Assembly: GCA_903851035.1 (NCBI GenBank)
Contig: CAINND010000052.1
Span: 1-38,281 of the forward strand
Source of the DNA: an uncultured Acidobacteriota bacterium
Lineage (GTDB): Bacteria > Acidobacteriota > Terriglobia > Terriglobales > Acidobacteriaceae
Length of the DNA stretch: 38,281 nucleotides
Reading direction: 5' to 3'
Under the pieces are notes generated by a model that was given only the letters and a program-made list of their open reading frames with translations, had not been told where the DNA came from and did not search any database. Numbering within the stretch: position 1 is the stretch's first letter; each line of letters begins with the position of its first letter. Below, piece after piece: positions 1-38,281 of the stretch. The position numbers and the translations under genes were made by a program.

Positions 1-125
1 TAGCGCGGAGCGATGTTGCTGAACATCTGCTGCACGGCGCTGGCGGCGGCCTTCTGATCCTGGGTGGCCTCCACGCGGGCGCCCACCGTGACACTCTTGT
101 TTTCTTCCATCGGGGTCGGTTCCAT
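1..125 (-). CDS. ubiE: Demethylmenaquinone/ubiquinone C-methyltransferase, N-terminal fragment
   Basis: Only the first 41 codons lie in the window; the gene runs off the left edge. The translation ends in VQQMFSNIAPRY, which matches the conserved N-terminal signature of the UbiE/MenG family (MF..IAPRYDLLN). These enzymes methylate the demethylated quinone using SAM, the last step of menaquinone or ubiquinone synthesis. I chose the ATG at 125 over the in-frame ATG at 110 because a GAGAG-type ribosome site lies upstream of 125 and nothing resembling one precedes 110. The gene starts 19 bp after the aroB stop on the same strand, so the two are probably co-transcribed. The identification rests on a short stretch but the motif is distinctive. 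Confidence 0.75.
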   Translation of the reverse strand, partial: MEPTPMEENKSVTVGARVEATQDQKAAASAVQQMFSNIAPR

Positions 126-144
126 TCAGTCCAAATCTCTCTGA

Positions 145-1245
145 TTAATCCTGCGATGCCGAACGCAGCTCTTCCACGGCCTTGAGCACGGCTTTTTCCG
201 GCACGTCGGTGGCAATCTCCACGCGGCCGATGGAGCGCGGCAACACAAAGTGTACAAGTCCGTCGAGTGTTTTTTTATCGCTGGCCAGCCGCTTGAGGAT
301 CGCACGCGGACGCACATCCACCCTGGGCAGCGTGCCGTAGGCATGCACCAGCCGCGTAATCTCATCGGCGACGTGCTGCGGCGCGCGGCCCGTGCTGACA
401 CTGATGTTGGCGGCGGCAATCATGCCCCAGGCAACGGCCTCGCCGTGAGCAAAGACCTTGTAGCCGGTCTCCGCCTCCAGCGCATGGCCGATGGTGTGGC
501 CGAAGTTAAGAATCTTGCGCACGCCGCGCTCGTCCTCGTCCTCGCCAACAACGTCGGCCTTGACGCGAACGCTCTCGGCTATCAGCCACTCCAATGAGCT
601 GGGCTTTTTGACCAGCACATCTGCGCGGTTCCGATCCATGAATTCAATGATGCGCGGATTGCGGATGACGCCAGCCTTCAGCGACTCGTACAGGCCGCTG
701 CGGAATTCGCGCTCCGGCAGGGTGCCCAGCACCTGAGGGTCGGCCAGAACCAGCTCCGGCTGCAGGAAGGTGCCAACCAGATTCTTGCCGACGGCAAGGT
801 TTACGCCGGTCTTGCCGCCCACGCTGGAATCCACCTGCGCGAGAAACGTGGTGGGAATCTGCACAAAGCGAATGCCGCGCATGTAGATTCCGGCAAGGAA
901 GCCGGTGACGTCGCCCACCACTCCGCCGCCCAGGGCAACCAGCACGGTGTTGCGGTCGGCCTTCAGGCGCACAAGCTGCGTGCTGAGCTTTTCCACCGTG
1001 GAAAGGGTCTTGCGGCGCTCGCCATCCAGCATCTCAATGACATCGACGCGCACACCGTCATCATGGCCAAAGCTATCCAGCAGCAGCTTGCCCCAATGGC
1101 GGCGAATGGGCGCCGCGGTGATGACCACGAAGTGGCGCGCCTTGGGCAACGTGTCGCGAATATAGGTACCCGCCGAGCGCAGCAGGCCCGCCTCGATGAG
1201 CACCTCGTAGGACTTGGTCCGGGTTTGTATCTGAATGCGAATCAA
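145..1245 (-). CDS. aroB: 3-dehydroquinate synthase
   Basis: AroB converts DAHP to 3-dehydroquinate, the second step of the shikimate pathway, using NAD+ and a divalent metal. The 366-residue length is normal. The NAD-binding loop GGGVVGDVTGFLAG, the segment PTTFLAQVDSSVGGKT, and the metal-ligand region LNFGHTIGHALE are all visible. The start codon is TTG at 1245; no strong ribosome site precedes it, so the true start could shift slightly. ubiE follows 19 bp downstream on the same strand, and nadB diverges across a 93-bp gap that must hold both promoters. Confidence 0.95.
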   Translation of the reverse strand: MIRIQIQTRTKSYEVLIEAGLLRSAGTYIRDTLPKARHFVVITAAPIRRHWGKLLLDSFGHDDGVRVDVIEMLDGERRKTLSTVEKLSTQLVRLKADRNTVLVALGGGVVGDVTGFLAGIYMRGIRFVQIPTTFLAQVDSSVGGKTGVNLAVGKNLVGTFLQPELVLADPQVLGTLPEREFRSGLYESLKAGVIRNPRIIEFMDRNRADVLVKKPSSLEWLIAESVRVKADVVGEDEDERGVRKILNFGHTIGHALEAETGYKVFAHGEAVAWGMIAAANISVSTGRAPQHVADEITRLVHAYGTLPRVDVRPRAILKRLASDKKTLDGLVHFVLPRSIGRVEIATDVPEKAVLKAVEELRSASQD

Positions 1246-1338
1246 GGCTCAATTCTAACAGCCGCCGTGCGTGGCAGTCACCGCCGTTACTCCGTGGCCG
1301 TGTGCCGGTGGTAGCATGAATCCAGTGGACGGCGGTAA

Positions 1339-2946
1339 ATGAATTCTTCTTACGATTTTCTGGTGGTGGGCGCGGGCATTGCAGGGCTGCGCGCCGTGTG
1401 CGAGCTGGGGCGGCATGGCAGCGTGCTGTGCCTGGCCAAACAGGCGCTCACGGAATCCAACACGCAATACGCACAGGGCGGCATCGCCGTGGCACTGGCC
1501 GCGGACGACTCTCCCGCACTGCACCTGGCCGACACGATTGCCGCCGGTGCTGGATTGGTGAACGACGCGGCGGCACGAATCCTGTGCGACGAAGGTCCAC
1601 GGCGCGTGCGCGAGCTGATGGACTGGGGCGTGCAGTTTGACCGCGACGAGCGCGGCGAGCTGGCCTTTACCCGCGAGGGCGCACACTGCCGCAGCCGCGT
1701 GCTGCATGCCGATGGCGACTCCACGGGGCGCGAGATGGCACGCGCGCTGTACGCTTACGCCGCACGGATGCCCAACGTCACCTTTGCCGCCCACGGCTTT
1801 TGCCGCAATCTGCTGGTGCAGGATGGCCGCGTGGTGGGCGTGGAACTGCTGCTGGAAGATGGCAGCGTGCAGAAGATTACGGCGCGGGCGGTGCTGCTGG
1901 CCACCGGCGGCATGGGCATGGTCTTTGCCAACACCACCAATCCTGATACCGCAACCGGGGACGGCCCGGCACTGGCGGCACGCGCCGGAGCCGAGCTGGA
2001 AGACATGGAGTTCGTGCAGTTTCATCCCACGGCCCTGTATCTGAAAAATGCTCCGCGATTCCTCATCAGCGAGGCGGTGCGCGGCGAGGGCGCTTACCTG
2101 CTCAACGCCAAAGGCGAACGCTTTATGCCGGACGCGCACCCGATGGCCGAGCTGGCTCCACGCGACGTTGTGGCCCGGGCGATTCATCGCCAGGTCATGG
2201 CCAGTGGCACCACCGATGCGGCCGTGTATCTTGACGTGCGGCACCTGGACGCCGCACATCTGCGCGCGCGCTTTCCTCGCATCGCGGAGACCTGCCGCAA
2301 ATACGGCATCGAACTGGGACGCGATCTCATCCCCATCCGCCCAGCGGCGCATTACGCCATGGGCGGCATACGCACCGATCTGGATGGCCGCACAACCCTG
2401 CCGGGGCTCTATGCCGCGGGCGAGGCCGCCTGCACGGGACTGCACGGAGCGAATCGGCTGGCCAGCAATTCCCTGCTGGAGGGCCTTGTGTACGGGGCGC
2501 GCGCCGCACAGGCCATGGCCGCAGATAATGCTCCAGTGGCGTTGACTGACGCCGCAAATCCCACACGGAAATCCACTGATGCGGCGATTGCGACCGTGGT
2601 TTGCGAAGGCGTAACAGGGAAGCATAACGGCCTTGAAGCGGTCACTGCGCTGCGGCAACAGGCGCGTGAGGTGATGGAGTCCAGGGTGGGCATGGAGCGC
2701 TCCTCCAGCGGCTTAAGCGAGGCGATCCGGCGGCTGGAGGAGATACACCGGCAGTTGCCCGCAATGGATACCCACGCGGCGGCCGAAGCACGAAACATTG
2801 TGGAATGCGGTTTGGCCATTGCGCGCTCCGCGCTGGCGCGGCAGGAGAGCCGAGGCAGCCATTGGCGCAGCGACTATCCCGCCACGGACGACGCTCACTT
2901 CCGCCGCCACAGCCTGCTGAAGGCGGACAAGATTCGGCTGGCGTAG
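1339..2946 (+). CDS. nadB: L-aspartate oxidase
   Basis: NadB oxidises L-aspartate to iminoaspartate with FAD, the first step of de novo NAD synthesis. The 535-residue protein begins with the FAD dinucleotide-binding motif VVGAGIAGL (about residues 9-17), followed by the family motif TQYAQGGIAVAL. Further family segments are EFVQFHPTAL, the active-site region APRDVVARAI, HYAMGGI, and GLYAAGEAACTGLHGANRLASNS split across a typical flavin-binding block. The helical C-terminal domain is complete. No nadA or nadC lies next to it here. nadK at the other end of the window belongs to the same cofactor pathway but is not linked. Confidence 0.96.
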   Translation: MNSSYDFLVVGAGIAGLRAVCELGRHGSVLCLAKQALTESNTQYAQGGIAVALAADDSPALHLADTIAAGAGLVNDAAARILCDEGPRRVRELMDWGVQFDRDERGELAFTREGAHCRSRVLHADGDSTGREMARALYAYAARMPNVTFAAHGFCRNLLVQDGRVVGVELLLEDGSVQKITARAVLLATGGMGMVFANTTNPDTATGDGPALAARAGAELEDMEFVQFHPTALYLKNAPRFLISEAVRGEGAYLLNAKGERFMPDAHPMAELAPRDVVARAIHRQVMASGTTDAAVYLDVRHLDAAHLRARFPRIAETCRKYGIELGRDLIPIRPAAHYAMGGIRTDLDGRTTLPGLYAAGEAACTGLHGANRLASNSLLEGLVYGARAAQAMAADNAPVALTDAANPTRKSTDAAIATVVCEGVTGKHNGLEAVTALRQQAREVMESRVGMERSSSGLSEAIRRLEEIHRQLPAMDTHAAAEARNIVECGLAIARSALARQESRGSHWRSDYPATDDAHFRRHSLLKADKIRLA

Positions 2947-2983
2947 CTTCGCAGTTTTTCCACCGCAGCCTGCGGGCAGCGGC

Positions 2984-3013
2984 TTGGCGAAACTCCGCGT
3001 CGGCTGTTATGAT
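2984..3013 (+). promoter_or_regulatory. Candidate promoter for tRNA-Ala
   Basis: TTGGCG (2984-2989) and TATGAT (3008-3013) are separated by 18 bp and lie about 35 bp before the mature tRNA start. This is a reasonable sigma-70-type pair for the tRNA. It lies on the host side of the integration point, so integration leaves tRNA transcription intact. Confidence 0.5.
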
Positions 3014-3047
3014 GAGAGTCGATTCAACGGTTTCCCAAGCCGCGTGT

Positions 3048-3123
3048 GGGGCTATAGCTCAGTTGGGAGAGCGCATCGTTCGCAACGATGAGGTCGTCAG
3101 TTCGATCCTGACTAGCTCCACCA
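3048..3123 (+). tRNA. tRNA-Ala (anticodon CGC)
   Basis: The 76-nt cloverleaf can be folded by eye. The acceptor stem is GGGGCTA with TAGCTCC, including the G3-U70 pair that identifies alanine tRNAs. The D arm is GCTC/GAGC, the anticodon stem CATCG/CGATG carries loop TTCGCAA with anticodon CGC (reads GCG), and the T arm is followed by discriminator A and an encoded CCA. The 3' 45 nt are duplicated at 8770-8814, which marks the gene as the attachment site of the element to its right. The tRNA remains whole because the element brought its own copy of the 3' part. Confidence 0.97.
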
Positions 3124-4348
3124 TATTTTCAACAACTTCCGGCGGTACAACCTCCCCCTCATCCTGTTTTGTGCCATGGTTTGTGCCATAACCCCCGCTT
3201 TCAACCCCCAACAGCCTTCCCGTAGAAAGTCCATCCAAGGCCGTTCGCTTCGCCTCAAGCCTCACATGGCTGTAATGCGCCAGCATCTTAGCGGAGACGT
3301 GCCCTGCAATGCTCATCACCGTAGAATCACTTGCCTGTGACTCGGCAAGCTCCGTGATGGCATGGTGCCGCAGGTCATGGAAGCGCAGCCCGTATGTCGT
3401 GCTCTTAACCTTGCGTAGATCAGCCTTGCACTCCTCATTACGGCATATTACGGTTGGCCCCTGTTGTCTACCGCACTCCGGGCAGTGAATCGTCCGCGTC
3501 AGGTTACGCCATGCCGTGCGCCATCCCTTTTGCGGTTTGGCCGCGTCAATGTGGCCGTGCTCACAAGCAAAGAAAACATAGTGATCCAGTTCGGCCCCGC
3601 CGACCTTCTTTGCCCGTTCGCGGAGTGCCTTCATTACCTGCACAGCGTCGGCATTCAGGGGAATGACGCGCTCCCCCGCCTCCGTCTTGCTCCGCTTTAC
3701 CGTCATGGTGCGATTCAGGAAATCCACATCCCGCCAGCGCAAGCCTTTCAATTCGCAGCCGCGTGCGGTTGTGTTCAGCGCCAGGACAGCCGCAAAGTAT
3801 GCCGTCTGCCAGTCGTGATTGCTTCCGGCCAGTTTTAGGAGCCTTACCTTTTCCTCATGCAGCAATGCCCTCCCAACTTGCTGCTTCACTGGCAAGGGAC
3901 GGATTTCCTCCGAGAATAGATGCCAGCGCCGTGCCTTTTTGAGTACGCCTCTGAGGATGTCCAATTCCCGGTTGACCGTCGCGTTAGCAATCCCGCCCTC
4001 TTTGCGCGTGCGGATGAAGGCCAGAATATCGGCGGGAGCGATGCGCAAAACGGGTGTACTGCCGAAAACGCCATTTACGACCTTTGCGCGCTCCTTCTCT
4101 GTCCGCACACTCAATGGGGCCAGATGGGGCAAACGATCCGCTAGAAACTGCTCTGCTGCCTTAGAAAACAGCATTCTGGCAATCGGTTGCCTCTTGCTGG
4201 CGACCTTTCCCGCCTTTGCTGCCGTTATCAAGTCTTTCTCTTTGGTCTGAGCCTCACGCCAGTCGCTCGTTTCAAGTGATTGGCGGAATCGCTGGCCATC
4301 AATGACAAAATCCGAATGCCACGTCTTACCGCGTTTTTTTAGGGCCAT
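3059..4348 (-). CDS. Tyrosine-recombinase integrase with internal zinc-finger insert
   Basis: This protein would integrate and excise the element by site-specific recombination at the tRNA-Ala repeat. The 429-residue protein has a core-binding helical region (about 60-150) and a catalytic domain with Arg196 ([11 protein letters not shown]), the box HDLRH (His324, Arg327), His350 in IAGH and the nucleophile Tyr359 in AHYSHV. Between the two catalytic halves sits a Cys4 insert, CPEC (289-292) and Cys302/Cys307, likely a small zinc finger. The last part of the gene is antisense to the tRNA 3' half: residues about 409-423 come from the attachment core, and the final six residues (TMRSPN) come from the host tRNA 5' half. 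The start overlaps the end of the upstream zinc-finger gene by 23 bp. Confidence 0.93.
3079..3123 (+). repeat. Left attachment repeat (45 bp, inside tRNA-Ala)
   Basis: Starts in the anticodon loop and ends with the encoded CCA. It is identical over 45 bp to 8770-8814; the flanking bases differ on both sides (g3078 versus a8769, t3124 versus a8815). This is the usual tRNA 3'-half attachment arrangement for tyrosine recombinases. Confidence 0.95.
3167..3193. repeat. Candidate integrase arm-type sites, left end
   Basis: Two direct copies of TTTGTGCCAT sit 13 bp apart (3168-3177 and 3180-3189), the second extending to TTGTGCCATAACC (3181-3193). The 13-mer recurs exactly at 8607-8619 near the right end. 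They lie inside the integrase 3' coding region, where they encode the repeated dipeptide pattern YGTNHGTK. Matching short repeats near both ends are typical of integrase arm-binding sites; binding itself is inferred. Confidence 0.5.
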
Positions 4349-5018
4349 CTTTCCTCCTTGTCGTATCTTTCACTTTTCCTCCTGTGTGCAGCCGATAACG
4401 CTCCCGGTCAGCTTTCCGTCGTTTGGCTTTGAATTCTTCCGAAGATTGGTGCGCCTTCACTCTGCATTTCGTGCTGCAATGGGTTTGGTCGATTCTTCCA
4501 GCAACGAAGTATTTTCCACATGAACACTGCCTAATATGTTGAATCTGATCTTGCTGTGCGAGGAGAACCGCACCCATTACCGCACCAACTTCTGCCCGCT
4601 CTACCGGAGAGCGACTATTCGAGTCCGCTGGAAGAAAATAGTGCAGGGGCGAGGGGGCGCATATTTGAATTTGTGGAATGACAACATACCGGGAGAGGCT
4701 TTCATTCAGCTGAAAACTGATGTCAATGAGCGTCAGCATATATGCCTCAGTGATTGCTGACGTGGATTGTTCTGAAAATCGCGCAATGATAAGGGACAAA
4801 TACTCCCTTTGGCCACGAAGTAATTGAATTACCCTTTCCACCCTCAATTTTGATTCATCAATCAAAACATTTCCGTTCATTGCTTCAACAAGCAATTCTG
4901 AAGGCGTCGCCAATAACTTCTCATTCGCTAACTGCTCTGCGAACTCACTGAGCACCATTCGGGCCTGAAATTCCCTATTGGCGTCGTTATTTCCCTTACG
5001 CTTCTTTGCCACTTTCAC
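4326..5018 (-). CDS. Hypothetical protein with C-terminal zinc-finger (CGNR-like)
   Basis: I do not recognise the full protein. The N-terminal 150 residues are helical without a clear motif. The C-terminal 70 residues contain CSCGKYF, then DQTHCSTKCR and a strongly basic tail (KAKRRKADRERYR). The cysteine pattern and following basic helix resemble CGNR-type zinc-ribbon DNA-binding tails. Its 3' end overlaps the integrase start by 23 bp, so the two genes form an operon, and a role in recombination or in controlling it is plausible. The likely start is GTG at 5018 with only a weak ribosome site. Confidence 0.65.
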   Translation of the reverse strand: MKVAKKRKGNNDANREFQARMVLSEFAEQLANEKLLATPSELLVEAMNGNVLIDESKLRVERVIQLLRGQREYLSLIIARFSEQSTSAITEAYMLTLIDISFQLNESLSRYVVIPQIQICAPSPLHYFLPADSNSRSPVERAEVGAVMGAVLLAQQDQIQHIRQCSCGKYFVAGRIDQTHCSTKCRVKAHQSSEEFKAKRRKADRERYRLHTGGKVKDTTRRKDGPKKTR

Positions 5019-5075
5019 CGCCTAGATTTCAGGATGTATTCCGCACAATCTGTATTATTCTTACGCCATACGAAT

Positions 5076-5094
5076 GATACGCGCAAGCGTTATC
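5076..5094. promoter_or_regulatory. Palindrome in divergent control region of the element
   Basis: GATACGC (5076-5082), GCAA, GCGTTATC (5087-5094) form an inverted repeat with one bulge, in the 93-bp gap between the leftward zinc-finger/integrase operon and the rightward HTH operon. It is well placed to be an operator deciding between integrase and replication genes; the binding protein is unknown. Confidence 0.35.
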
Positions 5095-5111
5095 GTAATC
5101 GAGGTGATGGA

Positions 5112-5348
5112 ATGGAAAAGGAAACAAGGGGATTGGAAACTCTCTATTCAGTCTCGGAGGCCGCCAACAAACTCGGCGGAGTCTCAAGGTTCACGATCTA
5201 CGCATGGATGAGCCGTGGACTATTGGAGCGAACGCGAGTCGGCGGGCGCGTCATGGTTCGAGAGTCATCGCTGTTGAAACTGCTAGAGCACGGCAACCAG
5301 CAGGAAGCCGCTCGCCGTGAGAATGGGGATTCCCATGACGGCAGGTAA
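5112..5348 (+). CDS. Small helix-turn-helix (MerR/excisionase-like) protein 1
   Basis: This 78-residue protein begins LETLYSVSEAANKLGG, then SRFTIYAWMSRGLLERTRVGGRVMV. That is the HTH-17/AlpA-type fold, in which a helix-turn-helix is followed by a short wing. Such proteins act as excisionases or as activators of integrase in small integrated elements. The start at ATG 5112 is chosen because GAGGTG (5101-5106) lies 5 bp upstream; an upstream extension to 5034 has no such site. The 3' end overlaps the second HTH gene, so both are translated from one mRNA. Confidence 0.75.
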   Translation: MEKETRGLETLYSVSEAANKLGGVSRFTIYAWMSRGLLERTRVGGRVMVRESSLLKLLEHGNQQEAARRENGDSHDGR

Positions 5349-5532
5349 ACCAGATACCGCTATTAGTATTCCTCAGTTGCTCCCCCTTGCGGCTGTCGCT
5401 GAAGCTCTGGCCGTTTCGCCTCATACGATCCGGGCGATGGTTCGCAAAGGCCGTTTGCAGCCATGCAGAATATGCCGCAGATTGTTGTTTTCGCCGGATG
5501 AGGTTACACGATTTCTTGCAGGGGCAAAGTGA
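5335..5532 (+). CDS. Small helix-turn-helix (excisionase-like) protein 2
   Basis: This 65-residue protein contains LLPLAAVAEALAVSPHTIRAMVRKGRLQPCRICRRLLFSPDEVTRFL, split here as a helix-turn-helix (AVAEALAVSPHTIRAMV), a wing and a terminal helix. It is the same general fold as the preceding protein, but the two differ in sequence, so this is a pair rather than a recent duplication. The start at ATG 5335 has GGGGA (5325-5329) at good spacing; GTG 5317 and ATG 5323 are alternatives. It overlaps gene 1 by 14 bp, and the next gene follows 3 bp after its stop. Confidence 0.7.
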   Translation: MTAGKPDTAISIPQLLPLAAVAEALAVSPHTIRAMVRKGRLQPCRICRRLLFSPDEVTRFLAGAK

Positions 5533-5535
5533 CCG

Positions 5536-6051
5536 ATGAGTGCCTCCGCATTTCCCGCCGATGAGAATAGCGGCAACCAACCGGAGCCAGAGTCACCGGA
5601 CACGGTAGAAGCGTCAGCCGATGATTGTGAAAGCGATGACTGGCTAGAGGAGGAGCCACAGCAAAAGAAAAAAGTAGGTACCCTTGGGCCATTCTTCCAA
5701 GTCCCTAACAGGTTCTTTGGTAGCGGGTTGGCGCGCAAGATTGGTACGTCAGCCAGTTTGCTCTACTTCTCCCTTTGTGAAATTGCGAATCGAGACAAGC
5801 ACCACAGGAATACATTCAAGTTTTCAGACAAGAATCTCGGCAAGGAAAATGGTCTCGGTTCGCGCACGATCAGAAACGCGAGGGCGAAACTGATTGAAAA
5901 CGGTCTAGTGAAGTGCTCTCAGGAGCCAGGACAGAGTTATACATATACGCTTCTGCGACAGGACTTACCGTGGGTTCCACGTTCCGACAGGCCCAGAGCG
6001 AAACTGAAACCCCGTGGGAATGCCGCCCTAAGAACGAAACAAGAGCCATAG
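5536..6051 (+). CDS. Winged-helix DNA-binding protein, probable replication initiator
   Basis: The first 45 residues are acidic and low in complexity. From about residue 52 the protein reads PFFQVPNRFF, then a hydrophobic helix (ASLLYFSLCEIANR) and a helix-turn-helix (FSDKNLGKENGLGSRTIRNARAKLIENGLV) with a wing (YTYTLL). This layout is seen in plasmid and phage winged-helix replication proteins. It follows the two HTH genes in an apparent operon and is followed by three degenerate repeats of about 44 bp that could be its binding sites. It could instead be a transcription regulator; no helicase or primase domain is present. Confidence 0.6.
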   Translation: MSASAFPADENSGNQPEPESPDTVEASADDCESDDWLEEEPQQKKKVGTLGPFFQVPNRFFGSGLARKIGTSASLLYFSLCEIANRDKHHRNTFKFSDKNLGKENGLGSRTIRNARAKLIENGLVKCSQEPGQSYTYTLLRQDLPWVPRSDRPRAKLKPRGNAALRTKQEP

Positions 6052-6060
6052 ACTGCGGCT

Positions 6061-6193
6061 AAACTTGCCGGAGGTGCGGCAGAGTTTGCTGGACTCAGGC
6101 ACGGCAAACCTTGCATGGGTCAGCGGCAACCGTTGCTGATGGGGCCAGCAATCCTTGCCGCAGGGTGCAGCAGGCTTTGCTGATCCGTCTAGG
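6061..6193. repeat. Three degenerate tandem repeats of about 44 bp
   Basis: Copies at 6061-6105, 6106-6149 and 6150-6193 share the order AA(A/T)C-CTTGCC, a GCGGCA/GCAGCA-type middle, then TTGCTG. Copies 1 and 3 are the most alike. The segment lies just after the replication-like gene and has no sustained reading frame. Iteron-like origin sites are one explanation; a decayed coding tail of the upstream gene is another. 6194-6340 shows nothing else I can name. Confidence 0.4.
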
Positions 6194-6340
6194 TTCTTAC
6201 TGAAAGGATGTTCGTAGGGAAGGTGGTTATAAGAAGGTGCTTACGATAGAGGAGAGACTTGAATCGGCACCTTCCAGCCAGCCCGCCGTGGAGCTCGGCA
6301 CAATTGAAGTTCCATCACACGGCGTGTGCTACCATGCGGC

Positions 6341-6369
6341 AAAGAGAAAACCCGCCTTCACGGGGCGGG
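6341..6369 (-). terminator. Rho-independent terminator for the Sel1 operon
   Basis: On the minus strand CCCGCC, loop CCGTGAA and GGCGGG are followed by TTTTCTCTTT. It lies downstream of the leftward genes at 6437-6685 and 6723-7850, which supports the minus-strand reading of the small gene. Confidence 0.75.
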
Positions 6370-6436
6370 CCTTCGATGTAATGCATCCACGCGAATCATC
6401 GCATGGAGTGTGTTGAAATGCAAACCACAACCGATC

Positions 6437-6685
6437 TCAATCCACTTGAAGAAATTCGATCTCTTGTATCAACCTTCGAAGCTCAATTAGAAGAGGCTGG
6501 AGACCGAGTAGAGCATCGTTTAGAGGCTCGAAGACTCGCAAGGCTTCATCAGAAAACTCCGCAAGTGCCTCTTCCCGATCAGCATCGGGAAACTTTTCCA
6601 GATACTTAGACAGTCTGTGCTTTATCCACAGTCTTTTGTAAGCGTAAAGAAGCTCGGAGAATACCAGTCTGTCTTCGGTGTCCAT
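6437..6685 (-). CDS. Small hypothetical helical protein
   Basis: An 82-residue protein from ATG 6685 (MDTEDRLVFSELLYAYKR...). It is rich in Leu, Glu, Arg and Lys with heptad-like spacing, so it is probably all-helical; there is no signal peptide or membrane segment. It lies 37 bp after the Sel1 gene on the same strand and 68 bp before a terminator that fits this direction. A 63-68 codon ORF on the plus strand (from 6403 or 6418) overlaps it, but the terminator and the protein-like composition favour the minus strand. I do not recognise a family; the ribosome site is weak. Confidence 0.45.
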   Translation of the reverse strand: MDTEDRLVFSELLYAYKRLWIKHRLSKYLEKFPDADREEALAEFSDEALRVFEPLNDALLGLQPLLIELRRLIQEIEFLQVD

Positions 6686-6722
6686 AGTGCACTTCGCATT
6701 CCAAGGTTGCGTTAATGTTGCC

Positions 6723-7850
6723 TCATTGCGGGTTCGCCGGGTGATTCTCAAGCCATTGCCGCACCTGCTCCTGTACTTGGGCTAGTTCGGCAGGCGACAG
6801 GTAACGGGCTGCTGTGTCTCTCATTGTGACCCTCATTCCGGTCACCCTTTCGGGGGCATTGCTAGCACAGGTGATGGCGTACCAAAAATAGGCTTCTGCA
6901 TAATCCCGCTGCACACCATCCCCTGTGAGGTAATCTGAACCAAGCATTTCTTGAGCGTAGACATACCCCTGCGCGGCTGCCATTTGAAACCATGCCGCTG
7001 CTTGAACTTTATCGAGCGGCACGCCAACACCGTTGGCATACAGCACACCAAGTCTGTATTGAGCTATTGCAAGGTTCTGCCCTGCCGCCTTTCGATACCA
7101 GTACACGGCCTGTGTGTAGTCCTGTGGCACGCCCTTGCCTGTCTCGTAAAGTGTGCCATTGTGAAACTGCGCCTCCGCGTCGCCAGTGGAAGACTGCTCC
7201 CTAAGGGGGCGGGCGCTTTGGCGCGTTGACATAGACTCGCTATTCGCCGGAACTTGCTGGGGAGCAGACGGCGGAGTAGTCTGCATCTCTGATACGCTCA
7301 CTGCGCGATACTTGATCTTGTGCTCCTTGCCTGACAACTCGTGAATGAAAATAGTGAGTGAGTTGCCGTGAATCTCAGCTTCGTAGTTTCCTGGCTGTAG
7401 ATTGCTGCATCGAGGAGTGCCGGACTTGGGCACACCCCCATAACCGACCATCAAACCTGTTGCGAATCCTCCCATCTCATCCTTTTGACAAGAGAGCGTC
7501 ATCTGGCGGCCATCCGGTAGGAGAGCGTATACGAGTTGTTGGACAGTATTGACGATGTGGGTTTGCGGCGGTCTAGCTGGGGTCGTAGTTGTGGTGCAGT
7601 CCGTATTGCCACTACTGGTTGAATGAGTCAGGATTGGCCCGCTGCCGTAGTTGTTGATTGTTCCGTTCGTGGTTCCGTTTGTTGTGCAATTGGTTTTGGC
7701 AGTGCCATCCCTTCCCGGCGTTGTGTAGTTGTAATGCCCTAGCTTTGTCTCCGCATCGATAACTTGGATGGTTATCCTCGCATTGTCCTTGGCAAAAGCC
7801 ACGATAGGGACAAGAAGCGATAATAGGAGTGTAAGACGCAATAGCTGCAT
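6723..7850 (-). CDS. Secreted Sel1-repeat protein (element cargo)
   Basis: The 375-residue protein opens with a signal peptide (MQLLRLTLLLSLLVPIVAFA, predicted cleavage after residue 20). Next comes a Thr/Asn/Gly-rich stretch with repeated TNGT motifs (about 50-90), then a domain I do not recognise (about 100-185, with paired cysteines). The C-terminal half has at least three Sel1-type repeats of about 36 residues: AEAQFHNGTLYETGKGV, AIAQYRLGVLYANGVGV and AQEMLGSDYLTGDGV. Sel1 repeats are protein-binding solenoids. Export suggests action in the periplasm or outside the cell. Its place at the far end of the element from the integrase marks it as cargo; the target is unknown. Confidence 0.8.
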   Translation of the reverse strand: MQLLRLTLLLSLLVPIVAFAKDNARITIQVIDAETKLGHYNYTTPGRDGTAKTNCTTNGTTNGTINNYGSGPILTHSTSSGNTDCTTTTTPARPPQTHIVNTVQQLVYALLPDGRQMTLSCQKDEMGGFATGLMVGYGGVPKSGTPRCSNLQPGNYEAEIHGNSLTIFIHELSGKEHKIKYRAVSVSEMQTTPPSAPQQVPANSESMSTRQSARPLREQSSTGDAEAQFHNGTLYETGKGVPQDYTQAVYWYRKAAGQNLAIAQYRLGVLYANGVGVPLDKVQAAAWFQMAAAQGYVYAQEMLGSDYLTGDGVQRDYAEAYFWYAITCASNAPERVTGMRVTMRDTAARYLSPAELAQVQEQVRQWLENHPANPQ

Positions 7851-7883
7851 GATTAACGCCTTTCATACGCCAGAGAGTGGATG

Positions 7884-7897
7884 CGCTAAATATAGCG
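7884..7897. promoter_or_regulatory. Candidate operator between Sel1 and XRE genes
   Basis: CGCTA-AATA-TAGCG is a perfect 5-bp inverted repeat in the 72-bp gap between the leftward Sel1 gene and the rightward XRE gene. XRE repressors often bind such sites beside their own gene; binding here is inferred. Confidence 0.4.
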
Positions 7898-7922
7898 TAA
7901 AGACTAATTCCATGATGAAGGC

Positions 7923-8138
7923 ATGGCAAGAGACATCTGCGAGGCGACAGGTGAGCGAATCAGGAAGCTGCGCCGGGCCAAGGGCTGGCGACAGATTGAC
8001 CTTGCCGAGCAATCAGGCGTCCATGAGGTTCACATTTCGGATTTAGAGCGGGGAAGTCGTGAGCCGGGGTTGCGCACGCTCTACAAGATTGCGGACGCTC
8101 TCGATACCACACTTGCGGAACTTCTGAAGGGATTGTGA
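7923..8138 (+). CDS. XRE-family transcriptional regulator
   Basis: This 71-residue protein is a single Cro/C1-type HTH domain: GERIRKLRRAKGWRQIDLAEQSGVHEVHISDLERGSREPGL, followed by TLYKIADALDTTLAELL. All five helices of the fold can be placed. It diverges from the Sel1 cargo gene over a short gap with a palindrome, which suggests local repression of itself and the cargo. No toxin-like partner lies next to it, so a toxin-antitoxin role is not supported. Confidence 0.85.
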   Translation: MARDICEATGERIRKLRRAKGWRQIDLAEQSGVHEVHISDLERGSREPGLRTLYKIADALDTTLAELLKGL

Positions 8139-8769
8139 CTCAGACAGACTTCGCTCGTTGAGATTATGCGATAGTTACCATCTAATAAACTATGAACCAA
8201 GACTCACGCCATCCAGCGTGCAACTCGATCTCAGCTTTCCATCATCCATCGTAGGTCAGCGGCGCTAGATTCCCCCATTCTCCTGAATTCCTTGGAAATC
8301 CCCAAATATCTATGCACCTTTATAAACAACTTCGCGCAATGGCTCACTCGGAGCGATTCCACTGCCAAATTCTGCTGTGCTACACCATCAGCAATTCTTG
8401 CGATATCTAGTGTGGATTCCGTGCTCCCTGGTACTGGATTTAAGTGTCCACAATTTCGCGTAGGGTTCGCGTAATGCCGGGTAACGGATTTTTCAGAAAA
8501 ACCGCTTTGGGCAAAAAGGTGACCATGCATTTGCACACCCCATAGTAGGGACAACTTCGGCTGGCGGCCCGAACGGACAGACAGAGAGGCGTGACTGTGT
8601 CACAAGTTGTGCCATAACCATGCCATCCCTGCCCGTATCGGGCTGTGTCAGAGAGCAACACTCAGGCACACAAAGAGGGCAGCACCTATGCGTTTCACCC
8701 GCATAAACACTTCCCTTCCGTGTCAGTCAGACTTCTTCTGTGTCGCGTCGTGTTCAACAGGATTCAGAA
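8139..8769. other. Right end of the element, no convincing gene
   Basis: About 630 bp without a believable ORF. A 107-codon minus-strand frame (8231-8554) has no recognisable domain. The stretch contains one copy of the candidate arm site (8607-8619). It also supplies, on the minus strand from 8769 to 8723, the codons that would form the integrase C-terminus in the excised circle. Confidence 0.5.
8607..8619. repeat. Candidate integrase arm-type site, right end
   Basis: TTGTGCCATAACC, identical over 13 bp and in the same orientation as 3181-3193, lying 151 bp inside the right attachment repeat. Confidence 0.45.
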
Positions 8770-8814
8770 TTCGCAACGATGAGGTCGTCAGTTCGATCCT
8801 GACTAGCTCCACCA
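8770..8814 (+). repeat. Right attachment repeat (45 bp tRNA-Ala 3' fragment)
   Basis: Exact copy of 3079-3123. It begins in the anticodon loop and lacks the 5' half of a tRNA, so it is not a functional tRNA. It is the displaced original 3' end of the host gene and defines the right boundary of the element. Confidence 0.95.
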
Positions 8815-8917
8815 AGTTTCCTTCCAAATCGCCCGGATCTCCGGGCCTTTTTCTTGTATCACTCTCCGCCTCCCTCACTTTTATCGTCTTTGCGTATTTC
8901 CTAGTGACGCTGAATCC

Positions 8918-9454
8918 ATGCATACTGTGGCCATGGCGACCACCTATCCCTTTACCACCTCCTATCTTGAAGACGCTCAGAATATGCTCCACAAGCACAA
9001 GGAGCGAGCCGAGGCCGCGATGGCGCAGCTCTCCGACGAGCAGTTCTTCATCACCCTCGACCCGGAGATGAATTCGATTGCCCTGATCGTGAAACACATG
9101 GCGGGCAACATGCGCTCGCGCTTTACCGATTTCTTCACTACAGATGGCGAAAAAGCCGAACGAAATCGCGATGAGGAGTTTCTGTCACCACCGGCCACGC
9201 GCGCAGAAGTGATGGCACTATGGGACTCCGGATGGCGGCTGCTCTTCTCCGTGGTGGAACCGCTCACTGACGCCGATATGGGGCGCACGGTGTTCATCTA
9301 CGGACAACCTCACTCCGTGATGCAGGCCATCCACCAGCAGCTTTGCCACTACTGCCTGCATGTTGGACAGATCATCTTCCTTGCCAAGCTACTGCGGACA
9401 GAGCAATGGCAGTCGGTCAGCATTCCACGCAACCGAGAGGCAAGTAGTTCCTAG
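8918..9454 (+). CDS. DinB-like (DUF1572) protein
   Basis: The 178-residue protein looks like a DinB/YfiT-superfamily four-helix bundle of the DUF1572 type. NSIALIVKHMAGNMRSRFTDFFTTDGEK carries the first histidine, and QQLCHYCLHVGQI carries the other two of a likely three-His metal site. Members of this superfamily include thiol transferases and proteins of unknown function, so no reaction is assigned. The start could be ATG 8918 or ATG 8933; neither has a good ribosome site. It is the first host gene to the right of the element. Confidence 0.75.
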   Translation: MHTVAMATTYPFTTSYLEDAQNMLHKHKERAEAAMAQLSDEQFFITLDPEMNSIALIVKHMAGNMRSRFTDFFTTDGEKAERNRDEEFLSPPATRAEVMALWDSGWRLLFSVVEPLTDADMGRTVFIYGQPHSVMQAIHQQLCHYCLHVGQIIFLAKLLRTEQWQSVSIPRNREASSS

Positions 9455-9507
9455 CCGAATGGCATGAAGCTGCCGCGCTGAATTGTGCGCATCTGTCCCG
9501 CAAGCAC

Positions 9508-9541
9508 AAAAAAAGCCCCGGGGGCCGAAGCCTTCCGGGGC
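9508..9541 (-). terminator. Terminator after acs
   Basis: On the minus strand GCCCCGG, a 13-nt loop and CCGGGGC are followed by seven T, just past the acs stop codon. Confidence 0.85.
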
Positions 9542-9566
9542 GAAGCAGTTTGTGAGTGATGAATTG

Positions 9567-11528
9567 TTATTCGTCGCTGTCCTTGAGTCTGCTGATCACG
9601 CCCATATCCTCCAGCGTGGTCACGTCGCCCTTCACTTCGCCATTGGTTGCCAGCTCACGCAGCAGGCGGCGCATGATTTTGCCGGAGCGCGTTTTGGGCA
9701 GCGTGTCGGTAAAGCGTATGTCGTCGGGCTTGGCCATGGCGCCGATCTCCTTGGCCACCCAGGCGCGCAACTCTTCCTTCAGTTCCTTGCTGGCCACATA
9801 GCCGCCTTCCAAAGTTACGAAGGCCGACACGGCCTGGCCCTTGATGTCGTCCGGACGGCCAACCACGGCCGCTTCCGCCACCTTGGGATGCGCGACCAGC
9901 GCCGACTCGATTTCCATGGTCGAAAGGCGGTGACCGCTGACGTTGAGCACATCGTCCACGCGGCCCATCACCCAGATGTAGCCGTCCTTGTCGATGCGCG
10001 CGCCGTCGCCGGTGAAGTACACGCCGGGAATGTCGCTCCAGTACTGCTTCTTGTAGCGCTCGGCGTCGCCGTAGATGGTGCGTGCCATGGCCGGCCAGGG
10101 ATGCCGGATGACCAGGTATCCGCCGCTGCCGAGCGGCACTTTCTCGCCGCTGCGGTCCACCACCTCCGCCAGAATGCCCGGGAAGGGCTTGGTGGCCGAG
10201 CCGGGCTTGGTGGCGATTGCGCCGGGCAGGGGCGAGATCATGATGCTGCCGGTCTCGGTCTGCCACCAGGTGTCCACAATGGGGCAGCGGTTTTTGCCGA
10301 TGACCTCGCGATACCACATCCAGGCCTCGGGGTTGATGGGCTCGCCCACCGAACCGAGAAGGCGCAGGCTGCTGAGGTCGTGACGGTTGGGATACTCATT
10401 GCCCCACTTGATGAACGTGCGGATCGCCGTGGGCGCGGTGTAAAAGACCGTCACCTTATACTTGTTGATCAGCGCCCAGAAGCGGTCCATATCCGGGAAG
10501 TTCGGCGCGCCCTCGTACATCAGCGCGGTGGCTCCGTTCTGCAGCGGGCCGTAGACGATATAGCTGTGCCCGGTGACCCAGCCGATATCGGCCGTACACC
10601 AGTAAATGTCATCGTCCTTCAGGTCGAAGACCCACTTGGTAGTCAGGTAGGTACCCACGCTATATCCGCCGGTGGTGTGCACGATTCCCTTGGGCTTGCC
10701 GGTGCTGCCACTGGTGTACAGGATGTAGAGCGGATCCTCGCTATCCAGCGGCACGGCGGGACAATGTGGAGCGGCCTTGGCCGCCAGCTCGTGCCACCAG
10801 TAATCGCGGCCGGGCTTCATGGTGACTTCCGCCCCGGTGCGCTTGTACACCACAACGCTCTTCACCGTGGGGCAGCTCTCCATCGCCTCGTCCACCACCT
10901 GCTTCAGCGGGAACTGCGTGCCACGACGCCAGGAGGCGTCCTGCGTGACCAGCGCAACCGACTGCTGATCGTTGACGCGATCCACGATGGCGTTGGCCGA
11001 AAAGCCGCCGAAGATGACCGAGTGCACGGCGCCGATGCGGGCGCAGGCCAGCATGGCGATTGCCAGCTCTGGCACCATGCCCATGTAGAGTGCGACGCGA
11101 TCACCCTTCTTGATGCCCAGGTCTTTGAGCACGTTGGAGAAGCGCTCCACGTCGGCCAGCAGCTCCTTGTAGGTGAATGTGCGCGTGTCGCCCGGCTCGC
11201 CTTCCCACAGGATGGCCGTGCGGTCGCCGCGGCCCTCTTTGACGTGGCGATCCAGACAGTTGTAGCTGAGGTTAATCTTTCCACCGACGAACCACTTCGC
11301 CAGCGGAGCCTCCCACTCCAGCACATTTGTCCAGGGCTCGAACCAGTGCAGCTCCTTGGCAATCTTGCCCCAGAAGGCAGCGGGGTCGGCAGCGGCCTCG
11401 GCGTAAATGCGGTCGTACTCTTCCAGGCTCTTGATGTGTGCCTGGGCGCTGAACTCAGCCGATGGCGGGAATACGCGATGTTCCTGCAATACGGAATCAA
11501 TATTGACGTTCGTCGGATCGTTGGACAT
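9567..11528 (-). CDS. acs: Acetyl-CoA synthetase
   Basis: Acs makes acetyl-CoA from acetate, ATP and CoA through acetyl-AMP. The 653-residue length is typical. Motifs in order are the ATP loop [11 protein letters not shown] (271-281), WVTGHSY (317-323) lining the acetate pocket, WWQTETG (421-427) with the acetate-limiting Trp, [14 protein letters not shown], the hinge region [13 protein letters not shown] and [11 protein letters not shown] with Lys617, the lysine usually acetylated to switch the enzyme off. The start is ATG 11528, with GGAGGA about 10 bp upstream. A second family member lies upstream on the same strand. Confidence 0.96.
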
Positions 11529-11551
11529 GCCTGCTGCTTCCTCCGTCAGTG

Positions 11552-11568
11552 CGGGGCGCGTGGCCCCG
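11552..11568. other. Intergenic hairpin between the two acs genes
   Basis: CGGGGC, loop of 5, GCCCCG gives a perfect 6-bp stem in the 90-bp gap. There is no T-run after it in the direction of transcription, so it is more likely an mRNA-stability or partial-stop element than a terminator. Confidence 0.35.
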
Positions 11569-11618
11569 TGAAAAAGTCCGTCCATGCAGCCCATGCGCCC
11601 CAGTGGGACGCAGGGCCG

Positions 11619-13517
11619 CTACTGCTCCAGGGTGGAAATATCGCCGATCTCCTGACCGGTTTCCTTCGCCTTCAGATAGCGCCGCATGATTTTGCCGGAG
11701 CGCGTCTTGGGCAGGGCCGTCACAAACTCCAGATGCGAAGGCGTGGCAATGGGGCCGAGTTCGCGGCGCACATGCTCGATCAAGGCCGCCGATAGTGCGT
11801 CACTGGCCGTTTGACCGGAGCGCAACAGCACAAACACCTTGATGCACTCGCCCTTCATCGGGTCGGGAATGCCGATGGCGGCAGCTTCACCCACCGCAGG
11901 ATGGCTGACCAGCGCGCTTTCCACCTCGGCGGTGCCAATGCGGTGACCAGCCACGTTCAACACGTCGTCGGCGCGGCCCAGCACGGCAATGTAGCCATGC
12001 TCGTCTTTGAGCGCCACGTCGCCCGTCACATACATGCCGGGAATCTGCTTCCAGTCGCGCTCGTAGCGGGCGTGGTCGTTGTAGGCCGTGCGCATCATGT
12101 GCGGGAAGGCGTTCTTCAGCACCAGTCGTCCGCGCTCATTCGCGCCAACCGGCTTGCCATCGCCATCCACCACGTCTGCCGTCACGCCCACCAGCGGAAT
12201 GCCCGCCTTGCCGGTGCGGTATGGCATGGTCACCGGAGTGCCCAGCGTGGGGCCGCCGAGCTCGGTCTGCCACCAGTTGTCCACCACGTAGCCCCACTTG
12301 CCGTCGCCGGCAAGATAGGTCTGCGCCCAGTGCCAGGCCTCGGGATTCAGCGGCTCACCGGCGCAGGCAATCACGCGCAGAGATGTAAGGTCGTGCGCGG
12401 CGGGCAACTGCTCTCCGTAGCGCATGAACATGCGAACCGCCGTCGGAGCGGTAAACATCTTGGTAACGCCGTAACGCTCCACGATCTCCCAGGCGGCGCC
12501 GGGATTCGGCCAGTCAATGGCGCCTTCGCGGAAGAGCGTGGTGACGCCCGCCGCCAGCGGTCCGTAAACGATGTAGCTGTGACCGACAACCCAGCCGATA
12601 TCCGAGGTGCACCAGAAGAGGTCGCGCGGGTTTACATCGAGGAAGGTGCGCAGGTGATAGCTGACGCCCACCATGTATCCGCCATGCACATGCACCACGC
12701 CCTTCGGCCTGCCGGTGGTGCCACTGGTGTAGAGGATAAACAACGGGTCTTCAGCGTCCATCTCCTGCGCCGGACACTCGCTGGAGAACTTCAGCAGGTC
12801 GTAGTAGTTCACCTCGCGAGTGCTCTTGGGCTCGTACTTTTCCGAGCCGCGCGGCACCACGATGACGTGCTCGACATCGTTGAGGCCGTCGATGGCTTCA
12901 TCCACTATCGGCTTTAACGGCACGGGCTTGCCGCGGCGGATGCCACTCTCGCCGGCGATGACCACCTTGGCTTGCGCGTCGGTAATGCGGTCGCGCAGAG
13001 CGGTGTGACCCAACCCGGCGTAGACCACGGAATGCACGGCTCCAATGCGGGCACAGGCCAGCATGCTGACCGCGCCTTCGATGGTCAGCGGCATGTAGAT
13101 GACGACGCGGTCGCCCTTGCCTACGCCCAGCGAGCGCAGTCCGTTGGCGAAGCGGCATACCATGCGATAGAGCTGCCCGTAGGTGACGACCCGCTCGCTG
13201 CCGTCCTCGCCCAGCCAGATGTAGGCGACGCGGTTGAAGCGGTCGCTCTTGGCGTGGCGGTCCAGGCAACTGAGGGTGATGTTCGTCTTGCCGCCGACGA
13301 ACCACTTGTGATTGACGCCATCCCACTCGCTGACTTTGTCCCACTTGCGCAACCAACTGTAATTGGCGGCCTCGGCTGCCCAGAAGGCGTCGGGATCCTT
13401 CTGCCAGCGCTCGTATTCAGCGGCATAGTCGCGCACATTGGCTTCCCGTTTGACAATCTCCGGAGCGTCATAGGAATAGCCGGGTGACATCAGATCGTTC
13501 TTATCATCATGACTCAT
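11619..13517 (-). CDS. Short-chain acyl-CoA synthetase (second Acs-like paralogue)
   Basis: The 632-residue enzyme has the full AMP-forming set: YTSGTTGRPKG (263-273), WVVGHSY (309-315), NWWQTELGG, MYVTGDVALKDEHGY, GRADDVLNVAGHR and [11 protein letters not shown] (Lys609). It is clearly an Acs/PrpE-class acyl-CoA synthetase but differs widely from the neighbouring acs, so this is not a recent duplication. The threonine of WVTGHSY is valine here, as I recall for propionyl-CoA synthetases, so propionate or mixed short-chain use is possible. Trp is kept in the WWQTE motif. The start ATG 13517 has a GGGAG site upstream. It is probably the first gene of an acs2-acs unit separated from actP by a terminator. 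Confidence 0.88.
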   Translation of the reverse strand: MSHDDKNDLMSPGYSYDAPEIVKREANVRDYAAEYERWQKDPDAFWAAEAANYSWLRKWDKVSEWDGVNHKWFVGGKTNITLSCLDRHAKSDRFNRVAYIWLGEDGSERVVTYGQLYRMVCRFANGLRSLGVGKGDRVVIYMPLTIEGAVSMLACARIGAVHSVVYAGLGHTALRDRITDAQAKVVIAGESGIRRGKPVPLKPIVDEAIDGLNDVEHVIVVPRGSEKYEPKSTREVNYYDLLKFSSECPAQEMDAEDPLFILYTSGTTGRPKGVVHVHGGYMVGVSYHLRTFLDVNPRDLFWCTSDIGWVVGHSYIVYGPLAAGVTTLFREGAIDWPNPGAAWEIVERYGVTKMFTAPTAVRMFMRYGEQLPAAHDLTSLRVIACAGEPLNPEAWHWAQTYLAGDGKWGYVVDNWWQTELGGPTLGTPVTMPYRTGKAGIPLVGVTADVVDGDGKPVGANERGRLVLKNAFPHMMRTAYNDHARYERDWKQIPGMYVTGDVALKDEHGYIAVLGRADDVLNVAGHRIGTAEVESALVSHPAVGEAAAIGIPDPMKGECIKVFVLLRSGQTASDALSAALIEHVRRELGPIATPSHLEFVTALPKTRSGKIMRRYLKAKETGQEIGDISTLEQ

Positions 13518-13676
13518 AAAAGGGGTCTCCCTGAGAAATAGAGCGCCTGTGCGAGCAAGGAGCGATTTGAGGAAGCGCCTGCATGGTTTCCGTGTGCTCT
13601 GCCTGCAAGGTTTGCTGCTGCATATTCAAGTGCCCCGTGCGCGCGGTGGCGCCGAAGCGTGATTGCGCATGATATC

Positions 13677-13716
13677 AAAACCCCGGGCGGCGGAAGCATG
13701 GGCCTCCGCCGCCGGG
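13677..13716 (-). terminator. Terminator after actP
   Basis: On the minus strand CCCGGCGGCGGA pairs with TCCGCCGCCCGGG (one bulge) and is followed by GTTTTG. It ends the yjcH-actP unit 11 bp past the actP stop. The 160 bp beyond (13518-13676) must hold the acs2 promoter; no site there is clear. Confidence 0.8.
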
Positions 13717-13726
13717 TGTGAGTGGG

Positions 13727-15343
13727 TTAGTGAGAGCTGGCCTTCTCCGAGCCGAGGCCGGTGTTGGCGCGCACTTCGAGTTCCTCAAAGCGCTGTACCG
13801 CACGCGGATCGACCTTGCCCAGATAGGTTCCCAGGATCGCCCCGAAGAAGCCAATCGGCACGCTCAGGATGCCGGGATTTTCCAGGGGGAAGATGGGTAC
13901 GTGTTGGATGGCATGACGCGCCGCAGCCGCCGTGCCCGGAGGATCGATGCCCATGATGCTGGGGCCGATCAGAATCAGCACGATCGAGCCAACCAGTCCA
14001 AAGAGCAACCCGGTCACAGCACCCGTAGTGTTGAAGCGCTTCCAGTAAATCGAGAACAGAATCACCGGAAGGTTGGCCGAGGCGGCCACGGCAAAGGCCA
14101 GCGCCACCAGGAAGGCGACGTTGGCCGTCGGTCCCAGGGCAATGGCAATGGCAATGGAGATGGCGCCCACAACAAAGGCCGCGATGCGGGCCACGTTGCG
14201 CTCTTCGCCGGCTTTGCGCTCCACACCGTTGTGAATGACGTTCGTCCAGAAGTCATGCGCAAAGCTGGTGGAGGCACTGATGGTCAATCCGGCCACAACG
14301 GCCAGAATGGTGGCAAAGGCGATGGCGCAGATGAAAGCGAAGAAAACATCACCCGCAATCACCTTGGCCAGCAGCGGAGCACTCATGTTGGTACCACCGT
14401 TCTTGGCGATGAAGTCGCGACCCACGATGGTGGCGGCGCCAAAGCCCAGGAAGGTGGTCATGATGTAGAAGCTGCCGATGATAACCATGGCCCAGACCAC
14501 GCTGTAGCGGGCGGTCTTGGCGTCAGGCACGGTGTAAAAGCGAACCAGGATGTGGGGCAGTCCGGCGGTGCCGAAGATGAGCGCCACGCCCAGTGAGATC
14601 AGCTCCAACGGCCCATAGGGCAGCTTGAAGCGCAAGCCCGGCGTCATGAAGTCCTTCACCACTTCCTTGCCATCGGGGCCGTGGTAATGCACGGCAGAGG
14701 CGGCCTGGAAGAACTCATAGAAGCTGAAGTGGAAGTGCGCCAGCACCAGCACGCTCAACAGGATGGTACCCAGAATCAGCAGCACGGCCTTGATGATCTG
14801 CACCCAGGTTGTGGCCAGCATGCCGCCAAACACCACGTAGATGATCATCAGGACGCCAACGCCGCTGACGGCCACGGTGAAGCTGATGCCGCTGCCCTTG
14901 AGCAGCAGTGCCACCAGCGAACCGGCTCCGATCATCTGCGCGATCATGTAAAAGGTGCTCACGGTCAGCGTGCTGAGCGAGGCCATGGCACGCACGGGCC
15001 GCGGATTCATGCGGTAGGCCAGCACGTCTGCCATGGTGTATTTGCCGGCGTTGCGCAAGGGCTCGGCCACAATCAGCAGCACCGTCAGGTAGGCAACCAG
15101 CCAGCCCACGCTGAACAGGAATCCGTCATAGCCAAAGAAGGCGATGAGGCCGGCAATGCCGAGGAACGAGGCGGCGCTCATGTAATCGCCGGCCACGGCC
15201 ACGCCGTTCTGCCAGGCAGTGATGGAGCGGCCTGCGGCAAAGAAACTCGCCGAGCTCTTGGAGCGCCCCGATGCCCAGGCCGTGATGCCCAGGGTGATGG
15301 CGATGAAGGCCAGGAAGAGGAACAGGGTCATGTCCAGATGCAT
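13727..15343 (-). CDS. actP: Cation/acetate symporter (SSS family)
   Basis: ActP takes up acetate (and often other small carboxylates) with a cation across the inner membrane. The 538-residue protein begins with a membrane helix and shows the family segments [29 protein letters not shown] (in parts), [43 protein letters not shown] and [14 protein letters not shown], with about 13 membrane helices in all. It starts 2 bp after the yjcH stop codon, and both precede the acs genes on the same strand, a classic acetate-use layout. Confidence 0.95.
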
Positions 15344-15345
15344 GG

Positions 15346-15723
15346 TTACAGGCCCTCCTTTCCATCTTGACGATCGTCATAGCCCTCTTTTTTGAGGGTC
15401 TCCAGAATGTGCGCGCCGTATTTGTCAAAGGTCTTGGCGGCGTTGACATAAAGGAACGCGATGGCCCAGGCCACAAAGAACTGGGAGAGTGCGAAGAGGT
15501 AGGCCCAGTTGACCGCTCCCCATACCTTCCGGGACATCAGTGCCGGAGCGTAGCCGACCAGAATCGGCAGCAGGAAGTAGTAGACGACGAAGAACACCGT
15601 CGCCGGAATGACGAACTCTTTCTTCGCCAGGATCAACAACCGAAACTCGTCCATCTCCTGGACGCGATCCCACTTGGTCTTCCCCGGTGCGGACGTATTG
15701 TCGACCGGATTCTGTGATGCCAT
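15346..15723 (-). CDS. yjcH: DUF485 membrane protein YjcH
   Basis: A 125-residue inner-membrane protein with two hydrophobic helices ([20 protein letters not shown] and [21 protein letters not shown], each about 20 residues). It is the usual partner gene of actP in acetate operons; its exact role is not settled. The start ATG 15723 has a strong AGGAGG site. It is the first gene of the yjcH-actP unit, so the long gap to its right should contain the promoter. Confidence 0.9.
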
Positions 15724-15880
15724 TGCTCACCCTCCTGAAATGTTTGGGGCAATCCGCCCCGCGCATGATGCCGTAAGAAAAGCATGGATATAGGTACTGC
15801 CGTTGCTTGTTCCTCAAAACAGAGAAGCCAATGGAATCAGGTGGTGCAGTTTCGTTTACGGCAGTTGCAATTTCCCTGGC

Positions 15881-15938
15881 GCGTAGTCGCAAAGCTGCGT
15901 AGTGAAGTAATGGAGTTGCGTAGTAATCAGGCGGTAGT
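15881..15938. repeat. Four short direct repeats upstream of yjcH-actP
   Basis: GCGTAGT occurs at 15881-15887, 15897-15903 and 15918-15924, with a one-base insertion copy at 15931-15938. The last two extend to GTAGTAATCAGG. They lie about 160-215 bp before the yjcH start, a typical place for an activator, but the binding protein is unknown. Confidence 0.4.
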
Positions 15939-16385
15939 AATCAGGTACCAATGAATACCCTGCTGCTTATGTAGTCCCATTGCCGTATGTCTTGCTTCCG
16001 CCGCGCTCATCCCCTAGCACTGGCGGCCAAGCCTGCCCATAAAACGCTGCCTCCATCCGTAACACACCGGATAGAAAACGATATTTTGGCAAATGCTTGA
16101 ACTGGCGCGTAACTATATAAGGGAGTGCATCATGGCTGCAAGAAGAAAAGAGGGCAAAAAAATCGGGGCGGCCGCGCGTGTGGGGTAGGGTGGTGGAACT
16201 TGGACCGGATGCGCTCCGAGCTGTTGCCGGATAGTGTCCGCAGGTTGGGTGGTGGTGGAGGTGGAACCCGCGGTTCACCAACGCATCGCGCCATGTGTCA
16301 CACCTGCGCGACTCGCCCCTGATTCATTGAAGATATTCTGCTGGAGCCGTTAGGATTGCGTCTGTAATCCTAATCACATAGAAAC

Positions 16386-16401
16386 TGTGACCCCGGTCAC
16401 C
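16386..16401. promoter_or_regulatory. Crp/Fnr-type binding site 1
   Basis: TGTGACCCCGGTCACC fits TGTGA-N6-TCACA with one mismatch at the last base. Exactly the same 16-mer recurs at 17607-17622. Confidence 0.6.
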
Positions 16402-16573
16402 CGGCGCTCCTGGCCCGCAACGGGGATGGACGCCAGCTGCCGAGCGGCTGCCTAGCCACCTCCGCGCCTGCCGACAGTCCGCCCCCGCCAGGAGCGAGCC
16501 GGCAGTTCAGTCCTGGCTCTACCCCTTTTCCGTCTCCGGACGGCCATTTCCCTTGACCATGTCACAGCCTTTT

Positions 16574-16589
16574 TGTGATATAAGTCACA
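16574..16589. promoter_or_regulatory. Consensus Crp-type binding site before the regulator gene
   Basis: TGTGATATAAGTCACA is a perfect match to the CRP consensus TGTGA-N6-TCACA and lies 84 bp before the likely start of the Crp/Fnr-type gene, which suggests autoregulation. Confidence 0.75.
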
Positions 16590-16672
16590 TGAGGTAGTCC
16601 TGCGGTTCTCCGGAAGTTTTGCCGCCGTACCGCAGGCTGGCAAGCCCGCACAGGCTTACCGGGGAGGGTGTG

Positions 16673-17389
16673 TTGGGTTCTCCATACGGCTTGGAACTGG
16701 TTGACAACTGTGTTTACTGTAAGCTGCGCACTGACAGCTTCTTCTGCGGACTGCCGAAGGAATCGCTGGATGCCTTTGAGAAGCTGAAGTTCACGGCCGC
16801 CTACCCTGCCGGCGCCGTGCTCTTCGTGGAAGGCCAGGCGCCCCGCGGCATCTATATGCTGTGTAAGGGCCGGGTGAAGCTCTCCACCACCTCCGCCGAC
16901 GGCAAAACTCTCATCCTCAAAATTGTGCAGCCTGGAGAAGTTCTCGGTCTCCACGCCACGGTCAGCAACACTCCCTATGAAATTACGGCCGAGACCGGCC
17001 AGCCCTGCCAGCTCAACTTCATCAAGCGCGAGGATTTTCTCCGCTTTCTGCAAAGTCATGGCGACGCCTGCCTGAAGGCGGCACAGCACCTGAGCCGCGA
17101 CTGCCAGTCGGCCTACCAGCAAATTCGCTCGCTGGGCCTGTCACACTCCGCCCCGGAGCGCCTGGCCCGCCTGCTGCTGGAGTGGTCACATGGCGAAGGC
17201 GCCGATGAAGGTGGCACGCGCATCAAGGTTGCCCTCACCCACGAGGAGATCGCGCAGATTATCGGTACCTCGCGCGAGACTGTCACACGTACCCTGGCCG
17301 ACTTCCGCAAGAAGCAGATTGCGGTGCTGAAAGGCTCCACGCTGATGATCCGCAACAAGCCGGCGCTGGAGCGGCTGGTAGGTGCCTAA
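16673..17389 (+). CDS. Crp/Fnr-family transcriptional regulator
   Basis: The 238-residue regulator has an N-terminal cysteine cluster (Cys13, Cys16, Cys25 in NCVYCKLRTDSFFC). A cyclic-nucleotide-binding-type beta domain follows (GAVLFVEGQAPRGIYMLCKG, VKLSTTSADGK, QPGEVLGL), then a dimer helix and a C-terminal HTH (THEEIAQIIGTSRETVTRTL). The recognition helix RETVTR has the Arg-Glu...Arg pattern of CRP, which reads TGTGA, in agreement with the nearby sites. The cysteines could hold an Fe-S cluster as in FNR, though the spacing differs. The TTG at 16673 is preferred because GGAGG (16663-16667) lies 5 bp before it; TTG 16619 and GTG 16670 are alternatives. Confidence 0.88.
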   Translation: MGSPYGLELVDNCVYCKLRTDSFFCGLPKESLDAFEKLKFTAAYPAGAVLFVEGQAPRGIYMLCKGRVKLSTTSADGKTLILKIVQPGEVLGLHATVSNTPYEITAETGQPCQLNFIKREDFLRFLQSHGDACLKAAQHLSRDCQSAYQQIRSLGLSHSAPERLARLLLEWSHGEGADEGGTRIKVALTHEEIAQIIGTSRETVTRTLADFRKKQIAVLKGSTLMIRNKPALERLVGA

Positions 17390-17420
17390 CGGTTTCGCCA
17401 TATGGCACAAAGGTGTAAAG

Positions 17421-17455
17421 AAGCTCATCGGAAACGGTGAGCTTTTCCCTTTTTT
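17421..17455 (+). terminator. Terminator after the Crp/Fnr gene
   Basis: AGCTCATCG, GAAA loop, CGGTGAGCT (9 bp with one G-U pair), then TTTTCCCTTTTTT, about 30 bp past the stop. Confidence 0.85.
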
Positions 17456-18056
17456 GAAAACTTTACAAAAATAAGTTGTGGCGAATCACCGCAGTCATCA
17501 CAGTGACCACCTGCATACTTCTTCAACACTGTCGCACCTTTTCGCACTTGCCTGTTGCGCTTTGCCTCTAAATTCACCGCCTGTCGGCTCATGGGACACG
17601 TTGTTTTGTGACCCCGGTCACCGCCACGCCGGAATAAGAGGAACATTGTGACTGCGCATCGTAAGTGTGCGAGATCACCGCGATGTGGATTACGTCGGCC
17701 TGCCGAAAGGGACTTTTGGACGGGCAAGACGAGACCAGGGCCACAGGCACTGGCACAGAGATTTCGGATGGCTGAAGCTGAGCCCTCCGTTGACGCGTCA
17801 GGCAGTCATTAGGAAGAGCAACGCACCGGGAGCGATCCTGGTGGCAAGTTGAGTGCGATGTGGGAACTCCGGCACAAGGCAACGGCTGGGGCCAATTGCA
17901 CGCTCGTCCACTGCGGCGCGAACCGCAGGCCTGCGTGATGTAACGCGAACAAGATGCGTTACGGCCCTGCTCCAAACCAACCTGCCGTGCTCCCACGCTC
18001 GAGGAATCGAATCCGGCTGCCATGCAAATGCCAGCCGTTAGCGGTGTGGAGACTCT
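17456..18056. other. Intergenic region upstream of the ferredoxin gene
   Basis: About 600 bp without a credible gene. It holds Crp/Fnr site 2 (17607-17622) and a poor sigma-54-like sequence (17751-17766) that lacks the key GC of the -12 element. A GGAG site 5 bp before ATG 18057 sets the next start. Confidence 0.5.
17607..17622. promoter_or_regulatory. Crp/Fnr-type binding site 2
   Basis: TGTGACCCCGGTCACC, identical to 16386-16401 including the variable N6 core, about 435 bp before the HybA-like gene and beyond the terminator of the regulator gene. It suggests the redox operon is in the same regulon. Confidence 0.6.
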
Positions 18057-18827
18057 ATGAGCAAGGCAATCCTATACGATGCGACCATGTGCATCGGCTG
18101 TAAACAGTGCGAAGGCGCTTGTGCACAGCAAAACAAGCTCCCCTATGACGACAAGGTGGCGGGCGAAGCGATTCAGTCTGAGCACAAATACACGGTCGTC
18201 CTGACTCAAAACGATAAATACATGCGCCGGCTGTGCCAGCACTGCAATGAGCCGGCCTGCGCCTCGGTCTGTCCGGTGGGCGCCTTCCATAAGACGAAGG
18301 AAGGCCCCGTGGTGTACGACGTCTGGAAGTGCATCGGCTGCCGCTACTGCATGATGGCCTGCGCCTTCTCTCAACCCAAGTACGAATGGGGCAAGCTGAA
18401 CCCGCGCGTCACCAAGTGCATTATGTGTCCGGATCGCGTGCAGGCAGGCAAGCCCACGGCTTGTGCGGAAGCCTGTCCGACGGGCGCAACCAAGTTCGGC
18501 GAGCGTGATGACCTGATCGCCGAAGCCAAGGACCGCCTGAAGCAGAATCCCACAACCTACGTCAACAAGATCTATGGCCTGAATGAAGTGGGCGGAACCA
18601 GCGTCTTCCTGCTTTCTTCCGTGCCGTTTGAGCAGTACGGACTGCCCAAGCTGGAAAAGCTCGGCGATACGCCGCTGCCGGAGTACACCGGCCGCGTCAT
18701 GGAAATGATGCCGGACTTTATTCCCCTGTGGGCCCTGGTGCTCGGTGGCGTGTATTGGGTTAGCAATCGCCGCGCGGAAGTGGCTGAAGTCGAAGCCGAA
18801 GAGCGCGCTCTGCGAGGTGGCAAATGA
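18057..18827 (+). CDS. HybA/NrfC-like ferredoxin subunit with four [4Fe-4S] clusters
   Basis: An electron-transfer subunit with 16 cluster cysteines in four sets: CIGCKQCEGAC (12-22), CQHCNEPACASVCP, CIGCRYCMMAC and CIMC followed by ACAEACP. A C-terminal hydrophobic helix (FIPLWALVLGGVYWV) would anchor it to the membrane, as in HybA or FdnH. There is no Tat signal peptide. Related subunits either carry one (HybA) or ride with a signal-bearing partner (FdnH, DmsB), and no catalytic partner is encoded nearby. The 256-residue protein overlaps the next gene by an ATGA junction, so the two products very likely form one complex that moves electrons to or from the quinone pool. Confidence 0.9.
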   Translation: MSKAILYDATMCIGCKQCEGACAQQNKLPYDDKVAGEAIQSEHKYTVVLTQNDKYMRRLCQHCNEPACASVCPVGAFHKTKEGPVVYDVWKCIGCRYCMMACAFSQPKYEWGKLNPRVTKCIMCPDRVQAGKPTACAEACPTGATKFGERDDLIAEAKDRLKQNPTTYVNKIYGLNEVGGTSVFLLSSVPFEQYGLPKLEKLGDTPLPEYTGRVMEMMPDFIPLWALVLGGVYWVSNRRAEVAEVEAEERALRGGK

Positions 18828-19999
18828 CGATCATGGGCGTGAAAGTTACCTTCTGGAGAGTCGTGTTCGTCGTGATCATGGTTCTCGGCATCTATTCCAC
18901 TTACGTCCGCTACCTGCAGGGACTGGGTGCGGTTTCCAACATGACCGACCAGTTCCCCTGGGGATTGTGGATCGGTTTTGACTGCCTGTGCGGCATCATG
19001 CTGGCCGCCGGCGGCTTCATGGTCACCGGCGCGGTGTACATCTTCCATGTGGAGCGCCTGCACTGCATCGTGCGCTCGACGGTGCTGACGGCCTTCCTCG
19101 GTTATGTACTGTTCATCGTCGGCCTGCTTTACGATCTGGGCCGCCCCTGGTTCATCTGGCACCAGATGATTTACATGAACTTCCACTCCGTGATGTTCGA
19201 AGTCGGCATGTGCGTGATGACCTACACCACGGTCCTGTTCTTTGAGTTCCTGCCCAACGTGCTGGAGCGCTTCAATCTGCAGGCTCCCATTCGTTGGGTC
19301 AAAAAGGTTTACCCGGTTCTGATCATCCTGGGCATCCTGCTCAGCACGCTGCACCAGAGCTCGCTGGGTTCGCTCTTCCTGATCTTCCCGGAAAAGATGC
19401 ATCCCTTCTGGTCCACGCCGGCGCTGCCGTTCTTCTTCTTTCTTTCGGCAATGGCCTGCGGACTGGCGATGACCATCTTTGAATCCACGCTCAGCTCGCG
19501 CGCCTTCGGCCTCGGCCTGGAGCGCTCGGTGCTGACCGAACTGGGCGGAGCGCTGTACATCGTCCTGCTGGTGATCGCGCTGCTTCGCTTCCAGGACTTC
19601 TGGCATCGCAAAATCTTCATGACCATCTTCCAGCCCTCGTATGAAGCTTATTTCCTGTGGGCGGAGCTGATTATGTGCTTTGTGATTCCGATCATCATGT
19701 TGAGCTTTAAGGCGGTACGCAAATCGCCGACACTGCTCTACATCGCCAGCTTGAGCACCATCCTGGGCTTTGTCACCAACCGTCTGAACGTGGCCATGAC
19801 CAGCATGGAAACCTGGGTAGGACATCACTACCTGCCGAAATGGACGGAAGTCTCCATCACGCTGATGATCTGCGCGATGGGCTTCTTCTGCTTCTCGATC
19901 GCGGTCAACTTCCTGCCCATCTTCGAGAACGAGCACGATGAAAAACACGCGCCTGCCCCGCTGATTCCAATTTCCGAGCAGGCGACGCTGGTGCACTAG
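18824..19999 (+). CDS. HybB/NrfD-type quinone-interacting membrane subunit
   Basis: A 391-residue integral membrane protein with about ten hydrophobic helices, the length of HybB rather than the shorter eight-helix NrfD type. Family segments include QFPWGLWIGFDCLCGIMLAAGG (in two parts), GAVYIFHVER, LGRPWFIWH, FHSVMFEVGMCVMTYT and STLHQSSLGSLFLI. These proteins exchange electrons with menaquinone for a periplasmic or cytoplasmic redox enzyme. The start ATG overlaps the stop of the ferredoxin gene. No hydrogenase large or small subunit follows, which is unusual. Confidence 0.9.
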   Translation: MTIMGVKVTFWRVVFVVIMVLGIYSTYVRYLQGLGAVSNMTDQFPWGLWIGFDCLCGIMLAAGGFMVTGAVYIFHVERLHCIVRSTVLTAFLGYVLFIVGLLYDLGRPWFIWHQMIYMNFHSVMFEVGMCVMTYTTVLFFEFLPNVLERFNLQAPIRWVKKVYPVLIILGILLSTLHQSSLGSLFLIFPEKMHPFWSTPALPFFFFLSAMACGLAMTIFESTLSSRAFGLGLERSVLTELGGALYIVLLVIALLRFQDFWHRKIFMTIFQPSYEAYFLWAELIMCFVIPIIMLSFKAVRKSPTLLYIASLSTILGFVTNRLNVAMTSMETWVGHHYLPKWTEVSITLMICAMGFFCFSIAVNFLPIFENEHDEKHAPAPLIPISEQATLVH

Positions 20000-20005
20000 A
20001 CCCTT

Positions 20006-20046
20006 GTGTTGAGGAGGCCACCGCAACCACGGGGCCTCCTCAACAC
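20006..20046. other. Strong hairpin between HybB-like gene and kinase gene
   Basis: GTGTTGAGGAGGCC (20006-20019), a 13-nt loop and GGCCTCCTCAACAC (20033-20046) form a perfect 14-bp stem. No T-run follows; instead GGAG (20047-20050), the ribosome site of the kinase, begins at the base of the stem. It may protect the upstream message or limit transcription and translation of the regulatory genes. Confidence 0.7.
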
Positions 20047-20056
20047 GGAGCCCGAC

Positions 20057-21694
20057 ATGCTGGAGCAACTGCAAACCCGGGTCAAGCACGTTAGCACCAA
20101 ACTGCTGTTGCTGCTGCTGGTCTGCCTTGCAGTCGGCTCCGCCCTGCTCGGTTACATCAACATTAGCCTGCATCGCCACGACCTGGAACAGGTGGAACTG
20201 CGTCAGGGCATCGGCATCAGCGACTTCATCCACGACACGACCCAGCACGCCATGATGAACAACGACCGCCGTGACATCACGGAGGCCATGCAAGCCATCG
20301 GTATGCATGAGGGTGTGGAGCGGGTCCGGATTATCAATCACGATGGGCGCGTCGCCTTCAGCAGCGATCCGGCCGACGTAGGCACGCTGCAGTTGCGCAC
20401 GGCAACACCCTGCGCCGACTGCCACTCGGCTGCCGGCGGCCCGACGCTGCAAAAGCGCTTCCGCATTTTTAACTCAAACAAAGATGGGCGCCATCGTGTG
20501 CTCGGCGTCATCACACCGATTGAAAACCGTCCGGAGTGCTCGAATGCGGCCTGCCACGCGCACCCGGCAAGCCAGCGGCTGCTGGGAGTGCTGGATACCG
20601 ATCTGAGCCTGCGCCAGGAAGACGCCAGCCTGGCCAGCAGCAACCTGCTGATTGTCAGCTTCCTGCTGGGTGGCGGGGCGTTGATTGGCGTGCTGGTGTG
20701 GCTGGCTATCAGGATTGTGCTGCACACGCCTCTCTCCCGTCTGCGGGCCGGCACAGAGCATTTGGCCGATGGCGAACTGGGCTATCAGATTCCGGTGGAC
20801 TCAGCCGACGAACTTGGCGACCTGGCCCGCGCCTTCAACAGCATGAGCCAGCAGTTGCAGTCCGCGCAGCGCGAGATTACCAGCTGGACGCATACCCTTG
20901 AGCATCGCGTGGAGCAGAAGACCAGCGAGTTGCAAAACACCCAGCAGCAGATGCTGCGCGTGGAGCGCATGATCGCCATCGGCAAGATGAGCGCCGTTGT
21001 GGCTCACGAGATCAACAACCCCCTGGCCGGCATCCTGACTTACAGCAAGCTGATTAAAAAGTGGATTCTGCGCGGCATCAGCAGCGAAGAGCAGAAACAA
21101 GAGGCCGTGGAGAGCCTGGACCTGATTGCCAGTGAGAGCAAGCGCTGCGGTGAGCTGTTGCAGAACCTTCTGCAGTTTTCGCGCAGCTCGCCCATCAACC
21201 TCAGCCTCTCCGATCTGAACGTCATTGTCACGCGCACCATCCGGCTGGCCGAACATAAGGCGGAGATTGCGGGTGTGCTGCTGCAGGTTGACCTGGACAG
21301 GAACCTACCACCGATCAACTGCGACGCCGCGCAGATTGAGCAAGTGGCACTGGCCATGATCATCAACGCCATTGACGCAATGCCGCACGGCGGAAACCTC
21401 TGGGTCAGCACCCGTCAGCTTCCCGGCGAGCAGGTGGAGTTGCAGGTGCGCGACGACGGCATCGGCATTCCGCCGGAGATACTGCCGCACATCTTCGACC
21501 CCTTCACCACGACGAAAGAGGTCGGCAAGGGCGTTGGACTGGGACTGGCCGTCTCCAAGGGAATTGTAGAGATGCATGGCGGGCACATCGAGGTAACAAG
21601 CGTGCTTGGCGTTGGTACGACATTTTTAATTTATTTGCCGTTACGCGCGGTACTGCCAGCAGCACAGCCGGCAGCAGCGATGCATGAAAGTTAA
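20057..21694 (+). CDS. Sensor histidine kinase with diheme c-type periplasmic domain
   Basis: The 545-residue kinase has membrane helices at about 14-34 and 196-222. The periplasmic domain between them holds two heme c motifs, CADCH (119-123) and C161-x4-C166-H167 (CSNAACH). After helix 2 come a HAMP linker (to about 275), a coiled coil, the H-box AHEINNPLAG with phospho-accepting His317, and an ATPase domain (NAIDAMPHGG, DDGIGIP, FTTTKEVGKGVGLGL). It probably senses redox state, oxygen or a small ligand through heme. The start is ATG 20057, with GGAG 6 bp upstream. The next gene is its likely response regulator. Confidence 0.9.
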   Translation: MLEQLQTRVKHVSTKLLLLLLVCLAVGSALLGYINISLHRHDLEQVELRQGIGISDFIHDTTQHAMMNNDRRDITEAMQAIGMHEGVERVRIINHDGRVAFSSDPADVGTLQLRTATPCADCHSAAGGPTLQKRFRIFNSNKDGRHRVLGVITPIENRPECSNAACHAHPASQRLLGVLDTDLSLRQEDASLASSNLLIVSFLLGGGALIGVLVWLAIRIVLHTPLSRLRAGTEHLADGELGYQIPVDSADELGDLARAFNSMSQQLQSAQREITSWTHTLEHRVEQKTSELQNTQQQMLRVERMIAIGKMSAVVAHEINNPLAGILTYSKLIKKWILRGISSEEQKQEAVESLDLIASESKRCGELLQNLLQFSRSSPINLSLSDLNVIVTRTIRLAEHKAEIAGVLLQVDLDRNLPPINCDAAQIEQVALAMIINAIDAMPHGGNLWVSTRQLPGEQVELQVRDDGIGIPPEILPHIFDPFTTTKEVGKGVGLGLAVSKGIVEMHGGHIEVTSVLGVGTTFLIYLPLRAVLPAAQPAAAMHES

Positions 21695-21724
21695 GCGCGC
21701 CCAGCGGCGCGCGGGAGCCAGAAC

Positions 21725-23097
<1,373 letters not shown>

Positions 23098-23101
<4 letters not shown>

Positions 23102-23634
23102 AAGTTCTGCAACTACTACCCATCGGGGGACCGCACGGCCCATTGCTGGAGTGGCTCCGCTCGGAGCTGGAAGAGGCCTTCCGCATCCGCTGCGAGATCA
23201 TCAGTCCCCCGCTGCGCCCGGATTTTGCCTTCCACGCCGAGCGCGGACAGTATCACTCCAGTGAGATTCTGGGGCGCATGCAGCAGTACGCCAACTGGCG
23301 CACATGGCGCGTGCTGGGCGTCACGCCCGTCGATCTCTACATCCCCATTTTGACTTTTGTTTTTGGCGAAGCGCAGATGGGCGGCAAGTGCTCGGTGGTC
23401 AGCTATGCCCGTTTGAAGCAGGAGTTCTACGGCCTTCCGGCGGACGAAGACATACTCGCCCGCCGCCTGCTCATTGAGAGCATCCACGAACTGGGCCACA
23501 CCCTGCAACTGCACCACTGCGACGACTACCGCTGCGTCATGAGCAGCTCGCACGCCGTGGAATGGATTGACCTGAAGGAGCAGACCTTCTGCCAGGATTG
23601 CGCCGCCCGCGCGCAAGCCCTCGCCAAGCGTTAA
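23098..23634 (+). CDS. amzA: Archaemetzincin-type metalloprotease
   Basis: The 178-residue protein carries the archaemetzincin zinc site: His130, Glu131, His134 and His140 in HELGHTLQLHHC, then Cys141, Cys146, Met148 and the CQDC pair (165-168), which bind a second zinc. The family normally has Gly at the position of Gln137, so this site is atypical; the catalytic Glu and the His ligands are intact. The peptide substrate is unknown. There is no signal peptide. The ATGA overlap with the response regulator gene puts it in the two-component operon. Confidence 0.88.
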
Positions 23635-24054
23635 TCAGGCCGCGCGCGCCGCCCGGCGGAGCATCCAGTCGGCCAACAGATACAGAGCTCCCGGCGCGGC
23701 AAAAAGAATAAAGTAAGGCCCGCGCGGAAAACTACCCACCGCATACAGATTCCACAGATAAAAAGCCACCAGGCTGCCCAAGGTAATCCATCCGCCCAGG
23801 CGTGCGTGGAACCAGCAAAAAATCAAGCCAATGCCGACGCCAATGGGCCAAAGCGCCAGCCCCAGCCATTCCCGCGCCGAAGGACCGCGCCCGCCGGCCG
23901 TAAGCTCGCCCACCAGCAGAAAGACGATCAGCAGCAGGTTGACGGCTCCCCAGGCGCTGGCCAGCCGCCGCACGCCAATTGCAGATTCGTGCAGGCGACT
24001 CCGCCGCGCTGTTTTAGGGCTATCGGCTGATACGATGACGGGTTCTTCGCTCAT
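23635..24054 (-). CDS. Hypothetical membrane protein with about four helices
   Basis: The 139-residue protein has a polar N-terminal tail (about 30 residues) and four hydrophobic segments: WGAVNLLLIVFLLVGEL, LGLALWPIGVGIGLIFCWF, GGWITLGSLVAFYLW and GPYFILFAAPGALYLLADW. Short predicted membrane proteins of this shape (DUF4386/DUF7670-like) have no known function. It is convergent with amzA; the two stop codons abut. The start ATG 24054 has a GGAGG site. Confidence 0.75.
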   Translation of the reverse strand: MSEEPVIVSADSPKTARRSRLHESAIGVRRLASAWGAVNLLLIVFLLVGELTAGGRGPSAREWLGLALWPIGVGIGLIFCWFHARLGGWITLGSLVAFYLWNLYAVGSFPRGPYFILFAAPGALYLLADWMLRRAARAA

Positions 24055-24108
24055 GGCCGGCCTCCGCTAGGATTGTAACTCCGCTGTGCGCAATGCTCGT
24101 TGCACGTC

Positions 24109-24137
24109 TTTAGTGATAGTACAGGCGATAGTACAAT
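24109..24137 (+). promoter_or_regulatory. Candidate anmK promoter with direct repeats
   Basis: TTTAGT (24109-24114), a 17-bp spacer and TACAAT (24132-24137) make a moderate promoter. GATAGTACA occurs twice, at 24115-24123 and 24127-24135, overlapping the spacer and -10, so a regulator could block it there. Confidence 0.4.
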
Positions 24138-24170
24138 GCCAACATTCGCACGCGTGCGCAGGAGCCAGCA

Positions 24171-25310
24171 TTGATCGTTGCAGGAGTGATGAGCGGAACC
24201 TCGGCCGATGGCGTGGACGTGGCGCTGGTGCGCCTTACAGGCCGCGGCCTGCGCACAAAATTTGAGATCGTCGCCCATCGCGGCTTCCGCTATCCGGTGG
24301 CTGTCCGCAAGGCCGTGCTGGCGGCCATGAACGCCCAGTCCATCAGCGTGGCGGAGCTGGCGCGCCTCAACTTTCTGCTCGCCGAACTGTACGCCGATTG
24401 CGTTCGCAAAACCGAGCGCGCTGCCGGAGTCCGCGCGGAGCTTGTCGGCTGCCACGGACAGACCATCTATCACCAGGGCCGCCCGGCAAAATATCTTGCA
24501 CGCAATATTGCCTGCACCTGGCAACTTGGCGACGGCTCGGTGCTGGCCGCCCGGCTCGGCGTGCCGGTGGTCGCGGACTTTCGTCCCGCAGACATCGCCG
24601 CCCATGGCCAGGGCGCGCCGCTGGTTCCCTTCCTCGATCTGCTGGCTTTCCGCCACCCACGCCGCGGCCGCATCGTGCTCAACATAGGAGGCATCGCCAA
24701 CCTCACGGCCATTCCCGCCGCCGCCAGCGCAAAAGACGTTCGCGCCTTCGACACCGGCCCCGGCAACATGGTGATGGACGCCCTCTGCGAAAAGCTCTTC
24801 AATTTACCTTACGATCGCGGCGGCCAACTGGCTTCCAAAGGCGTGGTGCTTGAGAAGGTGCTCACCACGCAACTGCGCCATCCCTTCTTCCGCCGCCGTG
24901 GAGCACGCAGCGCCGGGCGCGAGGAGTTTGGCCGCGAATTCGCCGAAATGTTTTTGTCTGCCTGCGGCACAGCCAGCGCAAATGATGTTCTCGCCACGGC
25001 CACGGCCCTCACCGCGCACTCCATCGCACGGGCCGTGCGCGGACTTTTTGGCGAAAATCAGTATCACGATCTCTTCATCAGTGGCGGCGGCACACGCAAT
25101 CGCACCCTGATGACCATACTTTCACGTGAGCTTGCTGCGCTCGGCCTCAGCATCGAGCACACCGACGCCGCCGGCATCCCCTCGCAGGCCAAGGAGGCGC
25201 TGGCCTTCGCCGTGCTCGCATACCAGACCTGGCGCGGCGAGCCCTCTAATGTTCCCGCTGCTACCGGCGCGCAACACTCGGCCATCCTCGGCAAGGTGAG
25301 TCGTGTATAG
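24171..25310 (+). CDS. anmK: Anhydro-N-acetylmuramic acid kinase
   Basis: AnmK phosphorylates and hydrolyses 1,6-anhydro-MurNAc, a product of cell-wall turnover, to MurNAc-6-phosphate. The 379-residue protein shows VMSGTSADGVDVAL at the start, GCHGQTIYH, TWQLGDGSVLAA, VVADFRPADIAAHGQGAPLVPFLD (in parts), LNIGGIANLT, DTGPGNMVMD and SGGGTRN. The start is TTG 24171 with GGAG 6 bp upstream. It overlaps the next gene by 8 bp. Confidence 0.94.
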   Translation: MIVAGVMSGTSADGVDVALVRLTGRGLRTKFEIVAHRGFRYPVAVRKAVLAAMNAQSISVAELARLNFLLAELYADCVRKTERAAGVRAELVGCHGQTIYHQGRPAKYLARNIACTWQLGDGSVLAARLGVPVVADFRPADIAAHGQGAPLVPFLDLLAFRHPRRGRIVLNIGGIANLTAIPAAASAKDVRAFDTGPGNMVMDALCEKLFNLPYDRGGQLASKGVVLEKVLTTQLRHPFFRRRGARSAGREEFGREFAEMFLSACGTASANDVLATATALTAHSIARAVRGLFGENQYHDLFISGGGTRNRTLMTILSRELAALGLSIEHTDAAGIPSQAKEALAFAVLAYQTWRGEPSNVPAATGAQHSAILGKVSRV

Positions 25311-26841
25311 GCGTAACGCGCTCTATTCGTGGCTGCTTGCCGCGCTCTTCTGCCTCACGCTAACCGGCTGCACGCACTCGCGTCCGGAGCCGGGCACGGT
25401 GGTCATGCTCATCGAGAGTTCGCCGCTCAACCTCGATCCCCGCATCGGCACCGACGCACAATCCGAGCGCATTGGCGAATTGATCTTCGAAGGCCTTGTC
25501 CGCCGCCAGGATGACTTCACGCTGGCTCCGCGCCTGGCCGAAAGCTGGCAGATTCCCGATCCCCTGACCTACGTCTTTCATCTGCGCCGCGATGTGCGCT
25601 TCCACGATGGCCACCCGCTGACCTCCGCCGATGTGAAGTGGACGCTTGACTCGCTGCTGGCGGGCAAAGTGCGTTCAGCCAAAACGAGCGCCTATCGTTA
25701 CGTTGATTCCGTGGAGGCTCCCGATGCGCAGACCGTCATACTGCGTCTCAAAGAGCCCTATGCCGCGCTATTGTGGAATCTATCCGACGGAGCCTTCGGC
25801 GTCGTTGAGCATGGCACCACTGGCGAGCCGGGACACAAGCCAATCGGCACCGGTCCCTTCCGCTACCAGAGTGAGCAGCCCGACCGCGAGGTTGTGCTCG
25901 AGCGCAACGATGACTACTGGGGCGAACGCGCGCAGATCGCGCAGGTGCACTTCAAGGTGGTTCCGGATGCCACCACACGCGCGCTCGAATTGCGCAAGGG
26001 TTCGGCCGACGTGGAGATCAATGCCCTGCCCGCCGACATGCTGCCCGTGCTGGAGCGCCAGCCCAACCTCGCGCTGGAGCGCTCCCCCGGCACGGCCTAT
26101 CAGTACCTGGCGATGAATCTTCGCGATCCCATCCTGCGCGACGTGCGCGTGCGCCAGGCCCTGGCCCTGGCCATCAATCGTGCACCCATCATCGAATCCC
26201 TGTGGCACGGCATGGCTCGTCCGGCCAACAGCGTGCTGCCTCCGCAGCACTGGGCGTACTTCGCAGGGGCACAAAACTACGACTATGATCCCACGGCTTC
26301 GCAACGCCTGCTCGATCAGGCGGGATATCCTGCCGGGGCCGATGGCGTGCGCTTCCACCTGGCGATGAAGACCAGCACGGATGAGACGACGCGGCTCTTC
26401 TCCGCCGTCTTGCAGCAGCAGTTGCGGGCGGTCGGCATCAGTCTGGACATCCGCAGCTACGAGTTCGCCACCTTCTACTCCGACGTGACCAAGGGCGCCT
26501 TTCAGCTCTACTCGCTGCGCTGGGTGGGCGGCAGCAATCAGGATCCTGACGTATTCGAGAATGTCTTTGACTCCGCCAGCTTCGCGCCCAAGCGTGCCAA
26601 CCGCGGCTACTACTCCAACCCTGAGGCGGATCGCCTCATCGCCCTGGGCCGCCGCACGGTGGACCTGCCCACGCGCACCGTGGCATACCACAATCTGCAA
26701 GCGTTGCTGAATCAGGACCTTCCCTACATCCACCTGTGGTGGGCGGATAACGTGGTGGTGCACACAAGGCGGCTGACCGGGCTGACCATCTCACCAGCAG
26801 GCAACTACGATTTTCTCCGCACGGCGCGGCTCGCCGAGTGA
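25303..26841 (+). CDS. Family-5 ABC transporter solute-binding lipoprotein
   Basis: The 512-residue protein has a lipoprotein signal with lipobox LTGC (Cys at about residue 22) and the SBP_bac_5 layout. Key segments are LNLDPRIGTDAQSERIGELIFEGL, split across lobe 1, PRLAESWQIPD, LRRDVRFHDGHPLTSADVKWT, PIGTGPFRY and DVRVRQALALAINR. These proteins bind oligopeptides or other di/oligomeric ligands in the periplasm. No permease or ATPase gene follows, so it would have to work with a transporter encoded elsewhere. The overlap with anmK suggests a murein-peptide ligand (inference). The start is GTG 25303 with AAGGTGA upstream. Confidence 0.9.
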   Translation: MYRRNALYSWLLAALFCLTLTGCTHSRPEPGTVVMLIESSPLNLDPRIGTDAQSERIGELIFEGLVRRQDDFTLAPRLAESWQIPDPLTYVFHLRRDVRFHDGHPLTSADVKWTLDSLLAGKVRSAKTSAYRYVDSVEAPDAQTVILRLKEPYAALLWNLSDGAFGVVEHGTTGEPGHKPIGTGPFRYQSEQPDREVVLERNDDYWGERAQIAQVHFKVVPDATTRALELRKGSADVEINALPADMLPVLERQPNLALERSPGTAYQYLAMNLRDPILRDVRVRQALALAINRAPIIESLWHGMARPANSVLPPQHWAYFAGAQNYDYDPTASQRLLDQAGYPAGADGVRFHLAMKTSTDETTRLFSAVLQQQLRAVGISLDIRSYEFATFYSDVTKGAFQLYSLRWVGGSNQDPDVFENVFDSASFAPKRANRGYYSNPEADRLIALGRRTVDLPTRTVAYHNLQALLNQDLPYIHLWWADNVVVHTRRLTGLTISPAGNYDFLRTARLAE

Positions 26842-26958
26842 GTGTCACTTCATGCCGTGTGACTTGCACACATCGCCGATGATTTATTTCTCCGCGCGAA
26901 TAACATCTGCTCCATCAAACTCGATTCGCGCTAAAATGAGCGCAGTACGGAGGGTCAT

Positions 26959-27180
26959 TTGCCAAAGTTCGAAGAGAGCCTGCAAAGGCTGGAAAGCATC
27001 GTAAAGGAAATGGAACGCGGCGAACTGCCCCTGGAGGCCTCGCTGAAGCTCTTTGAAGAAGGCATCGCTCTTTCCGGTACTTGCCGCAAGCAACTGGAAG
27101 AAGCCGAAGGCAAGGTGGAAATCCTGCTGAAGCAGAATGGAGAGATGCGCGCCGAGCCATTTGGCGAATCTGAAAAGTAG
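26959..27180 (+). CDS. xseB: Exodeoxyribonuclease VII small subunit
   Basis: The 73-residue protein has the XseB signature: FEESLQRLESIVKEMERGELPLEASLKLFEEG, a helical hairpin, followed by KQLEEAEGKVEILL. It binds XseA to form exonuclease VII, which degrades single-stranded DNA. The start codon is TTG 26959 with GGAGGG about 5 bp upstream. xseA is not in this window. The 117 bp before it hold no gene. Confidence 0.93.
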   Translation: MPKFEESLQRLESIVKEMERGELPLEASLKLFEEGIALSGTCRKQLEEAEGKVEILLKQNGEMRAEPFGESEK

Positions 27181-27267
27181 CACCGCCCTCCGCATCCTTT
27201 ACGACGAAGCAAGAACCTTTTCCGTCCGTCTGTGCCTTCGGCACGGCGGCCGCAGTACGGAGGGTTT

Positions 27268-27645
27268 ATGCCTTCGCTCAATATCGTCATCGCGCAGCGC
27301 AATCCCGCAACAGCTCGTGAGCTGTCAGATCAGCTTGGCGTGCACTTTACGCATGTCAGCGTGGCCACCAGCGCACAGGAACTTTCCCTCATCATGCGCC
27401 GACACCAACCCAGTGTCGCCGTGGTGGGCCTGGAACTTATTACGCTCGACGAAGTCACGGCCTTGAGCCGCATTTTCGCCGGGCTCACCATCATATGCAC
27501 GCATCATGCGCCGGACGAGCGCATGTGGATGGCTGCCATCCGCGCCGGGGCCGCAGAGTTTTGCCACCCGCACGATCTAGCGGTTATATTGCACGCCGCG
27601 CAGCAGGCCTCGTACTCGCATCCTGCATGGCCAATCGCCGCGTAG
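27268..27645 (+). CDS. Stand-alone receiver-like protein lacking the phospho-acceptor Asp
   Basis: The 125-residue protein has the alternating beta/alpha pattern of a response-regulator receiver: LNIVIAQRNPATARELSDQL, PSVAVVGLELI, LTIICTHHAPDERMWMAAIRAGAAEFC. Where an aspartate should end strand 3 there is VVGLEL, and the acidic pair of strand 1 is also missing. It could therefore be a pseudo-receiver that signals by protein contact without phosphorylation. There is no output domain. The ribosome site is inside a 15-bp stretch (27251-27265) identical to that before xseB. Confidence 0.6.
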   Translation: MPSLNIVIAQRNPATARELSDQLGVHFTHVSVATSAQELSLIMRRHQPSVAVVGLELITLDEVTALSRIFAGLTIICTHHAPDERMWMAAIRAGAAEFCHPHDLAVILHAAQQASYSHPAWPIAA

Positions 27646-27764
27646 CTTGCCGCCGCCGATGCGCCATTGAATCCAGCCGGCACTTCTGTGCTAAGTCACT
27701 TCTTCTGTGCGTCTATAATTAGGGCATAGTTCGATTCGTTCGCAAATTCCCAGTGGAGAAACAG

Positions 27765-29375
27765 ATGAAGCGTAACGCGCTTGTCGTGGGTCTAGTACTC
27801 GTGGCCCTTGCCCTTGTCTTCTCATCGGCCGCCGTGGCCGCGGAAAAACCGGAGAAGCCCGCAGAAACCTCAAAGTTCAACGCGCCTCCCGCCGATTCCA
27901 TCACCGAAGACGTCGTCGAAGCCGCCGGACAGAAGATCGCCTACCAGGCCATCGCCGGCACCATCACCGTGGGCGGCAGTGATGAGTACGACGCGCAGAT
28001 TGACGCCCAGGGCAAGCCGCTGGAAGGCACCGACATCAAGCCTCCTGCCGAGCCCAAGGACGCGCCCGCCACCTCGCGCATCTTCTACGTTGCCTATCTC
28101 CGCAAGGATCAGAAGGCCGAGCAGCGCCCCATCACCTTCCTTTTCAATGGCGGCCCCGGCTCGGCCACCGTGTGGCTGCACATGGGAACCTTCGGCCCCA
28201 AGCGCGTGCCCACCCCCGGCGATCATCACATGCCGCCCGCACCCTACGCGCTGGTCAACAACGCCTACACCTTGCTGGATACCAGTGACATCGTCTTCAT
28301 TGACATGCCCGGCGCCGGCTTCAGCCGCATCTATGGCAAAGACAAGGAAGACGCCTTCTGGGGTGTCGATCAGGACGCCGAGGCCTTTGCCCGCTTCATC
28401 GCGCGCTTCGTCAGCAAGTACAACCGCTGGAACTCGCCCAAGTACATCTTTGGCGAAAGCTACGGCACCACGCGCGCCGCGCAGTTGGCCAACATCCTGC
28501 AACAGCGCAAGAACATCGACCTCAACGGCGTCATCATGCTCTCGCAGATCATGACTTACGCCAGCAGTCCCGATCGCGCTGAGCCCGGCCAGGACCTGCC
28601 GTTCATCCTCGACCTGCCCACCTACGCCGCCTCGGCCTGGTATCACCACCGCGTGCCCAACCAGCCCAAGGAGCTGAAGCCCTTCCTCACCGAAGTGGAG
28701 AACTTCTCACTCGGCGACTTCGCCCACGCGCTCGCCCTCGGCACGGCTCTGCCGGAGGCTGACAAAAAGGCCATCGCCGAAAAGCTGCACAACTACACCG
28801 GACTGCCGGTCGCGCTGCTGCTCAAGGCGGATCTGCGCATCGACGGCGGCGTCTTCGAAAAGTCCTTGCAGGATGATGAAGGCATCACCACCGGACGTCT
28901 GGACACGCGCTTCAGCGGCCCCACGCTCGATCCCCTCAGCCGCAACGCCGAATACGATCCCATGAGCTCGGCCATCGGCGCCGCCTACGTCAGCAGCTTT
29001 AACGACTACGTTCGTCGCGACCTGAAGTGGGGCGCCGACCAAAGCTACCTGCTTTACGCGCAGTTCGGCGGTCACCGCTGGAAGCCGCGCCGCCGCCGCA
29101 TGAACGTCAACGTGATTGACGAGCTGGCCACGGCCATGAAGGAGAACCCGCGCCTCAAGGTGCTGCTCAATGCCGGATACTACGACCTAGCGACACCGTA
29201 CTTTGCCGCCGTCTTTGAGAATCGCCACATGGCCATTCCGCCCGAGCTGGTCAAAAACATCGACTACGCTTTCTACGAGAGCGGGCACATGGTCTATCTG
29301 CAGGAGGAGTGCCTGAAGCAGTTGCACGAGACTGTGGCCAACTTCATCCGGAAGACCAGCAGCGAAGCCAAGTAA
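27765..29375 (+). CDS. Secreted S10-family serine carboxypeptidase-like protein
   Basis: The 536-residue protein has a signal peptide (cleavage after AVA, about residue 25) and the S10 catalytic set: the oxyanion region FLFNGGPGSATVW, GESYGTTRAA with Ser232, Asp474 in AGYYDLATPYF and His508 in ESGHMVY. These enzymes remove C-terminal residues from peptides, here probably in the periplasm. The N-terminal pro-like region is charged (KPEKPAETSK). The start ATG 27765 has GGAG 6 bp upstream; a GTG at 27753 is in frame but less likely. A TATAAT-like -10 lies at 27714-27719. Confidence 0.9.
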   Translation: MKRNALVVGLVLVALALVFSSAAVAAEKPEKPAETSKFNAPPADSITEDVVEAAGQKIAYQAIAGTITVGGSDEYDAQIDAQGKPLEGTDIKPPAEPKDAPATSRIFYVAYLRKDQKAEQRPITFLFNGGPGSATVWLHMGTFGPKRVPTPGDHHMPPAPYALVNNAYTLLDTSDIVFIDMPGAGFSRIYGKDKEDAFWGVDQDAEAFARFIARFVSKYNRWNSPKYIFGESYGTTRAAQLANILQQRKNIDLNGVIMLSQIMTYASSPDRAEPGQDLPFILDLPTYAASAWYHHRVPNQPKELKPFLTEVENFSLGDFAHALALGTALPEADKKAIAEKLHNYTGLPVALLLKADLRIDGGVFEKSLQDDEGITTGRLDTRFSGPTLDPLSRNAEYDPMSSAIGAAYVSSFNDYVRRDLKWGADQSYLLYAQFGGHRWKPRRRRMNVNVIDELATAMKENPRLKVLLNAGYYDLATPYFAAVFENRHMAIPPELVKNIDYAFYESGHMVYLQEECLKQLHETVANFIRKTSSEAK

Positions 29376-29395
29376 CTGAGCTTCAATCCAAACGG

Positions 29396-29419
29396 GAAGC
29401 CCGGCTCCGGCCGGGCTTC
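29396..29419. terminator. Terminator-like hairpin, copy 1
   Basis: GAAGCCCGGC, TCCG loop, GCCGGGCTTC (10 bp), about 20 bp past the S10 peptidase stop. It is not followed by a T-run. Confidence 0.6.
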
Positions 29420-29445
29420 TGCTTGAAGACAAAGTTGCATAAATG

Positions 29446-29573
29446 GAAATGTCATTGCGACCGAAGCGCCACAGGCGCGTTGTGGAGCAACCTTTTGTTT
29501 TGCCCTCCCAAGAAACAAAGGGTGGTTCGACTCCGCGCCCAAACAGCGGGCGCTGCGCTCACCATGACATTTC
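29446..29573. repeat. Palindromic repeat element of about 128 bp (MITE/REP-like)
   Basis: The outer arms GAAATGTCAT (29446-29455) and ATGACATTTC (29564-29573) are perfect inverted repeats. Inside, a CGAAGCGCC/GGGCGCTGCG pair and a CCTTTTGTTT/AAACAAAGGG pair continue the fold toward the centre. There is no ORF of note. The form fits a dispersed palindromic repeat; whether copies occur elsewhere in the genome cannot be seen here. Confidence 0.55.
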
Positions 29574-29608
29574 GTAAGTTTGAGATGTCTCTAGGTTGGT
29601 CAGTACTC

Positions 29609-29634
29609 GAAGCCCGGCTTCGGCCGGGCTTTTC
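29609..29634 (+). terminator. Terminator hairpin, copy 2
   Basis: GAAGCCCGGC, TTCG loop, GCCGGGCTT, then TTTCC. It differs from copy 1 mainly in the loop and sits on the other side of the palindromic element, 57 bp before ispA. Confidence 0.7.
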
Positions 29635-29690
29635 CATTCCGCCGCCCACTGGCATCCACCGCCGCCGCGCTGATACACTTTGAGTCGCCC

Positions 29691-30572
29691 ATGCTGAAAG
29701 AAACTCTTCTCAACGGTCAAAAGGCTGCCGACGCGGCGCTGGAGAAACTCCTGCCCGCGGGCACGCAGTATCCCACCACCATTCATCAGGCCATGCGCCA
29801 CAGCGTCTTCGCCGGAGGCAAACGCCTGCGACCCATCCTCTGCATGGAGGCGGCGCGCATGATTGCCGGGTCCCTGCCCGAGGGCGTCGAAGACCTCGGC
29901 GCGGCCATTGAGATGCTCCACACCTACTCGCTGGTGCACGACGATCTGCCCGCGCTCGATAACGACGACCTGCGCCGCGGACGCCCCACCTGCCACAAGG
30001 CCTTTGGAGAAGCCACGGCCATTCTCGCCGGTGACGCTCTGCAAACCCAGGCCTACGAGGTGATGGCCGAGCTCAAGTGCCCGGCCGAGGCGCGCGTGCG
30101 CATCATCGCCGAGCTGGCCCACGGAACCGGCACCATTGACGGAATGATCGGCGGTCAGGTGGTGGACCTCGAAAGCGAGCACGTCAAGCCCGACCTGCCT
30201 ACTTTGGAATACATCCACCGCGCCAAGACCGGAGCGCTCATCGTCAGCTCTCTGCTGACCGGCTGCTACTACGCCGGAGCCACAGCCGTGGAGGTCCAGC
30301 GCGTGCGTGAGTTTGGACGCGCCGCAGGGCTGGCCTTCCAGATCGCCGATGACATCCTGGACGTGACCGCCACGAGCGAGCAACTGGGCAAAACCGCGGG
30401 CAAGGATTTGGTGGCCGAGAAAGTCACCTACCCCGCGCTCTTTGGACTGGAAAAGGCCGAAGAGATGGCCGCGCAACTCATCCGCACCGCCTGCTCGGCC
30501 TTGGATAGCTTTGGCCAGCGCGCGCTGCCGCTAACGGAGATCGCCCGCTATTTGGTCGAGCGCAAAAAGTAG
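29691..30572 (+). CDS. ispA: Farnesyl-diphosphate synthase-type polyprenyl synthetase
   Basis: IspA joins isopentenyl and allylic diphosphates to give farnesyl diphosphate for quinones and bactoprenol. The 293-residue protein has GGKRLRP (42-48), the first Asp-rich motif DDLPALDND (84-92) and the second motif in FQIADDILD. Tyr79, five residues before the first motif, matches bacterial FPP synthases, whereas small residues there give longer chains. The start is ATG 29691. No dxs follows, although the two often sit together. Confidence 0.92.
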   Translation: MLKETLLNGQKAADAALEKLLPAGTQYPTTIHQAMRHSVFAGGKRLRPILCMEAARMIAGSLPEGVEDLGAAIEMLHTYSLVHDDLPALDNDDLRRGRPTCHKAFGEATAILAGDALQTQAYEVMAELKCPAEARVRIIAELAHGTGTIDGMIGGQVVDLESEHVKPDLPTLEYIHRAKTGALIVSSLLTGCYYAGATAVEVQRVREFGRAAGLAFQIADDILDVTATSEQLGKTAGKDLVAEKVTYPALFGLEKAEEMAAQLIRTACSALDSFGQRALPLTEIARYLVERKK

Positions 30573-30629
30573 ACAACGCTTTTACAGATAAGAAATTCAA
30601 CCGTCATCAACCATCGGAGGCAATTGTCC

Positions 30630-31142
30630 ATGAGCGTGATTGACGAAGTCCTGGCCGCTAACGCCCGCTACAAGGAGACGCACGACGCGTCTCTCTATTC
30701 GCCCAGCCCGCGCCGCCACCTGGCGGTGCTCATGTGCATGGATACCCGCCTGCTCTCCGCCGCCCTGGGCCTCGACTTTGGCGACGCACACTTCATCCGC
30801 AACGCCGGCGGCATCGCCACCGATGACGCCATCCGCTCCCTGCTCGTAAGCCACTACATGCTCGGCACAAAGGAGGTCATGGTCATCAACCACACCGACT
30901 GCGGCCTAATGAAAGCCACGGAGGAGGAGATGCACCAGATTATCGAGACCAAGGCCGGTCGGCCCCCGAATATGCCCGTGCGCTTCCACGCCTTTAAGGA
31001 CGTAGCCAAAAACGTGCACGAACAGCTGGAGCGGCTGGCCTCGCACAACTGGGTGAGAAAAGAGCTGACCCTGCGCGGCTTCGTCTACGACGTGACCACC
31101 GGCCACCTGACCGAGGTGCCTTGGGAGTGCAAGAGGAGCTAG
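30630..31142 (+). CDS. Beta-class carbonic anhydrase
   Basis: The 170-residue enzyme interconverts CO2 and bicarbonate. Zinc ligands are Cys36 in MCMDTR (with the Asp38-Arg40 dyad), His88 and Cys91 in NHTDCG. The segment IRNAGGIATDDAIRSL is also typical. It is shorter than plant-type beta enzymes and resembles the compact bacterial subgroup. ATG 30630 has GGAGG (30616-30620) 9 bp upstream; a TTG at 30624 is too close. It is not in an operon with ispA by any clear sign, though only 57 bp separate them. Confidence 0.92.
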   Translation: MSVIDEVLAANARYKETHDASLYSPSPRRHLAVLMCMDTRLLSAALGLDFGDAHFIRNAGGIATDDAIRSLLVSHYMLGTKEVMVINHTDCGLMKATEEEMHQIIETKAGRPPNMPVRFHAFKDVAKNVHEQLERLASHNWVRKELTLRGFVYDVTTGHLTEVPWECKRS

Positions 31143-31179
31143 AGGGAATCGACAGAAAATTTTGCGGGGTGGGATTCCA

Positions 31180-31760
31180 ACACAAACACGAATCCCGAGG
31201 GTGGCGACCCGATTCACCTCGACCAGCAGTTCGCGTTAGACCCTTACCAGACCTGCTCTCGTTGCTTTCAGCCTTTCAGCTGACTGCCCCGTGCGGTCCC
31301 GGTTCGGGCTCCGGGCTAACCGACCAATCGGACAAACCGACTCGTTCCTCGGGATCCTATCTTGCCTTTCACAGTATCCTGTTCGCCTCAACCAGCAGCT
31401 CGCTATAGACCCTCGCTGCCCCTCATAAGCTCAACAACGGATGTCGTACACAGCAGGCCCATTGGATTGCTCCGTTGAACCGTCGGACATGCGGTGCGAC
31501 CCGCCTGCCCTAGCACCGGTTTGCGGCCGGCGCGTTGCTCCTTCAGGTCTTGCGACCCTACGGGAGAACCAGAAGAGTTGCGCTCTCCTGGCCCTGTCGC
31601 CTTTGCGGGCGCCAGGCTTTATTTCCTACCAGCACCGCCGTGCCGATAGGGGGTTCCAAGGGCTTGCACCCTCTTCGCCCGGGACTGCCGTCCCTAGGTT
31701 CCGGCAACCGCCGTCGCCGGATTCGCTGTGTACTTCCAAGTCCGTTGATGGCCTAAGTGA
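31180..31760 (-). ncRNA. Large structured noncoding RNA candidate, family not identified
   Basis: No believable protein frame crosses this stretch, but the minus strand folds into many helices. A long-range helix closes 31436-31747: CAACGGA (31747-31741) with TCCGTTG (31442-31436), and GTACACAGC (31734-31726) with GCTGTGTAC (31455-31447). Inside lie hairpins GGGAC/GTCCC, AGGGT-GCAA-GCCCT, CCAGGAGAG/CTCTTCTGG with loop CGCAA, and GGTC-GCAA-GACC. GCAA loops are GNRA only on the minus strand, which fixes the direction. The second half has the helix ATCCCGAGG (31355-31347)/CCTCGGGAT (31200-31192) and two copies of a 32-nt sequence. It does not match RNase P, tmRNA, SRP RNA or rRNA by eye. HEARO/omega RNA or an intron remnant are the first families to test. 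Confidence 0.6.
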
Positions 31761-32229
31761 GCTCGCTTGAGCCCCGGACTCACCACCAACTGGGAAAACT
31801 TGGGAAACTGTCAAAGAACGATTGTTGTTGTACCGCAACCGTAAAAAGAGTCAAGCAAACAGGCGGAACTCTATCTGCCGTGTTTTCAATCGAGTGCAGC
31901 CCATCCACAAGGCCCTGCATTATGTTTTGTGCAGCCGGATGAATTTTTCCTGCAAAAAACAGTACACACGGCAGCGCACGCAAAAATCGAAGTATCGCGA
32001 AAAGGCGCATAAACACTGCTTCAAATCGATATCCGCCATCGTCGGATTCACGCATCCGGCCTCTGCCACCGGCACCAGTGCTCTCCGCATGACTACGGTG
32101 CAAAAGCCGTGCGGAAGCGCGTTTTTCGCGGCTCCGGCAATTCATCAAAATGTAACTTTGACGCCGCTAGCGGCCTGCGGAGAAGCTTCCTTGAATGCGA
32201 TGCAGCGATATTGCGGAGGAAGTGTTGCA
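31761..32229. other. Intergenic region, no gene seen
   Basis: Apart from the candidate promoter and boxA-like site, I see nothing I can name. Frames on both strands (31822-32352 plus, 31780-32148 minus) lack protein-like composition. Confidence 0.5.
31809..31854 (-). promoter_or_regulatory. Candidate promoter and boxA-like site for the RNA
   Basis: On the minus strand TTGACT (31854-31849), 16 bp, TACAAC (31832-31827) precede CGTTCTTTGACA (31820-31809), which resembles the boxA antitermination sequence found before rRNA genes. The position, 50-60 nt before the structured segment, fits a long untranslated transcript. Confidence 0.35.
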
Positions 32230-32257
32230 CCCGCGCCGGAAACTACTCCAGCGCGGG
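32230..32257 (-). terminator. Hairpin after the metallo-hydrolase gene
   Basis: On the minus strand CCCGCGCTGG and CCGGCGCGGG pair over 10 bp (one G-U) around an 8-nt loop, 10 bp past the stop codon. There is no T-run, so termination strength is uncertain. Confidence 0.5.
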
Positions 32258-32267
32258 GCGTAAAGCC

Positions 32268-32981
32268 TTATGAAAGAGTCAGTTCGCGGCGCACGCCGGG
32301 CTTCAGGTCCCAGATGTTGAAGTCCAGCTCGGTGGCTGTCGAGGCCAGTTGACTGGGTTTGCCGGTCAGCACAGGAAACGTCCCGAAGTGCATGGGCACC
32401 AACACCTTAGGACGCAGCAGGCGGCAGGCGTATTCGGCCTCGCGCGCGCCCATGGTGAAGTGATCTCCAATGGGCAGCAGCGCAAAGTGCGGCGCGTACA
32501 GGTCGTGGATGATCTGCATGTCGCTAAACACGGCCGTGTCTCCCGCGTGGTAGAGGCGCAGGCCGCCACTCAGTTCGACCACATAGCCGCAGGCCTCGCC
32601 GCCATAAACCATGCTGCCATCCTCTTCCTGGATGCCGCAGGAGTGCACGGCGTGCGTCATGGTGACCTTGACGCCGCAGACCTGCTGCGTGCCGCCCTTG
32701 TTCATGGGCGAGATGTTTTTGGCACCCTTGCCGCCCAGCCAGCTTGCCAGTTCGTAGATGCCGACGACCGTAGGCTGATGCTGACGGCAGATGGCGACCG
32801 CGTCTCCAATGTGGTCGCCGTGGCCATGCGTGCAGAGCAGGGCGTCGACCTTTGTCTGCGTCTTCTCGCTTTCCGGACATAGTGGGTTTTGCGTGAGCCA
32901 GGGGTCAATCAGGATGGTCTTGCCCTCGGCGGTTTCCAGCTTGAAGGTGGAGTGGCCAAGCCATGTAAGAAAGTGCGGCAT
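32268..32981 (-). CDS. UPF0173-type metal-dependent hydrolase (metallo-beta-lactamase fold)
   Basis: The 237-residue protein has the metallo-beta-lactamase fold signature THGHGDHIGD, an N-terminal WLGHSTFKLE with DPWLTQNP, then HAVHSCG, LYHAGDTAVFSDM and a C-terminal MHFGTFP that supplies the last metal ligand. This is the UPF0173 (YtkL-like) family, whose substrate is not established. The start ATG 32981 has GAGGA about 9 bp upstream. It follows the rhodanese gene by 37 bp on the same strand; the pairing may point to sulfur or thioester chemistry, which is only a guess. Confidence 0.88.
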   Translation of the reverse strand: MPHFLTWLGHSTFKLETAEGKTILIDPWLTQNPLCPESEKTQTKVDALLCTHGHGDHIGDAVAICRQHQPTVVGIYELASWLGGKGAKNISPMNKGGTQQVCGVKVTMTHAVHSCGIQEEDGSMVYGGEACGYVVELSGGLRLYHAGDTAVFSDMQIIHDLYAPHFALLPIGDHFTMGAREAEYACRLLRPKVLVPMHFGTFPVLTGKPSQLASTATELDFNIWDLKPGVRRELTLS

Positions 32982-33018
32982 CGTCGTCGTCCTCAAAAGT
33001 AGTGATTGAATTAATCGT

Positions 33019-33372
33019 TTAGCCTTGTGACTCGCGCCAGCCCTTGTAACCGCCAACCATCGAGAGCACCTTGCGGTATCCCATGCGTTGCAGCATGTAG
33101 GCGGCCAGGGCGGAGCGCATGCCTCCGGCGCAGTAGAGCACGATCTTGCGGTCTTTGTCTGTGGTCACCTGGTCAATCTTCAGTTCCAGCACGCCGCGCG
33201 GAATGGTGATGGCGCCGGGCACGGTTCCCTGCTGCCACTCATCGGGCTCGCGCACGTCAATCAGGCTGAAGTCTTCGCCGGCGTCGATCATCTGGCGCAA
33301 ATCGGCCGGAGCAATCTCCGTGACATCGCGTTTTACTTCGTTGACGAGCTGAAAGTACTCGGGACTGGGCAT
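33019..33372 (-). CDS. Single-domain rhodanese
   Basis: The 117-residue protein is one rhodanese domain: FSLIDVREPDEWQQGTVPGAI, IPRGVLE and the active-site loop CAGGMRS with the persulfide cysteine, then GYRKVLSMVGGYKGW. It could transfer sulfur or bind small anions in the cytoplasm; no signal peptide is present. The start has a perfect GGAGGT site 6 bp upstream. It is the first gene of a two-gene unit with the metallo-hydrolase. Confidence 0.92.
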   Translation of the reverse strand: MPSPEYFQLVNEVKRDVTEIAPADLRQMIDAGEDFSLIDVREPDEWQQGTVPGAITIPRGVLELKIDQVTTDKDRKIVLYCAGGMRSALAAYMLQRMGYRKVLSMVGGYKGWRESQG

Positions 33373-33465
33373 GGGCTACCTCCGTTGCATCTGTCGCCAG
33401 CGCTGAAACGTACTGGGGCGGCGAAGAGACATTTTAACGCCTCGCGGCCCTGCGTTGTGAGGATG

Positions 33466-33508
33466 GTAGAATCCGTCTGGCGGCTGCATCCAGCCGCGTC
33501 GTTTTTTT
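33466..33508 (+). promoter_or_regulatory. Leader hairpin with T-run just before the phosphatase start
   Basis: A TAGAAT -10-like hexamer (33467-33472) is followed by GCGGCTG-CATC-CAGCCGC (33480-33497) and, after 4 nt, seven T (33502-33508), ending 2 bp before ATG 33511. It looks like a terminator or attenuator in the leader; there is no plus-strand gene upstream for it to end. Confidence 0.4.
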
Positions 33509-33510
33509 CT

Positions 33511-35328
33511 ATGCGAGTGCCGCCCGTAAAACCCGAGAAGCGCACCCCGCGGGAGACCGCTGCCGCCAAGCCTCATGTGCTGGAGAAGAGCCCGACGCTG
33601 GAGCGGTTGCTGCGCGACGTGACTGAGGCGGTGAACACCACGCTCGACCTGGACACCCTGATGCAGCGGCTGGCGGTGCTGGTCAAGCAGATCATTCCCT
33701 ACGATGTCTTCGCCATCCTGCTGCTCAACGAGCGCCGCCGCGAGCTGCGCATCCGCTTCCAGGTGGGCCATTCGCAGGAGGTGGCGGATAGCATTCGCGT
33801 CAAAGTGGGCTCGGGCATTACCGGGAAGGCGGCGCAAACCGGCAAACCTGTGCTGGTGAATAACGTCCTGCAAAATCCAGAGTACATCGCCAGCGGCGCC
33901 AAGGTTCTAAGCGAACTGGCCGTGCCGCTGATCGTCAAAGGCAAAGTCATTGGCGTGATGGATGTGGAGGCCAGTGAGAGCAACTTTTTTACCGACAAGC
34001 ACCGCAGCTTGCTCTCTCTGATTGCCTCGCGCGTGGCCATTGGCGTGGTGAACGCGCGGCTGTATACGCGGGTGGCGCGGCAGGCACGGCAGCTTGTAGT
34101 GCTGAATGAGATCAGCCGCGAGCTGACCAGCATCCTCAACCTGGATGAGCTTTTCAAGCGCATTGCCGAGCAGTTGCGGCGCCTCATCGACTACCAGATG
34201 TTTTCCATTCTGCTGACGAACCAGCGCCACGACCGGCTGCAGCATCGTTTCTCCATTCGCTATAACGAAAACGTGCAGCTTAAACATGAGATTCCGCTGG
34301 GGCGCGGATTGGTGGGGCTGGCCGCCGAGCGCAATGAGCTGCTGGTGGTGCCGGACGTGACCCAGGACCCGCGCTACATTCCGCTGAATCCCGAGACGAT
34401 GAGCGAGCTCTGCGTGCCGCTGGTGTACAAGGATCAGGTGATCGGCGTGCTGGACATGGAGCACACCAAGCGCGGCTACTTTACCGGCGAGCACGCCCGC
34501 ATGATGAAGACGCTGGCGGCGCAGGTGGCCATTGCCATAGAAAACGCGCGGCTGTATGAGACGGTGGCGCGGCAGGAGCAGCGGCTGGAAAACGATTTGC
34601 TGCTGGCGCGCGAGCTGCAGTACCGCCTGCTGCCGCAGAAGGCTCCCATGCTGCCGCGCGCGGAGTTTGCCGCGCGCACCATCTCCGCGCGCACCATTGG
34701 CGGAGATTTTTACGACTACCTCAGCTACCCCGGGCAGCGCATCACGGCCCTGGCCGTGGGTGACGTAAGCGGCAAAGGCGCACCGGCCAGCATCTACGAG
34801 GCGCTGGTCAGCGGCATTCTGCGCCTGCACGCGGAGGACGAACCGGGCGCGGCGCGCATGCTGCACTCGGTCAACGAGTCGCTGGCAGAGCGTCCCATCG
34901 CGGCTCAGTTTGTCAGCATCCTTTATGCTCTGTGGGATGAACACGAAATGACGCTGCGCATCGCCAACAGCGGGCTGCCGCATCCCTTCCGCTGCCGCAA
35001 AACCGGCAAGGCAGAGCGCGTGGAGATCAGCGGCATGCCGCTTGGCCTGTTTGCCAAGGCAGAGTACGATGAAGTCATCTTCCGCGCCCGCCCCGGCGAA
35101 GTCTTCCTCTTCTTCAGCGACGGAATTCCCGACGCACAGAACGAAGGCGGAGTTGCATTCGGCATGGGGCGGCTGGCGCATGTGCTGGAAAAACATCGCC
35201 GCGAACCGGCCGCCGCAATCGTGGACGCCATCTTCGCCGAGGTGAACCAGTTTGTGGGCGGCGTGGAAGCCTTCGATGACCAGACGGTCGCGATCATCAA
35301 AATCAAGGACACGGCACAAAAGAATTGA
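33511..35328 (+). CDS. GAF-GAF-PP2C (RsbU/SpoIIE-type) serine phosphatase
   Basis: The 605-residue cytoplasmic protein has two GAF domains (about 40-190 and 210-350; both end in a CVPL/AVPLI...GVLDME-type strand), a short coiled coil (RQEQRLENDLLLARELQYRLLP in parts) and a PP2C/SpoIIE phosphatase domain. Metal-site motifs are IGGDFYDY, VGDVSGKG and FFSDGIPDAQN. Such proteins dephosphorylate anti-sigma antagonist proteins, so they link a small-molecule or redox signal to general stress control; no partner is encoded nearby. ATG 33511 lacks a ribosome site and directly follows a T-run, so an upstream ATG at 33463 is possible. Confidence 0.88.
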   Translation: MRVPPVKPEKRTPRETAAAKPHVLEKSPTLERLLRDVTEAVNTTLDLDTLMQRLAVLVKQIIPYDVFAILLLNERRRELRIRFQVGHSQEVADSIRVKVGSGITGKAAQTGKPVLVNNVLQNPEYIASGAKVLSELAVPLIVKGKVIGVMDVEASESNFFTDKHRSLLSLIASRVAIGVVNARLYTRVARQARQLVVLNEISRELTSILNLDELFKRIAEQLRRLIDYQMFSILLTNQRHDRLQHRFSIRYNENVQLKHEIPLGRGLVGLAAERNELLVVPDVTQDPRYIPLNPETMSELCVPLVYKDQVIGVLDMEHTKRGYFTGEHARMMKTLAAQVAIAIENARLYETVARQEQRLENDLLLARELQYRLLPQKAPMLPRAEFAARTISARTIGGDFYDYLSYPGQRITALAVGDVSGKGAPASIYEALVSGILRLHAEDEPGAARMLHSVNESLAERPIAAQFVSILYALWDEHEMTLRIANSGLPHPFRCRKTGKAERVEISGMPLGLFAKAEYDEVIFRARPGEVFLFFSDGIPDAQNEGGVAFGMGRLAHVLEKHRREPAAAIVDAIFAEVNQFVGGVEAFDDQTVAIIKIKDTAQKN

Positions 35329-36656
35329 CTCAACGCCAAGTGAGCAGCCGCAAAAACAAGGTCAGGATCGAAGAGCGTCCGCCGGCATTCGTCTACGGTG
35401 GCAAACGCGCGGCGCGCGCGCTGCACTGCGAGCAGGTTGAACTGACCACACTGGCGCGGCGCCACGGAACACCACTGTATGTGTATTCGGCGACGGCGAT
35501 CCGCGCCAACGTGCTCGGCTTCCAGAAGGCATTCGCCAGCCAGTCGCACACGGTCTGCTACTCGGTAAAGGCCAACAGCAATTTGAGCCTGCTGCGGTTG
35601 CTTGCCGGATTGGGATGCGGCTTTGACGTGGTGAGCGGCGGCGAACTGCAGCGCGTGCTTGCCGTTGGGCCAGAGGCTGCTGCCGGAGTGGTCTACAGCG
35701 GCGTGGGCAAGACCGCCGCGGAGATGGACCTGGCGCTCAAGGCCGGCATCCTCATCTTTAACGTAGAGAGCGCAGCCGAACTCGAACTGCTGGCCACCCG
35801 TGCCGCACGGCTCAAAAAGACCGCGCGCATCGCCATTCGTGTGAACCCGGATGTTGAAGCGAAGACGCACCCTTACATCAGCACTGGTCTGCGTCAGCAC
35901 AAATTTGGAGTGCCCATCTCACAGGCGCGTGAGCTCTACCGACGTGCAGCCGCCAAGCAGTGGCTCGATCCCATCGGCGTAAGCGTGCACATCGGATCGC
36001 AGATAACCGACGTGAAGCCCTTTGGCGAGACCATGGAGCGCGTGGTGAAGTTGATTCGCCAACTGCGCGCCGATGGACTCAATATCAGCTTTGTGGATGC
36101 AGGCGGCGGGCTCGGCATACGCTACCAGAATGCCAGCGCCACCGTGCGCGAGCGCAGCATCCGGCAGTATGCACAGGCACTGATGAAGCCCCTGCGTGGA
36201 AGCGAGCTACACCTTCTGTTGGAGCCGGGGCGCGCCATCGTCGCCGCCGCCGGAGCGCTCATTACGCGTGCACTGTACGCCAAGGAGAATGGCGGCAAGC
36301 AGTTCCTTATCGTGGATGCTGCAATGAACGACCTGATCCGGCCGTCGCTCTATGGCGCGCACCATGAGATCGTGCCGCTGCACCCGCGCGTGGCGGGCAA
36401 GAAGACGGTCGAGGGCGCGATGGATGTGGTTGGCCCCATCTGCGAGACGGGAGACTTCTTCGCCCGCGAGCGCGAGCTGCCGCCCGTGGCGCCGGGCGAC
36501 CTGCTGGCCATCCTCGACGCCGGAGCGTACGGCATGAGCCTGGCCTCCAACTACAACACGCGCGGCCGTGCCGCCGAGGTGCTGGTGGATGGCAAGAAGG
36601 CGCAGGTCATCCGCCGCCGTGAGAGCTTTGAGGATGTTGTGCGGCTGGAAAAGTAA
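35325..36656 (+). CDS. lysA: Diaminopimelate decarboxylase
   Basis: LysA makes L-lysine from meso-diaminopimelate using PLP. The 443-residue protein has the PLP lysine in VCYSVKANSN, the segments GFDVVSGGELQR, HKFGVP, SVHIGSQI, the glycine-rich phosphate loop DAGGGLG, LEPGRAIVAAAG, and the C-terminal GPICETGDFFARER with DAGAYGMSLASNYN. The start is TTG 35325 overlapping the phosphatase stop, or GTG 35340; neither has a good ribosome site, so translation may be coupled. Confidence 0.95.
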   Translation: MTQRQVSSRKNKVRIEERPPAFVYGGKRAARALHCEQVELTTLARRHGTPLYVYSATAIRANVLGFQKAFASQSHTVCYSVKANSNLSLLRLLAGLGCGFDVVSGGELQRVLAVGPEAAAGVVYSGVGKTAAEMDLALKAGILIFNVESAAELELLATRAARLKKTARIAIRVNPDVEAKTHPYISTGLRQHKFGVPISQARELYRRAAAKQWLDPIGVSVHIGSQITDVKPFGETMERVVKLIRQLRADGLNISFVDAGGGLGIRYQNASATVRERSIRQYAQALMKPLRGSELHLLLEPGRAIVAAAGALITRALYAKENGGKQFLIVDAAMNDLIRPSLYGAHHEIVPLHPRVAGKKTVEGAMDVVGPICETGDFFARERELPPVAPGDLLAILDAGAYGMSLASNYNTRGRAAEVLVDGKKAQVIRRRESFEDVVRLEK

Positions 36657-36677
36657 TTGTTCGATTCAACTTGCTGA

Positions 36678-37526
36678 CTAGCGCTGGCCCCAGCGCAGCT
36701 TGTTGCGCAGAATGTCAAAGAAGCTGCGCTGCATGCGCAATATCTTTAAGCCGTAGGCGGCCTTGCGGCAGACGATTTCATCGCCCTGCATCACGGCCAT
36801 GCCCACCTGTCCATCCACGCTCAACATGCCGTCGGCGCCGCTCTTCAGCCGCACGCTCACCACAATGTCATCGCCCACAACCAGCGGGCGGTGCGTAAGC
36901 GAGTGCGGGCAGATGGGCGTGATGACCAGGGCGTCCACGCTCGGCATCAGCACCGGGCCTCCGGCGGCCAGCGAGTAGGCTGTGCTGCCCGTGGGCGTGC
37001 TGATGATGATGCCATCGGCCTGGTACTCCACCACGGCATCGCCGTTCAGGCAGAGGTCGAAGCCCAGCAGGCGCGCCACCGTGCTTTTAATGACGGCATC
37101 GTTCAGCGCCTGGTAACGCGCCAGTTCGCGGCCATCGCGCAGCAGACGGCAATCAAGCAGGGTGCGCGTCTCGGTTGGGCAGCGGCCTGCAATCACCGCC
37201 TCCAGCGTGGAGTACAGCTCCTCCAGCCGCACCTCGGTGAGAAAGCCCAGCGATCCCAGGTTCACGGCCAGCACCGGAATCTGCGACTCGCCAATGGCGC
37301 GCGCCGCCGATAGCAACGTGCCGTCGCCACCCAGCACCAGCACAAACTCCGGAGCGCAGCCCGCAATCTCAGCACGGGTCACCGCTGGCTCGTGCGCAGC
37401 GTAGACCGCGGTCTGCTGGTCCACATAAACGCGGTAACCACGGGCTTCCAGCCAGCGCAATGTCTCCGGCACTATGGCCGCAAGCTCCGGCTTGGCGGGT
37501 TTGCTGACGATGGCTGCGATCTTCAC
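36678..37526 (-). CDS. nadK: NAD kinase
   Basis: NadK phosphorylates NAD to NADP. The 282-residue protein has GGDGT (66-70), the segments NLGSLGFLTE, LNDAVI, ADGIIISTPTGSTAYSLAAGGP (in parts) and PICPHSL. The start codon is GTG 37526, 3 bp after the tlyA stop on the same strand, so the two are an operon. It is convergent with lysA over a 21-bp gap. Confidence 0.95.
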   Translation of the reverse strand: MKIAAIVSKPAKPELAAIVPETLRWLEARGYRVYVDQQTAVYAAHEPAVTRAEIAGCAPEFVLVLGGDGTLLSAARAIGESQIPVLAVNLGSLGFLTEVRLEELYSTLEAVIAGRCPTETRTLLDCRLLRDGRELARYQALNDAVIKSTVARLLGFDLCLNGDAVVEYQADGIIISTPTGSTAYSLAAGGPVLMPSVDALVITPICPHSLTHRPLVVGDDIVVSVRLKSGADGMLSVDGQVGMAVMQGDEIVCRKAAYGLKILRMQRSFFDILRNKLRWGQR

Positions 37527-37529
37527 GTC

Positions 37530-38281
37530 TTATTTGTACTCCATTTTGGCCGCCGTTGGCGCACTGAAACGCGCATGCAACAGGAACTCGCGATTGCCCT
37601 CCGTGCCCAGAATCGGCGAGTCGATCACGTCGATGTCATGGCCGCCGAATTCGATTACCGCCTGACGGACTTTCTCCACCGCCATCTGTTGCGCCGGTTC
37701 GCTGCGCACAATGCCGCCCTTGCCCACCAGTTCGCGGCCTACCTCAAACTGCGGCTTGATGAGCAGCACCAGTTCGCGGCGCGGCTGGCCCTTTTCGGCA
37801 AATGCCGAGGCCAGCACGGCGGGCAAAACCTGCGTGGCGCTGATGAAGCTCACATCCATGCTGATGAACTCGACCGGCTCCGGCACCTGCTGCGGCTCAA
37901 GATAACGTGCGTTGGTCTTCTCCAACAGACGCACGCGGGGATCGTCGCGAAAGCGCGCGTCTATCTGGCCGTAGCCTGTGTCCACGGCTAGCACGCTGCG
38001 CGCGCCGTGCTGCAACATGCAGTCGGTGAAGCCTCCGGTGCTGGCGCCAACGTCCATGCAGGTTGCGCCTTCAAGCCCGATGCCCCAGTGCGCAAGCGCG
38101 GCCTCCAGCTTCAATCCGCCACGGCTGACGTAACGCTGCTCGCTGCCCAGCAGGCGGATGGCGCAATCCTCGGCCACGCTGTGCCCGGCCTTGCTGATCT
38201 TCTGCTCCTCCACCAGCACGCGTCCGGCAAGGATCATGGCCTGGGCGCGCTCGCGCGAGGGGGCCAGGCCGCGCTCGACCA
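37530..38281 (-). CDS. tlyA: TlyA-family rRNA methyltransferase, partial at the right edge
   Basis: The N-terminus lies outside the window. Reading in from the edge gives VERGLAPSRERAQAMILAG, the S4 RNA-binding domain, then YVSRGGLKLEAAL, the SAM site DVGASTGGFTDCML, and VSFISATQVLPA and LLIKPQFEVGR. TlyA proteins 2'-O-methylate rRNA, and some are called hemolysins in older records. An in-frame ATG at 38237 would cut the S4 domain and is not the real start. nadK follows in the same operon. Confidence 0.93.
   Translation of the reverse strand, partial: VERGLAPSRERAQAMILAGRVLVEEQKISKAGHSVAEDCAIRLLGSEQRYVSRGGLKLEAALAHWGIGLEGATCMDVGASTGGFTDCMLQHGARSVLAVDTGYGQIDARFRDDPRVRLLEKTNARYLEPQQVPEPVEFISMDVSFISATQVLPAVLASAFAEKGQPRRELVLLIKPQFEVGRELVGKGGIVRSEPAQQMAVEKVRQAVIEFGGHDIDVIDSPILGTEGNREFLLHARFSAPTAAKMEYK

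Follow-up and report, generated by a model that had tools for sequence, protein, structure and literature searches.

The question raised by this locus is whether a minus-strand stretch without an evident protein gene encodes an RNA, and if so, what kind of RNA. The window, i.e., the whole stretch of DNA that was analysed, is 38,281 nt long, and a sequence-only reading of it had proposed for the minus strand of 31180-31760 a large structured RNA whose family is unknown, with an Rfam covariance search and covariation in homologues among the checks. The proposal holds, with transcription being inferred: there is no Rfam match, the helices covary, and the promoter is conserved in varied surroundings. 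On the basis of homology, fold and covariation, the structured RNA is placed at 31186-31820 of the minus strand (about 640 nt) and consists of two tandem rod domains on that strand, namely domain A at 31364-31820, including a lineage-specific insertion, and domain B at 31186-31359. The interval first proposed was too short, as it left out about 60 nt of the 5′ end, which hold the closing helix of domain A and a boxA-like site, and also the promoter (31760-31854). The ends of the RNA are inferred from the positions of the promoter and the helices; the 5′ end in the window is probably near 31821, and the 3′ end possibly lies as low as about 31156.

Within the window itself, the long-range helices of 7, 9 and 9 bp that had been described are present by inverted-repeat search. 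The perfect 9 bp helix ATCCCGAGG/CCTCGGGAT (31192-31200 with 31347-31355, minus strand) closes domain B, the helix GTACACAGC/GCTGTGTAC, also of 9 perfect base pairs, joins 31446-31454 with 31725-31733, and a third pair, of 10 nt at 90% (31432-31441 with 31741-31750), contains the perfect 7-bp CAACGGA/TCCGTTG. The GCAA-capped hairpins reported for the minus strand are found in the predicted fold as well, where the loop is GCAA in six of the ten hairpins of the central array. When 31160-31820 was folded against 20 shuffles, z was -7.55 for the minus strand and -2.60 for the plus strand. Beyond the closing helix of domain B, the sequence has an extra 3′ hairpin, GGGATTC...GAATCCC (31171-31196, minus strand), and a U run of the window copy at 31156-31159, about 30 nt past the helix; from the letters alone, the hairpin and the U run are a possible terminator. 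In 79 of 112 extracts, a TTTT lies in roughly the final 85 nt.

In order to place the RNA among known families, the whole window was compared with Rfam 15 at gathering scores, and only a tRNA-Ala was returned; this tRNA-Ala (CGC) lies at 3048-3123 on the plus strand. For 31100-32300, hits with E up to 5 were only FMN, SOX2OT_exon4 and serC, all far below their cut-offs, and 25 loci of relatives had no match at gathering scores. That is to say, the covariance search ended without a match either at gathering scores or above chance. RNase P RNA, tmRNA and 6S RNA were rejected as identities, having their own copies elsewhere (C60:77336-77756, C61:31355-31724 and C60:106375-106564). Membership of OLE, GOLLD, ROOL or HEARO, which we take to be among the Rfam families, is not met either, there being no Rfam match at gathering score. 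Acido-1 and Acido-Lenti-1 are acidobacterial candidate RNAs that a table in Weinberg et al. 2010 (PMC2864571) marks as not cis-regulatory; in that table these two carry Rfam accessions, and Soil-1 and Solibacter-1 do not. Acido-1 and Acido-Lenti-1 resemble the RNA studied here in being acidobacterial and non-cis, but the window has no match to the Rfam models. No description of the RNA was found in the literature searched, which lacked bioRxiv and most subscription papers, and by term search the main text of two surveys (PMC11109978, PMC8632094) has no Acidobacteria terms. The RNA is a new family with an unusual tandem-module architecture, Soil-1 and Solibacter-1 being outside the comparison.

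As for its distribution, a DNA search of 61 genomes gave matches in 23, all of the window's family (f1), and a single copy was found in the window's own genome. With a compact copy as the query, 119 of 300 f1 genomes matched, covering 48 of the 79 genera; since only two candidates per genome were scored in this search, no copy number can be derived from the matches, and in many f1 genomes they lie on two contigs. A 26-base RNA pattern searched across a collection of 84,980 species gave 65 stretches, all with acidobacterial titles (Acidobacteria/Acidobacteriota, Terriglobia/Terriglobales, Acidobacteriales, Acidobacteriaceae or Candidatus Sulfotelmatobacter, the last being assigned by NCBI taxonomy to Terriglobales, Candidatus Korobacteraceae). 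Under a strict filter, scans of 399 genomes of the class and 396 of the phylum gave matches in f1 only (26 and 7 genomes, respectively). Phages and plasmids had no match to the RNA by DNA search, and the 26-base pattern was not found in viral contigs. Moreover, all 20 DNA-negative f1 genomes that were searched with R1, a covariance model built from the 3′ half (domain B) only, were negative again, including one of the window's own genus (G003). Presence is thus patchy, and so the RNA is not essential across the whole of f1.

At the loci L245, L246, L018, L180, L004 and L025, the RNA copies lie at contig ends, and counts taken from draft genomes probably fall short for this reason. Two copies at different places of one genome (L009 and L030 in G017) are 95.4% identical, and the best other copy reaches 89.9%. 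Concerted evolution of two copies in one genome is found for this pair and not for L008/L029 or L007/L028, with three further pairs being not comparable.

The covariation analysis rests on 112 distinct full-length copies with a mean identity of 72%, assembled after 15 partial hits had been dropped. RNAalifold on the first 23 copies gave 99 pairs, 45 of them with a change kept on both sides, and when column pairs of the alignment were ranked by mutual information, the top nine were complementary in 85-99% of the weighted sequences. The null model re-placed the substitutions on the tree. Against it, only columns 51-176 passed E <= 0.05 as a single pair when mutual information was the score, and no pair did so with the pairing-weighted score. 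Among the top 40 pairs, 21 were complementary (null mean 4.05, maximum 9) and 15 were stacked, compared with 0 in 40 simulations. When stacks of three pairs were tested, 22 overlapping stacks reached E <= 0.05, with helices in both halves of the RNA, and the stacks equivalent to the closing helix of domain B (alignment columns 198-202 with 352-356) covary. It should be stated that the switch to the three-pair test was made after the weak single-pair result and the ranked list had been seen. Covariation at the level of helices is clearly above the tree-based null.

The same alignment bears on the claim that no protein gene is present. Covariation is in its favour, and so are the RNA lengths, which fall in all three frames among the 112 relatives (30, 42 and 40 by remainder modulo 3); against it, the region is overlapped by mechanically called ORFs, the longest of 109 aa. 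Some reading frame stays open across at least 80% of the RNA in 40 of the 112 copies, so the coding test alone is not decisive, and the constraint is better accounted for by covariation than by coding. GC-rich sequence generally folds well, which might suggest that the structure is a chance one, or else that the locus is a decayed rRNA. The z of -7.55, the homologues in more than a third of the f1 genomes searched and the covariation all speak against chance, and the comparison with 24 loci that bear 16S rRNA, RNase P, tmRNA or 6S turned up no more than three matches of 13 nt (E 0.45), 23S rRNA having been compared through Rfam only; this explanation can practically be set aside.

The covarying RNA has an internal order that recurs. 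When the consensus sequences of its two halves were aligned, the score was 116; 2000 shuffles had a mean of 80.4 (sd 6.6) and did not exceed 107. In all six relatives searched, R1 finds the adjoining domain A, with E of 3.3e-18 in L017, 1.1e-16 in L007, 1.2e-15 in L165, 1.5e-13 in L014, 1.6e-7 in L022 and 2.9e-7 in L021. In the window, R1 scores domain B at 122.1 bits (E 3.9e-32), the window sequence itself being one of the 23 rows of the model (L002). Domain A of the window, with its large insertion, reached only E 0.14 with R1 (31375-31572) and is matched at 31648-31822 (E 3.8e-7) by a second model, R2, which was trained on f1 units and on those of an f2 genome described below (G043). Three adjacent wobble pairs are kept in both domains: in domain A as U-G in 112, U-G in 111 and G-U in 110 of 112 copies, and in domain B as three G-U wobbles in 23, 23 and 22 of 23 copies. 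The cap region contains a GNRA sequence in all 112 copies for domain B and in 101 of 112 for domain A. R1 also gave matches of 16-22 bits on the opposite strand at three loci, as palindromic rods would give. Read from the sequences, then, the window and its close relatives have an RNA of two homologous rods. In L013, a third unit is not claimed, as the two R2 hits there may be the halves of domain A flanking an insertion.

The two f1 domains differ consistently, with inserts of up to about 330 nt in domain A and none in domain B of the aligned copies, and this is also where the size of the window copy comes from. From the start to the last helix, the median length of the RNA is 336 nt; 87 of 112 copies are 320-350 nt long and 8 of 112 exceed 430 nt. 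In the window, the terminal hairpin of domain A is replaced by a long closing stem with an array of about ten short hairpins (31431-31750, minus strand), and the large size of this copy is due to these hairpins inserted into rod A. The insertion is common to two congeneric genomes, in the three-species consensus fold 20 of its 128 pairs are changed on both sides yet kept, and at this place of domain A some other genera carry separate inserts. Regarding the suggestion that the RNA is as large as the giant bacterial RNAs, the window copy does fall in the size range of OLE, GOLLD, ROOL and HEARO, but this is a property of the lineage's insertion and not of the family. The likeness to these RNAs is that of being large and highly structured; the difference is that the core of the new RNA is a chain of homologous rods, with most copies of the compact length given above.

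The number of rods is not fixed at two. A permissive scan of 40 genomes gave clear matches in two of the eight genomes of the sister family f2 (G043 and G044, of the same order), whereas eight genomes from other families of that class gave no match; a match in the f2 genome G037 (E 0.106) is probably due to chance. At locus L244 of G043, R1 scores units at 1489-1640, 1641-1798, 1964-2123 and 2124-2272 (E 5.8e-16 to 8.2e-5), and the unit-sized gaps 1799-1963 and 2273-2424 were not scored as units by it. R2, which was not trained on G044, tiles locus L246 of that genome without overlap at 110-268, 269-440, 441-602 and 603-752 (E 2.2e-18 to 2.7e-10), with a weak match at 753-864 (E 0.011). It also picks up the final unit, in L245 (E 1.8e-13), and scores nothing in three control loci, L137, L032 and L128. 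This model has only 24 base pairs, none of them in the closing helix, and so leans on sequence. R1 hits in L247 and L249, where R2 has no match, were taken as chance. When folded singly, six of six G043 units are closed rods, as are four of six G044 pieces, V1 and V4 not forming one closed rod. The whole six-unit RNA of 943 nt folds with z = -10.07 (20 shuffles), and no Rfam match was found in the f2 RNA at gathering scores. The count of six in G044 comes from two unjoined contigs, both of which end inside the RNA. In G043 and G044, about six rods, each of about 160 nt, follow one another to make up the f2 RNA. The hairpin GGGATTC...GAATCCC after domain B of the window resembles the unit junctions of this six-unit RNA, and is possibly the leftover of a further unit.

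Tandem homologous modules are the defining feature of the family, one that is invisible from a single sequence; the family belongs among the large structured non-coding RNAs, with the tandem modules as its distinctive trait. The modules could also mean that the RNA is a precursor, that is, a chain cut between modules into small RNAs of about 160 nt, of which tandem copies raise the dose. The units abut exactly, the six G043 units each fold alone, and some f2 junctions are self-complementary by eye, as a precursor would have it, but the consistent difference between the f1 domains and the restriction of inserts to domain A suggest distinct roles for the modules, and we consider the precursor rather unlikely.

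Upstream of the RNA, a conserved block TGTGGATGGGCTGCACTCGATTGAAAACA was recognised at 31881-31909 (minus strand) by comparing carriers, and is described around TGTGGA...GCTGCACTCGATTGAAAACA. Allowing at most 3 mismatches, it occurs in 12 carriers at 8 places in 7 of the 12 genomes, all of them at RNA copies, and has no match in the other 5. In this conserved region, CTGCAC is present twice on the minus strand, at 31894-31899 and 31929-31934, 35 nt apart, a spacing that could suit a pair of regulator sites. An upstream element common with rRNA promoters is not claimed: TGTGGA is found only in part of 20 rRNA regions, and its distance to the -35 element is about 37 or 25 nt in the rRNA regions read versus 55 nt in the window. 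Several rRNA promoters (L204-L223) have a TGTGGAAAT-like sequence upstream of -35. The -35 element of the RNA is TTGACT (31849-31854, minus strand), with TTGAC kept here in 111 of 112 copies, and it is followed after a 16-nt spacer by a probable -10 element, TACAAC (31827-31832, minus strand), a weak consensus match that reads TAAAAC or TAAAAA in many relatives. TTCTT stands 35-37 nt after TTGAC in 111 of 112 copies. Two f2 loci have, by eye, a similar GAAAA.AAA..AAATA block ahead of TTGACG.

The RNA then begins with the boxA-like sequence GTTCTTTGACA (31809-31819, minus strand), which also lies in the 5′ strand of the helix that closes domain A. Its core TCTTTGACA is shared by 95 of the 112 f1 copies and by all 20 rRNA leaders that were recovered from 38 carriers, which meets the criterion for a boxA of the hosts; the start of the f1 RNA is called boxA-like because TCTTTGACA is common to the rRNA leaders of its carriers. 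Four f1 copies have TTCTTCGG in place of TCTTTGACA. In two copies read, L012 and L028, the partner strand has changed to match; their boxA-like strand is TTCTTCGGC or TTCTTCGGT. No boxA is present in the two f2 loci read. The boxA of a CRISPR array is GTTCTTTAAAA according to PMC7862264. The new RNA is like rRNA leaders and CRISPR arrays in that a long untranslated RNA opens with the boxA-like GTTCTTTGACA, and differs from them in that the site, at the presumed RNA start, is also a helix strand and is absent in the two f2 loci read. An abundant RNA with a 5′ boxA might be a decoy that titrates NusB/S10 and so tunes rRNA synthesis, and the sharing of TCTTTGACA with every recovered rRNA leader would fit this; however, the site forms part of the closing helix, where some copies show compensated changes, and it is lacking in the two f2 loci read, so that the decoy is quite improbable.

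The genomic surroundings were examined at 65 named loci, where 47 different combinations of neighbours occur and the commonest neighbour family is present in 15 of 65. By mechanical ORF calls around the relatives' loci, the nearest downstream ORF is opposite to the RNA in 44 of 61 cases and on the same strand in 17 of 61, and the nearest upstream ORF is opposite in 31 of 54. In the window, the downstream neighbour is a convergent carbonic anhydrase, and the upstream neighbour, on the strand of the RNA, is a metallo-beta-lactamase-fold protein. Two homologous structured domains in tandem recall the NAD+-I riboswitches (PMC10702441), and a cis-acting leader or tandem riboswitch has to be weighed for this reason; but the new RNA has no constant downstream gene, the window's own downstream gene runs towards it, a place in the leader of a regulated gene is not borne out by the mechanical ORF calls, and the f2 RNA has about six modules. 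This explanation is already disfavoured and has very little left to support it. Glycine riboswitches are likewise built of tandem aptamers, and the same likeness and difference apply to them. On balance, the surroundings indicate a separate gene rather than a leader.

The neighbours also bear on the idea that the RNA belongs to a mobile element (HEARO, omega RNA, group II intron or retron). Copies lie on two contigs in many genomes, and DUF5131, which was once, we presume, named after phage proteins, is a neighbour at 4 of 65 loci. The RNA has no Rfam, phage or plasmid match, however, and the window proteins scanned are ordinary, in line with the earlier statement that no HNH nuclease, reverse transcriptase or phage gene is linked to it here: the neighbours are ordinary, and none was found among ten other window proteins scanned. 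An origin of this kind is highly unlikely.

What the comparison shows is a set of homologous modules with conserved helices, a conserved promoter region and no constant neighbour gene. The reading we favour, with about even confidence, is a stand-alone tandem-rod RNA with its own promoter that is a trans-acting multivalent platform, likely for a protein, where both transcription and action in trans are inferred. A multivalent platform is favoured because one conserved rod is repeated in a separately placed RNA. The RNA would be transcribed from its own promoter and act in trans, and each module would be one copy of the same binding surface, which in f1 may consist of the helix with three adjacent G-U wobbles, the conserved internal loops and the GNRA-type cap. 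One molecule would then gather several partner molecules, most likely of a protein, and serve as their sponge or scaffold, and the boxA-like start in f1 may help RNA polymerase through a long untranslated RNA, which is no more than a lead.

Sponges of the CsrB/RsmZ type carry many copies of one protein site, with GGA motifs in apical loops, and they offer an analogy of working, namely a repeated binding site in a stand-alone RNA. They are built of short GGA hairpins, whereas the new RNA has rods of about 160 nt, and it does not meet the criterion for a CsrA sponge, GGA being absent from all 11 loops of the central part of the window copy. The partner could also be RNA only: GNRA caps and repeated rods might dock within or between molecules, as homo-oligomers are reported for OLE, ROOL and GOLLD (PMC12286853). 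The GNRA sequences in the cap regions of both domains and the hairpin array of the window lineage would suit such docking, but no receptor has been identified and covariation between modules was examined in ranked pair lists only, and an assembly made of RNA alone remains improbable. Returning to the multivalent platform, it may tentatively be extended to a modular, countable RNA, in which evolution gains or loses 160-nt rods (two to about six) and sometimes grafts an often GNRA-capped hairpin array onto one rod, giving a tunable scaffold that organises protein or assembles itself; as some six-unit junctions could pair within a rod or across, the chain might switch between two global folds. 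This extension is doubtful as yet.

Bacteria have few stand-alone structured RNAs whose folds are conserved, and such RNAs usually point to basic biology. The RNA described here occurs in 48 of 79 sampled genera of one family, without an Rfam 15 match, and its module number varies between families. Valence is thereby an experimental variable, since one, two or six modules are directly comparable, and the RNA also offers a way to ask whether stand-alone RNAs, and not rRNA and CRISPR arrays alone, make use of boxA.
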